In this document: positions 1 to 64,000 of the stretch, one piece after another | How the letters are laid out: each line of letters starts with the position of its first letter | How positions within the stretch are numbered: the first letter of the stretch is position 1 | Assembly: GCA_944325875.1 (NCBI GenBank) | Contig: CALVBU010000001.1 | Coordinates: forward strand, 186,001 to 250,000 | Direction: 5' to 3' | DNA length: 64,000 nucleotides | Source of the DNA: Candidatus Gastranaerophilales bacterium | Lineage (GTDB): Bacteria > Cyanobacteriota > Vampirovibrionia > Gastranaerophilales > Gastranaerophilaceae | The notes under the pieces: model-generated | The model's database searches: none | Told to the model about the DNA's origin: nothing | The model's input: the letters and a program-made list of their open reading frames with translations, nothing else | Program-made: the position numbers and the translations under genes

Positions 1-1531
1 CATGCTTCAATTCACCAGCAGGATAACCAGTTGCATTTATATAACTGATTTCTTTTAATTTTAAAGCACCTTCTAAAGCAGTTGGGAAATTAATTCCACG
101 CGCAATATAAATGAAATCTTTTGTATTGGCATAAACTTTAGCACAATTTTGAATTTGTTCTTTATTTGAAAGGATTTGCTCTATTTTTTGAGGTACTTGC
201 ATTAATTCAGCTTTTAAAGATTTCAAATCGGTTTCAGCTAAACTTCCTTTTATTTCAGCCATATACATAGCAAGAAGATAGAAAGAAACAAGTTGAGCTA
301 TATATGATTTTGTCGCTGCAACTGAAACTTCAATACCAGCATTAACAGATAATAGACTATCAGCTTCCCTTGCCATAGCCGAATCTGGTCTATTAGTAAT
401 AATTAATATGTGAGATCCTTTTGCTTTTGATTGCTTAATCGCAGTCAAAGTATCAGCTGTCTCACCAGATTGTGAAACCCCGATTACAAGAGTATGAGAA
501 TCTGTAACAGTCTTACGATAAATATATTCACTTGATGCTTCAACATCAACAGGAATTCCACAGAAATTCTCAATTATATATTTACCAATCATCGCAGCAT
601 GTAAAGATGTTCCACATGCAATAATCTGAATTCTATTAAGATTTTTTAAAGTTTCCTTAGTTAGATTAACCTCGTTTAATACAACAGGCTCATCGCAAGA
701 ATGCATTCTGCCAACAAGAATATTTCTTATTACATCAGGTTGTTCATGAATTTCTTTCAACATAAAATGTTTAAAGCCCATTTTACTTAAAGCCACAGGC
801 TCCCAAGGCAACACTTCAACTTTCTGAGGAAGCTCAGTTCCGTTTTCATCGATAAGCTTCATAGAGTCTCTTGTTAATGTAACAATCTGATTATCAGCAA
901 GATACATAGCTTTTTTAGTATGTTTAATAATCGCAGGTACATCTGATGCTACGAAATATTCACCATCACTAATACCAACTAACAATGGAGCATTTCTTTT
1001 TGTAGCAACGAGCTTATCTTTTTCGTCATTATGCAACACGCAAAGAGCATAAGCCCCTTCAATTTCCTTTGTAGCAATTCTAACAGCTTCAGTTAAATCT
1101 TTTGTTTCAGAATATTTTCTAGCTACCAAATGCGCTACAACCTCTGTATCAGTTTGAGTTTTAAAAACACAACCAAGAGCTGTTAATTTTTCTCTCAATT
1201 CTTTATAGTTTTCGATAATACCATTATGAACAAGAACCAGATTTCCACAGTTACAAGTATGTGGATGAGCATTTAGTGCTGTAGGTGCACCATGAGTAGC
1301 CCATCTAATATGTCCGATACCAACTGTTGCAGAAGATATTTCTGAACGATGAGGCATTAACTCTGCACTCAAATTCTCTAACTTTCCAACAGCTTTATAA
1401 ACTTTTATTTTATCAGGACATCTAACTGCAATACCTGATGAATCATATCCTCTATATTCTAATTGTTTTAAACCATCAAGTAATATATCAACTACAGATT
1501 TACTACCTATATAACCTACTATTCCACACAT
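1..1531 (-). CDS. glmS: Glutamine-fructose-6-phosphate aminotransferase (isomerizing), truncated by the window edge
   Basis: Makes glucosamine-6-phosphate from fructose-6-phosphate and glutamine, the first step towards UDP-GlcNAc for peptidoglycan. The start is ATG at 1529-1531, giving MCGIVGYIGSK, with Cys2 as the N-terminal glutaminase nucleophile. HNGIIENY follows in the glutaminase domain, and the sugar isomerase (SIS) domains show CGTSLHAAMIG and SQSGETADTL. About 510 codons are visible. The family is usually about 610 residues, so roughly the last 100, completing the second SIS domain, lie left of the window. A TATAAT-like -10 on the minus strand at 1571-1576 gives a leader of about 33 nt with a GGAG-type ribosome site. 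It sits inside an 11-bp inverted repeat listed separately. Identification is secure. Confidence 0.97.
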   Translation of the reverse strand, partial: MCGIVGYIGSKSVVDILLDGLKQLEYRGYDSSGIAVRCPDKIKVYKAVGKLENLSAELMPHRSEISSATVGIGHIRWATHGAPTALNAHPHTCNCGNLVLVHNGIIENYKELREKLTALGCVFKTQTDTEVVAHLVARKYSETKDLTEAVRIATKEIEGAYALCVLHNDEKDKLVATKRNAPLLVGISDGEYFVASDVPAIIKHTKKAMYLADNQIVTLTRDSMKLIDENGTELPQKVEVLPWEPVALSKMGFKHFMLKEIHEQPDVIRNILVGRMHSCDEPVVLNEVNLTKETLKNLNRIQIIACGTSLHAAMIGKYIIENFCGIPVDVEASSEYIYRKTVTDSHTLVIGVSQSGETADTLTAIKQSKAKGSHILIITNRPDSAMAREADSLLSVNAGIEVSVAATKSYIAQLVSFYLLAMYMAEIKGSLAETDLKSLKAELMQVPQKIEQILSNKEQIQNCAKVYANTKDFIYIARGINFPTALEGALKLKEISYINATGYPAGELKH

Positions 1532-1561
1532 ATCTAAATTCTCTCCAATAAAATCATTAAC

Positions 1562-1608
1562 TATAAGGATATTATATCATCAAAATTTAAAAATTTTATA
1601 TCCTTATA
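1562..1608. repeat. 11-bp perfect inverted repeat around the glmS -10 region
   Basis: TATAAGGATAT at 1562-1572 is matched by ATATCCTTATA at 1598-1608, with 25 nt of AT-rich sequence between. On the minus strand it lies between the phospholipase C-like gene and glmS and contains the TATAAT at 1571-1576. It could be an operator-like site for glmS or a weak hairpin after the upstream gene. No run of T follows, so a terminator is the weaker reading. Confidence 0.4.
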
Positions 1609-1620
1609 AAAGTTTTACAT

Positions 1621-2286
1621 CTATGACATAAGATCTGAAACATTCTGTAGAAAAGCTCTTGTAACAGCAATAGCATTTGAAATTCCATCTTGAGCTATTG
1701 CATGCCAGACATTATTATTTGTAGTTTTTGGTTTTGGTGTACACTCACTTAAGAACACAGCTTCTTCAAACAAATCAAGAAAATCACCCTTTGGAACCTC
1801 CAATTCTGGAGGTTGAGCGTTAGCGATAAACTGATCTTCATTAGCATAAACATAATTTTCAAATCTCTTATGCATAGACAAATCCCGCCATTTTTCTAAA
1901 ATATTTCCTCGTTCAACATGATTCGGTTGTGTAATATCCTGAAGAAAATGGAGTGCTCGACCAGCTTCAGATAAAGCTTTTTTCTCATCCAATTCAAGAT
2001 TTTTCTTAAATTTAAATAAATGCCCAGTATAAGAAGCTAAAGCATTATTTCTCCCAAAGAAGTCAAAAAAGCTTTCTCTTGGTCTAAATAGCTGTGGAGG
2101 ATAATAAAAATGATTATTTCCTTGAAACCCACGTTCATCAAAATCTGGTCTTGCAACCATTTTTACAATCAAATCTTTTGATTCTTTTAATTTTGGAAAC
2201 TCATCAACTAATTTTCCTGTAATTTTTTTATGAGTGTAATACCTCCACCCAAAATTTGTATTATTATTTATCTTATTTGTTTTCAT
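1621..2286 (-). CDS. Zinc-dependent phospholipase C-like protein
   Basis: The 221-residue protein carries what looks like the complete trinuclear zinc site of the bacterial phospholipase C/alpha-toxin fold: H19 (in YTH), D48 (PDFDE), H59 (NNHFYYP), then H113-x3-D117-x5-H123 (ALHFLQDITQPNH) and H139-x3-E143 (HKRFE). In characterised enzymes the ninth ligand is the amino group of the N-terminal tryptophan. Here that residue would be W14, directly after the leader MKTNKINNNTNFG, so removal of 13 residues would be needed for a classical site. There is no hydrophobic signal peptide. The likely role is hydrolysis of phospholipid head groups, or a related phosphoesterase. It follows clpB on the same strand, but a terminator separates them. 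The family call comes from motif spacing and the substrate is unknown. Confidence 0.75.
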   Translation of the reverse strand: MKTNKINNNTNFGWRYYTHKKITGKLVDEFPKLKESKDLIVKMVARPDFDERGFQGNNHFYYPPQLFRPRESFFDFFGRNNALASYTGHLFKFKKNLELDEKKALSEAGRALHFLQDITQPNHVERGNILEKWRDLSMHKRFENYVYANEDQFIANAQPPELEVPKGDFLDLFEEAVFLSECTPKPKTTNNNVWHAIAQDGISNAIAVTRAFLQNVSDLMS

Positions 2287-2346
2287 TACACATATCCTTT
2301 ACTAATATAAAGAATATCATAAATAAAACTCAGATTTAAGAAATAA

Positions 2347-2373
2347 AAAGGACCTCTTTTTTAGAGGTCCTTT
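2347..2373 (-). terminator. Rho-independent terminator of clpB
   Basis: Perfect 11-bp stem AAAGGACCTCT/AGAGGTCCTTT with a 5-nt loop. On the minus strand it is followed by TTATTT, just downstream of the clpB stop at 2380. Confidence 0.85.
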
Positions 2374-2379
2374 CTTCTA

Positions 2380-4980
2380 TCATGCTTTATGAAATACAAT
2401 TTCATCATTATCTACATCTATGACAAGCTTATCTCCTCTAAGGAATTTCTGAGATAGAATTTGTTTTGAAAGAGGGTTTTCAACCATCTGACGAATAACT
2501 CTTTTCAGAGGTCTTGCCCCGTATACAGGATTAAACCCTCTGGTAGCAAGTAATTCTTTAGCTTCTTGAGTAATTTCAAGCTCGATTTCTTGATCTTTCA
2601 ATAATCGACGTAAGTATTCCATTTGAATATCAACAATATTAGATAATTGTTCAAGAGTGAGTGCTCTAAAGAAAATAGTTTCATCAATTCTGTTTAAAAA
2701 TTCAGGTTTAAACCTGCTTCTTAAAACTTCTAAAACTTTTTCTTTAGTTGCCTCAAAGTTTGAAGTTGAGCCGATTGATTTTAGAGAGTCTTCAAGAATA
2801 ATATCAGAACCAATATTTGAAGTCATAATGATTAAAGTATTCTTAAAATCAACAGTTCTGCCTTTTGAATCAGTCAAACGGCCATCATCAAATATTTGAA
2901 GCATTATATTAAACACATCTGGGTGAGCTTTTTCTATTTCATCAAAAAGCACAACTGAATAAGGTTTGCGACGAACAGCTTCAGTTAATTGTCCACCTTC
3001 ATCATAACCGACATATCCCGGAGGTGCACCAACAAGTCTTGATACATTATGTTTTTCCATATATTCAGACATATCGATTCTGATTAGAGCATCTTCATCA
3101 TTGAACATAAACTCAGCCAATGACTTTGCAAGTTCGGTTTTACCAACCCCAGTAGGTCCAAGGAATAAGAAAGTACCTATAGGACGTTTAGGATCTTTTA
3201 ATCCTGAACGAGCACGACGAATAGCATCTGATACGGTTGTTACAGCTTCTTCTTGACCGACAAGACGTTTATGAAGAACATCTTCCATATTCAATAGCTT
3301 TTGAGTCTCACTTTCCACAAGCTTACTTACAGGAACTCCGGTCCATTTACTTACAACTTCTGCAATATCATCTTCATCAATTTGCTCTTTTAAAAGTCTG
3401 TTTGCAGATTTTTCTTGAGTTTGGCAAGCTTTAAGCTGTTTTTCCAATTCAAGAAGTTTTCCGTATTTTAACTCAGCAGCAGTCTGTAAATCTGTATTAC
3501 GTTCAGCTTCTTCAATTTTAGCTTTTACTTTTTCAATTTCTTCTTTAATACCAGCTTCCCCAACAATCGAAGCCTTTTCTGCTTCCCATTGAACTTTTAA
3601 TTTTGAGATTTTTTCTTCATAATCGTCAATTTGCTTAGTTAAATCGTCAATTTTGGCAATAGCCTCAGGGCTATCTTCTTTTTTCAAAGCTTCACGCTCA
3701 ATTTCAAGCTGAATTTTTTGACGCATTAATGTATCAATTTCTTCTGGCATAGAATCAATCTCAATTCTTAATGATGAAGCGGCTTCATCAATCAAGTCTA
3801 TAGCTTTATCAGGAAGAAATCTATCTGTAATATATCGATCAGAAAGCTTTGCTGCTGCAATTAATGCACTATCAAGTATTCTTATTCCATGGTGCACTTC
3901 ATATTTTTCCTTTAAGCCTCTCAAGATACTTATTGTATCTTCAACAGAAGGTTCACCAACTAATACTGGCTGAAATCTTCTTTCTAAAGCCGGATCTTTT
4001 TCGATATATTTTCTATATTCATTAATTGTTGTAGCACCGATTGTTCTTAAAACACCTCTTGCAAGCATTGGTTTTAGTAAGTTGCCAGCATCCATAGAGC
4101 CCTCGGTAGCACCTGCACCGACAACAGTATGAAGTTCATCGATAAACATTACTATTGAACCGTCAGAATCTTCAACTTCTTTCAATACTGCTTTTAAACG
4201 TTCTTCAAATTCACCTCTGTATTTTGCACCAGCAACCAAGGCGCCCATATCAAGCGCAACAAGTTTTACATTCTTTAGGCTTTCTGGGACATCACCACGA
4301 ACAATACGTTGGGCCAAACCTTCAACGATAGCGGTCTTTCCAACACCCGGTTCCCCTATTAAAACAGGGTTATTTTTAGTACGTCTATTTAATACTTGAA
4401 TAATACGACGAACTTCTTCATCACGTCCTATAACAGGATCAAGTTTCCCTTTTCTAGCTCTTTCTGTTAAATCTGTAGAGTATTTTTCAAGAGCTTTCAT
4501 ATTTTCTTCAGCATTTTTGTTATCCACTTTTTTATTCCCTCTTATTTTTTTCATTGCATTTAAAACTGATGTCGAACTAACTCCGGCTTCTCGCAAAACA
4601 TTCTGAATATTGCTATTATCAAGTAAAGTCATTGCAAGCAATAGAGATTCAACACCAATGTATTCATCCTTAAACTTTTCAGCTTCTTGTTTCGCGATAT
4701 CAAGCAATTCATAAGTTTTTTGAGACAAAAACAATTGTTGTGCATTTACTGGACCAGAAACCGTCGGAAAAGATTTCACTGTACCGACAATTTTATTGAT
4801 AAACCCTTGATTTAAAAGTTTTAACTCAGTCAAGTAATCTTTAATAATTCCGTTATCTTTAATCATTGCAAGCATTATATGTTCAGGCTGCAACTCAGAA
4901 TTTTTATACTCATTCATCAATGCACTTGAAGCAGATAAAATTTCCTGAGAATAATTTGTAAATTTGTTAAAATCAACCAT
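2380..4980 (-). CDS. clpB: Disaggregase ClpB (AAA+ chaperone)
   Basis: Hexameric ATPase that pulls polypeptides out of aggregates together with DnaK. Domain order: N-terminal Clp repeats (about residues 1-150), first AAA+ module with Walker [14 protein letters not shown] (about 200), a coiled-coil middle domain rich in Glu/Lys (about 400-530), second AAA+ module with [12 protein letters not shown] (about 600), and the C-terminal D2-small domain. I start at ATG 4978-4980 (MVDFNKF), because GGAG lies at the right distance. A start eight codons upstream has no properly spaced site. The 866-residue length is normal. A TTGAAA/TATAAA promoter lies upstream at 5030-5059. I see no CIRCE element. Confidence 0.97.
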
Positions 4981-5006
4981 ATAATCAACTCCATTTAAAA
5001 TCATCC

Positions 5007-5059
5007 CTACCTTTATAAGGTAGCTTTATTTTATATAATTATTTTAACGTTGATTTCAA
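5007..5059 (-). promoter_or_regulatory. clpB promoter and 5' leader hairpin
   Basis: On the minus strand TTGAAA (5054-5059), an 18-bp spacer and TATAAA (5030-5035) form a sigma70-like promoter. The -35 lies in the imperfect inverted repeat GTTGA-AA-TCAAC. The leader contains a 7-bp hairpin, CTACCTT/AAGGTAG with a 3-nt loop (5007-5023), just before the ribosome-binding region. Whether it controls clpB translation is unknown. Confidence 0.5.
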
Positions 5060-5093
5060 CAAAATTATATTAAATTAATCTTTATTTAATTAT

Positions 5094-5485
5094 TTATCGA
5101 TAATTAATCTGCCATCCCTCACTCATAATTCTGGCAGCACAAGTGTATCCGCCACAAGTAGCTTTTGGATTACATGCATTACTATGCGTTCCGATAAGCT
5201 CCTCATCACTTAAATTATAACCATATGGTCTTAATGTATTATTTTCTATCGTAAAAAAGAACAAATCATACCCTGCAATATTAGGTCCTTTCATACCATT
5301 TATATCAACAAATACATTTCTATTAAAACGCTCTTCTGCCAGACCTGAAGAAGGATTCAATCCAATACATATTCCATTAGACAAGGAAAAAGAAACCGTT
5401 TTATCCTGAAATGGAGATGCCATAAAAACATTATCCATCCAAGTATATTGAGAAGCATTATCTGATTGAGCATTATGTAATTTAA
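5094..5485 (-). pseudogene. Prepilin-like protein remnant (N-terminal part deleted)
   Basis: The reading frame encodes only the C-terminal part of a pilin of the family repeated in this window. It keeps the hallmark VDINGMKGPNIAGYDLF and the cysteine-rich end finishing CAARIMSEGWQI. The homologous frame can be read upstream of the first ATG (5438) through QSDNASQYTW to about 5485, matching the middle of intact paralogues such as the one at 24901. The FTLAEVLITLG segment, roughly 50 residues, is missing, so it could not be exported as a pilin. It lies head-to-head with a decayed XRE regulator, and the shared 5' ends and intergenic region are gone. This is best explained by one internal deletion. 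Confidence 0.75.
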
Positions 5486-5708
5486 AAAAGACGCTTAAGA
5501 AGGGAATATACAGGGAAAAGTTTAAGGATGTTTTCTTACGAATACGACATACCCTGTGCTACTTCTAAGCCGAATAGAGAATGGTCAAAGAGAAGCACAG
5601 CTTACTACTTTAAAACGAATAGCTGAAGGTTTCGGGCTTTCTTTTGCAGAATTTATAGATAAAATAGAAAAAACAATGCCTGCAAAAATTACACTCAAAG
5701 ATGAATAA
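5480..5708 (+). pseudogene. XRE-family regulator remnant with deletion and frameshift
   Basis: Reading the plus strand gives LRREYTGKSLRMFSYEYDIP, then CAT. After skipping one T near 5560 it continues LSRIENGQREAQLTTLKRIA, then a GFGLSFAEF-type helix, and ends at TAA 5706-5708. This aligns with the intact helix-turn-helix regulators at 25650 and 11674 (shared SRIENG/TRIERG and LKKIAEGFG motifs). The first 15 or so residues, including the start codon, are missing, and a one-base insertion breaks the frame, so the gene is dead. It was the partner of the truncated pilin at 5094. No ORF of useful size covers it. Confidence 0.75.
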
Positions 5709-5742
5709 ATCAAAGAAATTAAGTTGTTAGTTTTTTATTTTT

Positions 5743-5772
5743 TTGCTAGCATTTAGACATAGGGATTATAAT
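5743..5772 (+). promoter_or_regulatory. Promoter of the yebC-GGDEF-tsaE-tsaB operon
   Basis: TTGCTA (5743-5748), an 18-bp spacer and a perfect TATAAT (5767-5772), 20 bp before the yebC start, with an AGAGGA ribosome site. It is placed correctly for the four-gene operon. Confidence 0.7.
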
Positions 5773-5792
5773 AGAATAAGAGGATTAAAAAT

Positions 5793-6542
5793 ATGTCAGG
5801 ACACTCAAAATGGTCAACCATTAAACATAAGAAAGCCAAAGTAGACTCACAAAGAGCCGTAGTATTTCAAAAATATTCAAGAGAATTAATAGTATCAGCA
5901 AGACTTGGCGGCCCTGATCCTGCTGGAAACTTCAGACTTAGAACAGCGATAGAAAAAGCAAAAGCTGCTGGACTACCAAATGACAATATCAAACGTGCAA
6001 TAGAAAAAGGTGCCGGAGCATCTGGTGCTGAAAGCTATGAAGAATTAACTTACGAAGGATATGCACCGGGCGGAGTTGCAGTTGTAATTGAAGCTATGAC
6101 AGACAACCGCAATAGAACTGCAGGAGATATCAGAAGTTACTTCACAAAATACAATGGTAGCTTAGGTGCTACAGGTTGTGTGGGATGGATGTTTGATCAA
6201 CGAGGAGTCATAACTTTTGATGAAAGCGTTGATTTTGACATGTTATTTGAAGCTGCAATAAATCTTGACGCACTTGACGTAACTGAAGAAGAAGGACAAT
6301 ATAAAGTTTTAACAACTGTTGAAAACTTCCAATCAGTTGTTGAGGGTCTTGAAAAAGAAGGCTTCAAAAGTGAAAGCGCAGAACTTACTAGAATTCCTCA
6401 AAACACAGTTGAAGTTACTGACGAAAAGACTGCAGACCAAATTCTAAAATTATTAGATAAGATAGAAGAACACGATGATGTACAAAACGTATATGCTAAC
6501 TTCGATATATCTGATGAATTAATGCAAAAATTAGAGGGTTAA
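5793..6542 (+). CDS. yebC: YebC/PmpR-TACO1 family protein
   Basis: A cytoplasmic protein of the YebC family, described both as DNA-binding regulators and, more recently, as translation factors that help ribosomes at difficult sequences. The diagnostic start MSGHSKWSTIKHKKAKVD is intact, followed by the conserved GGPDPAGNFRLRTAIEKAKA and GLPNDNIKRAIEKG blocks. The 249-residue length is typical and the start is unambiguous. First gene of an apparent operon; the next gene starts 2 bp after its stop. Which of the two family roles applies cannot be told from sequence. Confidence 0.95.
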   Translation: MSGHSKWSTIKHKKAKVDSQRAVVFQKYSRELIVSARLGGPDPAGNFRLRTAIEKAKAAGLPNDNIKRAIEKGAGASGAESYEELTYEGYAPGGVAVVIEAMTDNRNRTAGDIRSYFTKYNGSLGATGCVGWMFDQRGVITFDESVDFDMLFEAAINLDALDVTEEEGQYKVLTTVENFQSVVEGLEKEGFKSESAELTRIPQNTVEVTDEKTADQILKLLDKIEEHDDVQNVYANFDISDELMQKLEG

Positions 6543-6544
6543 TT

Positions 6545-7858
6545 TTGTTAACAGAAAAATTGAAAATTCTAACCAAAACGCTTATCGAATGCGAAACTAC
6601 AGATGATGTTGTAAACTCATTAACAGATTTGTTCGGGCGAAAGGTTAGAATTTTTATTTTTGATCCTGATGTTAATACACTAAGAAACTTTTCAAAGAGC
6701 TGGAAATTATCCGAAAATATGGATATAGATTTTGAAAAAATATTCTCAGGTAAAATTAGCATACAAAATAATACCTTGTATTTTCCAATAATGAAACACC
6801 AAAGATTTATTGGACTTATTGCTATTGAAAAATATACAAATGAAATAAAAAACTTACTTGAAATAGCAATCTATAGTATTTCACTAAAAATTGAAAATAT
6901 AATACTTTCAACAAAAATGCAAAAAGATGTCGAATTTCACGACTCAATGAAAAATATTGCAAAAATTATTGAAACTCAATACGAGCTTAATTACATATTA
7001 CCAATAATAGGGGAAATTCTAGACACATTTATTTCAAATCACCTTATATATATATTCTTGAAAGAAAACGGCAAATTTAAACTTGAATGGCCTTCAGCCT
7101 GTTTAGATAACAACATTATAAAAACACTTAAAGATCTAAAAGCTGATAACACACCAATTCTTTCAGAAGATCAAAAAACAGGATATTTTCCGCTTATTAA
7201 CGAAAATTCTTTAATTGGCTGTATTGTTACAAAAAGTATGGATGCTCCACTAATTCCAAGAGAAATAGAATACCTGCAACAGCTCACAACTCAAGCTTCA
7301 ACAACAATCCACAGAGCAAACGTATATGCGGAAATTTTAAAACACGCAACACTAGATGCGTTAACAGGCTTCTACAATAGACGACAGATGGAAGAACGTA
7401 TAAAACAAGAAGTTGCAAGTGCAAAGCGTAAACATACTTCCCTATGCGCAATCATGATTGATATTGATTATTTCAAAAAAGTAAACGACACATACGGACA
7501 TGCGGCAGGCGATTATATCCTAAAAACCGTTTCAAAAATTATGCGTTCTCAATTAAGGGAATATGACATTGCTGCCAGATATGGAGGAGAAGAGTTTGCA
7601 ATTCTTTTACCTTTTACAGAAGAAGATGAAGCTGTTATGGTTGCTGAAAGATTACGAAAATCTGTTGAAAACAAAATTATTGATATTGAAAAAGTGAATT
7701 CTAAAAACAATACAAAAACAATAAGCGTCACAATAAGTCTTGGAATTTATAAGTTTAAAAACACGGATAAAATTTCAGATTTACTTATAAACGCAGATAA
7801 AGCATTATATAATGCTAAAGAAACAGGAAGAAATCAAGTAATAGTATATAAGGAATAA
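6545..7858 (+). CDS. Diguanylate cyclase with GAF-like sensor region
   Basis: A 437-residue cytoplasmic protein with no membrane segments. The first roughly 270 residues look like one or two GAF-type sensory modules. The C-terminal GGDEF domain (about 275-437) has the metal-binding DIDYFKKVNDTYGH segment and an intact active-site signature RYGGEEF. An allosteric product-inhibition site RxxD (REYD) lies five residues before it, so it should make cyclic di-GMP with feedback control. The start is TTG at 6545, 2 bp after yebC and within the coupled operon. c-di-GMP would fit control of the type IV pili and flagellar genes nearby, but no receptor was recognised in the window. Confidence 0.9.
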   Translation: MLTEKLKILTKTLIECETTDDVVNSLTDLFGRKVRIFIFDPDVNTLRNFSKSWKLSENMDIDFEKIFSGKISIQNNTLYFPIMKHQRFIGLIAIEKYTNEIKNLLEIAIYSISLKIENIILSTKMQKDVEFHDSMKNIAKIIETQYELNYILPIIGEILDTFISNHLIYIFLKENGKFKLEWPSACLDNNIIKTLKDLKADNTPILSEDQKTGYFPLINENSLIGCIVTKSMDAPLIPREIEYLQQLTTQASTTIHRANVYAEILKHATLDALTGFYNRRQMEERIKQEVASAKRKHTSLCAIMIDIDYFKKVNDTYGHAAGDYILKTVSKIMRSQLREYDIAARYGGEEFAILLPFTEEDEAVMVAERLRKSVENKIIDIEKVNSKNNTKTISVTISLGIYKFKNTDKISDLLINADKALYNAKETGRNQVIVYKE

Positions 7859-7861
7859 ATT

Positions 7862-8326
7862 ATGAAATATGAAAAAATTTGTAAAGATATAAATGAGACA
7901 AATGAACTTGCTAAAAGATTTGCAAAACTCATAACAAACGGCTGTTTTATAAGCCTTTACGGAGAAATTGGAGCAGGCAAAACAGCATTCGTAAAATTAG
8001 TAGCAGATGCTCTTGATGTCAAAGAAAAAGTAACAAGCCCAAGTTTTGTAATTCTTAATGAATACCATACAGGAAGCATTCCTATTTACCATTTTGACTT
8101 ATACCGCTTGGAAAATGAAGGTGTAAAAACGATTCTTGACGAATTAAGAGAATATTCAGAAGGTAAAAAAGTCACATTTGTAGAATGGGCAGAATTTTCT
8201 CAAGATGAAATTCCATTTAATCATATAAAAATTAATGTAACATACGAAGATGACGATTCAAGAAAATATTCCTTCGAAGGTTTTGGTTGTGATAATATAA
8301 AAATCATAGAGGAATTAAACAAATGA
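7862..8326 (+). CDS. tsaE: tRNA threonylcarbamoyladenosine biosynthesis ATPase TsaE
   Basis: P-loop ATPase that works with TsaB and TsaD to add the threonylcarbamoyl group to A37 of ANN-decoding tRNAs. Walker A is GEIGAGKT (residues 34-41). The family-typical TSPSFVILNEY and FDLYRLE motifs follow, then FVEWAE. The 154-residue length is normal. It overlaps tsaB by 4 bp (ATGA), which indicates translational coupling. The tsaD partner is not in the window. Confidence 0.95.
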   Translation: MKYEKICKDINETNELAKRFAKLITNGCFISLYGEIGAGKTAFVKLVADALDVKEKVTSPSFVILNEYHTGSIPIYHFDLYRLENEGVKTILDELREYSEGKKVTFVEWAEFSQDEIPFNHIKINVTYEDDDSRKYSFEGFGCDNIKIIEELNK

Positions 8327-8928
8327 AAATTTTAGCATTTGATACATGTCTTGATAAAATGTATGTTGTATTAAAAGATAACGACGAAATTCTTGAATCA
8401 AAAGTTATCGAAAACCAAGGTGGAAAATATCATTCAGCCTTTTTAATTTCAACAATTCAAGAAGTTCTAAGCAAAAACAATATAAAACCTGAAGATATTG
8501 ACCTTATAGCAACAAATGTAGGTCCAGGAAGCTTTACCGGAATAAGAGCCTGCACAACCGTGGCAAGAGTCATGGCACAACAACTCAACTGTAAAGTTAA
8601 AGGAGTATCTTCTTTAGAAATTCTAGCAAAATGCACTAAAGATAACCCTCTAGTAGCATTAGATGCAAGAAAAAATGCCGCATATCTATATTTGGACAAC
8701 GAAATTAAAGGTGCAATACAACTGGAAGAAATTCAAAATATTATCAAAAATGGTAATTATAACATTATCACGGATAATAAATTAAAACCGATTCTTGGAG
8801 GGATTTCTTATCAAGAAAATGATTTCCCGTTAGGCGAAATTTTGGCAGAGCTTGCTGAAAACAAGGAATGTGATGGAGATTGGCATAAATTAAAGCCTTT
8901 GTACATACAACCGCCGCCAATGGGCTAA
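8323..8928 (+). CDS. tsaB: tRNA threonylcarbamoyladenosine biosynthesis protein TsaB
   Basis: Inactive ASKHA-fold partner that scaffolds TsaD in the t6A37 tRNA-modification complex. It begins MKILAFDTCLD and contains the diagnostic NVGPGSFTGIRACTTVARVM block. At 201 residues it is slightly shorter than many homologues, mostly in the C-terminal part, which is normal for the family. It is the last gene of the operon and is followed by a strong terminator. Confidence 0.94.
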   Translation: MKILAFDTCLDKMYVVLKDNDEILESKVIENQGGKYHSAFLISTIQEVLSKNNIKPEDIDLIATNVGPGSFTGIRACTTVARVMAQQLNCKVKGVSSLEILAKCTKDNPLVALDARKNAAYLYLDNEIKGAIQLEEIQNIIKNGNYNIITDNKLKPILGGISYQENDFPLGEILAELAENKECDGDWHKLKPLYIQPPPMG

Positions 8929-8935
8929 GTTTTAT

Positions 8936-8977
8936 AATTTGACAGTTACGTTTTATTACGAACTGTCAAATTTTTTT
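8936..8977 (+). terminator. Rho-independent terminator after tsaB
   Basis: 12-bp stem AATTTGACAGTT/AACTGTCAAATT with a 13-nt loop, continuing into a T run. It sits just after the tsaB stop and 21 bp before the next start. Confidence 0.9.
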
Positions 8978-8997
8978 ATTAGGAATTTTAGAATAAT

Positions 8998-10623
8998 ATG
9001 AAAATTTATAGTATCAGACAACAATATTATCCAAACTTTTTTGGCTCAGTAAAATTACAACAAAGACAAAATAACGCTACTGTTAGCCGAAACCAATATG
9101 TAACAACTGATACTTTTTGCCGAACAAATAATACTCAAAGCTGTAGTACAAAAAAATATATAGAAACTAAAGGTGAATTCCGAGACCTTGCTACAAACAA
9201 AATTATTCATTGCCCCTATTGCGGATTACCAATGATTAGCATGAGAAATTTTTACGACTTAAAAAACAGAGGAGTATTCAGCAGCCCGATAGGAGAATTT
9301 GTAAAAGAAGTAAAACCATATGAAAAATGCCTAAAGCCCGGTAACAGAGCTGTATTCAATCTAATCGAAAGCTATGCGGAACGTGCACCTCAAACACATC
9401 TATCTCGCGTAATAAGCTTAATGTACAAAGATTCTCTTAAAAAGTTACGAGAATCTCAAAAGCCTATATTTATGGAATTTGTCAGAGCTGCATACGAATT
9501 ACCTGAAGAATATAAACCAGAATTTCGCAAATTTATGGAACTACAAAGAGCTAAATTACTTGAAATTCCACATATAGAGCCTTTTAATCGAGATGATTTC
9601 CAATATAAACTAAAAAAAATGGCTGAAACGTTAGACAATTGCAGTCAGAAAACGACATTAATATCACTAGCTGATTGCATGAACACCACAGCATTTGATG
9701 ATGAAAACCTTCTAATCCCAGACTTAATTTTAAAAAAGATTTTTAGCACAAGCATAAATGATTCCAAATGTTTAAAAGTAATATCTTCACTCACAGATAA
9801 AAGAAAAAAACTACAATTGGATAATAATTCCATTCCTATTTACATTTTAAGTTCACCAAACAATAAAGGCTATAGACAAGCGTTTATCAATAATATGAAT
9901 ATAGCAATTAATACACCTGGCTTCACCCCTGAAAGCATTGGTATAACCAGAGAAGAAGCCGAAAAAATTGCAAAATTAGCTCCAACAGACAGACTAGCAG
10001 CTCAAAACCTAGTAAAACAAGATATTCAACTATATATAATTAACCAAGTCAGATTAATAGGTGAAAAACTAGGTAGAGATGACATCATATACCTTTCAAA
10101 AATATCAAAAAATATGCTTCAAAACAAACCTGTTGTTATCCAATTTAGTAATAAAGCCTTCCAACTGGATTTGGTAAAACAATTAAAAGGTCTTGAAAAA
10201 ACACCTATATATTATAGATTAACTGATATCGCAAAAAAACTTCCTGATTCAGCATCAAACAAAAACTCATTTATTGCAAAACATAAATATTCGAACTCAG
10301 AAACAATCGGATTTTATTTGTTAAGACCTTCAGTTGCGACCATTGAACACATAAAACCAACTCATGATAAGGGTAAAAACAATATGAGTAACTGGGCTCT
10401 TGCATGCGAACACGATAATAACAAGCGTATGCATACAAAACTAGAAGAGTTTTTGGTGAAATTTGACCCAGAAAATATAAAAATATACTTTGACGAAATT
10501 CAAGAAGCTTCTATAGAAGGTCTAATAGATCCACTTGACGTAATAAGCGAAGCAAAAGCTTTTGAAGATGAAGGAAATGTTACTGTCGATCTTTCCAAAA
10601 TAAAAAATTATTACAATTTGTAA
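8998..10623 (+). CDS. Tagged protein with split zinc-finger/HNH-like motif
   Basis: A 541-residue protein of unknown function. It opens MKIYSIRQQYYPNFFG, resembling the N-terminal tag seen on other proteins here. A CPYC pair (residues 72-75) is followed by a long, mostly helical middle. Near residues 448-475 comes EHIKPTHDKGKNNMSN, then C, then NNKR, the layout of HNH endonuclease cores (D/EH-x2-P, N-x2-N, C-x3-N-x2-K). The first CxxC may supply the other zinc ligands although it is far away in sequence. A nuclease is therefore possible, but the distance is unusual and only two motifs support it. It has its own AGGA ribosome site after the tsaB terminator. No signal peptide or membrane segment is seen. 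Confidence 0.55.
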   Translation: MKIYSIRQQYYPNFFGSVKLQQRQNNATVSRNQYVTTDTFCRTNNTQSCSTKKYIETKGEFRDLATNKIIHCPYCGLPMISMRNFYDLKNRGVFSSPIGEFVKEVKPYEKCLKPGNRAVFNLIESYAERAPQTHLSRVISLMYKDSLKKLRESQKPIFMEFVRAAYELPEEYKPEFRKFMELQRAKLLEIPHIEPFNRDDFQYKLKKMAETLDNCSQKTTLISLADCMNTTAFDDENLLIPDLILKKIFSTSINDSKCLKVISSLTDKRKKLQLDNNSIPIYILSSPNNKGYRQAFINNMNIAINTPGFTPESIGITREEAEKIAKLAPTDRLAAQNLVKQDIQLYIINQVRLIGEKLGRDDIIYLSKISKNMLQNKPVVIQFSNKAFQLDLVKQLKGLEKTPIYYRLTDIAKKLPDSASNKNSFIAKHKYSNSETIGFYLLRPSVATIEHIKPTHDKGKNNMSNWALACEHDNNKRMHTKLEEFLVKFDPENIKIYFDEIQEASIEGLIDPLDVISEAKAFEDEGNVTVDLSKIKNYYNL

Positions 10624-10705
10624 AACTTTAGTCAAAAGATTAAACTTAAACAAAACAAATGCCGATACCCTAAATGTTCTTAGTTAAAAATAAGGGTATT
10701 TAATA

Positions 10706-11002
10706 ATGACAGAAACTGGTGCTTCTTTTAATAGACCATATAAACCATTCGGATTTAATGTAAAAGTTCCTGAAATCGGTGAAAAAACATTAAAACTAGC
10801 TGAAGGAACTTTAACTAACATCGTAAAATCACCGGTAGAACCATTATTCAACTTCTTAGAAGAAAATGAAAAAGTATTTAACGGCGACATTACCTACGAA
10901 ATGAACAAAGTCTTTGCTGAAAGTTTCAACTTAGGTACAGCAATGCGTATGGAAGATGAAAAAATTAACGGAATGCCTCCATCTTTTGATATGCACTTCT
11001 AA
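10706..11002 (+). CDS. Small conserved-looking protein of unknown function
   Basis: 98 residues, beginning MTETGASFNRPYKPFGFNVK and ending in SFDMHF. TAAGGG lies 12 bp before the ATG. It is slightly acidic, without signal peptide, membrane segment or cysteines, and I recognise no domain. Its codon use resembles a well-expressed gene (regular GAA, AAA, ACT, GCT). The short stretch ending in FG near the start is loosely like the N-terminal tags of other proteins here. The next gene starts 28 bp downstream, so the two may be co-transcribed. Confidence 0.65.
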   Translation: MTETGASFNRPYKPFGFNVKVPEIGEKTLKLAEGTLTNIVKSPVEPLFNFLEENEKVFNGDITYEMNKVFAESFNLGTAMRMEDEKINGMPPSFDMHF

Positions 11003-11030
11003 TAAGTAAATTAGTTCAGTAGAGGGTTTT

Positions 11031-11546
11031 ATGAAAAAGTTAGTAGTAACATTATTTGTTATCTTAATAACATCGCTATGCGCCCAAGCATCTCCACGCT
11101 GGGAGAAAACAAATTTTAATGTGTACATTGAAGATAACCCTAAAATTTATGTAATGAAAAAAGCTTTTGGCAGATGGCAAATGGTCACAAATAAATTTGT
11201 GACATTTACATTTGTTGATAGCGAAGCAGAAGCTGATATTACAGCAGACTTTGTAGAACAACTTCCAGACAGAGCAGTAGGACTTTGTGAAACAAAATAT
11301 GTAACTAATAATAAAACAAATTATACAAAAATAGCCAAAGCTAAAATTCACCTAGCAAACAAAAATTTGTATGAAAGAATCCTCACAGATGATGAATATT
11401 ACAGGGTAATGTTACACGAAATAGGACACGCAATAGGACTTCCTCACTCTGACAAACTAAACAGTATTATGCGACCTTATTCAAATGACATAACAAACAT
11501 ATCACTCGATGATAGACGAGCATTAGAAAATTTATATAAACAATAA
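11031..11546 (+). CDS. Secreted matrixin-like zinc metalloprotease
   Basis: 171 residues with a clear signal peptide (MKKLVVTLFVILITSLCAQA). The catalytic signature is HEIGHAIGLPHS, the HExxHxxGxxH zinc site of metzincins, followed by NSIM, the expected Met-turn. The domain before it (about 25-120) contains FGRWQMVTNKFVTFTFV, typical of matrixin (peptidase M10) beta-strands. It would act outside the cytoplasmic membrane. There is no pro-domain cysteine switch, so regulation must differ from animal matrixins. A ribosome site AGAGGG precedes ATG 11031. The product is small for the family but complete. The substrate is unknown. Confidence 0.88.
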   Translation: MKKLVVTLFVILITSLCAQASPRWEKTNFNVYIEDNPKIYVMKKAFGRWQMVTNKFVTFTFVDSEAEADITADFVEQLPDRAVGLCETKYVTNNKTNYTKIAKAKIHLANKNLYERILTDDEYYRVMLHEIGHAIGLPHSDKLNSIMRPYSNDITNISLDDRRALENLYKQ

Positions 11547-11568
11547 AACTACACTACCTACAATTACG

Positions 11569-11596
11569 AGCCTCACTTACACGGGGCTTTTTATTT
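11569..11596 (+). terminator. Terminator after the matrixin-like gene
   Basis: AGCCTC (11569-11574) pairs with GGGGCT (11583-11588, one G-T pair) across an 8-nt loop, followed by TTTTATTTT. It is a modest 6-bp stem in the expected place. Confidence 0.6.
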
Positions 11597-11673
11597 TGCA
11601 TAGAGTTTTTCAGCCTCTAAAAATAAATCTTTAAAGAAAAATCTAAAGCATTTGCGATTTTTTTAACTCATAA

Positions 11674-11949
11674 TCAATAATGCTCTTCCTCAAATATCTT
11701 AAAATCTTTAGGAATTTTTTCTTCAATATGAGCAAAAAGCTCTGTCATAGACCATCCAAAACCTTCAGCTATTTTTTTCAAAGTAACAAGCTGAGCTTCA
11801 TTCTCACCTCTTTCAATTCTAGTCATTGTGGATTTTGGGATATCATTTTCGTAAGAAAATAAGCAAGCTGACTTTTTTAAATATTCTAGCCTTAAATTTC
11901 TTATCGCTTGACCAACCAACGTACAATACGTTTTTTCTAAATCATTCAT
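11674..11949 (-). CDS. XRE/Cro-type regulator paired with the pilin at 12055
   Basis: A small helix-turn-helix protein with the recognition segment ENDIPKSTMTRIERGENEAQ and the LKKIAEGFGWSMTELF helix, closely related in layout to the regulator at 25650 and the remnant at 5480. I choose ATG 11947-11949 (MNDLEKTY, 91 residues), because the longer frame to 12030 would run through the promoter and operators and has no ribosome site. No Shine-Dalgarno sequence precedes the chosen start either. It is divergent from the pilin, with 105 bp between the start codons. It probably binds the two palindromes in that gap and represses the pilin, itself or both. Confidence 0.85.
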   Translation of the reverse strand: MNDLEKTYCTLVGQAIRNLRLEYLKKSACLFSYENDIPKSTMTRIERGENEAQLVTLKKIAEGFGWSMTELFAHIEEKIPKDFKIFEEEHY

Positions 11950-11981
11950 AATGTAACAAAATCCATATTTTATGTAATATT

Positions 11982-12037
11982 TTGACCCATATTTGGGATT
12001 ATAGATTATAATATTTATATAATGACTCATATATGAG
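11982..12037 (+). promoter_or_regulatory. Operator pair and promoter of the pilin at 12055
   Basis: Two related palindromes, CCCATATTTGGG (11986-11997) and CTCATATATGAG (12026-12037), fit YCATATWTGRG and are centred exactly 40 bp apart. A TTGACC -35 (11982-11987) overlaps the first. TATAAT-like -10 boxes lie at 12007-12012 and 12018-12023, between the two. This is the layout of a repressor that bridges or blocks a promoter, most simply the divergent XRE protein. A GAGGAGGG ribosome site follows. Confidence 0.65.
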
Positions 12038-12054
12038 CCAAGAGGAGGGTAAAT

Positions 12055-12810
12055 ATGGATAATATGAATAAGGCTTTTACACTTGCAGAAGTACTTATTA
12101 CACTAGGAATTATAGGGATAGTTGCTGCAATGACATTACCTACACTAAATCAAAAACGCGAAGATAAAGAACTGATATCGCAAACTAAAAAGGTATATGC
12201 AGACTTAAATAACGCAATACTATTATCTCAACAAGATTATGGTGTAATCGGGGACAATTCTTTTTTATTCAACGACAAAGACGACGCGGCTACAGTTGCA
12301 CAAAATTTATTAAAATACTTTAATGGTGCCAAATTATGTAAAAAAGCTTCTCAAAATGGCTGCCAACAATATTATTACGATATAAAGTACGCAACCAAAA
12401 GAGTAGATAGCAATGGGATGGGAGCCACAGATAATAGCATAAATGACCCTAAAATTATATTTTCAAATGGAGCAATTCTTAAAATTCGTACAAACAAAAG
12501 CGGATGCGAACCAAAAGAATACACTGAAACTGTAAAAGATCAGTATGGAAGACCTATATTAAACCCTGACGGTTCAAATCAAACAAGAACTTATATTTCA
12601 GATATTTGCGCAAATCTTTCATTTGATGTAAATGGAACAAAAGGACCAAATCAATTTGGTCGAGACGTTTATTGGTTTTGGGTATATAGGAACAAACTAA
12701 AATATGGAAATTCTTCATATCTAGGCGGAAAGAGCTTTGAAAATATTCTGACTGGAGTAAATAAACTCGAATATGAAATATATTCAAAAGGTCAAAGCTT
12801 TGAATTCTAA
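12055..12810 (+). CDS. Prepilin-like protein (module 2)
   Basis: 251 residues with a class III/type IV prepilin leader: MDNMNKA then FTLAEVLITLG and a hydrophobic helix. The residue before the cleavage site is Ala rather than the usual Gly, and Glu5 is present. The globular part carries the family hallmark FDVNGTKGPNQFGRD (from residue 190). It should be cleaved by prepilin peptidase and sit in a type IV pilus or pseudopilus, probably as a minor subunit. It is divergent from its own XRE regulator, and pnp follows on the same strand with no terminator seen. It lacks the GW-x-I ending of some paralogues. Confidence 0.88.
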   Translation: MDNMNKAFTLAEVLITLGIIGIVAAMTLPTLNQKREDKELISQTKKVYADLNNAILLSQQDYGVIGDNSFLFNDKDDAATVAQNLLKYFNGAKLCKKASQNGCQQYYYDIKYATKRVDSNGMGATDNSINDPKIIFSNGAILKIRTNKSGCEPKEYTETVKDQYGRPILNPDGSNQTRTYISDICANLSFDVNGTKGPNQFGRDVYWFWVYRNKLKYGNSSYLGGKSFENILTGVNKLEYEIYSKGQSFEF

Positions 12811-12891
12811 GCTTTAGAATATTCAGCAAAATACCAAAGTATAAATAGAAAATAATGCTAAATTTTTATGTTTGCGGTATTATAAAAGAGA

Positions 12892-12946
12892 ACATTAGAC
12901 GTGTATAACAAAACGCACGGGAAGTGCGAGAAAGAAAAGGTAATTT
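12892..12946 (+). promoter_or_regulatory. pnp 5' leader hairpin and ribosome site
   Basis: Just before pnp the leader has CGCAC-GGGAA-GTGCG, a 5-bp hairpin, followed by GAGAAAGAAAAGG and the ATG. In other bacteria pnp mRNA is autoregulated through a leader hairpin cut by RNase III and then degraded by PNPase. This short stem could play that part, but it is much smaller than the known one. Confidence 0.4.
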
Positions 12947-15088
12947 ATGGTACCGGAAACAAAAAAATTTGAAATTGAAATCGGTGGAAAAAATGTTACC
13001 ATCGAAACCGGGAAGTATGCACAATCAACTAATGGCTCTGTAACAGTTAGATGCGGTGATACTATGTTGTTTGTACACTGTGTTGTATCAAAAGAACCAA
13101 GAGTTGGTATTGATTTCTTCCCATTACTAATTGATTACGAAGAAAGAATGTCCGCAATCGGACGTATTCCTGGCGGTTATAACCGTTCAGAAGGTAAAGC
13201 AAGCGATAAAGCTATTCTTATTTCAAGATTAATAGACAGACCAATCAGACCTTTATTCCCTAAAGGCTATAGAAACGATATACAAATCGTAGCTCAATTA
13301 TTTAGCTATGATCAACAAAACCAACCTGATACTTTGGCTATGTTAGGTGCGTCTTGTGCTTTAATGCTTTCAGGTGCTCCATTCGAAGGCCCAATCGGTG
13401 CTGTTAGAGTATCTCGTGATGAAAACGGTAATATGATTGCAAACCCAACACACCAACAAGCTGACAAATCAGACTTAGATATCGTTGTTGCTGGTACACA
13501 CGATTCTGTAATTATGGTTGAAGCAGGATGTAAGTTTGTAACTGAAGACGATATTATGGCTGCTGTTGAATTTGCACAAAATGAAATCAGAAAACAATGT
13601 GATGCGCAAGTTGAATTTGCAAAAGCTTGTGGAGTTGTAAGAGAAGAATTTGTAAACCCTTACGATACAACTGAAATTAAAAATATCATCCACGAAACAG
13701 CTCATGATATGATTGTTGATGCTTATCACAATTTCGATAGAACATACAGACAAGAAAAACTTGAAGAAGCTAAAAAACTTGTAAAAGAAAAAATAGAAGC
13801 TCTTCCTGAAGATCACGCAATCAGAAAAATGATTGAAGAAACTGGCGTAGACTTTGTAGCAGAAGAATTCAAAGCAGCAGAAAAGAAAGTTATGCGTGCA
13901 ATGATTCTTGACGAAGGTGTAAGAGCTGACGGAAGAAAACCAACTGAAGTTCGTCCTATTTGGTGTGAAGTTGGAGTTATTCCAAGAGCTCACGGTTCTG
14001 CAGTATTTACAAGAGGTCAAACTCAAGTTCTTTCTGTTGCAACTCTAGCTGGTCCTGGAATGAAACAGGAATTAGATGGCGTTGATCCACAAACTGAAAA
14101 AACTTATATGCATAAATACATCTTCCCTGGATTCTCAGTAGGTGAAGTAAAAGCTCTAAGAGGACCTGGAAGACGTGAAGTTGGTCACGGTCACTTAGCT
14201 GAAAGAGCTAACGTACCAGCACTACCATCACAAGAAGAATTCGGTTATACAATTAGAGTAACTTCTGATGTACTAGAATCAAACGGTTCAACATCCATGG
14301 CATCTACTTGCGGTTCATCAATGGCATTAATGAATGCAGGTGTTCCCGTAAAATGTATGATTGGTGGCGTTGCAATGGGTATGATCAAAGAAGAAGGTTA
14401 CGAACCTGTTGTATTAACTGATATTCAAGGTATTGAAGACTTCCTTGGCGATATGGACTTTAAAGTTACAGGTAATGATACTGGAATTACAGCTCTTCAA
14501 ATGGATATGAAAGCTAAAGGTATTCCAAATGAAACATTACGTAGAGCTTTATTCCAAGCTAAAGAAGGCAGATTGCACATTTTAGGTGAAATGAGAAAAG
14601 CTATTACAGCTCCAGCTGATCACTTATCTCCATTTGCACCACAGATTTGCACATTAACAATTCCTACAGAAGATATCGGAACTGTTATCGGACCTGGCGG
14701 AAAACAAATCAGAGCAATCATTGATGCTTCAGGTGCTGAAATCGATATCCAAGACAGCGGAGTTGTAACAATTACTTCTAACGACCAAGAAGGTGCAGAT
14801 ATTGCTAAGAAAATGATTAAAGATCTTACATTCAGACCTGAACCTGGAATGGTTGTAAAAGGTAAAGTTGTAAGAATAATTCCTATCGGAGCTTTTGTTG
14901 AGCTTGCTCCTGGTAAAGATGGAATGGTTCATATTTCTCAAGTTTGCCAAGAACGTATTGAAACAATTGAACCACATCTTCAAATCGGACAAGAAGTTAT
15001 TGTTAAAGTTATCAAAATTGATGACAAAGGCAGAGTTAACTTAACTATTAAAGGTGTTAGCGAAGAAGAAAAAGCTAACTGCCAATAA
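12947..15088 (+). CDS. pnp: Polynucleotide phosphorylase
   Basis: 3'-5' exoribonuclease and polyadenylating enzyme of RNA turnover. The 713 residues hold two RNase PH-like domains. The second has FPGFSVGEVKALRGPGRREVGHGHLAERA and SNGSTSMASTCGSSMAL-type active-site segments (each only partly quoted here). A helical linker joins the two. A KH domain (EDIGTVIGPGGKQIRAI, about 575-590) and an S1 domain (MVVKGKVVRIIPIGAFVEL, about 630-700) complete it. Length and order are canonical. Codon choice is regular, as in highly expressed genes. It ends at a strong bidirectional terminator. Confidence 0.98.
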   Translation: MVPETKKFEIEIGGKNVTIETGKYAQSTNGSVTVRCGDTMLFVHCVVSKEPRVGIDFFPLLIDYEERMSAIGRIPGGYNRSEGKASDKAILISRLIDRPIRPLFPKGYRNDIQIVAQLFSYDQQNQPDTLAMLGASCALMLSGAPFEGPIGAVRVSRDENGNMIANPTHQQADKSDLDIVVAGTHDSVIMVEAGCKFVTEDDIMAAVEFAQNEIRKQCDAQVEFAKACGVVREEFVNPYDTTEIKNIIHETAHDMIVDAYHNFDRTYRQEKLEEAKKLVKEKIEALPEDHAIRKMIEETGVDFVAEEFKAAEKKVMRAMILDEGVRADGRKPTEVRPIWCEVGVIPRAHGSAVFTRGQTQVLSVATLAGPGMKQELDGVDPQTEKTYMHKYIFPGFSVGEVKALRGPGRREVGHGHLAERANVPALPSQEEFGYTIRVTSDVLESNGSTSMASTCGSSMALMNAGVPVKCMIGGVAMGMIKEEGYEPVVLTDIQGIEDFLGDMDFKVTGNDTGITALQMDMKAKGIPNETLRRALFQAKEGRLHILGEMRKAITAPADHLSPFAPQICTLTIPTEDIGTVIGPGGKQIRAIIDASGAEIDIQDSGVVTITSNDQEGADIAKKMIKDLTFRPEPGMVVKGKVVRIIPIGAFVELAPGKDGMVHISQVCQERIETIEPHLQIGQEVIVKVIKIDDKGRVNLTIKGVSEEEKANCQ

Positions 15089-15120
15089 AAACAAAAACAA
15101 TAACTTTATTTAACTAAAAG

Positions 15121-15153
15121 AAAAACGGAAACCGTAAAAAGTTTCCGTTTTTT
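15121..15153. terminator. Bidirectional terminator between pnp and the convergent gene
   Basis: 12-bp stem AAAAACGGAAAC/GTTTCCGTTTTT with an 8-nt loop. It has T runs on both strands, so it serves pnp and the minus-strand gene ending at 15162. Confidence 0.9.
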
Positions 15154-15161
15154 AGTTTTAT

Positions 15162-17324
15162 TTAGATCATGCTTAAACTATTTTTAGATTTAATTCCTTC
15201 TTCATATATATGGTTACACAAGAACTCTTCAACTTTAGCAATTTTTAAAGGTTCAGGAACATTTTTATCAAATATAAATCTTATTGAGCCACCATATTTA
15301 TGAAGATATCTGCTCATTTCTTTAACAAAGTATGTTTTATATACAGAATCTGAAGAATTATTTAAAGCTCTACTTAAACGAGAAATTATATCTTTCACAT
15401 CTGCAAATGGGGACTTTTCATCAATAATAGAATTATTCACATTATATTTTTTTAACAATGAAGAAATAACACTTACCGCTCTATGAACCTCATAATCTGA
15501 AAGAGGACGTTTATATTCATTATATTTTTCATTGATAACTCTTGAATAATCTAAAATAATTTTCTTAGATTTATCATTTAATGAATCAAATAATTCTGAA
15601 AATTCAAAAACACCAAGCCTTAATAAAGCTGGAGTAATTTCCTTCCCGCCAAGTTTTACAAAAGCATCAACCATTGCTTGCTTTGCAGCCCTATTAATAT
15701 TTGGATACTTATCAGTAAACTCTTGGAATAGTAATAAAGTAGTATCTTCAGCATCCTTTAAAGGCATTAAACGCTCATCATCAGGCAATTTAATTCCTTT
15801 AGCATTTAGTAAGGTTGTTAATATATAAGGTTCAGTTACATTAGGATTATCTTTTACAAAAGAAACAAAGGCTTTAGAAAAAGATTTTGGCAACATTCTT
15901 GTATTATATTCAAAATTTTCAACAAGAGACTCTTGTAAATTAGATACAATAGTAACCTTACCTTCTGGAGTATCAAATTCGTAAACATTAACATCATAAT
16001 CTTTTGTTACTTCATCTAAAACTTTTCGATAATCAAGATTATCAACAGAGTCAGGCTTAACTACTTCTGGCTTAGGAGTGTTAACTTCTTCATCAAAAAT
16101 CCCTAATTCACGTTCATATTCTTCCTGTAATAAATCATGCTCTTTTTGTTTTCTTAATCGTTCAGGTCTTATATTATGCGCATAATCTAGCAATTCTTGA
16201 AAATCTTCATTATTACCATCTGCACCATACAAGTCAAAAAACAACCTGATAGTTGACGTCATTACTTTTGATCGTCTCTCATTTATTTCAGGGTTTTTCA
16301 TATAACTTTCAAACTTTTCACGCTGATTTTTGGTTAAATCTTCATAATTTTCAAAATAATCACGCATATCTTCTGAAATATGAAGTTTCTCAATTACAAT
16401 TGAATTTATTTCACCCATATATTTTGCAACAAAACTAAGAGTGTCATTATCTTTAATATTTTGTTTTCTAATAAGTTTTTCTGTCTCTTTTTTTGAACCA
16501 TTACCTTTAATCAAAGCGTCAGAAAGCTTATTAATTTCCCAATCTTTAACTTTATCGAACTTCTTCTTTTCAGCTATTTGAGTACGAGCCGGAGAAATTT
16601 GTGGTTCTGCCGAATGTGTTTCTACCTTAACTCTTGAGACACTAGCCTTTCTAGGTTTGTATTCATAAGGGAATTCCTCTCTTGTTGCTGTTAAAGACTT
16701 CCAAAAAGCAATATTTGGATACTTAATTCCGTAAGCAGAAAGGGTTTCATATTGAATTGGACTCAACCCTTTGTATTCAGGCGAAATATCTTTTGAAAAA
16801 TCTGTATTAATTTCTTTTAAAGTTTTACCTTCCTGATAAATTTTCTTTAAAAGATACATACCTAAATTATCATTTCCATCTTTAAATAGAGATATATTAT
16901 CATCTTTCATCAAATCAATTTCTGCTAGAACTCCAGCTCTGGCTTTTCTAGTTGGGGTATCTGTGAGATTTTTAAACAAAGGCTCATCTTTATAAAGCTC
17001 TTTTACCTCACCTAATGATTCCGCCTCATTTACATCACTAAATACAACTTTAAGCATCTGCGCAGGAGGCATATTTTGACGATCTTCATAATCTTCAAAC
17101 AAATACTCCTTCATTGTTTCAGGCATTCCATTACGATTGAAAGGCTGAGCATAAAAATTTGCAGGAGTCCTAAATAAACGTGCAGTAAAGTTAACATTAT
17201 AATCCCTATATGCTACAGGATTATACTCGTCTTGAACCGCAGGCTTACTATTTATCGCACTCTTATTTTTATTATCGTTTTTGACAAAACGAATAGGGGT
17301 AAAATTTATTTTTTCGATTTGCAT
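15162..17324 (-). CDS. Large hydrophilic helical protein of unknown function
   Basis: 720 residues, rich in Lys, Asp and Glu, with no cysteine motif, signal peptide or membrane segment; I recognise no domain. The start is MQIEKINFTPIRF, and residues 44-50 read VNFTARL, like the tag on other proteins in this window. The middle (about 240-440) is strongly charged and likely coiled-coil. The C-terminal half has helical, repeat-like stretches such as LGVFEFSELFDSLNDKSKKI. An AGGATACC-type ribosome site precedes ATG 17322-17324. It is monocistronic, between the pnp terminator and the divergent PfkB gene. It may be a lineage-specific structural, secreted or effector-like protein, but nothing decides this. 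Confidence 0.8.
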   Translation of the reverse strand: MQIEKINFTPIRFVKNDNKNKSAINSKPAVQDEYNPVAYRDYNVNFTARLFRTPANFYAQPFNRNGMPETMKEYLFEDYEDRQNMPPAQMLKVVFSDVNEAESLGEVKELYKDEPLFKNLTDTPTRKARAGVLAEIDLMKDDNISLFKDGNDNLGMYLLKKIYQEGKTLKEINTDFSKDISPEYKGLSPIQYETLSAYGIKYPNIAFWKSLTATREEFPYEYKPRKASVSRVKVETHSAEPQISPARTQIAEKKKFDKVKDWEINKLSDALIKGNGSKKETEKLIRKQNIKDNDTLSFVAKYMGEINSIVIEKLHISEDMRDYFENYEDLTKNQREKFESYMKNPEINERRSKVMTSTIRLFFDLYGADGNNEDFQELLDYAHNIRPERLRKQKEHDLLQEEYERELGIFDEEVNTPKPEVVKPDSVDNLDYRKVLDEVTKDYDVNVYEFDTPEGKVTIVSNLQESLVENFEYNTRMLPKSFSKAFVSFVKDNPNVTEPYILTTLLNAKGIKLPDDERLMPLKDAEDTTLLLFQEFTDKYPNINRAAKQAMVDAFVKLGGKEITPALLRLGVFEFSELFDSLNDKSKKIILDYSRVINEKYNEYKRPLSDYEVHRAVSVISSLLKKYNVNNSIIDEKSPFADVKDIISRLSRALNNSSDSVYKTYFVKEMSRYLHKYGGSIRFIFDKNVPEPLKIAKVEEFLCNHIYEEGIKSKNSLSMI

Positions 17325-17468
17325 GTAGGTATCCTTATAATGTATATTTACAACATTATTTTAAACCGCTGAAAGAAAATTTTTGCGAATATTTTAATAT
17401 AAATTAACAATATAATCTATTTATGATAGAATTCAGGTATAAGAAATTATTAATGGGAGAAGAGAACA

Positions 17469-18518
17469 ATGTGTGACGTAATAACTATCGGAAGCGCAAC
17501 AATGGATGTTTTTGTAGAAAGCGATGATGCTAATATTGTATCAGTTTTTACAAAAAATAAAAAATCTGAATTTATGAGTTATCCTTATGGAGCAAAAGTT
17601 GAAATAACAGATTTTGCTTCAAATGTTGGTGGCGGCGGTGTTAATACCGCAATGAACTTTCATAACCTTGGGTTTAAAACTAGCGCCATCTTTAAAATTG
17701 GCGATGACATCTACTCAGATGGAGTTTTAGAATCATTTAAAGATAAAGAAATCGACTTAAGCAATATTATTCAAGACCCTAAAATTAGCACAGGTTTTTC
17801 TATAATTTTAGTAAGCTTTCAAGGTGATAGAACAGTTCTTGCTCACAGAGGCGCTAATGCCAAAATAAAAAAATCAGACATTAATTTTGAGGCAATAAAA
17901 AATGCTAAACTATTGTATATAGCCCCAATGAACGGTGACAGTACAAAAGTTCTTGATGATATAGCTACATTTGCACACGAAAACAATGTTTATGTATGCT
18001 TTAATGCAGGATCTTCAAGTATTAAAAAAGGATTTAATTACCTTAAAAAGATTCTAGCAAATGCTAATATCGTTGTTATGAACAAAGAAGAAGCCTCACT
18101 GGCTACTCAAATTCAAGTAAGACCAGACACAAGTAAAGAAAAATTCTCTGATGAACTTATTCACCCAGATGTGAAAGAAATGTTCCAAAAGCTAAAAATT
18201 AGAGATTATCAGGTTATTGTAATAACCGATGGTAATAAAGGAGCTTATGCCTATGACGGCGCTCATTATTACTATTGCCCAGTATTTGAAGGCCCTGTAG
18301 TTTCGACCCTTGGAGCTGGAGATGCATTTGCATCTACATTCTGCGCAGCCCTTGGCAGAACGAATAAAGATATAGGCAAATCTCTAATGTATGCCTCTAT
18401 CAACTCAGCTGGAGTTGTTTCAGCATTTGGCGCAACCCAAGGTCTAAAAACTTTTGATGAAATCGAAGAAACAATTAACGAAAACCCAAATTATACATTT
18501 ACAGTACTAGAAAAATAA
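17469..18518 (+). CDS. PfkB-family sugar/nucleoside kinase
   Basis: 349-residue ribokinase-fold kinase. The N-terminal signature is NVGGGGVNTAMNFHNLGF, which binds substrate. The C-terminal signature STLGAGDAFASTFCAALG contains the GAGD anion hole and catalytic Asp. VITDGNKGAYAYDG is the ATP-side strand. It could phosphorylate ribose, fructose-6-phosphate, adenosine or a related molecule. Sequence alone does not choose, and the usual D before TxGAGD is replaced by S. The start has a GGGAGAAGAG ribosome site. It ends 7 bp before the convergent regulator gene at 18526, with no terminator between. Confidence 0.9.
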   Translation: MCDVITIGSATMDVFVESDDANIVSVFTKNKKSEFMSYPYGAKVEITDFASNVGGGGVNTAMNFHNLGFKTSAIFKIGDDIYSDGVLESFKDKEIDLSNIIQDPKISTGFSIILVSFQGDRTVLAHRGANAKIKKSDINFEAIKNAKLLYIAPMNGDSTKVLDDIATFAHENNVYVCFNAGSSSIKKGFNYLKKILANANIVVMNKEEASLATQIQVRPDTSKEKFSDELIHPDVKEMFQKLKIRDYQVIVITDGNKGAYAYDGAHYYYCPVFEGPVVSTLGAGDAFASTFCAALGRTNKDIGKSLMYASINSAGVVSAFGATQGLKTFDEIEETINENPNYTFTVLEK

Positions 18519-18525
18519 AAACGAT

Positions 18526-18741
18526 TTAATCATTAAATGTAGAAAAGAACTCGGCAATAGAAATATTTAAACCTTTACAAATAGCTTCTATTGTCGATAT
18601 TCTTATATCGCGTTGCGCTTTTTCTGCATACGTTACACAACTTTTTGATAAATCTGAATACCAAGCAAGTTTTTCAGCCGTTAAATGTTTTTCAGCTCTT
18701 AACTCTTTTATTCGTTTTGATATTTTTTCATTTATGTTCAT
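18526..18741 (-). CDS. XRE/Cro-type regulator paired with the pilin at 18855
   Basis: 71 residues that are essentially one helix-turn-helix domain (KRIKELRAEKHLTAEKLAWY, then DLSKSCVTYAEKAQRDIRIS, ending IAEFF). AAGG lies about 11 bp before the ATG. It is more distant from the 11674 and 25650 regulators than they are from each other. It is divergent from the pilin and shares a 113-bp control region with it. Its 3' end is 7 bp from the convergent PfkB stop. The probable job is autoregulation and repression of the adjacent pilin. Confidence 0.85.
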   Translation of the reverse strand: MNINEKISKRIKELRAEKHLTAEKLAWYSDLSKSCVTYAEKAQRDIRISTIEAICKGLNISIAEFFSTFND

Positions 18742-18742
18742 T

Positions 18743-18820
18743 ATATTAATACCTTATTATTAATATCTTGACATTAGTATCAACATGAAATACAATAATT
18801 AACATAATTGGTATTAACAT
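18743..18820 (+). promoter_or_regulatory. Promoter and repeated operator of pilin module 3
   Basis: A near-consensus promoter, TTGACA (18768-18773), 17 bp, TACAAT (18791-18796), fires towards the pilin. Three copies of an 11-mer close to GGTATTAACAT surround it: inverted at 18743-18753, direct at 18776-18786 (AGTATCAACAT, inside the spacer) and direct at 18810-18820. The copy in the spacer would block polymerase. The motif differs from that of the other modules. Confidence 0.7.
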
Positions 18821-18854
18821 TGTGAACTAAGAAAAAGGGATATGGAGGCGCATT

Positions 18855-19562
18855 ATGAAAAAAGGATTTACTCTCGCAGAAATACTGATAACACTTGGAA
18901 TTATAGGAATTGTAGCCGCAATAACAATACCAACTTTAATAGCTAAATATGAAGAAAAATCAACTATAACTGCTGTAAAAAAGAATTATTCAATATTTTC
19001 ACAGGCTCTTTTGATGCTGGCAAACGAATATGGCTCCTTAGAAGCACTAGCTCCAAATATATATACTCCTGGTATTGGCTCAACTGTATTGAAAGAAAAT
19101 GCTAACGTTACAATGAATGCTTTAAAAAAACATATAAAAACAATCAGAACTTGTGATCAAAAGACAAATTGCATGAATGTTGATTATAAGACTCTTAGCG
19201 GTTTAAAAACTCAAAATTGGGATAAATATAACAACATTCAAACAGGAATACTTGCAGATGGCACAACATTTTGGATCCTTAACAATTGTGCTGATGGGAG
19301 TCTTGATGGAGATGGAAATCCGAATGGAAACATCTGTATTCAAATAGGATTTGACATAAATGGCAATAAAAAACCCAATATAATGGGGGAAGATTTTTTC
19401 CATTTTGAAGCTAATAAAAATGGAAATATTATAATCCGTTCAGAAGAAGACATATATACAAGAGCTTGCTGCTCTTGCAAAAAATCTGGATTTGGAGATT
19501 ATAATGGATATCATTGCACAGATTGGATAATACGCAACGAAAATATGAATTATCCAGATTAA
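18855..19562 (+). CDS. Prepilin-like protein (module 3)
   Basis: 235 residues. The leader MKKG precedes FTLAEILITLG, with the classical Gly at -1 and Glu5, then the hydrophobic N-terminal helix. The hallmark FDINGNKKPNIMGEDFF is present, and there is a cysteine-rich end (TRACCSCKKSGFGDYNGYHC) unlike its paralogues. GGAGG lies 6 bp before the ATG. It is predicted to be a minor pilin or pseudopilin. The stop codon touches that of convergent recO with no gap and no terminator, so transcripts must overlap. Confidence 0.88.
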   Translation: MKKGFTLAEILITLGIIGIVAAITIPTLIAKYEEKSTITAVKKNYSIFSQALLMLANEYGSLEALAPNIYTPGIGSTVLKENANVTMNALKKHIKTIRTCDQKTNCMNVDYKTLSGLKTQNWDKYNNIQTGILADGTTFWILNNCADGSLDGDGNPNGNICIQIGFDINGNKKPNIMGEDFFHFEANKNGNIIIRSEEDIYTRACCSCKKSGFGDYNGYHCTDWIIRNENMNYPD

Positions 19563-20324
19563 TCAAACAACTTCTTGTAAAATAGCTGTTGAATTGAATT
19601 TTTTTACTGAATGTGCATTTATATAAGATTTCAATAATTCAAAAGAGACAAGACAAATTTTTTCATTCGCCTTTTGTTCATATTCAGAAGTTGAATCAAA
19701 CTCAGAATTAGCAAGAACTGAAAGAAAATCTCTTAATTTATAATGCATAACATCAGTCAAACCATAATGAGCATTACATTCCTTGCAGACAACACCCCCC
19801 AAGCGTCCTGAAAAATACATACTTTCATTTTCTATCGGATTTCCACAACAAAGACATTTATCTAATTCAAGAGAAAACCCAGAAACTCGCATCATTTTTA
19901 ACTGGAACTTTAAAACAGCAATCAAAATTTGCACTTTATCTTCAGCCTTAGATATTGTATTTAAAGCTTCATAAAGTAAATCATATACAACAGCAGAAGA
20001 TGGATCATCTTCAACCCCAAAATTATTTACAACTTCAGATACATACATGGAATAAAATATTTTATCCATATTTCTTCTTGTTGCATTAAAAGTATTTAAA
20101 GCTTCAGCCTGAGATATAGTATCTAAGTTACGGCCTTTATGTAACATAAGCTTATTTGCAACGAGCAAATCCATACGAGCGCCAAGCTTACTTTTAGGTT
20201 TTTTAGCCCCCTTAGCCACACCTCTTATAAGCCCTCTCTCCCTTGAATACATCACCATAATCTTATCAGACTCGCTAAGATTATAGGATTTTAAGTTAAT
20301 AGCGTCTGTTACAAAACTTTCCAT
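19563..20324 (-). CDS. recO: DNA repair protein RecO
   Basis: Mediator that helps load RecA onto SSB-coated single-stranded DNA in the RecFOR pathway. The N-terminal OB-fold begins MESFVTDAINLKSYNLSESD, with the conserved RGLIRGVAKGAKKPKSKLG. The C-terminal helical domain includes a zinc site CLCCG...CKEC. The 253-residue length is normal. It lies 31 bp downstream of pilT on the same strand and may be co-transcribed with it. It ends flush against the convergent pilin. Confidence 0.95.
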   Translation of the reverse strand: MESFVTDAINLKSYNLSESDKIMVMYSRERGLIRGVAKGAKKPKSKLGARMDLLVANKLMLHKGRNLDTISQAEALNTFNATRRNMDKIFYSMYVSEVVNNFGVEDDPSSAVVYDLLYEALNTISKAEDKVQILIAVLKFQLKMMRVSGFSLELDKCLCCGNPIENESMYFSGRLGGVVCKECNAHYGLTDVMHYKLRDFLSVLANSEFDSTSEYEQKANEKICLVSFELLKSYINAHSVKKFNSTAILQEVV

Positions 20325-20355
20325 TATATAAAATATTCAATTTTAAATTATTTAT

Positions 20356-21444
20356 CTATGAACCTGAATTTGTACCGTGGAATACACCTTTCAACATCTG
20401 AGCAAGTTCAGTTCTATCATCAGAGAAGCTCATTGCAACTTCTTCTGTAATATAATCATTCACGCAAAGATTGTATAAAGACATATTCATAGTAATCATA
20501 CTATTGAAAGATCCGTTTTTAACCAAATCATAAACTTTTTCAAGTTCATCTTTTTCTATAAAGTCTTTAACTGTAGATGTTACAACCAAAACTTCGCAAG
20601 CCGGACGACGACCTGAACCATCTTTCAGCGGAACCAATTTTTGAGATACTGTACCTCTAATAATCTGTGCCAACTGGTGACGAACAAAATCTCTATCTGA
20701 AGGCTCAAACATGTTAATAATTCTATCAACTGTCTGAATTGCATCGTTAGTGTGAATAGTTGCAAACACTAAGTGACCAGTTTCTGCAGCCTTTAATGCA
20801 GATGTAATAGTTTCTCTATCTCTAATTTCACCGATAAAGATAACATCAGGATCTTGTCTTAATGCATATTTTACACCATCTGGGAAAGATGCAGTATCAA
20901 CAAGAATTTGACGTTGAGAAACTATACCTTTTTTATTATTAAAAATAAACTCAATAGGGTCTTCAATTGTAATAATATGCTTAGGATAATTTGAATTGAT
21001 ATAATCAATAATAGAAGCAATCGTTGTTGATTTACCACTACCTGTAGGCCCTGTAACCAAAACTAAACCGTGGTTTAATTTAGCAAATTGTTCAATAGAA
21101 GATGGCAAATTCAGTTCTGCAATTTTTCTAACATAATAAGGAATCAACCTTATAACGAGCTTATTTTTACCCAATTGACGACTTAAGTTAACACGAAAAC
21201 GTGAAAACCCAGGTATCTCATAAGCGAAATCCAAATCATACACATTTTCAAGATTATCTTTTGCTGCTCTAGGTAACAAAACATCATAAGCATGATCTAT
21301 ATCATCATCCGTCAAAATCGGCATATTAATTTTCATAATTCTACCATCTTTACGAACTGTAGGGTGTTCACCTACTGCTAAGTGTACGTCTGATGCTGCA
21401 ATTGAAACTGCTTTTCTTAAAAAATCTTCAATATCGAAATCCAT
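20356..21444 (-). CDS. pilT: Type IV pilus retraction ATPase PilT
   Basis: Hexameric secretion-type ATPase that depolymerises type IV pili and drives twitching. It shows Walker A GPTGSGKSTT, the Asp-box region ITIEDPIEF, Walker B DPDVIFIGEIRD and the His-box AAETGHLVFATIHTNDA. I use ATG 21442-21444 (MDFDIEDFLRKA, 362 residues), because AGGA precedes it. The longer frame starts at a TTG without a ribosome site. Its presence suggests that at least some of the many pilins here form retractable pili. The extension ATPase (PilB) and the secretin are not in the window. Confidence 0.95.
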   Translation of the reverse strand: MDFDIEDFLRKAVSIAASDVHLAVGEHPTVRKDGRIMKINMPILTDDDIDHAYDVLLPRAAKDNLENVYDLDFAYEIPGFSRFRVNLSRQLGKNKLVIRLIPYYVRKIAELNLPSSIEQFAKLNHGLVLVTGPTGSGKSTTIASIIDYINSNYPKHIITIEDPIEFIFNNKKGIVSQRQILVDTASFPDGVKYALRQDPDVIFIGEIRDRETITSALKAAETGHLVFATIHTNDAIQTVDRIINMFEPSDRDFVRHQLAQIIRGTVSQKLVPLKDGSGRRPACEVLVVTSTVKDFIEKDELEKVYDLVKNGSFNSMITMNMSLYNLCVNDYITEEVAMSFSDDRTELAQMLKGVFHGTNSGS

Positions 21445-21471
21445 AACTATCCTATCTTCATAATCTCTCAA

Positions 21472-21745
21472 TACATATACATTATTATAACATTTTTATT
21501 ATCCTATGACAAGGATTTTTTACAAATACTACATATAGTGTAAATTATACGAAAAGAATATTAAGATTTCGTAATAATTCCAAATAAAAAAGTAAATTTT
21601 TCAAGATGAAAAAACTTTATATAAATGTAAGGGAAATTTCAAATTACTGATTGGAAAAAGAAAATTTATAATCAATAAAAAGCTTTAATATACATAATAT
21701 AAATACTTTATACTCTCTCTCTTAATATCCTCGTGTTTATTTAAT
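21472..21745. other. Intergenic stretch with no recognised gene
   Basis: AT-rich sequence between the pilT start and an orphan plus-strand terminator. I see no ORF with a ribosome site, no tRNA and no known riboswitch. Several TATAAT-like boxes occur, for example TATACT near 21708, which could start a short transcript running into the terminator at 21746. Confidence 0.5.
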
Positions 21746-21774
21746 GTTGCCAAATCTCTGGCAACTTTTTTTTT
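21746..21774 (+). terminator. Orphan plus-strand terminator, possible small RNA end
   Basis: GTTGCC-AAATCTCT-GGCAAC followed by nine T residues is a textbook terminator on the plus strand. No plus-strand gene lies upstream (pilT and recO are on the minus strand), so it may end a small RNA starting between about 21600 and 21715. Confidence 0.65.
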
Positions 21775-21776
21775 GC

Positions 21777-21808
21777 AATTAAAAAGAGCCCTAAGGCTCT
21801 TTTTAATT
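21777..21808. terminator. Terminator of trxB (symmetrical)
   Basis: 14-bp stem AATTAAAAAGAGCC/GGCTCTTTTTAATT with a CTAA loop, overlapping the trxB stop codon. It can work in both directions. Confidence 0.85.
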
Positions 21809-22752
21809 TAAACTCTTTGTGGAACATCTTTAAGACTTTCTATATATTTGACAGAATATACAGCTCCGACAGCCCCATCAGATGCCGCAGTAATAACTTG
21901 CCTCAATGGAGTTTTTCTTATATCGCCTACAGCATAAACACCTTCAATAGAAGTTTTCATCGTCTCATCTGTCAAAATAAATCCGCCAGCATCCTGCTCT
22001 AGCTGCCCTGAAATATTTTCCACATTCGGAACCATTCCGATATAAGGGAATACTCCATTAACAGCCAAATTAGATTGTTCTTTTGTCTTAACATTTTCAA
22101 GAACAACGGTATTAACTAAATCTTCACCTTTAATTTCTTTTACAACAGAGTCCCAAATGAATTCAATTTTTTCATTCTTAAATGCTCTTTCTTGAACAAT
22201 CTTATCAGCTCTAAGCTCATTTCTTCTATGAATTACATAAACTTTATCAGCAAATTTAGTCAAATACATGGCTTCTTCGACCGCAGCATTTCCACCACCA
22301 ACTACTGCAACAACCTTTTCTTTATAAAAAGCGCCATCACAAACTGCACAATAGCTTACACCACGACCAACAAATTCCTTTTCACCCGGAACACCTAATT
22401 TCATTGGCTGTGCTCCGCAAGCAACAATTACACTCTTAGCTCTAAATTCACCTTCCTTAGTTAAAATAACTTTAGGTGATGAAGTTAAATCAATTTTCTC
22501 AATCTCCTGCATAGGGAATTTTTGAACGCCAAATTTATCAGCATGTTCTTCAAACTTTTCCATTAAGTCAAATCCGCCAATAATTGGAAACCCAGGATAA
22601 TTTTCCAACTCAAGATAATTTGAAGGCTGCCCGCCCATCATGCTAATATCAATTAAAGCTGTAGATACTGCACCTCGACTAGCATAAATTGCAGCAGAAA
22701 GTCCAGCCGGTCCTCCACCTAAAATAACAACGTCAAAATCATAAATTTGCAT
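21808..22752 (-). CDS. trxB: Thioredoxin-disulfide reductase
   Basis: FAD- and NADPH-dependent reductase of thioredoxin. It has the FAD-binding GGGPAGLSAAIYASRG, the redox-active CAVC pair in YCAVCDGAFY, the NADPH-binding GGGNAAVEEA and the terminal GVYAVGDI FAD motif. The 314-residue length is typical. GAGGAT precedes the ATG at 22752. It follows a secreted-protein gene by 10 bp, probably in one transcript. No thioredoxin gene is in the window. Confidence 0.97.
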   Translation of the reverse strand: MQIYDFDVVILGGGPAGLSAAIYASRGAVSTALIDISMMGGQPSNYLELENYPGFPIIGGFDLMEKFEEHADKFGVQKFPMQEIEKIDLTSSPKVILTKEGEFRAKSVIVACGAQPMKLGVPGEKEFVGRGVSYCAVCDGAFYKEKVVAVVGGGNAAVEEAMYLTKFADKVYVIHRRNELRADKIVQERAFKNEKIEFIWDSVVKEIKGEDLVNTVVLENVKTKEQSNLAVNGVFPYIGMVPNVENISGQLEQDAGGFILTDETMKTSIEGVYAVGDIRKTPLRQVITAASDGAVGAVYSVKYIESLKDVPQRV

Positions 22753-22762
22753 AATTATATCC

Positions 22763-23266
22763 TCATTTATCTATCACGCTCGAGCCGGAAATTTTCTCAC
22801 CCTTCAACATATATAATGCTTTTTTCTCACTTATAACTGAGTTATCAGTATCAGAATATGTAACTAAACTAAGAGTATTTTTTCCGGTAAAAGTATTGCC
22901 ATTAATAGTAATTTCAACTGAATCCGTCAATTTCTGCTTATCATAATCCCCTACTTTTGTAAACCTAATAGTATTTTTGTTTACATAACTAACGTTAATA
23001 GATGCACTAGCACCGGTAAACGGATTACTTAAACTAATGACGTCACCAGTTCTTGATAAGTTCCAAATATCAACACTGACTTTCTTAAAAGAATAAGGGC
23101 TATCTGTTGTTTTCAATGCTGCAGCTACACGCCAAGTTCCCATAAGATCAGAAGGAACTTCTTTTACCAAGGAAACTCCCGCATGTAAAACAGTCGGAGC
23201 CTCAGCTTTAACAATCCCTTGAAAGCCAAACATCAATATTATTATACTTATCAAGACTCTTAACAT
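22763..23266 (-). CDS. Secreted protein of unknown function
   Basis: 167 residues from ATG 23264-23266 (MLRVLISIIILMFGF...), with AAGG eight bases upstream. An upstream in-frame GTG has no such site. A typical signal peptide ends near VKA-EA. The mature part is beta-rich (DLMGTWRVAAAL, TVEITING-like strands), resembling a lipocalin- or META-like barrel. I recognise no family and there is no lipobox cysteine. It lies between gpi, which has a terminator, and trxB with a 10-bp gap, so it may be co-expressed with trxB. A periplasmic location is inferred. Confidence 0.75.
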   Translation of the reverse strand: MLRVLISIIILMFGFQGIVKAEAPTVLHAGVSLVKEVPSDLMGTWRVAAALKTTDSPYSFKKVSVDIWNLSRTGDVISLSNPFTGASASINVSYVNKNTIRFTKVGDYDKQKLTDSVEITINGNTFTGKNTLSLVTYSDTDNSVISEKKALYMLKGEKISGSSVIDK

Positions 23267-23319
23267 ACACACCTTATTAATTATTTAAGCATAAATATCA
23301 AGTTATATCAATTTAGATA

Positions 23320-23360
23320 AAAAAGAGGTCCGAGTCAAATGAATCATTGAACCTCTTTTT
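23320..23360 (-). terminator. Terminator after gpi
   Basis: Ten-base stem AAAAAGAGGT/ACCTCTTTTT with an inner partial TCAAATGA/TCATTGA pairing. It lies just past the gpi stop and has T-rich arms on both strands. Confidence 0.7.
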
Positions 23361-23382
23361 CTATACTTTAACATAGTTAAAA

Positions 23383-24771
23383 CTAGACAGAACCCATTTT
23401 TTCTTGAAGCACTCTAGCTGAATCCTCATACCCAGCTCTTCCCATAAGTGCGTAAGTATAATTCTTAGCTTGCTCAACTCCCGGCTGATTAAAAGTATTA
23501 ATTCCATACAATTCACCGGCAATTGCAGTCTGTACCTCAAACATATAAAGCAATTGAGCAACGTTGTACCCATCAACTTTTGGTAACGTAATTGTTACTG
23601 TTGGTCTTTGATAATCAGCTAAAGCAACCCTTGTAGAATCAGCTTCCGCATTAAGAAGTTGATTAATCGTTTTTCCACCAAGATAATTCAAACCAGTATA
23701 TTCAAAAATATTAGGTATATCTAAGGTCTTATCAAACTCTTTTACTCTTATAAAGTTAATAACTTTATTATTAGGACCCTCATTATATAATTGAATTTGT
23801 GAATGCTGATCAGTTACCCCAAGAGCCTTTATCGGCGTAGGTCCAATATTTACATCATTACCGTCTATATCCTTATTCTTACCAAGAGATTCCGCCCATA
23901 ATTGTACATACCAATCAGACACATATTTTAATCTGCTTGAATACGGCATCATCACAGATAAGTTCTTACCCTTTTTAATATCCATAAGATAATGAATTAA
24001 AGCATTTTGGGCCGCAATATTTTCATTAATATCCGTATTTTTTAACGCCAAATCCATATCCTTAATACCTTTAACGATAGGATCAATATCTATACCAACT
24101 AAAGCAAGAGGTAATAATCCAACCGCTGAAAATACAGAAAAACGGCCGCCTACATCATCCGGTACAACAAAAGTTTTATAACCTTCTTGTTCTGCAATTT
24201 GTCTTAAAATACCTGTTCTTTTGTCTGTAGTAGCGACAACGTTATAACGGTAATTATCACCTAATTCTTTTTCTAACCTGTCTTTTACAATCATGAACTG
24301 AGACATAATTTCTGCAGTAGAACCTGATTTAGTGATAACGTTTACAAGAGTTTTCTTTAAATCAAGAATATCTAATAGACCACTCATTGTATCAGGATCA
24401 ATATTATCTAAAAAGAAAATTCTTGGAAGACCCTCTCTTTGTTCATCAGATAATAAATTCCAATACGGTTTTAAAAGAGCTTCTGTCAAAGCGACACCGC
24501 CCAATGCCGATCCACCAATACCAAGCACTAAGATATTTTCGAAACGATCTTTTACCATAGATGCATACTCTTTTACATACCAAATAGTCTCTTCGTTATA
24601 ACCGAGATTCATCCATTGTAACCATTGTCCTGGCTTATCTTTTCTTTGATTTAGGCTTGCTATTATTGAGGCGATAGTATCTTTATATGCAGCAAATTCT
24701 TTTTCTAGTTCCAACCCGTTTTCATGTCCAATAATCTTTGCATCAACATTTCGGCAGCATAACTCTATCAT
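23383..24771 (-). CDS. gpi: Glucose-6-phosphate isomerase
   Basis: Interconverts glucose-6-phosphate and fructose-6-phosphate in glycolysis and gluconeogenesis. It carries the phosphate-binding VLGIGGSALGGVAL, VITKSGSTAE and VGGRFSVFSAVGLLPLA segments, plus the C-terminal GVEQAKNY signature. The start is ATG 24769-24771 (MIELCCRN) with an upstream GGGG-rich site. The longer frame adds a hydrophobic 25-residue stretch from unsupported codons. At about 462 residues it matches the shorter bacterial form. Pilin module 4 lies upstream, transcribed towards it. Confidence 0.95.
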   Translation of the reverse strand: MIELCCRNVDAKIIGHENGLELEKEFAAYKDTIASIIASLNQRKDKPGQWLQWMNLGYNEETIWYVKEYASMVKDRFENILVLGIGGSALGGVALTEALLKPYWNLLSDEQREGLPRIFFLDNIDPDTMSGLLDILDLKKTLVNVITKSGSTAEIMSQFMIVKDRLEKELGDNYRYNVVATTDKRTGILRQIAEQEGYKTFVVPDDVGGRFSVFSAVGLLPLALVGIDIDPIVKGIKDMDLALKNTDINENIAAQNALIHYLMDIKKGKNLSVMMPYSSRLKYVSDWYVQLWAESLGKNKDIDGNDVNIGPTPIKALGVTDQHSQIQLYNEGPNNKVINFIRVKEFDKTLDIPNIFEYTGLNYLGGKTINQLLNAEADSTRVALADYQRPTVTITLPKVDGYNVAQLLYMFEVQTAIAGELYGINTFNQPGVEQAKNYTYALMGRAGYEDSARVLQEKMGSV

Positions 24772-24900
24772 ATTGTCTTTACCCCTCTCAAATAACCTTT
24801 CATATAATAAAATTACTACACATATAAATAATATTCTATAATTCAATAATACTGCATAAAGGCTAAATTACAATATTACACGGGATAATGTAATAATTAT

Positions 24901-25584
24901 TTACCAAGGATAATCATCTTTTATCTCCCATCCGTCAAGCATAATCAATGCTGCACAAAACTGACCTCTTCCACTTCTAGAACATGCATAACTACCTTTC
25001 ATCGCACTTTCTCTTGTCATATCGGTCATAGGCATATCAGCTTCTCCATACGAACCATATGGAACTAATTTTCTTTTATTATCTTTAGTTATAGAAAACC
25101 CAAAAAAATCACGACCTATTATATTGGGGCTTTTCATACCGTTTATATCAATAAAAATCGGTTTGGATTTATTATATACCCCTGCAATGGAACAATAAAA
25201 TAATGTACCATCCTTTAAAGACACAACCATAGCACTACCCGCCAATGGGTTAAAACTACTTTCAATACTTCCATTCGGTCTTTTATATTTGACCTCATTC
25301 ATAATATCCGAATACCTAATATTCAAAATATTTGGCATATATTTTTGCAAATATTTAGTAAAGAAATCTGCAGAATTAAGTGTAAAATCCCAATATTCAA
25401 TGGATCCATTATCTGCCTCAGACATTATAATAGCTTGAGAAAGATTATTATAAACCTTTTTTAATCGTTCTACAGTCTCCATTTTTTGATACTTCGCAAT
25501 TAATATAGGTAATGTCATTGCTGCAACTATACCGATTATACCTAAAGTAATTAAAACTTCCGCTAACGTGAATGCACGTTTCAT
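24901..25584 (-). CDS. Prepilin-like protein (module 4)
   Basis: 227 residues. The leader is MKRA then FTLAEVLITLG, with Ala before the cleavage site and Glu5. The mid-region contains EADNGSIEYWDF, the hallmark IDINGMKSPNIIGRDFF, and a C-terminus with paired cysteines ending CAALIMLDGWEIKDDYPW. It is the most complete example of the family's C-terminal pattern, shared with the pilins at 5094 and 30688. GGAGG precedes the ATG. It is divergent from the regulator at 25650. Its promoter (-10 25627-25632, -35 25650-25655) reaches into the regulator's start codon, so the two genes compete directly. It is a likely minor pilin. Confidence 0.9.
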   Translation of the reverse strand: MKRAFTLAEVLITLGIIGIVAAMTLPILIAKYQKMETVERLKKVYNNLSQAIIMSEADNGSIEYWDFTLNSADFFTKYLQKYMPNILNIRYSDIMNEVKYKRPNGSIESSFNPLAGSAMVVSLKDGTLFYCSIAGVYNKSKPIFIDINGMKSPNIIGRDFFGFSITKDNKRKLVPYGSYGEADMPMTDMTRESAMKGSYACSRSGRGQFCAALIMLDGWEIKDDYPW

Positions 25585-25599
25585 AAATCCTCCAGCTCT

Positions 25600-25656
25600 C
25601 CTGTATACATGCAGGAATATATAACCATTATATTTCTTATACTGTATGTATGCAAT
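25600..25656. promoter_or_regulatory. Face-to-face promoters and operators of pilin module 4
   Basis: Minus strand: TTGCAT (25650-25655), 17 bp, TATAAT (25627-25632) for the pilin. Plus strand: TATACT (25638-25643) places +1 on the A of the regulator's ATG, so that mRNA would be leaderless. Two similar sites, CTGTATACATGCAG (25601-25614) and CTGTATGTATGCAA (25642-25655), lie 41 bp apart. The second covers the pilin -35 and the regulator start. Confidence 0.65.
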
Positions 25657-25925
25657 ATAAAAATGAAAAAACTTTACAATTAATCAAAGAGTTTGGAAAA
25701 ACCCTAAAAAATCAGCGTGAAACTCATACAAAAAAATCACAAACTCTTTTTGCATACGAATATGAGCTAGATTCTGGCAACCTAAGTCGAATCGAAAACG
25801 GCAAGATTGATCCAAAACTAACTATGCTATGGAGAATTGCAGAAGCTCTTGGAATACCGCTTTCAGAACTAATCAAAGCATTAGAAGATAATCTTGGTAA
25901 AGATTTCCATATTACCGAGCAATAA
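25650..25925 (+). CDS. XRE/Cro-type regulator paired with the pilin at 24901
   Basis: 91 residues with a helix-turn-helix (QTLFAYEYELDSGNLSRIEN) and the helix MLWRIAEALGIPLSELIKAL. It is closest to the remnant at 5480. There is no Shine-Dalgarno sequence, and the -10 box sits six bases before the ATG, so translation probably starts on a leaderless mRNA. It overlaps the convergent permease gene by 14 bp. The probable role is autoregulator and repressor of the divergent pilin through the paired CTGTAT-type sites. Confidence 0.87.
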   Translation: MQYKNEKTLQLIKEFGKTLKNQRETHTKKSQTLFAYEYELDSGNLSRIENGKIDPKLTMLWRIAEALGIPLSELIKALEDNLGKDFHITEQ

Positions 25926-27474
25926 GTTTTTCAACTTTTTTCTGCATTTCAATTCTTTTTTGTTCTTCAAGTCGTTTTTGTTTATAACCGTAAGCAGCAT
26001 AAATCATTACACCCATAACTAGCCATAATGGGAAATATAAAGATGAAGTTTTCAAAAACTTCATAGAATACACCATCAAGCCGCCACAAGTAATGATTCC
26101 AAGAATTGGGAAAATAGGACAGAAAGGAACTTTAAAAGGTCTTTCTCTATCCGGATCAGTCTTTCTCAAAATCAAAACTGCAATACAAATTATAATAAAG
26201 GATGTGAATGTTCCAAAATTACACAACTCAGCAGAAATATTCAAATCCATAAATAATGCACAAATAATTACAACAATACCTGAAATCCATGTCAAAACAT
26301 GAGGAGTTCTAAATTTTTTATGAATTAATCTTAATGATTTTGGCAAAAATCTATCCCTGCTCATTGCATATAAAATTCTTGTAGTACCTAACTGATAAAT
26401 CAAAAGCACAGAGGTTAAAGCACACAAAGCACCGATAGAAATAAGCCCAGCAAACCAATCAATACCAATAGCCCTCATAGCATGAGCAATAGGAGCTTGG
26501 ATATCAATTGTTCCCAAAGGTACAGTACCTGTAAGAACCAAGGCCACGCATACATATAAAATTGTACAAATAATTAACGTACCTAAAATAGCAATAGGCA
26601 AATCTCTTTGAGGATTTTCAGTTTCTTCTGCTGTGGTGGAAATCGCATCAAAACCAATATAAGCAAAGAAAATTAAAAACGCGCCCATAAATACACCTTC
26701 AAAACCATTTGGTGCAAATGGAGTCCAATTTTCAGGTTTCACATAAAAAGCCCCAACCAAAATAAACGACAAAATCATAAACATATTTACACCTACCATA
26801 ATACTTGCGACTCTGGTAGATTCCTTAACACCTTTAATTAACAAAAGTGTAAGTACTAATACTATTGCCATAGCTGGTAAATTTATAGCAACTGGGATTT
26901 TATCGAATAAATAAGGCATCTGCGTATGCGGATCAAGACCGAATTTATCGCAATAAGAAAGCATAAACCTATAATCATTTCTTAGCCACATAGGAAAATT
27001 AACAACAAAAGCAGGTAGAATATGCTTAAATCCTTTCAAGAATTGAACAAAATATCCAGTCCAAGCACTTGCAACAGTAATATTTCCGATTGCATATTCA
27101 AGCATTAATATCCAACCTACCATCCAAGCCATAAACTCACCCATAGTAGCGTAAGTATATGTATAAGCACTTCCTGCAACTGGGATCATCGCAGCGATTT
27201 CACTGTAACACAACGCAGAAAATACGCAAGCGATAGCTGCCATTACCATTGAAATAATAATAGCAGGACCAGCTCCAACACCTTCCGGTCCACCCTGAAT
27301 AGCCGTACCTATTATTGTAAAAATACCAGTTCCAACAACGGCACCTATACCTATTACAATAAGGTCAAACACGTTTAAGGTTTTCTTTAATTCAGATTTT
27401 TTACTTGTTGCTATTAATTCGTCAGTGCTTCTTTTTGACAAGCAATTTGCTATAATCGATTTTAAATTGTTCAT
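25912..27474 (-). CDS. APC-family amino acid permease (copy 1)
   Basis: 520-residue polytopic membrane protein of the amino acid-polyamine-organocation superfamily, closest in style to the cationic amino acid transporter/YfnA group. It has the first-helix signature GIGAVVGTGIFTIIGTAI, the IFFAYIGFDAISTTAEE segment of helix 6, and about 12-13 membrane spans. It lies 1 bp downstream of a paralogue with the same architecture, so this is a tandem duplication in one operon. Substrate is not determinable; both are likely proton-coupled importers of amino acids. Confidence 0.9.
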   Translation of the reverse strand: MNNLKSIIANCLSKRSTDELIATSKKSELKKTLNVFDLIVIGIGAVVGTGIFTIIGTAIQGGPEGVGAGPAIIISMVMAAIACVFSALCYSEIAAMIPVAGSAYTYTYATMGEFMAWMVGWILMLEYAIGNITVASAWTGYFVQFLKGFKHILPAFVVNFPMWLRNDYRFMLSYCDKFGLDPHTQMPYLFDKIPVAINLPAMAIVLVLTLLLIKGVKESTRVASIMVGVNMFMILSFILVGAFYVKPENWTPFAPNGFEGVFMGAFLIFFAYIGFDAISTTAEETENPQRDLPIAILGTLIICTILYVCVALVLTGTVPLGTIDIQAPIAHAMRAIGIDWFAGLISIGALCALTSVLLIYQLGTTRILYAMSRDRFLPKSLRLIHKKFRTPHVLTWISGIVVIICALFMDLNISAELCNFGTFTSFIIICIAVLILRKTDPDRERPFKVPFCPIFPILGIITCGGLMVYSMKFLKTSSLYFPLWLVMGVMIYAAYGYKQKRLEEQKRIEMQKKVEKLIAR

Positions 27475-27475
27475 C

Positions 27476-29068
27476 TTATTTCAATAATTCCTGTCTTCTT
27501 TTTTCAACTTTTTCGTTATGAAGTCTATTCTCATTCATTCTGTTTCTAACAAATCCGTATAAGAGGTAAATCATAGCACCTACTCCCAACCAAACAGGGA
27601 ATAATAATGCTGAACTTGATGGCTGCATTGATTTATACACCATTAAACCGCCACAACAAATTATACCGAGAGAAGGTACAAATGGAGAGAACGGAACCTT
27701 GAAAGGTCTTTCTCTATCAGGATCAGTTTTTCTTAAAATCAAAACAGCTACACAAACTATAATAAATGAAGTAAATGTTCCATAGTTACACAATTCAGCA
27801 GCCACATCAAGATTTAAAGTCAAAATTCCAACAACAGCTAAAATACCGACAGTCCAAGTCAAAAGTGCAGGAGTATGGAATTTTGGATGTAACTTTTGAA
27901 ATCTTTGAGAAATGAAATGATCACGGCTCATCGCATACAAAATTCTTGTTGCAGCCATTTCTAAAACCAACAATACAGATGTTAAACCGGCAAGAGAACC
28001 AACAGAAATTAATCCAGCAGCCCAATTTTGCTTAGCCATCATCATACAATATGCCATAGGAGCTTTCAAAAATGCAGCAGGAACAGAAGTTGCAGTATCC
28101 TGCATACCTGTCAAGACTAAAGCTACAAGGACATATACTATTGTTGTTATTACTAATGAACCTATAATACCAATAGGCAAATCTTTTTGAGGATTTTTAC
28201 ACTCTTCAGCTGCAGTAGCAAGAGCATCAAATCCAATATATGCAAAGAATATTAAAAACGCACCGGCAAAAATCCCTTCAATTCCGTTAGGAGCAAAAGG
28301 AACCCAATTATCAGGTTTTACAAAAAATGCACCAGCTATAACAAATAAAGCAATAACCGCAAGTTTTATAAACACCATTAATCCAGCCATTTTAGTAGAA
28401 TCTTTAGTCCCTCTAACTAAAATTGCAGTCATTAAAAGTACAATTAAAATAGCCGGCAAATTTATACAAATAGGCACACCTAAAAACTTAGGAATAAATA
28501 TATCAGGATTTTCTGCTGCAATTTTGCTTGCAGTAAAAACATCATTTACAAGCCAAACAGGCGGATGAGCAATACAGGCAGGCAAGAATTTTTCAAACCC
28601 GCTAAGGAACTGGATAAAATGGTTAGACCAAGCACAAGCAACCGCAATAAAACCAATTGCATACTCAAGCATTAAAACCCAACCTACCATCCACGCTGCA
28701 AACTCACCAAGAGTTGCAAAAGTATAAGTATAAGCACCACCGGCAACTGGTATCATAGTTGCAAATTCAGAATAACATAATGCTGAAAATATACACGCAA
28801 TAGCTGCAATTACCATTGATACCATTAAGCCAGGTCCAGCACCAAGAGCTGAGCCATCAGCACTACCTGCAGCGGCAATACCGACTACAGCAAAAATTCC
28901 AGAACCAATAATCGCACCGACGCCGAGAATTATTAAATCCCAAACGCCTAAAGTTTTTTCTAATCCTTCTGACTTAGCATCTGCAAGCATTTCATCCAGA
29001 TTTTTAATACGAGTAATAGTCTTCAAAAAATTGCGAGTCAATGTCGCGCGATGATACTTTTCTGCCAT
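27476..29068 (-). CDS. APC-family amino acid permease (copy 2)
   Basis: 530-residue paralogue of the downstream permease, with GVGAIIGSGIFAVVGIAA in helix 1 and FFAYIGFDALATAAEEC in helix 6. The C-terminal blocks LILRKTDPDRERPFKVPF are almost identical between the copies, whereas the loop around residues 150-180 differs, hinting at different substrates. It is the first gene of the pair. GlyQ ends 19 bp upstream on the same strand, so all three may share a transcript. AAGGAAGG precedes the ATG. Confidence 0.9.
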   Translation of the reverse strand: MAEKYHRATLTRNFLKTITRIKNLDEMLADAKSEGLEKTLGVWDLIILGVGAIIGSGIFAVVGIAAAGSADGSALGAGPGLMVSMVIAAIACIFSALCYSEFATMIPVAGGAYTYTFATLGEFAAWMVGWVLMLEYAIGFIAVACAWSNHFIQFLSGFEKFLPACIAHPPVWLVNDVFTASKIAAENPDIFIPKFLGVPICINLPAILIVLLMTAILVRGTKDSTKMAGLMVFIKLAVIALFVIAGAFFVKPDNWVPFAPNGIEGIFAGAFLIFFAYIGFDALATAAEECKNPQKDLPIGIIGSLVITTIVYVLVALVLTGMQDTATSVPAAFLKAPMAYCMMMAKQNWAAGLISVGSLAGLTSVLLVLEMAATRILYAMSRDHFISQRFQKLHPKFHTPALLTWTVGILAVVGILTLNLDVAAELCNYGTFTSFIIVCVAVLILRKTDPDRERPFKVPFSPFVPSLGIICCGGLMVYKSMQPSSSALLFPVWLGVGAMIYLLYGFVRNRMNENRLHNEKVEKRRQELLK

Positions 29069-29087
29069 TTACCTTCCTTACTTAATC

Positions 29088-29960
29088 TTACTTACAAAGA
29101 GGGAATCCCAATTCTTCTCTTTGTGCTACATACAATTTTGCTACAGCTGATGCCATAGTTCTTACACGATTGATAAAGTTTATTCTCTCATCCTTACTGA
29201 TTACACCTCTTGCATCAAGTAAGTTGAAAGTATGAGAACATTTCAAAACATAATCATACGCAGGCAAAACTAACTTTGCATTAACACAATTATCAACTTC
29301 TTTTTGATAAAGGTCAAACATAGTAAACAATGATTTCGCATCGCTTACCTCAAAATTATATTTTGATTGTTCAATTTCATTTTGTAAGAATATTTCACCA
29401 TATTTTAATTTGTCATTCCACATAATATCGTAGACAGACTCTTTATTTTGCAAATACATAGCAATACGTTCAAGCCCGTAAGTAAGCTCCAACGCAACAG
29501 GTTTAACCTCCAACCCGCCGACTTGTTGGAAATAAGTAAATTGAGTAATTTCCATACCATCAAGCCATACTTCCCAGCCGACACCAGCAGCACCAAGAGT
29601 AGGTGATTCCCAGTTATCTTCTACAAAACGAACATCGTGTTCTTTTAAATCAATCCCCATCGCTTCCAAACTTTTTAAATAAAGTTCTTGAGCATTGTCA
29701 GGTGAAGGTTTTAAAATAACTTGGAATTGATAGTAATGTCCTAATCTATTAGGGTTTTCACCATATCTTGCATCAGTCGGACGTCTGCAAGGTTCAATCA
29801 TTGCAGTATTCCAAGGTTCAGGCCCCAATGAACGCAAAAAAGTTGCAGGATTCATTGTAGAAGCACCTTTTTCTATATCATAAGGCTGTTGAATAATACA
29901 GCCATAATCTGACCAATACTTTTGTAAATTAAAAACTAGTTCTTGAAAATTTAAAGCCAT
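29088..29960 (-). CDS. glyQ: Glycine-tRNA ligase alpha subunit
   Basis: Catalytic subunit of the bacterial heterotetrameric (alpha2beta2) glycyl-tRNA synthetase. It contains the class II motif-2 region [30 protein letters not shown] and the [13 protein letters not shown] motif 3. I start at ATG 29958-29960 ([16 protein letters not shown]), with GGGA upstream. The frame extended to 29993 lacks a site. The beta-subunit gene glyS is not adjacent (a permease follows), which is unusual for this enzyme type. No T-box leader was found upstream. Confidence 0.96.
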
Positions 29961-30149
29961 AACATGTCCCAATATTGTACTATTTACACTCATTCACACA
30001 CAAAAAATATTACGCGTTTATTGCGTGCTTTTTTCATCCTACGACCAACATAGCAAAATTGCAAACTTTATGTTTACAAATGTTACGGGAATAATGCGAG
30101 AAAAATTTTATTGTGATAATTTATATAATAACAAGGAGATAAATACATT

Positions 30150-30662
30150 ATGGCATTAAAGATTTTACTATTTTCAGGAAAACAATTTTCAGGAAAAGAC
30201 ACAGCTGCAAAAATTATGTTAAAGAAAATGCCTGACTACCATAGATGCGCAATAGGAGATTCTATTAAACTTGAGTATGGGAGACAAAAAGGCCTCAGCT
30301 ATGAGGAAATAGAAAAAAACAAAGCTTTATATAGAAAAGATTTAATTGAATTGGGGAACTGGGGCAGAGCACAAGATCCGGATTACTGGTTAAAAAAAGT
30401 AATAGATGAACCTGGAAATATTATGGTAACTGATGCCAGAGTCGAACATGAATATAATATGTTAAAACAAGCAGGAGCAAAATCAATTAGAGTCGAAGCT
30501 TCAAGAGAAACTAGAGCAAAAAGAGGCACTTTGGTAGGTGAAGATGACATTACAGAAGTTGGACTTGATCATATCAAAGATTGGGACTATGTCGTAGACA
30601 ACAATAAAGACTACGAACACTTAGAAAAACAACTTGATAAAATTATCAAAGAATTAAACTAA
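30150..30662 (+). CDS. P-loop kinase of the animal-type phosphomevalonate kinase/dNMP kinase group
   Basis: 170 residues. A P-loop LLFSGKQFSGKDTAAKI opens the protein. Further blocks are LEYGRQKGLSYEEI, YRKDLIELGNWGRAQDPDYW, VTDARVEHEYNMLKQAGA, SIRVEASRETRAKRG, GLDHIKDWDYVVDN and LEKQLDKII. From memory, these match the order of animal phosphomevalonate kinase (LFSGKRKSGKD, YKEAFRKDMIRWG, DTRR, GLDNFGDFDWVIEN, LEEQLENLI). Phage deoxynucleoside monophosphate kinases share the fold. It is monocistronic, with AAGGAG upstream and a strong terminator. Substrate is undecided: phosphomevalonate, dNMP or another small phosphate acceptor. Confidence 0.75.
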   Translation: MALKILLFSGKQFSGKDTAAKIMLKKMPDYHRCAIGDSIKLEYGRQKGLSYEEIEKNKALYRKDLIELGNWGRAQDPDYWLKKVIDEPGNIMVTDARVEHEYNMLKQAGAKSIRVEASRETRAKRGTLVGEDDITEVGLDHIKDWDYVVDNNKDYEHLEKQLDKIIKELN

Positions 30663-30689
30663 AAAAAGCTCCATTATGGAGCTTTTTTT
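30661..30689. terminator. Bidirectional terminator
   Basis: AAAAAAAGCTCC/GGAGCTTTTTTT stem with a 5-nt loop, between the convergent P-loop kinase gene and the pilin ending at 30688; it overlaps the pilin stop. Confidence 0.9.
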
Positions 30690-31392
30690 AGTAACTAACT
30701 TTATAAGGATAATCATCTGGAATTTTCCAACCATTATATTGAATTAAGGCGGTACAATATTGCTTTCCACGAGAGCCAGCACCTTGGCCATTGCAACCAT
30801 CTAATAAAGCTTGTCTGGTACCATCCCATTGCCATTTCCAGGGTTCAAAACCTTTATTATAATGATATAACCAGTATTGAATATCAGCTCCAGGCTCTGG
30901 ATTAAATGTAAATGAAAAAGAACAAATTCCATTCGTATTTGAATAATCAGAAGTATTTATACAACGTTCTAAGGCCCCAGGGTAAAAAATCCAATCTCTA
31001 GTATTTGTACTTACAGACCTCAAAGCACTGCCATCTGGGAAATACACAACAAAAGAACCATCAGAAAGAATTTTAGACTTAGTTATCTTCATATATGGAG
31101 CTATATATTTGTTAAACCATTTTTCTTGCTCAGAACTTCCAGGCACTGGATTTCCATCATCATCAAAAGCTGCACCAGCTAAATCTTGATACCAAATCTT
31201 TTTATCCCCATAATCAACTTCTGCCATTTTTACGGCTTGATTAATTGCAGAATAAAACTTCATCAATCTTGTCTCTACTACTCTATTATTATTTTTTTGT
31301 ATTAGCGTCGGCATTGTCATAGCTGCTACTATTCCTATTATGCCTAAAGTTATCAGCACTTCTGCTAAGGTAAAAGCGTTTTTCTTTTTCAT
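30688..31392 (-). CDS. Prepilin-like protein with long conserved leader, no adjacent regulator
   Basis: 234 residues. The leader MKKKNA precedes FTLAEVLITLG (Ala at -1, Glu5). It lacks the DxNGxKxPN hallmark and instead has SFTFNPEPGADIQYWLYHY. The end, CTALIQYNGWKIPDDYPY, matches the pilin at 24901. The ribosome site is CGGAGG (plus-strand 31397-31402). Unlike the regulator-paired pilins it follows a roughly 190-nt leader almost identical to that of the pilin at 51129, with a small ORF, a G tract and a CCTCCG element. It is probably a minor pilin under translational control. Confidence 0.88.
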   Translation of the reverse strand: MKKKNAFTLAEVLITLGIIGIVAAMTMPTLIQKNNNRVVETRLMKFYSAINQAVKMAEVDYGDKKIWYQDLAGAAFDDDGNPVPGSSEQEKWFNKYIAPYMKITKSKILSDGSFVVYFPDGSALRSVSTNTRDWIFYPGALERCINTSDYSNTNGICSFSFTFNPEPGADIQYWLYHYNKGFEPWKWQWDGTRQALLDGCNGQGAGSRGKQYCTALIQYNGWKIPDDYPYKVSY

Positions 31393-31590
31393 TTATCCTC
31401 CGTTTATATACTATTTCTAATTTTAACATTTTTCATACAAAAAATCACCGTGTCTATTGGCACGGCTTAATCTTTAGCTCTTTTCTTTCAATCGGAGGCC
31501 TAAGTCGGAAATGCTTATCTCAACTGTTAGTTGGTAGCCCCCCCCCCCGAAATTCTATCTATACTTATCTTTTGCATACATCCTCCTTCT
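31393..31590 (-). promoter_or_regulatory. Conserved pilin leader RNA (copy 1)
   Basis: Read on the minus strand: AAGGAGG, a small ORF (31527-31577) with 11 G residues (31538-31548), a conserved stretch containing CCTCCG (31493-31498), a hairpin CCGTG/CACGG (31448-31465), then CGGAGG (31397-31402) and the pilin ATG. CCTCCG is perfectly complementary to the pilin ribosome site and could hide it. The same order occurs at 52206-52405 with scattered substitutions. It matches no riboswitch class I know. Confidence 0.7.
31527..31577 (-). CDS. Leader peptide with poly-G tract (copy 1)
   Basis: ATG 31575-31577 follows AAGGAGG with a 4-nt gap and encodes MQKISIDRISGGGATN, 16 residues, ending at TAA inside the leader of the pilin at 30688. 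The three Gly codons come from 11 G residues. With one more G, or two fewer, the frame would run on to TAA at 31474-31476 and give a peptide of about 34 residues ending LRLKEKS. The copy at 52340 has the same design, and several differences between them are synonymous (AAG/AAA, AGA/AGG). Confidence 0.55.
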   Translation of the reverse strand: MQKISIDRISGGGATN

Positions 31591-31624
31591 TTTTTATTAT
31601 ATATTATTTCTGAAAAAATTTCAA

Positions 31625-31657
31625 TAAACAAGTCCATGGATTCCATGGACTTGTTTA
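31625..31657 (-). terminator. Terminator after the response regulator gene
   Basis: 15-bp perfect stem TAAACAAGTCCATGG/CCATGGACTTGTTTA with a 3-nt loop, a few bases past the stop codon. A T-rich stretch follows on the minus strand after ATTGAAA, so termination may be partly stem-driven. Confidence 0.7.
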
Positions 31658-31669
31658 TTAGATATTACA

Positions 31670-32362
31670 CTATACCATACCCTCTTTAACAGCCTTTACA
31701 GCAGCCTGAACTCTATCATTTACACACATTTTTTGTAATATTGAACAAACATGTGCCTTTGCCGTATGTACACTTACAATAAGCTCTTTTGCAATTTCAG
31801 TGTTGCTTTTACCGGATACAAGATGTTTTAAAACTTCGTACTCTCTTTCTGTCAAAGGAACTCTTCCCTCACTTTGTGATTTTCCAGGAAGAAAACCTAT
31901 ATTATCAACCTTAGGGAATGAATTCAACGCCATTTGAGCAACCATCGGATCAATCCAACATACCCCAATTGAAACATCGCGTACAACATCTGCAAGTTTT
32001 GTCGGATCTATATCTTTAAGACAATATGCTGAAGCACCTGAACTTAATGCTGCAAGAACTTCCTCTTCTCGATCGTGTGACGTTAAAGCTATAACTTTCA
32101 TTTCCGGATGAATTTCTTTAATTTTAATTGTAGCTTCAATACCGTTCATGCCAGGCAAGCCCAAATCCATCAAGACAACATCAGGCTTTTGATGGTCAAT
32201 TAATTTTAAACCTTCAATTGCATCTTCCGCCTCGGCTACTACCTGCAAGTCACTGTTTTCATTCAGCGCACAACGTAACCCCACGCGGGTAAGTTTAAAA
32301 TCTTCAATAATAGCAACTTTAATAACTTTCTTTTCCGCGAATGTACTAACTTTTTCTGACAT
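31670..32362 (-). CDS. NarL/FixJ-type response regulator
   Basis: 230 residues. The N-terminal receiver (about 14-130) has the acidic pair IIED, the phosphoacceptor Asp in VVLMDLGLPG, the switch Thr/Ser in ALTSHD and the conserved Lys in YCLKD. The C-terminal LuxR-type helix-turn-helix (about 165-228) includes LTEREYEVLKHLVSGKSNTE and VSVHTAKAHV. It is a DNA-binding output regulator phosphorylated by a histidine kinase not in the window. It is monocistronic with its own terminator. Target genes are unknown; the pilin operons are only a guess. Confidence 0.93.
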   Translation of the reverse strand: MSEKVSTFAEKKVIKVAIIEDFKLTRVGLRCALNENSDLQVVAEAEDAIEGLKLIDHQKPDVVLMDLGLPGMNGIEATIKIKEIHPEMKVIALTSHDREEEVLAALSSGASAYCLKDIDPTKLADVVRDVSIGVCWIDPMVAQMALNSFPKVDNIGFLPGKSQSEGRVPLTEREYEVLKHLVSGKSNTEIAKELIVSVHTAKAHVCSILQKMCVNDRVQAAVKAVKEGMV

Positions 32363-32529
32363 TTTGTAAACCCTCTATGTTTCTTACCTTCACTGACAAA
32401 ATTATTAAATAATAACAACAAGGATTAATCCATTACCCGAGTGTCTATAATTATTAAGTATTATTAAGAGTTGTTTTTGAATGTAATTTAATCGTGCTAT
32501 AATCTTAGAACAGGAGAAAGGGAGAGGAC

Positions 32530-34818
32530 ATGCTGGATTTTCTGTTTAAGAAAAAGAAAAATGAAGAAAAAAAAGATTTAGTTTTAAACGAAGTTTATGG
32601 AAAACTAAAAAGAAAATATAACTTTGATAAAATATCTGTTAAACGCAAAACAGAAATTAAAAACATTGTTAATAAATATGGATATTTGAATTATCCGCAT
32701 ATAAAAGCACTTGAAGAATTATCAAACGAGGAAGTTCTTTACGGATTGGAAATCAAGTGGAAAAAGAACCATACATTTAAAGATGGTAAATTTAGCTTTA
32801 AAAACAATGAAATAAGCCCTCTTGCAAGAAATAAAGTTAAAAACTCCGACTGGATTAAAAAGGAAGGTCATAATATAAAACTCATAAACCTTGCAGGTCT
32901 TGGAAACGGTAATGAGACAAATGATTCAGGCAAATTCTTTGACTGGTTAAGACAATTATTGATTCTACCAACAGGAGATTTGAATAATAATATATTTAAC
33001 ACCACAATATACTTAATTCCTTTCCATCCGAGAGAATTCGGATGCGCATATCTGCCAAAGAGTTCTGAAGTAAGCGAAGCTCTAAACGATAAAGAAATTG
33101 AAAGCATAACAGGCTTAAATACAAAACAACAAGTTCAATTATTTATCGAATTAGCTCAGCTGGCAGGGCACCCTGTAATTTATGATATACTACCTCAAAC
33201 AGGCAGGTTTTCTAAAGCCGTACTTGCAAACCCATATATAGCAAGATGGTTCGACATTACAGAAATACAAAAAATAATGTCTAAAAAAATTGATTTTGCT
33301 GCAGAAATTCTAAAAGAAGCATACGACAGCGAAGATGTCGATGTAGTAAAAGATATCTACATACAATCATTAAACGGAAGCACAGGAAATCTTACAGAGC
33401 ATTATCAAAATATATTCAACCACTTTGAAAAAGAAATGGATGAACTAAAACTCCAAGTATCAAACAATATGCTTTTAAAAGATAACCAAGCCAACATTCA
33501 CAAAAGAGTAAAAGATATTGTTGCCAAAATTCATGAATTTAAAAATAATCAAAAAATAACTGAAGATGATATAACAAAACAAATTGATACAATTCAAGAA
33601 CTAATCAAAGAAGGGCTATGGCCAGCTCCGGGGGGAGCTTGGTGTTCTGCAGGTATTCCTATATATGATAGAATGAGTGAATGCGGAGGCTATCCAATAT
33701 TTAAGCATTTTGACTATAAAGGTGAAGATGTTACAAATTTTGCAAACTTGGATTGTCAAACACCATATTACTTTGCATTCTTAGAAGATGGAACATACAA
33801 TAGACCTGTAATTGACTACTTCATTGAATATATGCAAAAAATCCAAGAAGACTACAATTTTGATGGGTTTAGAGTTGACCATATTGACCATATTGTAGAT
33901 AAAGTTTCCGAAAAAGATGGAAAACCGATAAGTTATAGAGCTCCAAGAATTGTACTAAATGAGCTTAATACAGAAATGAAGAAAAAAATCCCATATTTCG
34001 GAACCCTCGCAGAATATATGTTATGGGATAATTTCTTAAAAGAATATCACGAAGACATGAACTTTGATATCTTATGGGGAAATGATATCGTATCACAGCA
34101 AAGCAAAACTCCTGAATGCATTGTTGAGGACAACCAAAGTCTAACAAACTATAATATTAACTTTAAAGATGGAGAAAAGCTTTCTATATTAAAAACATAT
34201 AATAACCAAGACGGAGAATTCAGAGCTATTGACCAATATCCTGGCCAATTAACTGCTGAAGGGGCACTTTTCAAATGGGCGAAATACAAATTACTACCTG
34301 GCGGAAAATTCGCACAAAGATCGGTTTTATATATAGATGGTGATGAAAGCTTCACAAAAAGAGGAATTGAAAGCGTTATCGGAGAAGAAAAATCAATGCC
34401 TCGAGAAAAAAATTATGATTTTTATCATAAATTTGACGCTATCGATAGATTTATAAAATCTCAACCAATTATAACTGATGGTGAAGCACAAATAATGGTA
34501 CAAGACGATGATGGTTTTGTTGTTTGGCTCATCTCAAAAGAACCTCTTAAAAAGGCTTTTCTTGTTGCAGCTAACTATAATTATCCTACGGAGTTCATTA
34601 CAATTGAAGATGAAAACGGTTCTCATAGAGAATGGAAAAAAGGTAATATAATTAAAGAGAAAAGCATAAAACTACCTGGAGATTTCACTTTAACCTCAGA
34701 ATATATATTAAAAGATGAGAAATATACAAGCAAAAAACTTGATAAGCCTTTAACTGAATTATATTTTGAAGAACTAAAACCTTCAGAATTTCATATATAT
34801 TCAATCCAAAAAATTTAG
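32530..34818 (+). CDS. GH13-like (alpha-amylase superfamily) glycosidase
   Basis: 762 residues, cytoplasmic (no signal peptide; charged start MLDFLFKKKKNEEKKD). The catalytic barrel is suggested by VIYDILPQTGRFSK (about 220), FDGFRVDHIDHI (about 450, carrying the nucleophile Asp of GH13 region II) and FGTLAEYMLWDN (about 495, acid/base Glu of region III). The final ~120 residues look like a beta-sandwich C-domain. Unusually, a long charged insertion (about 270-370) separates the first barrel strands from a Gly-rich WPAPGGAWCSAGIP segment. It may process glycogen-like or other alpha-glucans, along with gpi and the phosphohexomutase. Specificity is unknown. Confidence 0.75.
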   Translation: MLDFLFKKKKNEEKKDLVLNEVYGKLKRKYNFDKISVKRKTEIKNIVNKYGYLNYPHIKALEELSNEEVLYGLEIKWKKNHTFKDGKFSFKNNEISPLARNKVKNSDWIKKEGHNIKLINLAGLGNGNETNDSGKFFDWLRQLLILPTGDLNNNIFNTTIYLIPFHPREFGCAYLPKSSEVSEALNDKEIESITGLNTKQQVQLFIELAQLAGHPVIYDILPQTGRFSKAVLANPYIARWFDITEIQKIMSKKIDFAAEILKEAYDSEDVDVVKDIYIQSLNGSTGNLTEHYQNIFNHFEKEMDELKLQVSNNMLLKDNQANIHKRVKDIVAKIHEFKNNQKITEDDITKQIDTIQELIKEGLWPAPGGAWCSAGIPIYDRMSECGGYPIFKHFDYKGEDVTNFANLDCQTPYYFAFLEDGTYNRPVIDYFIEYMQKIQEDYNFDGFRVDHIDHIVDKVSEKDGKPISYRAPRIVLNELNTEMKKKIPYFGTLAEYMLWDNFLKEYHEDMNFDILWGNDIVSQQSKTPECIVEDNQSLTNYNINFKDGEKLSILKTYNNQDGEFRAIDQYPGQLTAEGALFKWAKYKLLPGGKFAQRSVLYIDGDESFTKRGIESVIGEEKSMPREKNYDFYHKFDAIDRFIKSQPIITDGEAQIMVQDDDGFVVWLISKEPLKKAFLVAANYNYPTEFITIEDENGSHREWKKGNIIKEKSIKLPGDFTLTSEYILKDEKYTSKKLDKPLTELYFEELKPSEFHIYSIQKI

Positions 34819-34850
34819 TTCAATACTATTTAAATAAATCATACATATAC

Positions 34851-34879
34851 TTGACACATGCTTAAAATATTGATATTAT
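34851..34879 (+). promoter_or_regulatory. Strong promoter of the pilin at 34945
   Basis: A perfect TTGACA (34851-34856), a 17-bp spacer and TATTAT (34874-34879), giving a leader of about 60 nt with an AGAAAGG ribosome site. No operator-like repeats and no paired regulator are seen, which fits constitutive high expression. Confidence 0.8.
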
Positions 34880-34944
34880 AATGGCAAGTATAACAAAAAG
34901 ATATTTAGATCATAGCTTTATTTAAGAAGAAAGGTGAAAAGATT

Positions 34945-35604
34945 ATGACAAAAAGATTCGGTTTTACTTTGGCAGAAGTATTGATTACTTTGGGTATTAT
35001 CGGTGTTGTAGCTGCAATGACAATGCCTACATTGATGAACTCAACTAACGGTGCACAATACAAAACAGCTTACAAAAAAGCTTTATCTGTATTGTCTCAA
35101 GCTGTAGTTTTGAACGTTGCTCTTGATGACTATGATTTGTCTCAAACAACTTCTACAACTACTAATGATAACGCATCATTATACAACTTATTCAACAACC
35201 GTATGAATGTTGTTAAAACTGACGGTAATGCTTATACCGCAACTCCAACAACTGGTAATGTAAAATTTGGTGATAAAACATCAAACTATACATTGTACTT
35301 CAATGATGGTATCACATTTACATTCCCTAAAAATGCATCAAATTGTACTGAAGGTAACGCAACAACAAATGCTGCTGATAACGGAACAGATGGTAATCCT
35401 GGCTACTGCTATGGTGTAATTGATGTTAACGGTGAAAAGAACCCTAACAAACTTGTTAACTGCGACGGTAAAGCTTGGAACGCAGGTGGAGAAGATTGTA
35501 AGGTAACTAACCCTACAGATATTTATCCTGTAATTATGTATGACCAAACAGTTCTTCCAGCAACTAGAGCTGCTGAAGCTGTTCTTTACGGTGCAGGTAA
35601 ATAG
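34945..35604 (+). CDS. Probable major type IV pilin
   Basis: 219 residues. The leader MTKRFG precedes FTLAEVLITLG, with the classical Gly at -1 and Glu5. The rest is rich in Thr, Asn and Ala (SQTTSTTTNDNASLY) and has the hallmark IDVNGEKNPNK and three cysteines, two in the DGNPGYCYG and VNCDGK segments. The codon pattern (TTG, GCT, AAC, GAC, repeated ACT) differs from the other pilins and resembles pnp, suggesting high expression. A consensus promoter, no divergent regulator and a strong terminator support a role as the main structural subunit. Confidence 0.85.
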   Translation: MTKRFGFTLAEVLITLGIIGVVAAMTMPTLMNSTNGAQYKTAYKKALSVLSQAVVLNVALDDYDLSQTTSTTTNDNASLYNLFNNRMNVVKTDGNAYTATPTTGNVKFGDKTSNYTLYFNDGITFTFPKNASNCTEGNATTNAADNGTDGNPGYCYGVIDVNGEKNPNKLVNCDGKAWNAGGEDCKVTNPTDIYPVIMYDQTVLPATRAAEAVLYGAGK

Positions 35605-35622
35605 TTTAAAAACTAGTTTAAC

Positions 35623-35655
35623 AAAAAAGATGAAGCCAAAAGCTTCATCTTTTTT
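35623..35655. terminator. Terminator after the major pilin
   Basis: AAAAAAGATGAAGC/GCTTCATCTTTTTT stem with a 5-nt loop and extended T run. Symmetrical, so it can also serve the convergent gene ending at 35668. Confidence 0.9.
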
Positions 35656-35667
35656 TTATTCTTTAAT

Positions 35668-36633
35668 TTATAATTCACTAATAGAAGTTATAACCTTTTT
35701 TATTTCATCTGAAAGATTAATATTTACAGAAAGATTTTCCTTAACCATAGTTGCAAATTCAGCTTTTTTAAACTCATGCAAACCTCTGTGCTTAAAGAAA
35801 TCCTCTAGAAATTCTACAGTATGTCCAGACTCAATTTCATTAATAGGGGTATTAGAAATATTTTCTGTCGCATACTTTAAAGTTTTTTCTAACAATTCGC
35901 GTGGGATAATATCTTCAAACTCCCCACTTTGCAATAAATAAATCTTATCAAAAGTCCTTAGCTTTGGCTGTATTTGATTACAATTATCTTGAGCATCTTT
36001 ATCTAACAAGATAAAAATAGGCAATTTCAGAGTATCTGCAAGTCTATAAAAAAGCTTAACCACCTGATTCTTACCACCAGCAGATATAGTATATACACCA
36101 TTTTTATCAAAATCATACCCTAGCATTTTTGAAAACTCAGGCAATAAAATTTCTTCAGTAATCCCTTCACAAATAACGACTTTACTAAGAGGATATTTTA
36201 AAGAATGCAAAAATCTGATATTTGAATCATTAATAGAATATTGCAACGATTTCAACCACTTTAAATTCAAAGGTGAATCATCACAGATAAACGAAATTGC
36301 TGCCTCAAAATTAATTTTATTATCTAATAGTATTTCAGTATTATTATCAATATAAAACAATGACTTTTCATACTCAGCCAACTTCTTATTAATCTCCAAA
36401 GATTTAGGCTCACCTAATGTATAATTAAAAATACTGGTTGCTAGCTGAGTTATATCGAAATAATTCATTTCATCTAAATCTTGCTTTTTAAACTTTGGAT
36501 ATAACAAATTAGAAGTAATAACATCTTTAAAAACACGCAAATATTTATCTTCCGTAAATTTAAACCTTGTTAATCTATCAAAAGACAAAAGAATTTGTTC
36601 ATTAGTTAATAATTTAATTTTTAAATTTTCCAA
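35668..36633 (-). CDS. TOPRIM-domain protein (OLD-like nuclease domain without ATPase)
   Basis: 321 residues. The central region (about 150-235) has KVVICEGITEEILLPEFSKM with the catalytic Glu, a GGKNQVV loop, and FILLDKDAQDN with the DxD metal pair, as in TOPRIM nucleases/primases of the OLD family. No Walker A is present, so the ABC-type ATPase part of typical OLD proteins is missing, and no partner gene is nearby. Flanks are helical and unrecognised. It could act in DNA repair or phage defence; only the TOPRIM motif is supported. No clear Shine-Dalgarno sequence stands out before the start. Confidence 0.7.
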   Translation of the reverse strand: MENLKIKLLTNEQILLSFDRLTRFKFTEDKYLRVFKDVITSNLLYPKFKKQDLDEMNYFDITQLATSIFNYTLGEPKSLEINKKLAEYEKSLFYIDNNTEILLDNKINFEAAISFICDDSPLNLKWLKSLQYSINDSNIRFLHSLKYPLSKVVICEGITEEILLPEFSKMLGYDFDKNGVYTISAGGKNQVVKLFYRLADTLKLPIFILLDKDAQDNCNQIQPKLRTFDKIYLLQSGEFEDIIPRELLEKTLKYATENISNTPINEIESGHTVEFLEDFFKHRGLHEFKKAEFATMVKENLSVNINLSDEIKKVITSISEL

Positions 36634-36736
36634 TACTTCCTCATAGAAATTGTTACATTTTTAACATTAACATATCTACACTAGCAACTTTTAAACGTAA
36701 TTGTTTTTTATTAATATAGTTAGTAGTGGAGTGAAA

Positions 36737-38164
36737 ATGGTGTATCCGATAATTCCCAATTTTCAACAATACAATTATAACACAATAAGTAGTGTTAGGA
36801 CTGACTCTGTCGCAGAAAAATCAACTACGACATCAAATACTCCATTGTCATTTACTTCAAACCCTATAGAGTCTCCTCAATACTCTAAGTCTATTGCTAT
36901 AAATCCTTTAAGAACAACTCTTCAAAATAAGGATGAAAAAGAAAAATATAATACATTACTAAAACTTCTTGACAAAAACTCTAAAAAAACATTAAAACTA
37001 ATGTTAAAACAGGGATTATTGCTAAATTCAAACTCTAATGATAAATCAACAGTTTTGGATAATTTATATAAAATAGCAACAACACCAAGAGCAGCAGGCC
37101 TTTCAAATATCGGCATTTTAAAAGATACAATCAATACTATCTATTCTCCATATAATGTTACACAACAATTCGGAGATCTTCCTAAAGGTATTTCTGAACA
37201 AGTAAGAGACATCTATATGGAACAAAATTCAATGCGAATGACAAATTTGCTTGATAGAAAAATTGCCGATATCAATATTAATGTAGATCATTCTGGAACT
37301 TGCGTTGCCTCAAGCATCGAATTTAACTTAGCAAAACAAATGCCTGCTGAATTTGCCAGATTTGTGGCAGGCCTAAGTTCACCAGAAATGGCAGTAGAAA
37401 AAGAAATAAAACTCTCAAATCTTGCAGAAAATACTCTTGACGCTGTCTGGTTATTAAATGCATTTGAAGTTCCCTTTGAAATGAAAGATTTCGAAAGCGC
37501 AAAACTCACATTCAAACCTGATAAAAATGCTATAATTAGAGCACAAATTCAAACCCTATACAAAGATCCTTATGAAAGATCTGTTGTAGACGTATTGATG
37601 CAATCAACATTAATGCAAGTAGGTTCACAACAAAGCTATGATTCCCTAAGTGACAAACGAGCAGGAAAATTCAATCAGAATGATAAAGGTCTAATTGAAT
37701 TTGAAAAAACTTTTACTGAATCTGTAGTAGAAGACAAAAACAAAATTTCAGTAACATATCAAACAGTTGATGAAAATGCAAAATTAATAGGATATGAAAC
37801 TGATTTAGAAACAATGAAAAAGCAACTTACAACCTCACTTGATAGAGGGGAAAATGTTATCATAGGCTATACACAAGTTGACGATAACAACTATATTATT
37901 AACGGACATGAAATTACAATAATCGGATATAGAAAAGCACCTAAAAACATTAATGATCCAAATGCTCCGGAAAAGTTAATCTTTATTTGCAATGATACAG
38001 ATGATAACCAATTTGAACCTATAGAATATGACGAAGATTACTTATTACCAAAAATTCACCACGCAGCACTTCCAAATGATATTGTTGAAAACGATGTCAA
38101 AATGACAGAAAACTGGGTGGAAGGACTTAATACGTATAATGAAATGAAAAAGAAAGCAGCTTGA
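36737..38164 (+). CDS. Tagged papain-like cysteine peptidase (putative)
   Basis: 475 residues from ATG 36737 (MVYPIIPNFQQY), chosen because GGAG lies correctly upstream; the longer frame is not supported. The N-terminal ~60 residues are Ser/Thr-rich and disordered-looking, with LSFTSNP resembling the tag motif. A possible papain-like triad is visible: Cys in DHSGTCVASSIEF (about 185), His in INGHEITIIGYR (about 395) and Asn/Asp in FICNDTDDN (about 420). The order and flanks (GTC-x-AS, H-x-x-x-IIGY) fit C1-type peptidases. No signal peptide. The next gene starts 1 bp after the stop, so the two are surely co-expressed. Confidence 0.6.
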   Translation: MVYPIIPNFQQYNYNTISSVRTDSVAEKSTTTSNTPLSFTSNPIESPQYSKSIAINPLRTTLQNKDEKEKYNTLLKLLDKNSKKTLKLMLKQGLLLNSNSNDKSTVLDNLYKIATTPRAAGLSNIGILKDTINTIYSPYNVTQQFGDLPKGISEQVRDIYMEQNSMRMTNLLDRKIADININVDHSGTCVASSIEFNLAKQMPAEFARFVAGLSSPEMAVEKEIKLSNLAENTLDAVWLLNAFEVPFEMKDFESAKLTFKPDKNAIIRAQIQTLYKDPYERSVVDVLMQSTLMQVGSQQSYDSLSDKRAGKFNQNDKGLIEFEKTFTESVVEDKNKISVTYQTVDENAKLIGYETDLETMKKQLTTSLDRGENVIIGYTQVDDNNYIINGHEITIIGYRKAPKNINDPNAPEKLIFICNDTDDNQFEPIEYDEDYLLPKIHHAALPNDIVENDVKMTENWVEGLNTYNEMKKKAA

Positions 38165-38165
38165 T

Positions 38166-39758
38166 ATGATTAATAACATTAACGCATACCAGAACACAAA
38201 TTTACTAAAGATGCTTGCACAACAAAAAAACAATAACCCCAAAAATAATAGCGTAACAACCCCCAATACTCCAAACCCTGAACCACCTAAAACAGAAAGG
38301 GTTTCAACAAGTATTTTTTACATAAATGACATTCATGGGCGTATTGGAAATATGTCAAGAATTTTTAACGCAAAACACGCGTATGATGTATATACAAAAA
38401 ACAGCACAGCTGACAAATTGGTTTTATCAGCAGGCGACATAGCTGCCGGAGCTGATGACCATATTATAAAAGCAGCCAACACTTTTATGAAAGGTCTTGG
38501 AGTAGATGCAACATCTGACGGGAATCATGAATATGATGCAAATCCTCCTGAACTTGCCAAAGCAAAAGAAAATGCTCCATTCAAAAGTCTTGGAATGAAT
38601 TTACAAATTCCAACAGAGAACCCTTTAAATAAAATCATCGATAAATTTACTGTCATAGAAAAAAACGGTCATAAATACGGCATAATAGGAATCGCACCAC
38701 CAGATTTACACGAGAGAATCCGTGACAATGATTCCAGAAAACAAATCGGAGTAGATGACTTTAAAACAACATTACAAGAATTACAAAAATACGCAGATGA
38801 ATTTAAACAACAAGGAATTAATAAAGTAATAGTTCTTTCACACTGCGGGCTTACTAAAGATCAAGAAATAGCAAAAACTATAGATGGAATTGATGTAATT
38901 ATTGGTGGACATACACATGATCTTCTCTCAGGAATTACAGAAGACAAAAACTTATTCTACTCAAAAAGTGGAGAACCTATTGTAATTACCCAAGCCGGTA
39001 AAGATGGGGAACATTTTGGAGTCTTAAACCTTGAATTTGACAAAGATGGCATAATTACAAAAGTCCAAAACACTGTAACACCTTCGACCAAATTTAAACG
39101 AAGCAATACTTTAAGAGGTGTTTTTGACACCATTATGGGTAAAGCAGAAAAATTAGGTGAAATAAAATCTGCAACAGGACCTACAGTAAATAGGCTTATT
39201 GATCCAAATCCAAACGGATATTTCATTATGGACGCAGTAAGAAATGAATTTGGAACAGATTTAGCTCTTATTAATGTTGGAAATATAAGAGGATTTTTTG
39301 AACCTGGTCCAATAGATTCAAGACAAGTTTTTGAAGTAGTTCCACTAAAAAACAACATGGTTAAACTTAAATTAACAGAAAAAGAAATTGTTGATGCACT
39401 TAAAAATGGTGCAAAATCATTTATCAACCCTGGTAACAAACCAAGTATAGTTATACCATCTGGATTAAAATATACAGTGACTCGCTCTGGAGAAATCAAA
39501 TCCGTAACAATTATGGGTAAAGACGGACATGACATAAATGTAGATGTAAACAATCCGGATCCTAATAAAACTTATACAGTTGCAACAGACGATTTCTTTG
39601 CCTCTGGTGGAGACAATTTAATTCCAAACAAAATTAAAACAAATGAAATTGATGAAACATTTAATTTTGATAAAGACAAACTAACTTGTGACTATATAAA
39701 GAAACTACAAGGACCAATAGAAATAAAAGATGACGGAAGAATACAGGTTATCGACTAA
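38166..39758 (+). CDS. Metallophosphoesterase/5'-nucleotidase (UshA-like) without signal peptide
   Basis: 530 residues. After a disordered Asn/Pro-rich start (MINNINAYQNTNLLKMLAQQ) comes a calcineurin-like metallophosphoesterase with FYINDIHGRI, LSAGDIAAG, DGNHEYD, VLSHCG and IIGGHTHD, holding all dimetal ligands (about 50-300). The C-terminal 5'-nucleotidase domain (about 330-520) has GNIRGFFEPGPI and the substrate-stacking region TDDFFASGGDN. Such enzymes are normally exported. Here there is no classical signal, only the tag-like N-terminus also found on its operon partner. It probably hydrolyses nucleotides. It overlaps the convergent sigma-factor gene by 4 bp. Confidence 0.88.
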   Translation: MINNINAYQNTNLLKMLAQQKNNNPKNNSVTTPNTPNPEPPKTERVSTSIFYINDIHGRIGNMSRIFNAKHAYDVYTKNSTADKLVLSAGDIAAGADDHIIKAANTFMKGLGVDATSDGNHEYDANPPELAKAKENAPFKSLGMNLQIPTENPLNKIIDKFTVIEKNGHKYGIIGIAPPDLHERIRDNDSRKQIGVDDFKTTLQELQKYADEFKQQGINKVIVLSHCGLTKDQEIAKTIDGIDVIIGGHTHDLLSGITEDKNLFYSKSGEPIVITQAGKDGEHFGVLNLEFDKDGIITKVQNTVTPSTKFKRSNTLRGVFDTIMGKAEKLGEIKSATGPTVNRLIDPNPNGYFIMDAVRNEFGTDLALINVGNIRGFFEPGPIDSRQVFEVVPLKNNMVKLKLTEKEIVDALKNGAKSFINPGNKPSIVIPSGLKYTVTRSGEIKSVTIMGKDGHDINVDVNNPDPNKTYTVATDDFFASGGDNLIPNKIKTNEIDETFNFDKDKLTCDYIKKLQGPIEIKDDGRIQVID

Positions 39759-40417
39759 TAACCGTATTGTTCTCTATTATTAAGATACTCTCGAATACTT
39801 CCCAGTGCTGCTTGAACAATACGAGTAACACGCGATGAAGACAAACCTATTTGGCGAGCTATATCTTTTACTTGCATGTTTCTATAAAAACGATACTCAA
39901 CAACAGTTCTATCCTTTGGAGGAAGCTTTGAAATAGCTTCTTTAATCATACGAGCCATCTCTGAGATTTCTGCATTTTCATCTGGGGTAGCATGATTATC
40001 TTTCAAAAAGTCAAATGGTGAATCGTTATCACTAGCAGCATCAGCTAAACCATCAATAGACAGAACAGTTTCATAAATAGCCTCTCTGACTTTTGCCTTT
40101 TGTACTTCTTCTGAATTTTCATTTTCATCTTCAGAGTCATCATCTTCAGCTTTATGTTTTAAAGAATACCATTTATATCTAATTCTAAGTTCATTCCTAA
40201 TAGCCCAACGAACAGCAGTAGCAATATAGGCCATATTGTATTTTGCGAGTTGTTCTTCGGTTTTATTTTTAATAAGAGCTTGAATCGCAATAATACCAAT
40301 CGATAACAACTCTTCATATTCTACCATATGGGACGGAATACGCCTATGCTCTACCTTAGCTACCTTTTTAACTAAATCAATATATTCTTTTAACTTGTTT
40401 TTATCCTGCATTATCAT
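39755..40417 (-). CDS. Sigma-70 family factor, FliA/SigB-like
   Basis: 220 residues with region 2 (VEYEELLSIGIIAIQALIKN and the -10-binding YIATAVRWAIRNELR) and region 4 (LPPKDRTVVEYRFYRNMQVK, then the helix-turn-helix IARQIGLSSSRVTRIVQAAL). Regions 1.1, 1.2 and 3 are largely absent and replaced by an acidic linker (AEDDDSEDENENSEE). It starts 2 bp after flhB, so it is translationally coupled and probably the flagellar or alternative sigma factor. It is shorter in region 3 than typical FliA. Confidence 0.82.
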   Translation of the reverse strand: MIMQDKNKLKEYIDLVKKVAKVEHRRIPSHMVEYEELLSIGIIAIQALIKNKTEEQLAKYNMAYIATAVRWAIRNELRIRYKWYSLKHKAEDDDSEDENENSEEVQKAKVREAIYETVLSIDGLADAASDNDSPFDFLKDNHATPDENAEISEMARMIKEAISKLPPKDRTVVEYRFYRNMQVKDIARQIGLSSSRVTRIVQAALGSIREYLNNREQYGY

Positions 40418-40419
40418 AA

Positions 40420-41517
40420 TTATTTATTTTTTTTAGGCTCTTGATTTATTCTACCTTGATTTTTATTTTTTTTCAAGTTGTAAACAAACAGTAAGATTTC
40501 AGCAACAGCTTTATATAATTCAGGCGGAATCTGCTGGTTTAAATCGACCATTTTAAACAAAGCACGTGCTACAGGAGGGTTTTCAATTACAGGAATTCCA
40601 TGCTCTCTTGCAATTCCGATAATCTTCTTAGCGATAAGTTCAGTTCCCTTTGCTATTAACATAGGTGATTCCATCTCTTCAGCTTTATATTTCATTGCAC
40701 AAGCAACGTGAATAGGGTTAGTGACAACAAAGTCAGCATCAGGAACTGCATCCATCATACCTCTTTGCAACATTTGCATACGACGCTGTCTTAATGCTGC
40801 TTTTACATTAGGATCACCTTCTGTGTTCTTATATTCATCCTTAATTTCTTTAAAAGACATCTTTTGATCTTTTAAGAACTTCCATTTAGTAACACCATAA
40901 TCTGCCGCTGATATAACAAGGAACGCTATACATGCTTTAAATATAAAATCTGTAACCAGTTTCCCAAATTCAATCATTACCGCAAAGTTATTATCAATTG
41001 AGGCAAGCATCAAAATACTTTCAATATGCTCCATATAGACCATATAACCTATGTAACCTAAGATAACAACTTTCAAAATATTTTTAAATAACTCAAACAG
41101 AGTTTTAATTGACATGATATTTTTAAAATATTTTGTAGGATTAAGCTTATCGAGCTTAGGCATTAAAGGCGCAATTGCAACAAGCGGACCGACTTGAATA
41201 AAATCAGCCAAAATTGCAACGAGCCATGCCAGAAACAAAATCGGCCCAATTATAAGAACTGCAGTCTTTACCGTAATCGTAAAAATATACGTCAGACCAA
41301 TTTTATCAAGATGGGCATTAGGAATTTGTTCATACAAAAGAGTATAAAGCTGGGCAATTTGCTCCCAAATAAAAGGGGCAAGACCAAAAATTGCAACAAA
41401 CAAAATTAATAAAGATATAGCAGTCGAAAAGTCTTTAGACTTAACAACTTGCCCTTCCTTTCTTGCCTGCTCCAACTTTCTCGGGGTGGCGTCATACTGC
41501 TTATCTTCATCACCCAT
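40420..41517 (-). CDS. flhB: Flagellar type III export switch protein FlhB
   Basis: 365-residue inner-membrane component of the flagellar export gate that switches substrate class from rod/hook to filament. It has the conserved start DKQYDATPRKLEQARKEGQ, four membrane spans (about 30-215), and a cytoplasmic domain with TNPIHVACAMKY. The last is the autocleavage region, normally NPTH, here NPIH. A basic tail follows. It heads a two-gene unit with the sigma factor. No other flagellar genes are in the window, so whether a flagellum is made is not shown. It could also belong to a non-flagellar system. Confidence 0.93.
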   Translation of the reverse strand: MGDEDKQYDATPRKLEQARKEGQVVKSKDFSTAISLLILFVAIFGLAPFIWEQIAQLYTLLYEQIPNAHLDKIGLTYIFTITVKTAVLIIGPILFLAWLVAILADFIQVGPLVAIAPLMPKLDKLNPTKYFKNIMSIKTLFELFKNILKVVILGYIGYMVYMEHIESILMLASIDNNFAVMIEFGKLVTDFIFKACIAFLVISAADYGVTKWKFLKDQKMSFKEIKDEYKNTEGDPNVKAALRQRRMQMLQRGMMDAVPDADFVVTNPIHVACAMKYKAEEMESPMLIAKGTELIAKKIIGIAREHGIPVIENPPVARALFKMVDLNQQIPPELYKAVAEILLFVYNLKKNKNQGRINQEPKKNK

Positions 41518-41584
41518 ACTGTAATCCTTTTCTTTTTAAGGTTAATTTATAAAAACTAAACCCTTATATATATTATTATAATCA

Positions 41585-42235
41585 TTATGAAACAATTTTC
41601 ACACCGGAAGACGTACCAAGTCTTGATGCACCCGCCTCAATCATTTTCAAAGCAGCTTCCTTATCTCTAATTCCACCTGAAGCCTTGACTTTCAAACCGA
41701 ATGGAGAAACTGTTTCATACATTAGTTTAACATCTTCAGCCTTTGCACCAACACCATTTTTGACAAAGCCTGTAGAGGTTTTCACAAAATCAGCTTTTGC
41801 GTCAATGCACAATTCGCAAGCCTTTTTTATCTCATCTTTTGTCAACAAATCAGTTTCCAAAATAACTTTTAATGGTGAATCTTTAGCGGCAATTTTAACA
41901 GCTTTAATATCTTCTCTAACATAATCATAATCTTTATTTTTGAGAGCAGAAACATTTATGACCATATCGACCTCGTCTGCTCCATCAGCTACAGCACAAG
42001 AAGTTTCAAAAGCTTTCACTTCTGTTTTATTTGCACCTAAAGGGAAGCCGATAACTGTTACAACCTTTACATCACTATCTTCCAATGCGTTTTTTGCCAT
42101 CTTTATATAAGCAGGATTTATACAAACTCCTAAGAAATTATGCTCTTTCGCTTCTGCAAATAATTTTTCAAAATCTTCCTTAACCGCATCCTGTTTCAAA
42201 AGAGTATGCTCTATATATTTATTTAATTCAACCAT
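41585..42235 (-). CDS. deoC: Deoxyribose-phosphate aldolase
   Basis: Cleaves 2-deoxyribose-5-phosphate to glyceraldehyde-3-phosphate and acetaldehyde in nucleoside salvage. The TIM-barrel is marked by HTLLKQDA, VIGFPLGANKTEVKAFE, ADEVDMVINVSALK and FVKTSTGF with the Schiff-base Lys; VKASGGIRD carries the second catalytic Lys. The 216-residue length is normal. It follows metF by 11 bp and may share its transcript. GGAGG precedes the ATG. Confidence 0.97.
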   Translation of the reverse strand: MVELNKYIEHTLLKQDAVKEDFEKLFAEAKEHNFLGVCINPAYIKMAKNALEDSDVKVVTVIGFPLGANKTEVKAFETSCAVADGADEVDMVINVSALKNKDYDYVREDIKAVKIAAKDSPLKVILETDLLTKDEIKKACELCIDAKADFVKTSTGFVKNGVGAKAEDVKLMYETVSPFGLKVKASGGIRDKEAALKMIEAGASRLGTSSGVKIVS

Positions 42236-42246
42236 AAAATCCTCCT

Positions 42247-43125
42247 TTACACAACAGACATAACATTATCCAAAATATGAGATGTTGAATATGCCTTATT
42301 AAGCGTATAAAAATGTAATCCGCAAACGCCAAAATCAATTAGTTTGCTACACTGAATACTTGCATATTCAATTCCAAACTTTTTCATATCTTCAGGACAA
42401 TCTCTAAACTTTTCAAGCTTTTCACGCATTTTAACTGGAACTAAAACCTTTGCCATAGAAGTCATACGCTCTACTTGTTTACAACTAATCACAGGCATTA
42501 TTCCTGGAATTATTGGAATTTCAATTCCTTGTTTCCTAACCTTTTCCACATAAGAATAATACATATCATTATCAAAAAACAATTGCGTATAAATTGCTTC
42601 AGCTCCACAATCAACCTTGCGTTTTAAATTATCAATATCAGTTTTTAAATCTGGAGCCTCTATATGACCTTCAGGATACCCTGCAACTGCAATTGATAAA
42701 TCTGTCTTTGATTTAATAAAGGTAACTAGTTCATTAGCATAACGAAAATCCTTATGACAAACATCAATATCTTGAGGTTCATCTCCTCGAAGAGCTAAAA
42801 CATTCTCAATACCAAGTGACTCAATCTCTTTAATATGCTTTTCAACATTCTCTTTACTGTTACAAATGCAAGTAAAATGCGCCATTACATTTAAATTCAA
42901 ATCCAGAAGCAAAGATTTTACAAGCTCCATAGAATTATTATTCTTACCGCCTGCACCCCAAGTTAAGGAAACAAGAGCCGGATTATATTTCTTTAATAAA
43001 TTCAACTCCTGATATAAAGCAGGAAACTCATCCTCTCCACCCTTCGGCGGAAAGACTTCAAAAGAAATCTTTGGCATTACATTTGATGCAATTGCTCTAT
43101 CCTCGTATATCTCACTTAGTTTCAT
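42247..43125 (-). CDS. metF: 5,10-methylenetetrahydrofolate reductase
   Basis: FAD-dependent reductase making 5-methyltetrahydrofolate for methionine synthesis. Signatures include ISFEVFPPKGGEDEF, LVSLTWGAGGKNNN, VLALRGDEPQD and YTQLFFDND. The 292-residue length is typical of the bacterial form. It is divergent from the SulP transporter and lies upstream of deoC on the same strand. The methionine synthase gene is not in the window. Confidence 0.96.
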   Translation of the reverse strand: MKLSEIYEDRAIASNVMPKISFEVFPPKGGEDEFPALYQELNLLKKYNPALVSLTWGAGGKNNNSMELVKSLLLDLNLNVMAHFTCICNSKENVEKHIKEIESLGIENVLALRGDEPQDIDVCHKDFRYANELVTFIKSKTDLSIAVAGYPEGHIEAPDLKTDIDNLKRKVDCGAEAIYTQLFFDNDMYYSYVEKVRKQGIEIPIIPGIMPVISCKQVERMTSMAKVLVPVKMREKLEKFRDCPEDMKKFGIEYASIQCSKLIDFGVCGLHFYTLNKAYSTSHILDNVMSVV

Positions 43126-43167
43126 AAACTGATTATATCATGAAAAAATTTATGCTAAAATTAAACC

Positions 43168-44808
43168 ATGATTACTGCTAATGAATTAAAGTTAAAGCTA
43201 AACATACTTACTGGGGATATTTTTGGTGGAGTTAATGCAGCAATTATAGCGTTACCACAAGCCCTAGCTTTTGGGGTTGCAACCGGGTTTGGGGCTAGTG
43301 CAGGTATCTGGGGGGCTATCATTCTGTGTCTTATCGCAGGAATATTAGGCACAAAAGTTCCGATGATTTCAGGAATAACAGGACCTTCTGCAATTGTAAT
43401 AGCATCAATAATGCACGCTCTAAATAAAGATATCAATTCTGTATTAATGATTATGATACTTGCCGGTATTATTCAAATAGTACTGTCGCTTACCAAACTT
43501 ACAGATATTGTAAAATATGTTCCATACCCTGTAATTTCAGGATTTATGAATGGTGTAGGTACGATTATTATCATTATGCAGTTGAATCCGCTATTGGGGC
43601 TAAAGCCATTTTCAAACACTATCGAAAGCCTTGAACATATTCTGACATCATTACATACAATGAATATTCAAGCAGCACTGCTTGGACTTTTAACACTGGT
43701 AATAGTATTTGGAATTCCGAAAAGATTAAACAAATACTTACCTTCACAAATTTTAGCACTAATAATTTGTACAATAATTTCTATCAAACTGGGCTTAAAT
43801 ATTCCAAAAATTTCAGAAGTATCAATTTCAATACCTACAATACAACTACCATCAAGTAATTTGCACGATATAATTACCTATTTTCACTACGCAATTACAC
43901 TTGCGATAATCCTATCTTCAGAAACTCTGTTAACAGGATTGGTTTGTAACTCACTTACAAAGACTCAACTATCTCCAAGGACACTTATAGCATCACAAGG
44001 AATCGGTAATGTTATATGTGCGCTAACAGGCTCTTTGCCAGGGGCTGCAGCAACAATGAGAACAGTTGCTGCAATAAAGACTGGAGCTACAACTAAAATT
44101 GCAGCGATTATATGCCCTATAGTCCTATTACTTTTACTATTTAAATTCTCAGGATTTGTTGCAGAAATTCCACTATGCGTACTGGCTGGAATTCTTATAA
44201 AAATAGGATATGACATCATTGATGTTAAACTTTTAAAAGTCTTAAAACTCGCACCAAAAGAAGACAAATATGTATTAGCTGTAGTATTTCTTCTAACCGT
44301 TTTCTATAACCTAATCGTAGCGGTAGGAGCAGGTATTACACTTGCTGCACTGCTTTACGCAAAAAAAGTTGCAGATAACGCCAAACTTGTCCACAAAGAA
44401 GTTTATGACAAGGATATTATAAAACTTGAAAAAGCGGTTGAACGAGATTACAAATTAAAAATCCGTGTTGTTCATATAGACGGACAATTTTTCTTCGGTT
44501 CTGCGACCCAACTAATATCACAATTTGATGAACTTTTAGGAACCAGATATTTGATACTAAACTGTGATTTTGAAGATAAACTTGATATCTCTGCACTTTT
44601 TGCTTTTGAAGATATTGTACTCCGCCTAAAATCGCAACACATAAAACTAATACTTGTATTGCAAAACACTGAAATATTCAATCAATTAAGAGAATATAAA
44701 ATGATTGATGAAATCGGAGAAGATAATATCTTCTATTCAGAAATCAAAGCTATTGAATATGCAAAAAAAGCATTCACTCAGAACGCAAGAAAAAAATATA
44801 AAAAGTAA
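43168..44808 (+). CDS. SulP-family anion transporter with STAS domain
   Basis: 546 residues. About 11-14 membrane spans include GGVNAAIIALPQALAFGVAT, the VPMISGITGPSAIVIAS segment of the transport domain and PYPVISGFMNGVGTIIIIMQ. The cytoplasmic C-terminal STAS domain (about 430-535) includes VVHIDGQFFFGSA and LILNCDFEDKLDISA. Family members carry sulfate, bicarbonate, oxalate or dicarboxylates, and the substrate cannot be assigned. It ends 4 bp from the convergent regulator gene at 44813 with no terminator. Confidence 0.93.
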   Translation: MITANELKLKLNILTGDIFGGVNAAIIALPQALAFGVATGFGASAGIWGAIILCLIAGILGTKVPMISGITGPSAIVIASIMHALNKDINSVLMIMILAGIIQIVLSLTKLTDIVKYVPYPVISGFMNGVGTIIIIMQLNPLLGLKPFSNTIESLEHILTSLHTMNIQAALLGLLTLVIVFGIPKRLNKYLPSQILALIICTIISIKLGLNIPKISEVSISIPTIQLPSSNLHDIITYFHYAITLAIILSSETLLTGLVCNSLTKTQLSPRTLIASQGIGNVICALTGSLPGAAATMRTVAAIKTGATTKIAAIICPIVLLLLLFKFSGFVAEIPLCVLAGILIKIGYDIIDVKLLKVLKLAPKEDKYVLAVVFLLTVFYNLIVAVGAGITLAALLYAKKVADNAKLVHKEVYDKDIIKLEKAVERDYKLKIRVVHIDGQFFFGSATQLISQFDELLGTRYLILNCDFEDKLDISALFAFEDIVLRLKSQHIKLILVLQNTEIFNQLREYKMIDEIGEDNIFYSEIKAIEYAKKAFTQNARKKYKK

Positions 44809-44812
44809 AAAT

Positions 44813-45034
44813 TTACTCTTTCTCTGTCAATAAATAATCAATCGTTTTACCATAATAATCAGCAAACTTAGAAGCATTTACAAGCGATAAATTATGCTTG
44901 CCAAGCTCTACATTTGACAAATATACGGAACTGAAATCAAGTGCTTCTGCAACTTTTTCCTGTGATAGATTACGCTTCATCCGCTCTATTTTTATATTCA
45001 TTCCGAATATTTTTAACAAATTTTTATTATTCAT
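44813..45034 (-). CDS. XRE/Cro-type regulator paired with the pilin at 45116
   Basis: 73 residues, a single helix-turn-helix domain (IKIERMKRNLSQEKVAEALD, then FSSVYLSNVELGKHNLSLVN) ending in YGKTIDYLL. No Shine-Dalgarno sequence precedes the ATG, and a TATAAA box lies 9-14 bases upstream, so the mRNA is almost leaderless. The inverted-repeat half-site ATAGTTTA (45033-45040) overlaps its own start codon, which suits autorepression. It is divergent from the pilin with an 81-bp gap. Confidence 0.87.
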   Translation of the reverse strand: MNNKNLLKIFGMNIKIERMKRNLSQEKVAEALDFSSVYLSNVELGKHNLSLVNASKFADYYGKTIDYLLTEKE

Positions 45035-45097
45035 AGTTTAAATTTATAATCTTGACTTTATTGTTACAATAATCTATAATATAAATATATAAACTAT
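45033..45097 (+). promoter_or_regulatory. Promoter and operator of pilin module 5
   Basis: TTGACT (45052-45057), 17 bp, perfect TATAAT (45075-45080) towards the pilin. It is flanked by ATAGTTTA (45033-45040) and its inverse TAAACTAT (45090-45097), 57 bp centre to centre; a small TTGTTACAA palindrome lies in the spacer. The sequence is unrelated to the operators of modules 2-4. Confidence 0.7.
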
Positions 45098-45115
45098 AAT
45101 TTATGGAGTAAATTA

Positions 45116-45814
45116 ATGAACAGACTAGCTTTTACACTAGCAGAAGTATTAATAACCTTAGGAATAATCGGAATAATCGCTGCAATGACTATACCTTCTC
45201 TAATACAGAAGAAAACTAACAGAGAACTTCAAACAGCTTTGCAAAAAAACTATTCGGTACTTCAATCGGCCTTAGAAAAAGCTAGCTACGATTATGGTGA
45301 AACTATAAAACCTGCAGCTTTTGTAAAAGGAGGACTGCTTAAACCCGTTCTAATTAAATATCTAAAATCTGTAAAAGACAGTGAATCCTCTAATTGTATT
45401 CAAAATGGTAGTGAAACTAATGAAAGCGGCGAGATTGAAAAGTACATTATAAAAAATTATAAAACATATAATAAAAAACAAACAGTACAAACATGGTATT
45501 TTGACGATGGGCAATTTATGCTAAATGATGGATCTTTATACATGATAGAAAATCAAACACAAACATCAGCCCAAATTCCACCAATATACATTACAATAGA
45601 TGTAAACGGAATGGACAAAAAACCTAATTTGTGGGGACATGATTTATTTACATTCCAAATTATAGAAAATGGCAAACTCTTACCCATGGGAGCAGATGGA
45701 ACTGATTACGATTCAAATTCTTACTGTTCAGCTACATCAACTAATAAATTGAATGGCATAGGATGCACTTATAAAGCTTTAACAGACAAAGAATACTGGA
45801 AAAATCTTCCATAA
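45116..45814 (+). CDS. Prepilin-like protein (module 5)
   Basis: 232 residues. The leader MNRLA precedes FTLAEVLITLG (Ala at -1, Glu5). The variable middle includes YNKKQTVQTWYFDDGQFMLN. The hallmark IDVNGMDKKPNLWGHDLFTF has an extra residue relative to paralogues. The end is NGIGCTYKALTDKEYWKNLP. The ATG has TATGGAG upstream. Predicted minor pilin, controlled by the divergent regulator at 44813. A strong terminator follows, separating it from the convergent phosphohexomutase. Confidence 0.88.
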   Translation: MNRLAFTLAEVLITLGIIGIIAAMTIPSLIQKKTNRELQTALQKNYSVLQSALEKASYDYGETIKPAAFVKGGLLKPVLIKYLKSVKDSESSNCIQNGSETNESGEIEKYIIKNYKTYNKKQTVQTWYFDDGQFMLNDGSLYMIENQTQTSAQIPPIYITIDVNGMDKKPNLWGHDLFTFQIIENGKLLPMGADGTDYDSNSYCSATSTNKLNGIGCTYKALTDKEYWKNLP

Positions 45815-45844
45815 AAAAAGCGGGTTAAATATCCCGCTTTTTTT
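45813..45844. terminator. Bidirectional terminator after pilin module 5
   Basis: AAAAAAAGCGGG/CCCGCTTTTTTT with an 8-nt loop, overlapping the pilin stop and reaching the stop of the convergent gene at 45843. Confidence 0.9.
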
Positions 45845-48110
45845 AAAATTTATAATTCGGAATTACAAACGGCTCATTATTTGCATCCTTTTCAACAAAA
45901 TCAAGGTAATATTTCATTGCCTCATCCTTTGTTTTTTCATAAAATGCATCTGAAATGAATTTTTTATGTAATTCAGTTCTATCTCCTGAATAATTACCCA
46001 AAACATTGGCATAAGTTTCAATCATTTCTTTATTAGAACCGCCACCATAAGCTTTAGTTTTCGCATCTGTACCAGATGGTCTTATTTCAATATACTTATG
46101 ATCAAATTTTAAATAAGTACCATCTCCTACAAATTTAATTTCATTAAGGTTATCAAAAATCAAACTCTTAAATGAATCGTTAAGAACTTCTCTTACATCC
46201 TCAATAGTCATCAGGCCTTCTTTTACGCCCATTGCCATAGAAAGATAGAACAAATCATTTTTCGTACGTTTTTTCTCACCTTCAACTTTTGCTAATTTTA
46301 ATTTTTCAATATCAGGTTCTGATTCATTGTAATAAGCGATATCAACTCTGGTATCATATCGACCGGTAATATCATTTTCATCAAATATTTCTTTTAAACA
46401 AGTTGATAAAGGCTTTTTATCAAGTTTTGCAATCAAAGCAGAAGCAACAATAATAGCTTCAGTAGCACTCTTTTCTCTCATTGCAATAGCTTTACGACCA
46501 GCCAAAGATTCAATCAAATCTTCAGTACCCATAATCATTCCGCCGGATTCTTCACCACCGAATAATAATCTAGGGTTTTTGCCAAGATTAATTGTATTAC
46601 CTAAAACATCATCTATCACGACATCTTTATCTGGTGAATTTTTCAACTGCAACTCAACCTTTTTCATAATGTTTGCAATCTCTTTAAATCCGACAGGAAC
46701 ATTCACAACCTTCACACCGTTTTTATTAGCCCACTCATCCCAAGATGAAGCAGATGCTGTTGTTTTAATAATAAATCTCGGATGTTTATTCCATAACCCT
46801 TCGGCTTTCAATTGCTTTGCCCAAAAATCCATAAGCATTAAAAAGGCTTGATTTGCAGTGAAAACAGTTAATACTGTATCATTATTTAATTTAACAAAAT
46901 CAATACCATTAGCAACTAAATACTCAACTCTTGAAATACTTTCTGTCTGAGTTATAGTCAAACGATCATGATCTGGATCCGTAATCAAAACAACTGTACC
47001 TACTGGATAGTTTTTTAATTTATCTTGATAATTTAATGTCTCAATTACTGGGAAAAACTTTTCTCCGTTTAACCTTTTTGAAAGAACCGTAGCATCAACA
47101 GAGTAATCGTAAAAAGCATGCTCACCTTTTGGTGTAACATCGTATTTACCAATTGAATGGAAGAACGGATCTTCGTCAATATTAAACCATACAAATTTTT
47201 CAGATATATCAAGTTTTTTGAGAACTCTTGATAAAGTCCTATATGCAGACCCTCCAACATTCTCAATTACAATCTTATTTTCAAAGTTTTTGATTAAATT
47301 CAAATTAATTTTCTTTGCAACACCGGATTTTAAATACTCTACGTATAAATCAACACCATCGTTAAGTTTAGACATTATAGTTTCATCAATTAACGGATTA
47401 TCTTTTGCTGCAATCTTAATTGAATATGTTCCCTTTTTCTCAGTTTCATCAAAAATCTCTTGAATTTTATCTACGAATTCTAAAGATTCCTCAGGCAAAT
47501 ATTGGCTTCCTTGAGAGTTCAAATCTTTTGTAGCATTTTTTACAGAAATACCATGGCTTGATGTAATATATTCTCCGCCAAGCAAATCAAGCTTAAACGC
47601 TAAAAATGAAGCTAACCAAATCGGAATAGTTTTTCTTTCTACAGGAACAAGAGTCTTAATACCATTAGCAGCTTGAATTCTTGCAATAGCATCCAAGAAC
47701 AAATCAGAATTGTATCTTACTTCACGTCCGGCAACTTTTAAAATTTCTTTGCCTTGATATTTCTTATTTGCAACAAGAGCTTTTGCTAAAGTAGCTAAAA
47801 CTATACCAACCAAGTTAATAGGGAATCTAGTATCCTGAGGATATAGAATGTTCTGCGGACCGCGAATACCTGCAGTAGAAACTTTTGCCTCTTTTGCATA
47901 ATTTGCAAACCATTCTTTCAAATTTAAACCTTCAGGATTTTTAACTTCATCATAAGGATAAAGATGTTCTTTCTTCAAAATAAAAGTAAACTCTCCACTT
48001 TGAGAAAAATCCATTAAATTTAGATTTTTTATATAATCAGGAGTCTTATCATATACACTTTTAAATAATTCATTTTCTAATTCCACGTTTGATTTCTTAG
48101 GCATTGCCAT
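45843..48110 (-). CDS. Alpha-D-phosphohexomutase (phosphoglucomutase/phosphomannomutase type)
   Basis: 755 residues, long for the family (usually 450-580). The metal-binding loop is TDPDHDRLT, the sugar-recognition loop GGEESGGMI and the phosphate loop EIRPSGTDAKTK, all in canonical order. The active-site serine is probably in ITSSHGISVKN, which departs from the usual ASHNP. An insertion between about 200 and 330 and a C-terminal extension account for the length. It would interconvert hexose-1- and 6-phosphates, linking gpi and the GH13-like enzyme to sugar-nucleotide synthesis. GGAG lies upstream of the ATG. Confidence 0.88.
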   Translation of the reverse strand: MAMPKKSNVELENELFKSVYDKTPDYIKNLNLMDFSQSGEFTFILKKEHLYPYDEVKNPEGLNLKEWFANYAKEAKVSTAGIRGPQNILYPQDTRFPINLVGIVLATLAKALVANKKYQGKEILKVAGREVRYNSDLFLDAIARIQAANGIKTLVPVERKTIPIWLASFLAFKLDLLGGEYITSSHGISVKNATKDLNSQGSQYLPEESLEFVDKIQEIFDETEKKGTYSIKIAAKDNPLIDETIMSKLNDGVDLYVEYLKSGVAKKINLNLIKNFENKIVIENVGGSAYRTLSRVLKKLDISEKFVWFNIDEDPFFHSIGKYDVTPKGEHAFYDYSVDATVLSKRLNGEKFFPVIETLNYQDKLKNYPVGTVVLITDPDHDRLTITQTESISRVEYLVANGIDFVKLNNDTVLTVFTANQAFLMLMDFWAKQLKAEGLWNKHPRFIIKTTASASSWDEWANKNGVKVVNVPVGFKEIANIMKKVELQLKNSPDKDVVIDDVLGNTINLGKNPRLLFGGEESGGMIMGTEDLIESLAGRKAIAMREKSATEAIIVASALIAKLDKKPLSTCLKEIFDENDITGRYDTRVDIAYYNESEPDIEKLKLAKVEGEKKRTKNDLFYLSMAMGVKEGLMTIEDVREVLNDSFKSLIFDNLNEIKFVGDGTYLKFDHKYIEIRPSGTDAKTKAYGGGSNKEMIETYANVLGNYSGDRTELHKKFISDAFYEKTKDEAMKYYLDFVEKDANNEPFVIPNYKF

Positions 48111-48189
48111 AGCTCATTTCTCCTTATTTTTTTGTTATAATTATACAATAAAAATTTTTATTGTATAATATTATCGAGGGATAATCTTT

Positions 48190-48876
48190 ATGGCAAAAAA
48201 GAAAAAAGAGTATACAAAACGTTCATCATCTCAATACAATGTTTGGAGAGGGATTTTTCAGGATATAGTCTGCAAGTTTGGTTACATGATTAGATTTAAA
48301 CTTGTATACAGACTTGAAGTAAATGGGCTTGAAAATGTTCCCAAAGATAATGAATATATTGTATGTCCAAACCACTTATCAACACTTGACCCACCTTTAA
48401 TGGTATCAATAATGCCAAGACACGTAGCTTTCATGGCTAAAAAAGAACTTTTTGATATTCCATTTTTACGTTGGTGGATAGATTGGTTAGGCGCATTTGC
48501 TGTTAATAGAGAAAGCCTAGGCCCTTCTACCATTAAGACAGTTATGGAAATAAAAAAAAGTAAATGGGTATTTGGAATATTCCCTCAAGGTACAAGAGGA
48601 CTCCCTGGTGAAATTAAAGGAGTTACGAAAGGTTTTGCAGGACTTGCTAAAATTACTAAATGTGCAATCTTGCCTGTTGGTATAATAGGTACTGATGAAG
48701 TAAAAAGATGGCCATTTACCGGCAAAATTATTGTTAATATTGGAAAACCAATTCCATATAGCAATGATGTTGATGAAGTCGTTGCAAAATGGACTGACGA
48801 AATTCAAAAGTTAACAGGATTTACATACGTGGAAGATGAAAAAAAAGTTGAGGAAGACAAAACTCAGCAAAATTAG
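48190..48876 (+). CDS. plsC: 1-acyl-sn-glycerol-3-phosphate acyltransferase (copy 1)
   Basis: Transfers an acyl chain to lysophosphatidic acid, giving phosphatidic acid for membrane lipids. The catalytic NHLSTLDPP has the HX4D motif, and the glycerol-phosphate-binding FPQGTRG and GVTKGFAGLAK blocks follow. 228 residues; a hydrophobic patch near residues 30-45 suggests peripheral membrane attachment. The next gene, 9 bp downstream, is a paralogue with the same layout. Whether both act at the same step is unknown. Confidence 0.92.
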   Translation: MAKKKKEYTKRSSSQYNVWRGIFQDIVCKFGYMIRFKLVYRLEVNGLENVPKDNEYIVCPNHLSTLDPPLMVSIMPRHVAFMAKKELFDIPFLRWWIDWLGAFAVNRESLGPSTIKTVMEIKKSKWVFGIFPQGTRGLPGEIKGVTKGFAGLAKITKCAILPVGIIGTDEVKRWPFTGKIIVNIGKPIPYSNDVDEVVAKWTDEIQKLTGFTYVEDEKKVEEDKTQQN

Positions 48877-48885
48877 GAGTTAATT

Positions 48886-49590
48886 ATGGCTAAAACAGAA
48901 CGTAACTATAATAGAAGATATCCACAAGAATACAATATTTTTAGAACTCTATTTTATTATGGATTTCTTTATACTGTTGTAGTTCCTTTTATGAAGATAT
49001 TTTATAACTACGAAATTACAGGTCGTGAAAATCTTCCAACTAAAGCTAAAAGCGGAAAATTTATTTATACAGCAAACCATGTTTCAATATTTGACCCACC
49101 AATGGTAACTATGGCTTGCAATAGACCTATTGCATATATGGCCAAAAAAGAGCTTTTTGAAAAAGGTGAAAAATTGTCCTGGTTAGTAAAACGTCTCGGG
49201 GCATTTGCTGTAGATAGAACTAAACCTGAAATTGCAACATTTAAAACTGTAAGAGATATTCTATCAACAAGCTGGTCACTTGGCGTATTTCCTCAAGGAG
49301 GAACCAGACCTTATGGAAAACTTGAAGGTATAAAAAAAGGATTTGTAGTAATAGCTAAAAACGCTAAAGCTGATATTATACCTGTTGCTATTGATGGATG
49401 GGACGGATATCCAAAACTAAAACCTTTTACAAGAAGAAATGTAAAACTTCATATAGGGAAACCTATTTCATATAAATTACCAGAGGATGTAATTATTTAT
49501 GAATGGTGTAAACAAATATCTGAGATGGCAAATTACGAAAATTGCGCACCAGTTCCTGAAAATACAATCCCTGAATTAACTAATGTTTAA
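48886..49590 (+). CDS. 1-acyl-sn-glycerol-3-phosphate acyltransferase-like protein (copy 2)
   Basis: 234-residue paralogue of the preceding PlsC. It has the catalytic NHVSIFDPP and FPQGGTRPYG, which carries one extra Gly compared with the usual FPEGTRS, then GIKKGFVVIAKNAKADIIPV. Its N-terminal stretch YGFLYTVVVPFMKIFY is more hydrophobic than in copy 1. An AGGAG site precedes the ATG. The pair probably arose by tandem duplication and may differ in acyl-donor or acceptor preference. Confidence 0.9.
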   Translation: MAKTERNYNRRYPQEYNIFRTLFYYGFLYTVVVPFMKIFYNYEITGRENLPTKAKSGKFIYTANHVSIFDPPMVTMACNRPIAYMAKKELFEKGEKLSWLVKRLGAFAVDRTKPEIATFKTVRDILSTSWSLGVFPQGGTRPYGKLEGIKKGFVVIAKNAKADIIPVAIDGWDGYPKLKPFTRRNVKLHIGKPISYKLPEDVIIYEWCKQISEMANYENCAPVPENTIPELTNV

Positions 49591-49641
49591 AAATTAGATT
49601 ATAGAAATATTATTTATAAAATTTAATTCTAAAAATATAAT

Positions 49642-49671
49642 AAAAAACCCCTAGTTATCTAGGGGTTTTTT
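49642..49671. terminator. Bidirectional terminator after the PlsC pair
   Basis: 13-bp stem AAAAAACCCCTAG/CTAGGGGTTTTTT with a 4-nt loop, between the convergent plsC paralogue and HEAT-protein genes. Confidence 0.92.
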
Positions 49672-49706
49672 ACTTGTCGTTTTATTTAAAGAAAGGAATT
49701 ATTGAT

Positions 49707-50900
49707 TTATGCAGCTTGCGCTGGAGCTTGAGCATTAGGATTCATCGCAACTGTTTTACCTTCACCTTGAGCTTGTTCAGCTGCTTGTGGGTTTGGATTC
49801 ATTTCAACAGTTTTTGCTCCTGCTGCATTTTGAGATTCGTTAGCTAATTTTTCAAGTGCTAAAGTAGCTGCTTTTTGAACTTCGCCATCTACATCATTCT
49901 TAGCTTTTTCGAAGATAGTTTTTAAATCTTTTTCATAAGCTGGGTTTTGAATGTAACTTAAAGCTTCAACTGCAGAAGTTCTTACAGTAGGGTTTGGGTT
50001 GCTTTTCAATTGTTCAACAATTGTTGCTGCCCCAGGAAGTTCCGTTAATGGAACAGTTGAATTTGTTAATTTAGCAACTTCATCGCCATAAAGTTTTTGA
50101 AGAATTGCTAATGTGTACATAGCATAACTTTTGTTTCTTTCAGCTGCTTCATAAGGAGATGGAGTATCAGCCAACTTCAATTCTTCTGGAGTAAGTGACT
50201 GATTAGCATCTTTTTTCTTACGAGCTGCAAGCTGTTCTGGAGTAGCTTCTGCTAATTTAGATGTATCTGCTTTAACAATATTATTTAATGCATCCATAAC
50301 TTTCACATCTAATAATTCAGTTGCTTTTTGAGGATCTTCTTTTACCATATTAGCAATTTCTTCCATAGTAGAAGCTTGAACCTCATAATCAGGGTTTGTT
50401 AATTTAGCAACAAAACCATTTAAGTCAACTTGGGGAGTTAATGGTGCAGAGGGTACCACATCAACTGGTTTTGCCTCCTTTGGAGCTTCTGCAGGTTTTG
50501 TTACAACTACATCTGGAGCTGCTTGAGGAGCATTAATATTTTGTTGTACGATCTGAGGCGCTGGAGCTACAACCTGAGGTGCAGGAACTTCTACCGGAGC
50601 TGGAGCTGCCGGAGCTTTTGGAGCAACTGGAGCCTGCATTTGTGGAGGCATGTAATATGGTTGTTGCTGAGCTTGCGGATAATCATACAATTGAGCTTGT
50701 GGATAAGTGTAATATGGCATTGTAGGTGCTGCATATTGTGGTTGTTGAGGTACATTTACTACAGCTTGACCAACACCAGGAGTATTAACACTAGGATTGT
50801 GAACATCAATCTTTACTGCATTGTAATTTGGAGCAGGTGTAGCGTATTGCTGCATCTGAGGTTGCATGTAAGGATTTACGTAATTTGGAATTTGCATCAT
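49707..50900 (-). CDS. Pro/Gln-rich protein with HEAT-like repeats
   Basis: 397 residues. The first ~150 are low-complexity Pro, Gln, Ala and Tyr (MQIPNYVNPYMQPQMQQY, YYTYPQAQLYDYPQAQQQPY). The rest forms alpha-helical HEAT-type repeats, for example LTNPDYEVQASTMEEIANMV and NPNPTVRTSAVEALSYIQNP. The C-terminal tail holds two near-identical copies of KTVxMNPN followed by AQA-rich sequence. There is no signal peptide. It may be a scaffold whose N-terminal part is disordered. Codon use (GCT, CCA, GTT) is like highly expressed genes. GAAAGGAAG precedes the ATG. Function unknown. Confidence 0.8.
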   Translation of the reverse strand: MMQIPNYVNPYMQPQMQQYATPAPNYNAVKIDVHNPSVNTPGVGQAVVNVPQQPQYAAPTMPYYTYPQAQLYDYPQAQQQPYYMPPQMQAPVAPKAPAAPAPVEVPAPQVVAPAPQIVQQNINAPQAAPDVVVTKPAEAPKEAKPVDVVPSAPLTPQVDLNGFVAKLTNPDYEVQASTMEEIANMVKEDPQKATELLDVKVMDALNNIVKADTSKLAEATPEQLAARKKKDANQSLTPEELKLADTPSPYEAAERNKSYAMYTLAILQKLYGDEVAKLTNSTVPLTELPGAATIVEQLKSNPNPTVRTSAVEALSYIQNPAYEKDLKTIFEKAKNDVDGEVQKAATLALEKLANESQNAAGAKTVEMNPNPQAAEQAQGEGKTVAMNPNAQAPAQAA

Positions 50901-51022
50901 ATTATTTTCTTCCTTTCAGTAAATAAAATTATTATCGTATTCCTATTCTACCTTTTAAATACCCCTCAAGAAATAAAATTGCTAAAATAACGATTTTTTT
51001 TAATAATTCTTAACAAAACCCC

Positions 51023-51052
51023 AAAAAGCGAGGCTGATACCTCGCTTTTTTT
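51023..51052 (-). terminator. Terminator downstream of the lectin-tipped pilin
   Basis: AAAAAGCGAGG/CCTCGCTTTTT stem with a 6-nt loop. It lies about 80 bp past the pilin stop at 51129 on the minus strand, with T-rich arms. Confidence 0.85.
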
Positions 51053-51128
51053 ATCTCATAGACCTATTCAATTTTTAAGTTGCTTCGTATCAGAAAACGA
51101 TGTGCTAAATAAGTGAACTATCAAAGGG

Positions 51129-52205
51129 TTAATCACTCAGACAAATCGCCTGTATACTACTACTGCCACGATAGGAGCTCACGCCGAGGGCTGTGTAAGT
51201 AGGTGTAAAGAAACGGGAGTTTGCACCAGACCCATGGCTCGAGTAAGACTCTTCATTCGACCATAACTGGAAGCTGGGTTCCGGAAGACCTAATAAGGAT
51301 GCGGTACCTGCTTCGTACGTTAAGTTGGTAGCTCCACCGCCTGAACTTATGTTTGGGTTTCCCTTGTATATTGCACTAGCTATCTTTGCAAGGTCTGCGG
51401 GTGTTGTAAGGTTATTTACTCCACCACACTGTTTCACAGCACCTGCCCAATAATCATTAGGAATTACACATGCTGTTATTCCAAGGTTACCTTTTTGGGC
51501 TTCACATTCTGCTTTCGTTATTGGGGTTGGCGTAAATGGGGTACCGAAACATCTTCCACTATCCAGTTCTATTGCACAACTTGAACCTAAGCCATTTGCA
51601 TTGAATAGAGCTACATCCTCATTTTGTTTATTCGGTTTCTTACTTCCGTTTATTTCAAATACTGCTGCTACACAATTTGATGTCGCATTTGATACTGGTT
51701 TGTTGTCCTCTGTTGACCAGCCATAACTTTTTACTGGGTCTAACACTTCACATTTGGTATTGTATGATAGTATCATTGGCGTTCCGTCTGCTGTTATTAT
51801 ACCTACATTCGGACTACTGTAATCTGCAGTATCGCTGTTTTTCATTTGAAAATTCTTACCTGTCTGGATTTTTTCTACTTCATATTCTTTACCGTCTAGT
51901 AGTGTTATTGTATCATAAGGCCAGCACTCTCTTAGTTTGCTTGATGGACATACTTTTGCGATTTTCAAATGCTTTTGTAATTCTGCCACAAATGCTGCTG
52001 TACTGTCATAAGGCCCAATTAACCCCAGCGTTGCCATCTTTTCCGTGGCTTTCGTAAATTTGTACTTGACTGTTCGTATCTGTTCTGCTCGTACTTTCTT
52101 GTTTATAGCCTGATTTAATACAGGTAGTGTTATCGCTGCTACCACTCCAATTACTCCTAATGTGATTAGCACTTCTGCCAATGTAAAAGCATTTTTCTTT
52201 TTCAT
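51129..52205 (-). CDS. Prepilin-like protein with C-terminal C-type-lectin-like (DGR-target-like) domain
   Basis: 358 residues, the longest pilin here. The leader MKKKNA precedes FTLAEVLITLG (Ala at -1, Glu5). The pilin body has the hallmark FEINGSKKPNKQNEDVALF (about 183-201). An added domain (about 231-358) reads CVIPNDYWAGAVKQC, NLTTPADLAKIASAIY, FQLWSNEES and IQAICLSD, the skeleton of formylglycine-enzyme/C-type-lectin folds used by diversity-generating retroelements. The last ~35 codons before IQAIC are dominated by NNY triplets with many G/C first and second bases (CTC, GGC, AGC, CGT), unlike the AT-rich genome. The whole gene looks more GC-rich than its neighbours. It shares its leader with the pilin at 30688. 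Confidence 0.85.
   Translation of the reverse strand: MKKKNAFTLAEVLITLGVIGVVAAITLPVLNQAINKKVRAEQIRTVKYKFTKATEKMATLGLIGPYDSTAAFVAELQKHLKIAKVCPSSKLRECWPYDTITLLDGKEYEVEKIQTGKNFQMKNSDTADYSSPNVGIITADGTPMILSYNTKCEVLDPVKSYGWSTEDNKPVSNATSNCVAAVFEINGSKKPNKQNEDVALFNANGLGSSCAIELDSGRCFGTPFTPTPITKAECEAQKGNLGITACVIPNDYWAGAVKQCGGVNNLTTPADLAKIASAIYKGNPNISSGGGATNLTYEAGTASLLGLPEPSFQLWSNEESYSSHGSGANSRFFTPTYTALGVSSYRGSSSIQAICLSD
51150..51265 (-). other. Candidate variable repeat (VR) of a diversity-generating retroelement
   Basis: Codons for residues 315-350 of the pilin read mostly as NNC or NNT with mixed first two bases (25 of about 33 codons, for example TCT, TAC, AGC, CAT, GGT, CGT, CTC, GGC, TCC). That is what adenine-specific mutagenesis of AAY codons in a template repeat would produce. 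The stretch ends in a conserved IQAICL strand, as known targets do. No template repeat or reverse transcriptase is in the window. Confidence 0.5.
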
Positions 52206-52405
52206 TTAGTCCTCCGTTAATTTTTATTATCTGTTTCTCAAAAATTTTGCATCACAAATTGCCGTGTCTTTTGGCACGGCTTACTTTTTAGTTCTTTTTT
52301 TCAATCGGAGGCCTAAGTCAGAAATGCTTGACTCAACTGTTAGTCGGTAGCCCCCCCCCCCGAAATCCTATCTATACTTGATTTTTGCATATTAACCTCC
52401 TAATT
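52206..52405 (-). promoter_or_regulatory. Conserved pilin leader RNA (copy 2)
   Basis: Same order as the leader at 31393: AGGAGG, small ORF with 11 G residues (52351-52361), CCTCCG element (plus-strand CGGAGG 52306-52311), hairpin GCCGTG/CACGGC (52261-52280), pilin ribosome site CGGAGG (plus-strand CCTCCG 52211-52216), ATG. The hairpin has one more pair than in copy 1. The rest of this 380-bp gap, to 52585, holds the transketolase promoter. Confidence 0.7.
52340..52390 (-). CDS. Leader peptide with poly-G tract (copy 2)
   Basis: ATG 52388-52390, five bases after GGAGG, encodes MQKSSIDRISGGGATD, 16 residues, then TAA. It differs from copy 1 at two residues. Adding one G to the tract would extend the frame to TAA at 52281-52283 (36 residues, ending LRLKKRTKK), reading across the CCTCCG element and stopping at the foot of the GCCGTG hairpin. 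Confidence 0.55.
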   Translation of the reverse strand: MQKSSIDRISGGGATD

Positions 52406-52492
52406 CAACTTATTTGCTTCTATATTATTATATTAAACTATTTTTTTTATTTTTCAAGACATTCTCAATTAGTATAAGATATATTTACATTT

Positions 52493-52522
52493 TTGAGTAA
52501 ATCAAATTATTTATGCTATAAT
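52493..52522 (+). promoter_or_regulatory. Promoter of the transketolase-ftsEX gene run
   Basis: TTGAGT (52493-52498), an 18-bp spacer, perfect TATAAT (52517-52522). It gives a leader of roughly 57 nt with ACGAGGAAAC before the ATG. No terminator is seen until past 56926, so up to five genes may be transcribed from here. Confidence 0.7.
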
Positions 52523-52585
52523 ATTGAGTGAACCTGTTTATGGGGAATTGATTTGTAAATTTACTAGATACGAGGAAACTTTTGG

Positions 52586-53548
52586 ATGTTAATTAACAAA
52601 AAAGACAGAAAATCTATCCGCTCTGTTTTTGGTAAAACTCTTGCAGAACTCGGAGAAAAAAATCAAGATATCGTTGTTATGGATGCAGATTTGGCATGCT
52701 CTACGCAAACTGCAATTTTTGGTAAAAAATTCCCTGAAAGGTTTTTTGATTCAGGAATTGCTGAGCAAGATATGATTGCTACAGCTGCGGGCCTAGCTTC
52801 TGAAGGGAAAATTCCTTTTGTTGCAAGCTTTGCAATGTTTGCCACAGGCAGAACTTATGATCAGATTAGAAATTCTGTATGTTATCCAGAATTTAACGTT
52901 AAAATTATAGGAACTCATGGCGGAATCACTGTTGGAGAAGATGGTGCCAGTCATCAAGCGTTAGAAGATATTTCTCTAATGCGAAGTATCCCTAATATGT
53001 CAGTAATTGTACCTGCCGATTGCAAAGAATGTGAGCAAGTCATTAGATTTGCCGCAGAAAATTATGGTCCTATGTATATCAGAATTCCTCGTACTAACGT
53101 TTGCGATATTTTTGACGAAGACTATGAATTTGATTTTTGCAAAGTTAAAGTTATAGAAGAAGGCACTGATGTTACCGTAATCACGAACGGAGAAACGTTA
53201 GCTGAAGTTATTGAAGCTGCCGAAATACTTAAACAAGAAGGCTATTCAATTCAAATTCTGCATGCTCCAGTTGTAAAACCTCTTGATGGCGCAACTATTA
53301 TTGAAAAAGCTAAACAAACAAAATTTGTAATTACAGTAGAAAACCATTCTATTATAGGCGGACTGGGAAGCGCTGTTTGTGAACTTCTTGCTGAATATTA
53401 CCCTATGCCAGTTCATAGATTCGGTATTAACGATACTTTCGGACAAAGCGGAAAGTGGGATTATCTGCTTGATTATTACGGATTAACAGGTCAAAAACTT
53501 GCTAAAAGCATCAAAAAGCAAATAGATATTTACCGCTTGGTAAAATAA
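52586..53548 (+). CDS. Transketolase C-terminal subunit (split transketolase)
   Basis: 320 residues corresponding only to the pyrimidine-binding and C-terminal domains of transketolase: RKSIRSVFGKTLAELG, MDADLACSTQT, FDSGIAEQDMIATAAGLA with the catalytic Glu, GTHGGITVGEDGASHQALED, and ENHSIIGGLGSAV. In split systems the thiamine-pyrophosphate-binding N-terminal subunit is normally encoded next door. Here the upstream region is the pilin leader and the downstream gene is ftsE, so the partner must lie elsewhere. It would act in the non-oxidative pentose phosphate pathway. Confidence 0.93.
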   Translation: MLINKKDRKSIRSVFGKTLAELGEKNQDIVVMDADLACSTQTAIFGKKFPERFFDSGIAEQDMIATAAGLASEGKIPFVASFAMFATGRTYDQIRNSVCYPEFNVKIIGTHGGITVGEDGASHQALEDISLMRSIPNMSVIVPADCKECEQVIRFAAENYGPMYIRIPRTNVCDIFDEDYEFDFCKVKVIEEGTDVTVITNGETLAEVIEAAEILKQEGYSIQILHAPVVKPLDGATIIEKAKQTKFVITVENHSIIGGLGSAVCELLAEYYPMPVHRFGINDTFGQSGKWDYLLDYYGLTGQKLAKSIKKQIDIYRLVK

Positions 53549-53571
53549 AATTTAATAAGGATTAAGAATAT

Positions 53572-54249
53572 ATGATTCAATTCAGAGCCGTTACAAAAAA
53601 ATATAAAAACGATCATTATGCCTTGAAAAATATCAATCTTGATATTTTATCAGGAGAATTCGTATTTATTGTAGGATCTTCCGGTGCAGGAAAATCAACA
53701 TTAATGAAACTTTTATACCACGAAGAATGTCCTACAAGCGGAACTGTTACTATTGGAGGGATTAATATTGCAAACCTTTCTAATGATAAAGTTCCAAACT
53801 TAAGACGATGCATGGGCATTGTATTTCAGGATTATAAATTGCTTCAGAATATGACAATTTATGATAATGTAGCTTATGTTATCAGAACTCTCGGAATTAG
53901 CTCAAGAGAAATTAATGCGAGAGTTACAGGGGCTCTTAAAATTGTTGGATTATATGATAAAATGCATGCAACTCCGGCTGAATTATCAGGTGGAGAACAG
54001 CAAAGAGTCGGAATTGCGAGAGCTATTGTAAACGGGCCTCCTTTACTAATAGCTGACGAACCTACAGGTAATTTGGATCCAAAAAACTCTATGGAAATTA
54101 TGCAAATATTAGACCAAATTAACCAGCGAGGAATTACAGTAATTGTATCAACTCACGATAGTGCAATGGTTGATTACTTTAGAAAACGTGTTATTACTCT
54201 CGACAATGGAGAAGTTGTAAGGGATATTCAAGCAGGTACTTATGAATAA
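53572..54249 (+). CDS. ftsE: Cell-division ABC ATPase FtsE
   Basis: 225 residues. Walker A GSSGAGKST, Q-loop FQDYKLL, ABC signature LSGGEQQRVGIARAI and Walker B LLIADEPTGNLDP are all present. The overall sequence is that of FtsE, which with FtsX activates peptidoglycan hydrolases at the septum. It overlaps ftsX by 8 bp, so the two are translationally coupled. The peptidoglycan-hydrolase partner is not recognisable next to them. Confidence 0.96.
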   Translation: MIQFRAVTKKYKNDHYALKNINLDILSGEFVFIVGSSGAGKSTLMKLLYHEECPTSGTVTIGGINIANLSNDKVPNLRRCMGIVFQDYKLLQNMTIYDNVAYVIRTLGISSREINARVTGALKIVGLYDKMHATPAELSGGEQQRVGIARAIVNGPPLLIADEPTGNLDPKNSMEIMQILDQINQRGITVIVSTHDSAMVDYFRKRVITLDNGEVVRDIQAGTYE

Positions 54250-55150
54250 TTCAAAACTTAAAATTAAGAAAAAAGTAAAAAAACATATACCAAAAGATTG
54301 GTTATGCGAATTAAGAATATTATATAGACTAACAATGGAAACTTTTTACGATATAAAAAGAACAGGTATCGTAAATCTTGTTATCATAACTACAATGGCA
54401 GCTATTTTGACTATATTTGGCTCATTCTTTAGAAGTGCAATGTCAATTTCTGCTTTTGCACATGAGTTAGGCAACGTACTTGAAATTTCAGTATATTTAA
54501 AATCCGGTACTGATACAAACATTGCTAAAAATAGAATTAAAGAATTTGAGCATGTCGAAAATGTAAAAATAATTCCAAAAGAAGAATCTTGGACTAACTT
54601 ACAAAGAGAAATGAGTTTGCCTGATATCAGCAATCCTTTGCCTGATACATTACACGTAAAAGTTGACAAACCTGAAAATATCACATCCGTATTTAATAAT
54701 ATAAAACAACTTCAATCTGTAGAGGATATGAGTTATGCGCAAGATTTAGCAAAAAAAATTCAAGCACTTAACCATGTCGTAAATACAATTACTATTTTAG
54801 TTGTCATAATTATGGGAATTTTAACAATTACAATCATAAACAACACAATTCAGCTTGTAATTCAATCAAGAAAAGATGAAATTGAAATTATGAGATTAAT
54901 GGGTGTATCTAACTGGTACATAAGATTTCCTCTAATTATGCAGGGTGCTTTTTATGGATTTTCAGGTTCCTTATTGGCTATTATCCCGCTTAATTTTGTA
55001 CAAAACGGATTAAATCATATGCACCAGTTCTTTATCGTACCATCACCTATATATGCACAAAGTATCGTTTTATTTACGATGTTTGCTATGGGTATATTAT
55101 TTGGTGCTGGCGGTAGTTTCTTGTGTATCAAAAAACATTTACAAGTTTAA
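54242..55150 (+). CDS. ftsX: Cell-division membrane protein FtsX
   Basis: 302 residues. A charged cytoplasmic start (KIKKKVKKHIPKDW) is followed by a first membrane span (VIITTMAAILTIFGSFF), an extracytoplasmic loop of about 100 residues with the VYLKSGTD start and SYAQDLAKKI end typical of FtsX, then three more spans. The segment DEIEIMRLMGVSNWYIRFP before span 3 is the coupling motif of FtsX/MacB-type permeases. It forms a complex with FtsE. The stop lies 6 bp before the next gene. Confidence 0.95.
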   Translation: MNNSKLKIKKKVKKHIPKDWLCELRILYRLTMETFYDIKRTGIVNLVIITTMAAILTIFGSFFRSAMSISAFAHELGNVLEISVYLKSGTDTNIAKNRIKEFEHVENVKIIPKEESWTNLQREMSLPDISNPLPDTLHVKVDKPENITSVFNNIKQLQSVEDMSYAQDLAKKIQALNHVVNTITILVVIIMGILTITIINNTIQLVIQSRKDEIEIMRLMGVSNWYIRFPLIMQGAFYGFSGSLLAIIPLNFVQNGLNHMHQFFIVPSPIYAQSIVLFTMFAMGILFGAGGSFLCIKKHLQV

Positions 55151-55156
55151 TTTATT

Positions 55157-56368
55157 ATGAGCAATATTTTATTAGTAACAAATGAAGAGTCTATTACGAA
55201 AGATTTTCCAAACAAACTTATTCTATTAAGGGAAACTGACGATCTGTCATATTGTGATTACGAAGACGCTCCTGACATCGTTTTTACAGACAAGCCTGAT
55301 ATAGTAATAGTTCACGAACACAATGAAAAAGATAAAACTCTCAATCTAATAAAATATATCAAAACTCAAATAGACTCAGTATTATTATTAATCAACAATT
55401 ATGATAGAAATTTTATACTCAGTGCTTATGACGAAGGTATTGATGACTACTTTGGAATTAACTCTGACGCATCTGAAATCTCTATCAGAACTGTTAACTG
55501 TATAAAAAAAGATAATCTAAAAAAAACTATCAATAGATATTCAAACTATCTTAAAGCATACGAACTACTAGACAGCAGTGATAATTATATTAGCAGCAAA
55601 AACTCTGAAAACATTTTAAATATTGAACTTCAAACAAAAAACTATAGAAATGGAGCATTATTACTTATTGAACCTGATGAAGAAGGTAAAGCCAGCTATT
55701 CTTCAGAAAAAATGAAAACAGCATTAAACAAATCAATAAGAAATACTGATATTATCGCTCATTCTAGCGGTATAAAAACATTTATAATGATTTCTGAAGG
55801 TGGTATTGCGGGAGCTGCAAAAATTTTAGATAAAATAAAAAAAGAACTCAATGACAAAATATCAATAAAAGCCGGTATTTGTGAAATCACCTCAAATAAA
55901 TTTGATATTATAGAAAAACATGCTCAATGCGCATTATCAGAAAGTTTATCTTCTGGACAAGAATTTACGATTTATACAAACAACGAACCTGAAGAAAATT
56001 GGCTAGAAGAACCAAAAGAAAAAAATTACAAATTATTCAAAAATGCATTCAATAAAAAATTAGAAAAAGTTATTACCCCTGTATTTTACAGACTTCAAAA
56101 GAGTTGGGAAGAAAAACTGTTTAATACAAAAATTGAGCAATACACATCTGAGACGCAAAGTGTATTCCGCTTGATTCATCCTAAACAAACGAGCCTGTTA
56201 AAAATCGTGTACCCTGGATTTGCTAAAGTTATTGTATACATTACCCATGAAGGCCTAAACAGCCCTGAAAATAAAGAAATTTCATTATCTTTAAATGAAA
56301 TTAATAATAAAGAAATTACTCATATTATAGAAGAATTTATAAGGGAATTTAAGAATACAATTGAATAA
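55157..56368 (+). CDS. Degenerate receiver plus degenerate GGDEF-like protein
   Basis: 403 residues. Residues 1-118 follow a response-regulator receiver layout (VTNEESITKDFPN, DIVIVHEHNEKDKT where the phospho-Asp would be, YDEGIDDYFGINSDASE), but the usual Asp/Lys set is not evident. Residues about 170-275 follow a GGDEF domain in outline (ALNKSIRNTDIIAHSS, then IKAGICEI and HAQCALSES). The GGDEF motif is replaced (GIKTFIM), so cyclase activity is unlikely. The last ~125 residues are not recognised. It lies 6 bp after ftsX, in the same run, so it may regulate division or bind a nucleotide. It could be a second-messenger receptor. Confidence 0.6.
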   Translation: MSNILLVTNEESITKDFPNKLILLRETDDLSYCDYEDAPDIVFTDKPDIVIVHEHNEKDKTLNLIKYIKTQIDSVLLLINNYDRNFILSAYDEGIDDYFGINSDASEISIRTVNCIKKDNLKKTINRYSNYLKAYELLDSSDNYISSKNSENILNIELQTKNYRNGALLLIEPDEEGKASYSSEKMKTALNKSIRNTDIIAHSSGIKTFIMISEGGIAGAAKILDKIKKELNDKISIKAGICEITSNKFDIIEKHAQCALSESLSSGQEFTIYTNNEPEENWLEEPKEKNYKLFKNAFNKKLEKVITPVFYRLQKSWEEKLFNTKIEQYTSETQSVFRLIHPKQTSLLKIVYPGFAKVIVYITHEGLNSPENKEISLSLNEINNKEITHIIEEFIREFKNTIE

Positions 56369-56380
56369 GGAGAGATAAAG

Positions 56381-56926
56381 ATGAACACACTATCTGCTGA
56401 AAATAGTCTTGTAATGATCATAGACGTACAAGAAAGACTTGTTGGCGCACTGGATAAAGATATCGTTGTAACTAAAGCTATCAAAGTAGCAAGTGCGGCA
56501 AAGGCTTTAGGAATCCCTGTAATCGTTACAGAACAATATCCTAAAGGACTAGGCAATACAGTATCTGAGTTAAAATCAGTATTACCTGAAAATACACAAA
56601 TTATTGAAAAAACTAATTTCAACGCCCTTTTAGAAGAAGGTATGCCTGAAAAAGTTGCAAGCTACGGGAAAAAACAAATTGTTTTATTTGGAATAGAAAC
56701 TCATATCTGTGTACATCAAACTGCAGCCGCACTAATTGAAGCCGGTTATGAAGTTTATATCATAAAAGATGCATGTGCAAGCCGTAACAAATATGAATTT
56801 AAACAAGGAATTGACATAATGCAGCAAAACGGAGCAAAAATTTCTTGCGTAGAAATAGCATTATTTGAATGGCTAAAAGGAGCTAAAAATCCAAAATTTA
56901 AAGAAGTACAAGCTTTAATTAAATAA
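56381..56926 (+). CDS. Isochorismatase-family cysteine hydrolase
   Basis: 181 residues. The catalytic triad is visible: Asp in VMIIDVQERL (residue 15), Lys in IEKTNFNAL (about 79) and Cys in GIETHICVHQTA (about 112), with the cis-peptide region of the family. Members hydrolyse amides, nicotinamide or isochorismate; the exact substrate is unknown (YcaC-like length and layout). AGGAGAG precedes the ATG. It may be the last gene of the ftsEX-linked run and ends 7 bp from the convergent pilin stop. Confidence 0.92.
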   Translation: MNTLSAENSLVMIIDVQERLVGALDKDIVVTKAIKVASAAKALGIPVIVTEQYPKGLGNTVSELKSVLPENTQIIEKTNFNALLEEGMPEKVASYGKKQIVLFGIETHICVHQTAAALIEAGYEVYIIKDACASRNKYEFKQGIDIMQQNGAKISCVEIALFEWLKGAKNPKFKEVQALIK

Positions 56927-56933
56927 TTATATT

Positions 56934-57587
56934 TTAAAATTTAAGCGGATAATCTTTTGGAGGTTTAAAATTATTATCTAATAATAATTGAATACAAGCT
57001 TGGTCAGAATGGTTCTTACATTGAGCAATTATATTTGCTCGGTTCGGAGCTTTCAAAGGGACCAAATCATGTATAAGAGTTTTATATACAGCATTTCCAT
57101 AATTTTTCACATATGGATAGTAATGTATTGCAAAACGGTCTATACCACCAAGATTTGGTCCTTTTTCTCCATTTAAATCAAATAAATATACAACATAAGC
57201 TGTATTTATTATTTGTACTGCAATATAAGAAGAATCAGGAAATAATAATCGGAAGGCATGCGGCCCTATACCCCATTTTGCCTGATACTTAACCATATTT
57301 GGATTTAGCCCTCCAAACTGAATCATTTGATTAATAAAACACTTAGACATATTATCGCCTCCTGCAGGAAGAGAGTGACACAAAGCATAAGTATCTGGAA
57401 TTGAACCTGTTTCAATATGAATATTTTGCAACATACGTTCCAAAAATGCCACCTGCTTTTTTAGTTTGTTCATGTTAACAACTTCATTATATTTAGACAA
57501 AGACATAGGTATTGTTAAAGCTGCAACAACCCCAATTATACCCAATGTAATCAATACTTCTGCCAATGTAAAAGCTAAATGTTTCAT
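56934..57587 (-). CDS. Prepilin-like protein (module 6)
   Basis: 217 residues. The leader MKHLA precedes FTLAEVLITLG (Ala at -1, Glu5). The hallmark is FDLNGEKGPNLGGIDRFAI. The cysteine pair (AQCKNHSDQACIQ) and ending NNFKPPKDYPLKF follow the C-terminal pattern of the 24901 paralogue. AAAGGATG lies before the ATG. Its own promoter is TTGAAA-17-TATAAT. Predicted minor pilin under the divergent regulator at 57714. The gene ends 7 bp from the isochorismatase-family stop, with no terminator. Confidence 0.88.
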   Translation of the reverse strand: MKHLAFTLAEVLITLGIIGVVAALTIPMSLSKYNEVVNMNKLKKQVAFLERMLQNIHIETGSIPDTYALCHSLPAGGDNMSKCFINQMIQFGGLNPNMVKYQAKWGIGPHAFRLLFPDSSYIAVQIINTAYVVYLFDLNGEKGPNLGGIDRFAIHYYPYVKNYGNAVYKTLIHDLVPLKAPNRANIIAQCKNHSDQACIQLLLDNNFKPPKDYPLKF

Positions 57588-57607
57588 ATAACATCCTTTC
57601 TATAATA

Positions 57608-57684
57608 ATTATAATTAAATTATCGTACTTTTTCAATATATTATTAAATCCTAGCAATATTTTGTTACTAACAGTATGTGTAAC
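57608..57684. promoter_or_regulatory. Promoter and operator of pilin module 6
   Basis: Minus strand TTGAAA (57631-57636), 17 bp, TATAAT (57608-57613) for the pilin. Upstream lies the inverted repeat GTTAC (57664-57668)/GTAAC (57680-57684), with the nested palindrome TACT-AAC-AGTA (57666-57676). The regulator's TAAAAT box at 57702-57707 puts its +1 on the ATG. The motif again differs from the other modules. Confidence 0.6.
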
Positions 57685-57713
57685 TCATAGTCGCATATCA
57701 GTAAAATTAATAT

Positions 57714-57932
57714 ATGAACACTAAAATTCTTGAAAATTTTGGCAAAACATTAAAACTAAAACGGAAGCTCTCTGGACTTTCACAAGAAGAGCTTGCCGAA
57801 AAATTAGGTATTCATAGAACATACATGAGCTTTATAGAACGAGGAATGAGGAATCCTAGCCTTTTAATGATATTTAAAATTTCAAGGGCATTAAAAATCA
57901 AAATACCAGAATTATTTGAATTTGATAAATAA
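57714..57932 (+). CDS. XRE/Cro-type regulator paired with the pilin at 56934
   Basis: 72 residues, a classical P22 c2/Cro-like helix-turn-helix (LKLKRKLSGLSQEELAEKLG, then IHRTYMSFIERGMRNPSLLM, ending IPELFEF). There is no ribosome site, and the -10 box TAAAAT ends six bases before the ATG, so the transcript is probably leaderless. Its stop codon touches that of convergent ribF with zero bases between. The probable function is repression of the divergent pilin and of itself. Confidence 0.88.
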   Translation: MNTKILENFGKTLKLKRKLSGLSQEELAEKLGIHRTYMSFIERGMRNPSLLMIFKISRALKIKIPELFEFDK

Positions 57933-58829
57933 CTATACACTTTGAATATCAATACTAATCTGAGCTTTCAAATCTTCTAAAGAATTAAATTTTCTCTCTG
58001 CTCTTATCATTTTTAAGAAAGATACAGAAATCTCTTCACCATAAATATCTTTATTAAAATCTAAAATATGCGTCTCTAGAGAACATCTATGAGAATCTGA
58101 AACCGTTGGTCTTATTCCGAAATTAGTAATACCCTTATATTGTATTCCCATGTAATCGACAAGCACAGAATAGACTCCAAAAGGCAAATCTATCAATTCC
58201 GGAGGATACAATAAGTTTGCAGTCCTGAAACCTATTTTACGTCCCAATTGTTGTCCTTTAACAACTTTACCCGAAATAGTAAAATTATACCCCAACATTT
58301 CGTTCGCGTTTTGAATATCCCCTTTTGCAAGCGCATTTCTTATCGCGGTACTACTAATAGTATTATTTAAAATCTTTTGAGGTGGAATTTCAAAATACTT
58401 ATAACCATATTCAACTTGTTTTTCAGTCAACAAATCAACGCCGCCAGACTTTTTCGCACCAAAATAATGATTAAAACCTGTAGAAATAGATTTTGGGGAG
58501 AAATTATCTATTAACACGTTCTTTAAATAATCCTCAGCAGAAAGCATACAAAGCTTTGAATTAAAATCTAATATATAAATATAATCAACCCCTAAAGCCT
58601 CAATATGTTTAATTCTATCTTCTCTTGTCAAAATATACTTAGGACAAACACCTCTAAAAAAGCAACAAGGGTGATCTTTAAAGGTTATAACTGCAGACTT
58701 ATTACCGTTTTGACTAGCGAAATCAACAGCTGATTTGATAACTGCCTGATGACCTTTATGAACGCCATCAAAATAGCCTAATGCCAGGGACAAATTTGGA
58801 TTTTTATTTAATTCAGTAAATATCTGCAT
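57933..58829 (-). CDS. ribF: Bifunctional riboflavin kinase/FAD synthetase
   Basis: Converts riboflavin to FMN and then FAD. The N-terminal nucleotidyltransferase has LGYFDGVHKGHQAVI (the HxGH-type motif) and STAIRNAL. The C-terminal kinase domain has GRKIGFRTANL and GVYSV. I start at ATG 58827-58829 (MQIFTELNKN, 298 residues). A perfect TATAAT ends six bases before it, so +1 would fall on the ATG (leaderless), and there is no Shine-Dalgarno site. The frame extended to 58847 would begin at TTG inside this promoter. Confidence 0.94.
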   Translation of the reverse strand: MQIFTELNKNPNLSLALGYFDGVHKGHQAVIKSAVDFASQNGNKSAVITFKDHPCCFFRGVCPKYILTREDRIKHIEALGVDYIYILDFNSKLCMLSAEDYLKNVLIDNFSPKSISTGFNHYFGAKKSGGVDLLTEKQVEYGYKYFEIPPQKILNNTISSTAIRNALAKGDIQNANEMLGYNFTISGKVVKGQQLGRKIGFRTANLLYPPELIDLPFGVYSVLVDYMGIQYKGITNFGIRPTVSDSHRCSLETHILDFNKDIYGEEISVSFLKMIRAERKFNSLEDLKAQISIDIQSV

Positions 58830-58917
58830 AAAATTATTATAATACAAATTAATATAACTTCACATTATACAAAAAAATTTTTATCAGGATATTATATATA
58901 TAAACAAAGGAGATATC

Positions 58918-59277
58918 ATGCAAATTAACAAAATCCAAAGTAACCATTATACAAATCAAACGAATTTTACCGGAGGGCATCATCCTAGACACTTTTCATC
59001 AATGATGAACCACCTTTTCAAAAAAACTATTGGACAAAACCCTGATATGTTTGAAGCAACAAACACAATCATAGTTAGTACAAAACTTGATAATGGAAAA
59101 GAAGTAACAGGGGCAGCAAATTTTTTCAACGGCAAATTCGTAGGATTAGTACTTGAAGAGGGTTGCGAACATTTAAAATCAAAATTTATGAAAACTGTTC
59201 TTGATAAATACATAGAAAAAATTTCAAGTAAAAATATTAAAGATAAAATATCTAGAAACGAAAAAAGCCATTTTTAA
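58918..59277 (+). CDS. Small tagged protein of unknown function
   Basis: 119 residues. It begins MQINKIQSNHYTNQTNFTGG, the clearest example of the N-terminal tag seen on several proteins here. It continues with HHPRHFSSMMNHLFKKTIGQ and a possible beta-hairpin, TIIVSTKLDNGKEVTGAANF. The C-terminal helix is basic (KISSKNIKDKISRNEKSHF). There is no signal peptide or recognised domain. AAGGAG lies correctly before the ATG and a terminator overlaps the stop, so it is a genuine one-gene unit. Confidence 0.75.
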   Translation: MQINKIQSNHYTNQTNFTGGHHPRHFSSMMNHLFKKTIGQNPDMFEATNTIIVSTKLDNGKEVTGAANFFNGKFVGLVLEEGCEHLKSKFMKTVLDKYIEKISSKNIKDKISRNEKSHF

Positions 59278-59291
59278 AAAATGGCTTTTTT
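59261..59291. terminator. Terminator after the small tagged protein gene
   Basis: AAAAAAGCCATTTTT/AAAAATGGCTTTTTT arms overlapping the stop codon, with a T run. It can act on both strands, ending also the convergent aspS transcript. Confidence 0.85.
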
Positions 59292-59320
59292 CTATTTTAT
59301 TTAAATTTATAAATTTTATC

Positions 59321-61099
59321 TTATTTATGAGTTACAGTGCTTTTCAAATGAAGTTCTCTCAATTGTTGTAAAGAAGCTTCACCTGGAGCATCACTCATCA
59401 AGTCTTTTGCACCTGAATTTTTAGGGAACGCAATAACATCACGGATTGAATCAGTTCTAGCAAGTAATGCTACAAGTCTGTCTAATCCGATTGCAAGACC
59501 TGCATGAGGTGGTGTACCATATTGAAGAGCATTTACCATAAATCCGAATTTTTCTTTTGCTTCTTCTTCTGTTAATCCAAGAGCTTTGAATATTGCAGAT
59601 TGAACTTCTGATGAATGAATTCTAACAGATCCACCGCCCAACTCTGTACCGTTATATACAATATCATAAGCAATTGACTTAACATTACCCAAATCACCTG
59701 ATTTAAGTTTGTCTAAATCTTCTATACAAGGTGATGTGAATGGGTGGTGCATAGCCATAAATCTATTCTCTTCATCACTCCATTCAAACATTGGGAAATC
59801 TACAACCCACAATAAATTATGTTTACTTTCATCGATCAAATTCAAAGACTTACCGAAATGAAGTCTTAATCTGCCCATAATATCGTAAACTAATTTTGGT
59901 TTATCTGCAACGAAGAAGATTATATCGCCAGCTTCTGCACCAGCTCTTTCTTGAATTTTCTTCGCTTGTTCTTCTGTCACAAACTTCAATACCGGAGATT
60001 TAGCAGTTCCGTCTTCGTTATAAATAATATTAGCAAGAGCTTTAGCTCCGAATGATACAGCAAGTTTTGTAATATCATCAATTTCTTTTCTTGAATATTT
60101 AGCACCGCCAGGAACTCTTATACCTCTAACGATACCGCCATTTTCAAGAGTCTTTTTAACAATATCAAAGTTTGATTCTAAGATTATATCTCCGATATCA
60201 AACAATTCTAAGCCGAAACGTGTATCAGGTTTATCTGAACCGTATCTATCCATAGCTTCTTGCCAAGGCATTTGGATAAATGGAGGTTTTACTTCAACGC
60301 CTGCAGCTTTAAACGTATCAACGATTAAGCCTTCTACAACTCTTATTACATCTTGTTGTTCTACAAATGACATTTCAATATCAATTTGAGTAAACTCAGG
60401 CTGTCTATCAGCACGCAAATCTTCATCTCTGAAACATTTTGCGATTTGATAATATCTTTCCAATCCACCTACCATCAACAATTGTTTAAAAATTTGAGGT
60501 GATTGAGGTAGAGCATAAAATTTACCTTCTTGAACACGAGATGGAACTAGATAATCTCTTGCACCTTCTGGAGTTGTTTTAATTAAAATAGGAGTTTCAA
60601 CTTCCAAGAAATCAAGATTATTCATATAATTTCTTGCAGCTTGAACTATTTTATGACGAAGCACAAGTTTATCTTTCATTGCATCACGTCTAATATCAAG
60701 ATATCTATATTTTAGACGGATATCTTCTGAAACATTTTCATCATCCAATACAAATGGTAAAGTTTTTGCTTCTGAAAGAATTTCAATACTTTCAGGATAC
60801 ATTTCAACCTGACCTGTAGGATATTTTTCATTATAAGTTTCTTCTGGTCTTTTTGAAACTTTACCTTTTACTGTAATAACATACTCTGTTCTAACTTTTT
60901 CTAAAACTTTATGAACTTGAGGGTTAATCTGCGGGTTAGCAACAATTTGGAAAAATCCGCTTCTATCTCTCAATTCCACAAATAAAATACCGCCTAAGTC
61001 TCTTATTGTAGAAGCCCAACCTGACAAAACAACTTCTTCATTAAGGTTATTTAGATTAAGCTCTCCACAATTATGAGATTTCATTCTTGTTTTAATCAT
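59321..61099 (-). CDS. aspS: Aspartate-tRNA ligase
   Basis: 592-residue bacterial-type class II enzyme. It has the OB-fold anticodon domain (LNEEVVLSGWASTIRDLGGI), motif 2 (FRDEDLRADRQPEFTQIDIE), the GAD insertion characteristic of bacterial AspRS (about 280-420), and motif 3 (GLAIGLDRLVALL). The start is MIKTRMKSHNCGELN. Length and order are canonical. Whether it is discriminating or also charges tRNA-Asn cannot be told here. It is preceded on the same strand by the DUF2142-like gene at a distance and is probably monocistronic. Confidence 0.97.
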   Translation of the reverse strand: MIKTRMKSHNCGELNLNNLNEEVVLSGWASTIRDLGGILFVELRDRSGFFQIVANPQINPQVHKVLEKVRTEYVITVKGKVSKRPEETYNEKYPTGQVEMYPESIEILSEAKTLPFVLDDENVSEDIRLKYRYLDIRRDAMKDKLVLRHKIVQAARNYMNNLDFLEVETPILIKTTPEGARDYLVPSRVQEGKFYALPQSPQIFKQLLMVGGLERYYQIAKCFRDEDLRADRQPEFTQIDIEMSFVEQQDVIRVVEGLIVDTFKAAGVEVKPPFIQMPWQEAMDRYGSDKPDTRFGLELFDIGDIILESNFDIVKKTLENGGIVRGIRVPGGAKYSRKEIDDITKLAVSFGAKALANIIYNEDGTAKSPVLKFVTEEQAKKIQERAGAEAGDIIFFVADKPKLVYDIMGRLRLHFGKSLNLIDESKHNLLWVVDFPMFEWSDEENRFMAMHHPFTSPCIEDLDKLKSGDLGNVKSIAYDIVYNGTELGGGSVRIHSSEVQSAIFKALGLTEEEAKEKFGFMVNALQYGTPPHAGLAIGLDRLVALLARTDSIRDVIAFPKNSGAKDLMSDAPGEASLQQLRELHLKSTVTHK

Positions 61100-61168
61100 C
61101 TTTTCTTCCTTTTCTAGTAAATTTCTAAGAATATTTTACCAAAAACATAAAAAATAATACACGAAAAG

Positions 61169-62386
61169 TTAAAATGTTTTAATCAAGATAACAGTTGTAA
61201 ATATTTGCATATAGAAAATATAACTTACTAAAAATACTTTGTAGATTCTTAAAAATTTATCAGACAAATACTTTTTGCTTTGCGCTAAGAATAAAAATAA
61301 AAACGGCAACATTGGAATAAAATATCGGCCTTGAATCCCATGAATTCTATCAGATGATATCGGTGTCCAAATCACATAATAGTAAATGTGTAAAAACGTG
61401 ATAAATAAAACAAGAACAAATAATGAAAATAATCTTAATTTATTATCCACTTTTTCTTCTTTAAAAAAGAGTAAAGTAGATAAGAAAACAAGCGCAGTTG
61501 GTAAATAGAAAAATGGTTTTAATCGAATATCAAGCCAGCCTAAAATTCCAATACAAGACTTCAAATAATAAGTTATATTTACAACAGATTTAGCATATAA
61601 AGAAATAAAATGCCAAGGCTTATGAATTAACAGGGACTTATTTAATGCTAAATTAACCTCAGGACTAATATATGTCATGTTGATCGAAGACCAAAAACTC
61701 ATCAGTAAAAATGCCAACAATAGCATTATTGTTGCAAATAAATTTTTGTGTTTTTTTATTGGTAAAAAATAAAATAAAAATATTGGAAATATAATTCCCT
61801 TAGAAAATGCACTAACTAATGAAAACAAGACAAGAAGAACAAAATCTTTCTTCGAAACATCTTTTTTCTCAAAGATAAGCTTAAAAATGTAAGCAAAAAA
61901 CAGAAAAGTTACACCATTATTGAAAGCATCAGCAGATAAAGACATTCCTTCATACAAAGTCATAGGCATCAACGCCACAAAAAGAAATGGAAACTTAAAA
62001 ACCGGAGTTATTCTGATAGCCAAAGCCGTCATTAGAATCCACGCAATTAAATTAAAAAAACGGCCTAAATAAAACATTACTTTTCCGCCAAAAACTTTGC
62101 CAACAGCTAAACCTGCAGCAGAGAAAGTATACATTATCGGTGAATATCCAGTAGCTTGATGCATAGAAACTGGTCTATCAACTTCTAGCGCTTTTTGAAT
62201 ATATTTATCGCATTCGACATTTTGTGCAGGAGTTTTATTATACAAAATACCATCAGCTACTTCACAAGCACGCATAATATGCGCATTTTCATCAGGAACT
62301 AAATATGGCGGAGTAATAAACATCATTATAACTCCGAAAATAAAAGCAAAAATTATAAAAATAAACTCAGGTTTTCTAATCCACAT
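61169..62386 (-). CDS. Polytopic membrane protein, DUF2142-like
   Basis: 405 residues from ATG 62384-62386 (MWIRKPEFIF). An upstream TTG would add two residues. About ten membrane spans. TPPYLVPDENAHIMRA just after the first span, then YLGRFFNLIAWILMT and ALMPMTLYEGMSLSADAF, resemble the DUF2142 family, membrane proteins of GT-C-like layout often linked to cell-surface polysaccharide. No glycan genes are adjacent. A terminator of the upstream stomatin gene precedes it, so it needs its own promoter, which I could not define. Confidence 0.75.
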   Translation of the reverse strand: MWIRKPEFIFIIFAFIFGVIMMFITPPYLVPDENAHIMRACEVADGILYNKTPAQNVECDKYIQKALEVDRPVSMHQATGYSPIMYTFSAAGLAVGKVFGGKVMFYLGRFFNLIAWILMTALAIRITPVFKFPFLFVALMPMTLYEGMSLSADAFNNGVTFLFFAYIFKLIFEKKDVSKKDFVLLVLFSLVSAFSKGIIFPIFLFYFLPIKKHKNLFATIMLLLAFLLMSFWSSINMTYISPEVNLALNKSLLIHKPWHFISLYAKSVVNITYYLKSCIGILGWLDIRLKPFFYLPTALVFLSTLLFFKEEKVDNKLRLFSLFVLVLFITFLHIYYYVIWTPISSDRIHGIQGRYFIPMLPFLFLFLAQSKKYLSDKFLRIYKVFLVSYIFYMQIFTTVILIKTF

Positions 62387-62404
62387 ATCCAAGCTAACTA
62401 AAAA

Positions 62405-62427
62405 AGGGGGCCCGTAACAAGCCCCCT
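62405..62427 (-). terminator. Terminator after the stomatin-like gene
   Basis: AGGGGGC (62405-62411)/GCCCCCT (62421-62427) stem with a 9-nt loop, followed on the minus strand by a T run. It lies 13 bp past the stop codon. Confidence 0.88.
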
Positions 62428-62439
62428 ACAACTCATAAA

Positions 62440-63411
62440 CTATTTCTTATCAAACATTTGTTTAATACCATCTACAGAAGACAATATTCCTGTAGCTTCA
62501 TAAGGCATGTAAACAACCTTATTATTTTCACCAGCAGTAATATCAGATAAAGTCTCTAAATATTTCATTGCAATAAGATATTTATCAGGTTGACCTTTAT
62601 CCGCTAAAGCGTTAATAATTCTTTGAATAGCCTCTTTTTCAGCATCAGCTTCAATCACACGAGCTTGAGCAACACCTTCTGCTCTCAAAATTGCTGCTTG
62701 TTTTTCACCTTCTGCTTGATTAATAGCTGCTTCTTTTTGACCTTCAGCTTTAAGAATTGCAGATTTTTTCAAACCTTCAGCTTCCAAAATAGCTGCACGT
62801 CTGTCTCTTTCTGCTTTCATTTGTTTTTCCATTGAGCTTTGAATATCAGCTGGAGGAATAATATCTTGTAATTCAACACGGTTAACTTTTACGCCCCATT
62901 TGTTAGTTGCTTCATCCAATATAGCTCTCAACTCTTGGTTAATTTTATCTCTTGAAACAAGAGTTTCATCTAAATCTAATTGGCCTACTAAGTTTCTTAA
63001 AGTTGTTTGAGTAAGTTTTTCGATTGCATCAGGCAAATTAGCAATAGCATAAACAGCTTTTTTAGCATCTACAATTTGATAATACAAAAGAGCGTTAATA
63101 GTGATTGTAACATTATCTTTTGTAATAACATTCTGACGAGGAAAATCAAACACAGTCTCTCTCAAATCAATTCTGGCAACATCTTTTGAATAAGAATAAA
63201 CCATACCATCCAAACCTCTTTGAGTGACTCGCTTTGCCATTGGACGAGGAGCTTCAAGAATAGGAATAATAAAATTCAAACCTGATTCCAATGTCTTTTG
63301 ATATTTACCAAGACGTTCAATAATCATAACCTCTTGCTGTTGTACAATCAAAACACCTTTAGCAATATAAATAATTAATGCTACAAGTAAAATCCATAAT
63401 AAAACTGTCAT
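62440..63411 (-). CDS. SPFH/stomatin-like (slipin) membrane protein
   Basis: 323 residues. One N-terminal membrane span (LLWILLVALIIYIAKGVLIV), then a Band 7/SPFH domain (about 25-190) with IIERLGKYQKTLESGLNFI and a RDKINQELRAILDEAT block. A coiled coil with Ala/Glu repeats (KAEGQKEAAINQAEGEKQAA) follows, as in QmcA/HflK-like proteins that form membrane microdomains. It lies 4 bp after the NfeD gene, the usual partnership of SPFH and NfeD proteins. It may act in membrane organisation or protease regulation. Confidence 0.93.
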   Translation of the reverse strand: MTVLLWILLVALIIYIAKGVLIVQQQEVMIIERLGKYQKTLESGLNFIIPILEAPRPMAKRVTQRGLDGMVYSYSKDVARIDLRETVFDFPRQNVITKDNVTITINALLYYQIVDAKKAVYAIANLPDAIEKLTQTTLRNLVGQLDLDETLVSRDKINQELRAILDEATNKWGVKVNRVELQDIIPPADIQSSMEKQMKAERDRRAAILEAEGLKKSAILKAEGQKEAAINQAEGEKQAAILRAEGVAQARVIEADAEKEAIQRIINALADKGQPDKYLIAMKYLETLSDITAGENNKVVYMPYEATGILSSVDGIKQMFDKK

Positions 63412-63415
63412 AAAC

Positions 63416-63844
63416 TTACACCCTTTCTACAAACATAACAAGACTATCATTTTTAATAATTTTCACTTCTGAACCTGCAGGAATTTCATCATCATTCTCA
63501 ACACGAGCTTCCCAACGTTCATCATATATCGTAATCGCACCGGAAGACTTTGTAATCGGAGCTATAACCTTTACAACCTTTCCGATATAATCACCCTTAA
63601 TACCGGTTTCTCTTTCTTTTGTTGGTTTTATTAACCTCAACAATAACGGTCTTAATACAAATATTGCAACCAAAGACAAAACTATAAAATCTATAATAAG
63701 CATATCAACATTATTAACAAATAATGAAATTATTGCGGTAATAAAACCCGCAATAGCAAGATTTAAGAAAAACATTGAAGGAACAATCATTTCCAGAATC
63801 ACACAAATTACGCCTATAATTGAAAATATTTGCCACAATACCAT
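63416..63844 (-). CDS. NfeD-family membrane protein
   Basis: 142 residues. Three or four membrane spans (about 1-75) are followed by a C-terminal OB-fold domain (about 80-142: GIKGDYIGKVVKVIAP, WEARVENDDEIPAGSEVKII). It is the short NfeD form without the ClpP-like protease domain, as usually found beside a stomatin gene. It precedes that gene by 4 bp, so the two form an operon. The start ATG 63842-63844 has an AGGAG-type site. Confidence 0.92.
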   Translation of the reverse strand: MVLWQIFSIIGVICVILEMIVPSMFFLNLAIAGFITAIISLFVNNVDMLIIDFIVLSLVAIFVLRPLLLRLIKPTKERETGIKGDYIGKVVKVIAPITKSSGAITIYDERWEARVENDDEIPAGSEVKIIKNDSLVMFVERV

Positions 63845-63930
63845 ATAAAAACTCCTATTTCTCTAATACTGTACATTATTATAGCATATACTGCAGTTTT
63901 GGGCAATTACATAATATATGTTATAAGTAT

Positions 63931-63977
63931 GTTCATTTCTTTCTCTTTTATTGCGAGTAAAAGAGAAAGAAATGAAC
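63931..63977. repeat. 20-bp perfect palindrome with 7-nt loop
   Basis: GTTCATTTCTTTCTCTTTTA (63931-63950) is matched by its exact complement (63958-63977) around TTGCGAG. No T run follows on either strand, so it is not a standard terminator. The plus strand also has an open frame from ATG 63930 (MFISFSFIASKRER...) through the hairpin to the window end. It may be the end of a dispersed repeat or of an element lying to the right. Confidence 0.55.
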
Positions 63978-64000
63978 CAAAGAAAGAGAAAAACGCTAAG

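Follow-up and report, generated by a model that had tools for sequence, protein, structure and literature searches.

Phase-variable tracts are known in genes, in promoters and in a few mRNA leaders. In leader-peptide attenuators, which may be translational (ermC-type) or transcriptional (trp-type), the position of a ribosome on a short open reading frame (ORF) picks the RNA structure that hides a Shine-Dalgarno sequence (SD) or terminates transcription. In Bifidobacterium breve, a G10-G12 tract sets the reading frame of the pilus at the sortase-pilus loci bbr_0113 and bbr_1889; the annotated state is OFF, omission of one base turns it ON, and a culture started from a single colony contains both G11 and G12 (PMC9187656). 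The length of a G run in the 5′ UTR of Mycobacterium tuberculosis espR alters how the ribosome-site region folds, and with it translation (PMC11898584). The tlpB leader of Helicobacter pylori contains a variable G repeat that pairs with a C/U-rich RNA, the small RNA RepG (PMC8295292).

We describe here a leader found in two copies in a 64,000-nt stretch (hereafter the window) of a Gastranaerophilales genome, and in many more copies across that genome, which shares features with each of these systems. As in B. breve, a G tract in a gut commensal would control a pilus by reading frame, and the B. breve arrangement resembles a class of pilin genes in the present genus that have the tract inside the gene. 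The B. breve switch differs in that it occupies two loci per strain, has its tract in the first pilus gene, and serves sortase pili rather than type-IV-like pilins. It also lacks three elements of the leader class described here: a leader ORF, and an anti-SD and a terminator-like hairpin separating the tract from the pilin. The espR leader is similar in that G-run length in an mRNA leader affects translation through the fold at the ribosome site, but its run is 7G at the transcript start of a single locus, has no leader ORF, and acts by fold and not by reading frame. The tlpB leader likewise has a variable G repeat acting through pairing with C/U-rich RNA; its partner, however, is a trans-encoded small RNA, and its effect is graded, independent of frame and exerted without a leader ORF. 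As in the ermC and trp attenuators, the position of a ribosome on a leader ORF would choose between RNA structures, although the input to those attenuators is ligand-caused stalling and here would be a heritable frame set by DNA slippage.

Copy 1 of the leader lies on the minus strand, upstream of a type-IV-pilin-like gene (30688..31392, ATG at 31392) with profile matches to N_methyl (PF07963) and DUF6613 (PF20318). The prepilin cleavage/methylation motif is present in this gene (PF07963, 27.6 bits with a cut-off of 21.2; TIGR02532, 22.1 with a cut-off of 16.3). The leader is directly preceded by a predicted sigma-70-like promoter, TTGAAA-17-TATAAT (31596..31624, minus strand, 11/12 matches in a scan), which places the predicted transcription start at ~31590, just 5′ of the leader-ORF ribosome site AAGGAGG (31582..31588). 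The 16-codon leader ORF, MQKISIDRISGGGATN (31527..31577; ATG at 31577, TAA at 31529-31527), contains a tract of 11 G residues (31538..31548). The sequence CCTCCG, which we term the anti-SD, lies 39 nt 3′ of the tract (31493..31498), and is followed by a hairpin, HP1, with the stem GCCGTG-CCAATAGA-CACGGT (31447..31466) and the T-rich tail GATTTTTT. The pilin ribosome site CGGAGG (31397..31402) is the exact complement of CCTCCG. Re-reading of the sequence thus found every element, in its order on the minus strand, where the first-pass annotation had placed it, the exact complementarity included. We denote the reading frame at 11 G as S, that at 12 or 9 G as S+1, and that at 10 or 13 G as S-1. 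As had also been claimed, the copy 1 ORF ends before CCTCCG with 11 G and crosses it with 12 or 9 G, then reaching a stop codon at 31476-31474, 10-11 nt 5′ of the hairpin. No Rfam family matched the window above its gathering score. The response-regulator gene upstream has a long inverted-repeat terminator (31622-31660), which ends only ~20 nt ahead of the -10 box of the leader.

Copy 2 occupies 52400-52206, also on the minus strand, with the leader ORF MQKSSIDRISGGGATD at 52340..52390, a G11 tract at 52351..52361, the anti-SD CCTCCG at 52306..52311 and the pilin ribosome site CGGAGG at 52211..52216. The gene behind it (51129..52205, minus strand) is again pilin-like, with a profile match to N_methyl PF07963. 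Four further pilins in the window are without the leader (24901-25584, 34945-35604, 45116-45814 and 56934-57587).

Our preferred reading, which we regard as probable, is that a slippage-driven contingency switch has been moved into the leader ORF and is read out by a double lock in the RNA, with 11G and 10G as OFF states and 12G and 9G as ON states. Replication slippage would alter the leader tract by one G. With 11 G (frame S) or 10 G, ribosomes would halt before CCTCCG. The pilin SD would then be paired to the anti-SD, transcription could end at the hairpin, and the pilin would be OFF. With 12 or 9 G (S+1), ribosomes would traverse CCTCCG up to or through the hairpin, which would free the pilin SD, block the terminator and turn the pilin ON. 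The tract is a homopolymer long enough to slip and is placed so that its length changes the frame; the predicted effect on expression is as modelled below.

The leader is a repeated element. Runs of nine or more G are expected 0.02 times per window by chance, and a BLAST search of the leader against the whole genome returned 39 copies of ~200 nt (E 1e-104 to 1e-18); on both counts, its double occurrence in the window is not due to chance. All 39 lie directly 5′ of type-IV-pilin-like genes, whose start is ~145 nt past the tract and whose products begin like MKKRNAFTLAEVLITLGIIGIVAAMT. The genome (2.2 Mb) contains 111 matches to the N_methyl pilin motif, and about one third of these carry the leader. 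A leader-pattern search of 39 related genomes found the leader to be abundant only in a second species of the genus (G012), with ~56 copies. One stray copy was present in G006 (contig C43; L040, L105), where it has a G13 tract, lies on a 7.5-kb contig and is the only leader-pilin copy in an otherwise leaderless species, as might result from transfer or mis-binning. A survey of 383 genomes of the order turned up no additional species with the leader in number, the few other matches inspected being unlike it, and a scan of viral contigs for the leader gave no matches. In total 95 copies were collected, the G012 copies by their G-run pattern and the 39 by BLAST; 91 have a parsed pilin, and 88 of these have CCTCCG at exactly +39. 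TATAAT or a near match stands 5′ of 86 of the 91. A divergent leader in the original genome (MQKLDLTTVFGGGVTLI; L207, C9:60184) has a G10 tract and a similar hairpin before its pilin, and is without CCTCCG.

Among the copies of the original genome, median identity is 78% for the leaders and 28% for the pilins beyond residue 40, and the two sets of distances are uncorrelated (Mantel rho 0.06, p 0.22). The leader thus remains conserved where the pilins have diverged, which indicates that it is under its own constraint or is homogenised. A mobile or recombining cassette tied to pilin type was considered and set aside on the same Mantel result, which fits constraint on the leader or gene conversion.

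The tract is uninterrupted in all 95 copies, at G10-G13, with 11 in most and 10, 12 or 13 in the others. GGG codons could drift, and no interrupted tract was seen; as the G012 set was picked by its G run, this is a clean test for the 39 BLAST-derived copies alone. By frame, the 91 copies comprise 82 in S, four in S+1 (all 12G: L002, the second copy at L007, L031 and L037) and five in S-1 (10G or 13G). So many in S would be expected with a chance of 2e-29 if the three frames were equal. The leader-ORF SD and start codon are in frame S in essentially all copies, with GGAGG in 81 of 91, and the S-frame product ends in SGGGA, then T or A, then N, D or S, its stop lying 8 nt past the tract in 86 of 91. 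Two copies (L034 and L093) have lost one base just upstream and gained a twelfth G in compensation, thereby retaining frame S despite the change in length. The close paralogues L031 and L032 are 92% identical and have G12 and G11 tracts, respectively; nearest-neighbour evidence for slippage of this kind comes from only a few pairs. An attenuator responding at the GGG codons to starvation or a missing tRNA was considered. The genome has tRNA-Gly genes with CCC, TCC and GCC anticodons; the CCC gene makes the GGG codons readable, and a decoding gap is unlikely.

The arrangement downstream of the tract is as rigid as the frame. In 88 of 91 copies, CCTCCG follows the tract at exactly 39 nt, without an indel in that interval. 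The S+1 frame crosses it in 86 of the 88, leaving two closed copies compared with an expected 7.4 +/- 1.5 from column shuffles (minimum 3 in 500). In the two exceptions (L039 and L074), it is the S-1 frame that reads on toward the pilin. The 10G frame ends before the anti-SD in 77 of 88 copies, mostly at +15. A functional protein encoded by the S+1 extension was rejected as a candidate, since its variable columns have no third-position excess (column counts by eye) and its stop position is not fixed. The base 5′ of GGAGG distinguishes the two ribosome sites: at the pilin SD it is C in 70, T in 14 and A in 4 copies (n = 88), compared with A in 72, T in 8 and C in 1 at the leader SD (n = 81), which is without a pairing partner. 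C or T is thus a property of the pilin SD only (Fisher p below 1e-28, the copies not being independent). Opposite the invariant G of CCTCCG, this C/T variation keeps a pair or wobble in 84 of 88 copies. Variation between SD and anti-SD is one-sided only, with no double compensatory change among the 88. Across copies, the leader ORF is thus conserved together with the tract, the anti-SD and the pilin SD as one unit.

Stem positions of HP1 are paired in 85-88 of 88 copies, and wobble changes preserve pairing. At least five T residues occur in the 8 nt after the hairpin in 88 of 88 copies, compared with 13% of shuffles, but this U-rich tail begins only 2-3 nt past the stem. Judged by these sequence features, an element earlier read as a plain hairpin is terminator-like in all 88 copies, and attenuation of transcription may therefore act alongside hiding of the SD. 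The S+1 stops fall 10-11 nt 5′ of the hairpin (35 copies) or 18-25 nt past its 5′ end (40 copies), positions from which an S+1 ribosome would cover or disrupt the hairpin and an S ribosome would not. Folding was then modelled with a ribosome placed at each stop and taken to cover 13 nt, using the mRNA 3′ of it. Under this energy model, exposing the pilin GGAGG costs on average 7.4 kcal/mol in frame S and 6.7 in S-1, but 1.2 in S+1. In controls, masking the anti-SD lowers the S value to 1.6, and shuffled leaders give 2.4. The model thus predicts a hidden pilin SD at 11G or 10G and an exposed one at 12G. Together with the frame analysis, this supports 12G and 9G as the ON lengths in the predicted readout.

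G tracts of 9-17 residues also occur within the ORFs of pilin and surface genes. At four loci in the original genome (L202, L204, L205 and L206), the tract lies within the 5′ end of the pilin ORF, and all four are out of frame at their current length. The genus sample yielded 88 pilins with an in-gene tract, located between a start peptide of 8-12 residues and FTLAEVLITLG; by frame, 85 are OFF and three ON, and 71 of the 85 are exactly one G too long. A Stealth-like surface polysaccharide gene (IDIVYLWVDGNDP; L203, C3:111733, 2230-3207) has a G11/G12 tract that is out of frame in the original genome and in G012 (L323) and in frame in G011 (L349), and appears from its sequence to be a separate contingency locus. 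Slippage-type switching is plausible because tracts of this kind set the frame by their length within pilin ORFs of the genus and within a polysaccharide-type gene. By analogy with B. breve, we infer that slippage would also occur in living populations. Across the family, 93 of the 117 genomes sampled carry runs of 10 or more G, some of them over 100 such runs. In two genomes of another genus (G125 and G285; L168 and L169), the tract close to the start of pilin genes is C9 instead of a G run, which looks like this kind of switch on the opposite strand.

Among the alternatives, a fixed RNA element would dispense with slippage. The G11 tract would pair with CCTCC as an anti-anti-SD, or form a G-quadruplex, and translation or arrest on the leader would control all pilins jointly as an ordinary attenuator. 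The length of 11 in most of the 95 copies is as this reading expects, and in the consensus fold all 88 copies have the tract base-paired with CCTCC. In the modelled free RNA without ribosomes, moreover, the pilin SD is only half closed, with an opening cost of 3.4 kcal/mol that rises to 5.9 when the tract is masked, because the G run itself can pair with CCTCC. Against it stand the existence of copies with 10, 12 and 13 G, the preservation of frame at length 12 in L034 and L093, and the in-gene tracts, which have no CCTCC and for which frame alone matters. We consider this reading unlikely. The same observations bear on the first-pass annotation, which had proposed that tract length toggles whether the pilin start is hidden or exposed and had named a fixed tract as counting against this. 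The conserved unit, the S+1 crossing and the folding favour the toggle; the predominance of 11 G weighs against it on those terms, but the frame-compensated 12G copies indicate that the tract is not simply fixed at one length. A trans-acting C/U-rich small RNA with the G tract as its chief target has a precedent in the variable G repeat bound by RepG in the tlpB leader (PMC8295292); it leaves the conserved frame of the mini-ORF unexplained, and we give it very little credence.

Programmed slippage of RNA polymerase or of the ribosome on G11 would shift the frame in a constant fraction of events, giving low, graded expression from unchanged DNA. The concentration of leader copies in S would suit it, as would the one-G excess in the in-gene class (p 1e-10 against 1/2) and the stop that follows within 0-5 codons of the run in 75 of 88 in-gene loci. 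True length variants exist, however, ON ones included, and the shift needed in the leader class is opposite in sign to that of the in-gene class, so that we rate programmed slippage somewhat below the fixed element. The sign is awkward more generally: OFF loci of the in-gene class usually sit at ON+1, those of the leader class would sit at ON-1, hence a single rule fails to explain both, and S is preferred over S-1 though both are predicted to be OFF. A stop right behind the tract may have a use of its own; alternatively, programmed slippage may contribute low expression. On a further reading, the leader class would be ON at 10G or 13G, like the in-gene class, with 12G as just one more OFF state. 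In-gene paralogues are usually ON at 10G, and the 10G frame leads toward the pilin in L039 and L074 and is fused with it in L056. Most 10G frames nevertheless end before the anti-SD, with the modelled SD closed at the cost given above for S-1, and L318 is fused to its pilin in the 12G frame; we judge this reading improbable.

The preferred reading, with ON at 12G and 9G, also suggests a history. In L056 and L318 the pilin has an SD and ATG close by, but one frame still joins it to the mini-ORF, and on this basis these loci appear to be intermediates between the in-gene and leader classes. Plausibly, the linker of an in-gene switch acquired an internal start, and the anti-SD later restored control by frame. 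It is an even question whether the whole sequence of events holds, that is, whether the contingency tract moved from the pilin coding sequence to a leader cassette whose reading frame runs a two-lock attenuator, and whether this cassette then spread before ~40-56 pilins per genome, nearly all silent and each switchable by one slipped base. With ~90% of copies predicted to be OFF, a cell would display only a few pilins of a large repertoire, and these would change at random. If this is correct, the genome holds more than a hundred pilin-like genes to be worn in varying combinations, many of them switched independently by a single base, and offers a ready test case for the interplay of slippage, attenuation and surface variation.

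On the claim that the combination of homopolymer, leader ORF and anti-SD seems new, the literature search returned pilus switches with in-gene tracts, a homopolymer that alters the fold of an mRNA leader and a G repeat targeted by a small RNA. None of these has a leader ORF whose frame operates an anti-SD, and no such arrangement repeated ahead of dozens of unrelated pilins in one genome came up; as the search covered open-access papers only, it is weak evidence of novelty. For annotation and consensus assembly the loci carry a warning, as genes of the leader class would be called constitutively present and those of the in-gene class broken. In one related genome (G009), at least 15 contigs start within ~130 bases of a G tract, for which mixed tract lengths, repeats or sequencing drop-out are each a possible cause.

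Follow-up and report, generated by a model that had tools for sequence, protein, structure and literature searches.

Poly-G leaders upstream of prepilin-like genes in a Gastranaerophilales genome as candidate phase-variable upstream reading frames

Control of pili by a variable leader peptide has been described for the Pil1 and Pil3 pili of Streptococcus gallolyticus, where a leader peptide with GCAGA repeats acts through a hairpin; a short leader corresponds to the low state, and longer leaders ending at or in the hairpin correspond to the high state (PMC3894217). In the sortase-dependent pili of Bifidobacterium breve, tracts of G10, G11 and G12 are found, of which G11 is out of frame and G10 fuses the ORFs, and the lengths vary within the population (PMC9187656). 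Poly-G contingency genes are also known from Campylobacter, whose genomes carry many G tracts at genes for surface structures (PMC6321876).

The leader described here is similar to the S. gallolyticus system in that phase variation of a leader ORF would shift the position at which the ribosome stops relative to a hairpin located before pilus genes. In contrast to S. gallolyticus, a homopolymer of Gs forms the repeat, and the target that is conserved is apparently the Shine-Dalgarno sequence, reached via a CCUCCG element. There are also about 40 independent copies, each serving one prepilin gene, in a host from an uncultured non-photosynthetic cyanobacterial lineage. With B. breve it shares the gut habitat and pilus genes with G tracts of similar length; the B. 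breve tract lies inside the pilin coding region, as it does in congeners of the present bacterium, whereas here it is part of a separate leader ORF. As in Campylobacter, there are many G tracts per genome at genes for surface structures, but the Campylobacter switch usually breaks the gene itself, and to our knowledge the arrangement described there does not include a leader with an element that sequesters a Shine-Dalgarno sequence. In translational attenuation of the erm type, a leader ORF controls the exposure of the next Shine-Dalgarno sequence by alternative pairing. There, ribosomes stalled by a drug provide the signal, whereas in the present leader a DNA repeat would do so by its length. 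The ideas of the S. gallolyticus and B. breve systems are combined here in another phylum: the leader carries poly-G, it apparently acts through sequestration of the Shine-Dalgarno sequence, and it is present in about 40 copies. A literature search found no paper joining Gastranaerophilales and phase variation.

The leader at 52206-52405 is located on the minus strand of the window, i.e. the whole stretch of 64,000 nucleotides that was analysed, upstream of a prepilin-like gene of 358 aa (51129-52205, minus strand, as are all features given below for the window). From 5' to 3' it consists of a GGAGG Shine-Dalgarno sequence, a small ORF (ATGCAAAAATCAAGTATAGATAGGATTTC), eleven Gs, CTACCGACTAACAG, a variable stretch, AAGCATTT..GACTTA, CCTCCG, a hairpin GCCGTG-N8-CACGGC, CGGAGG, and the ATG of the pilin gene. 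Just 5' of the leader ORF, a consensus scan found a sigma-70-like promoter candidate, TTGAAA-16-TAATAT (52430-52457), with a score of 9/12, which alone is no better than chance. The Shine-Dalgarno sequence of the leader ORF is found at 52396-52400 and the G11 tract at 52351-52361. At this tract length the leader ORF is short (52340-52390), encoding MQKSSIDRISGGGATD and ending with a UAA directly 3' of the tract. One additional G would result in an extended ORF (52281-52390) with its stop 67 nt after the tract; this TAA (52283-52281) abuts the GCCGTG hairpin (52261-52280, found in a sequence scan), as the initial annotation had noted. CCUCCG, a putative anti-Shine-Dalgarno element conserved among the copies, follows the tract after exactly 39 nt (52306-52311). 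It is complementary to CGGAGG, the Shine-Dalgarno sequence of the pilin gene (52211-52216), as seen in sequence, pairing and folding analyses. The encoded protein starts with MKKKNAFTLAEVLITLG and matches PF07963 (N_methyl, E 1.8e-5); a lectin tip, which had been ascribed to a pilin of the window, is unsupported, as Pfam shows the N-terminal prepilin motif alone in the 358-aa protein. No Rfam family scored above its gathering threshold for the leader.

A leader with the same parts is located at 31397-31577. Its promoter candidate, TTGAAA-17-TATAAT, reached 11/12 in the consensus scan, and its short leader ORF (31527-31577) encodes MQKISIDRISGGGATN and contains a G11 tract at 31538-31548. CCUCCG (31493-31498), a hairpin (31447-31466) followed by GATTTTTT, and CGGAGG (31397-31402) precede a prepilin-like gene of 234 aa (30688-31392; PF07963 and PF20318). 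The body of this prepilin belongs to DUF6613 (PF20318, E 1.8e-26), a family of unknown function. Only 0.02 nine-G matches are expected by chance in the window, in which both of the initially reported G11 tracts are present, on the minus strand. Before the tract, the differences between the two copies are largely synonymous, as had been claimed: AAA/AAG and AGG/AGA are synonymous, TCA/ATA is not. The frame reached by one additional G is also similar past the tract in both copies, which share LTVE and SISDLGLRLK.

A search of the whole genome raised the number of leaders from the two originally recognized to 39, all of which precede prepilin genes beginning with MKKxNAFTLAEVLITLG or similar. Each copy has a Shine-Dalgarno sequence and a small ORF of the type MQKxxIDRIS; the starts of the leader ORFs of L018, L022, L083 and L108 were assigned by hand, the ATG of ATGTATGCAA being a wrong start. 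Tract lengths, which are those of the assembly consensus, are G11 in 33 copies, G12 in five and G10 in one. The genome contains 38 tracts of at least 11 Gs, the same number as there are leaders with such tracts, so that essentially all long G tracts in this genome are leaders. As the prepilin N-terminal motif has 116 matches (E up to 0.1), about one third of these genes carry a leader. In the congener G012 (public record CASDPF01), at least 45 such leaders are located before prepilin genes, 43 of 45 with G11; the remaining congeners have zero or single copies of the leader in its exact form. The initial annotation had expected other tract alleles to be frequent, and this held in part: other lengths exist, at 5/39 for G12 and 1/39 for G10 in this genome and at 2/45 for G10 in G012.

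The reading frames were compared in an alignment of 45 nt past the tract from 83 copies (38 from this genome, 43 from G012, two from G002). A stop before position +40 occurs in 83/83 copies in the G11 frame, in 71/83 in the G10 frame and in 3/83 in the G12 frame, the latter being open past CCUCCG in 80/83. Column shuffles gave expectations of 82.1, 60.6 +/- 2.2 and 8.8 +/- 2.0 stops, respectively, and the observed counts for G10 (71) and G12 (3) were reached in 0/300 shuffles, a statistic that is not independent and not a probability, the 83 copies being related by duplication. The comparison says that the combinations of letters are apparently arranged to shut two frames and to open one. Exceptions are six of the 39 own copies in which the early G10-frame stop is absent, and at least one copy (L038) with a G12-frame stop before CCUCCG. 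In L002, a G12 tract is accompanied by a one-base loss upstream, which keeps the end of the leader ORF in the short-stop frame. With L002 corrected for this, 34/39 own copies have the short-stop state, four read through (L003, L009, L030, L033) and one has G10 (L036).

Codon positions differ on the two sides of the tract. Before it, third positions vary most in a column table evaluated by hand (two freely varying codons left out), and this part looks coding. Past the tract, variability in the extended frame of 77 copies is highest at second positions (0.60 bits), followed by first (0.42) and third (0.33) positions, and the extension is therefore not conserved as a peptide. Accordingly, the coding-like character that had been seen on both sides of the tract holds before it but not after it. 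An excess of synonymous changes, which the initial annotation had anticipated after the tract, is absent; counted up to the stop of the shorter copy, the two window copies differ there by one synonymous and three amino-acid-changing sites. The same annotation had regarded substitutions that ignore the frame but preserve base pairing as a sign of RNA function, and by this measure the data favour the view that the RNA and the position of the ribosome play a role. Its proposal that both reading states matter agrees with the depletion of G12-frame stops and the enrichment of G10-frame stops relative to the shuffles; the reason offered, conservation of the extension as protein, was not borne out by the substitutions past the tract. 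What is kept there is that the G12 frame stays open and the other two are closed, together with RNA elements, namely CCUCCG, its complement in the pilin Shine-Dalgarno sequence and the hairpin.

Some close paralogues have tracts of different lengths. L003 has G12 and L004 has G11, with 97.5% identity after the tract, and L239 (G11, OFF) and L249 (G10, ON) are 96.7% identical. According to PMC9187656, G tracts can cause problems in Illumina reads, so the assembly could conceivably have affected the tract lengths, although the lengths called are consistent between numerous loci and genomes. A loss of mismatch repair was rejected in part as the reason for the variation, as mutS is present in all 13 congeners, in one of them as a partial gene. 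At least six congeners have the same G-tract module, with tracts of similar length, inside the prepilin ORF, between an N-terminal peptide (e.g. MQNTIIASKL or MKTIDMTGF) and the FTLAEVLITLG motif, so that one of three tract lengths yields a full-length prepilin. These tracts appear to show the origin of the leader module. Among 76 such genes (from L180-L315; genomes G002, G005, G006, G008, G009 and G011), 59 need one G fewer, eight are in frame and nine are one G short (chi-square p 3e-15). This excess of tracts with one G too many holds for every ON length modulo 3 and for each well-sampled genome. Selection for OFF, an insertion bias or programmed slippage are possible reasons for resting alleles that are one base off the productive length.

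The CCTCCG element is present at +40 in 39/39 own copies. In G012, for which the count was made with a pattern not requiring CCTCCG, CCUCCG is found in 39/45 copies, CCUCCU in four, and CCUCUG and UCUCCG in one each. At the pilin start, GGAGG is preceded by C in 61/77 and by T in 12/77 copies, either of which pairs with the G of CCUCCG. The GGAGG of the leader ORF itself is preceded by A in 60 copies and by C in one, and C is found in 0/13 other genes of the window (Fisher 4e-8). An A at this position would pair better with 16S rRNA, yet most pilin starts use C. Across all loci, C is found in 73/96 leaders with the hairpin versus 2/14 pilin genes without it (p 1.3e-5). In several relatives the letters have changed and complementarity is kept: AUCCUCUGUU versus GAACGGAGGAUG in L155 (-15.0 kcal/mol, 0/300 shuffles), CUCCAAA versus UUUGGAG in L264 (p 0.003), UCUCCGUU versus AACGGAGG in L293 (p 0.003) and UACCUCC versus GGAGGUA in L177 (p 0.007). 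As these pairs show, the upstream element covaries with the Shine-Dalgarno sequence of the pilin gene in relatives; in the same pairing analysis, no complementary element was present in L239 and L302.

The conserved hairpin is located between CCUCCG and the CGGAGG of the pilin gene. In the two main species, CCGUG-N8-CACGG is nearly constant, and compensatory variants occur elsewhere (CCGUU..AACGG in L317, UUGUG..CACAA in L325). The loop of the hairpin shows strong conservation in L001-L039 (CCAANNGA); a hairpin acting simply as a spacer would not require this, and the loop may be a protein-binding site. In partition-function folding, the mean unpaired probability of the pilin Shine-Dalgarno sequence was 0.12 in the free leader and dropped to 0.02 when a ribosome was placed on the short stop. 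It rose to 0.60 with a ribosome on CCUCCG and to 0.59 with CCUCCG scrambled. As the folding test blocks CCUCCG by design, these values speak for plausibility only. The G12-frame stop is located 10-11 nt before the hairpin in 33/77 copies and 18-25 nt after the hairpin start in 29/77.

Because of the folding values and the positions of the G12-frame stops, translational attenuation is proposed: pilin translation would be switched by the leader acting as a phase-variable upstream ORF, with G11 as the OFF and G12 as the ON state, a reading to which a probability of roughly 0.55 is assigned. The tract would gain or lose Gs by replication slippage. At G11, and usually also at G10, a ribosome translating the leader ORF would halt right after the tract and leave CCUCCG free to pair with CGGAGG, thereby keeping the pilin gene OFF. 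At G12, the ribosome would cross CCUCCG and end at or in the hairpin, and with CCUCCG occupied, pairing would be prevented and the pilin start exposed (ON). This proposal builds on sequence and computation as regards the components and how they are spaced, the pattern of frames, the covarying complementarity and the tract differences between paralogues; transcription of the leader, slippage within a population and the assignment of ON and OFF are inferred. G12-frame stops at +91 or beyond count against the mechanism, because a ribosome stopping there would dwell on the hairpin and not on CCUCCG.

The main rival is transcription attenuation as in Pil1, in which the hairpin would terminate transcription prematurely unless a longer leader peptide brings the ribosome onto it, so that the polymerase continues into the pilin gene. 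The anatomy is the same as in S. gallolyticus, with a repeat in the leader ORF, a short form that ends well before the hairpin and long forms that end at or in it (PMC3894217); moreover, the hairpin was scored as terminator-like by a scan and is followed by T4-T5 in many copies. However, the U run is weak in the 52206-52405 copy (AATTTGTGAT) and absent in L155, L293 and L325, in which the hairpin and the CCUCC:GGAGG complementarity persist, and a purely intrinsic terminator is weakened by these relatives; transcription attenuation is considered rather unlikely. Another view is that the leader is a relic, carried along by gene duplication after the pilin genes had gained their own starts. This would fit the observation that the extended leader frame fuses to the pilin ORF in congeners but no longer in this genome; with CCUCCG invariant in 39/39 copies that differ elsewhere, an exact 39-nt spacing and stops arranged by frame, it is highly improbable.

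Two further explanations start from the predominance of G11. Programmed slippage of RNA polymerase or the ribosome would make the out-of-frame tract the normal allele, with a fraction of transcripts or ribosomes shifting frame. G11 accounts for most tracts in G000 and G012, and the 59 of 76 congener prepilins that are exactly one G over, whatever their absolute length, show alleles resting in one state. The required shift differs in sign, however, being -1 in congeners and +1 in this leader, paralogues vary in tract length, and selection for OFF together with a slippage bias could look similar; programmed slippage is considered quite unlikely. The same low likelihood is given to a wider scenario, in which dozens of pilin genes per genome would be held one base off and normal expression from polymerase or ribosome slippage, together with slow switching of the DNA, would constitute a genome-wide system of recoding and phase variation for pilus composition in these gut relatives of cyanobacteria. 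Alternatively, G11 could be a fixed structural element without phase variation, for example a two-tier G-quadruplex or a UCGGGGG:CCUCCGA pairing. G11 is dominant in two species, UCGGGGG is complementary to CCUCCGA, and this pairing is part of the minimum-energy fold of L037. On the other hand, alleles of G10, G12 and G13 are found, the congeners have tracts of various lengths inside ORFs, and in L002 the G12 tract offsets the upstream base loss, which means that the frame and not the tract length is kept. A fixed element is regarded as very unlikely.

If translational attenuation by a phase-variable leader is true, some 40 (this genome) to at least 45 (the congener G012) independent, near-identical phase switches would act on prepilin genes, an array that far exceeds the two known switches in S. 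gallolyticus. As the repeat is part of a separate leader ORF and would act on the start of translation, the pilin protein would never carry it. This would also explain why many prepilin genes of the group look frameshifted, and annotators should not call them broken.

A run of 11 or more Gs occurs at least once in 156/239 genomes of the family as sampled. A scan of viral contigs gave one unrelated match with a short G run, and matches of a pattern scan of genome contigs in Nostoc, a Streptomyces and a deltaproteobacterial contig were judged from the organisms to be chance or unrelated. The PF07963 prepilin motif has 96 to 150 matches per genome in G000, G012, G002 and G011, with genome sizes of about 2-2.8 Mb. 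A lone G13 leader (L040/L073) is located on a contig of 7468 bases (G006:C43) from a species otherwise without the leader and is possibly a recent transfer or a contamination. At L323/L153 (G005:C3, near 108169-108205), a G18 leader is followed by about 50 nt of low complexity and then by the usual continuation; the low-complexity stretch is possibly an assembly artefact at the tract. The start module consisting of MQN.. or MK.. and poly-G is also found on genes other than pilin genes (L197, L205, L283, L201 and L203), which include glycosyltransferase-like ORFs (L205, L197), fucosyltransferase-like ORFs and probable envelope proteins.
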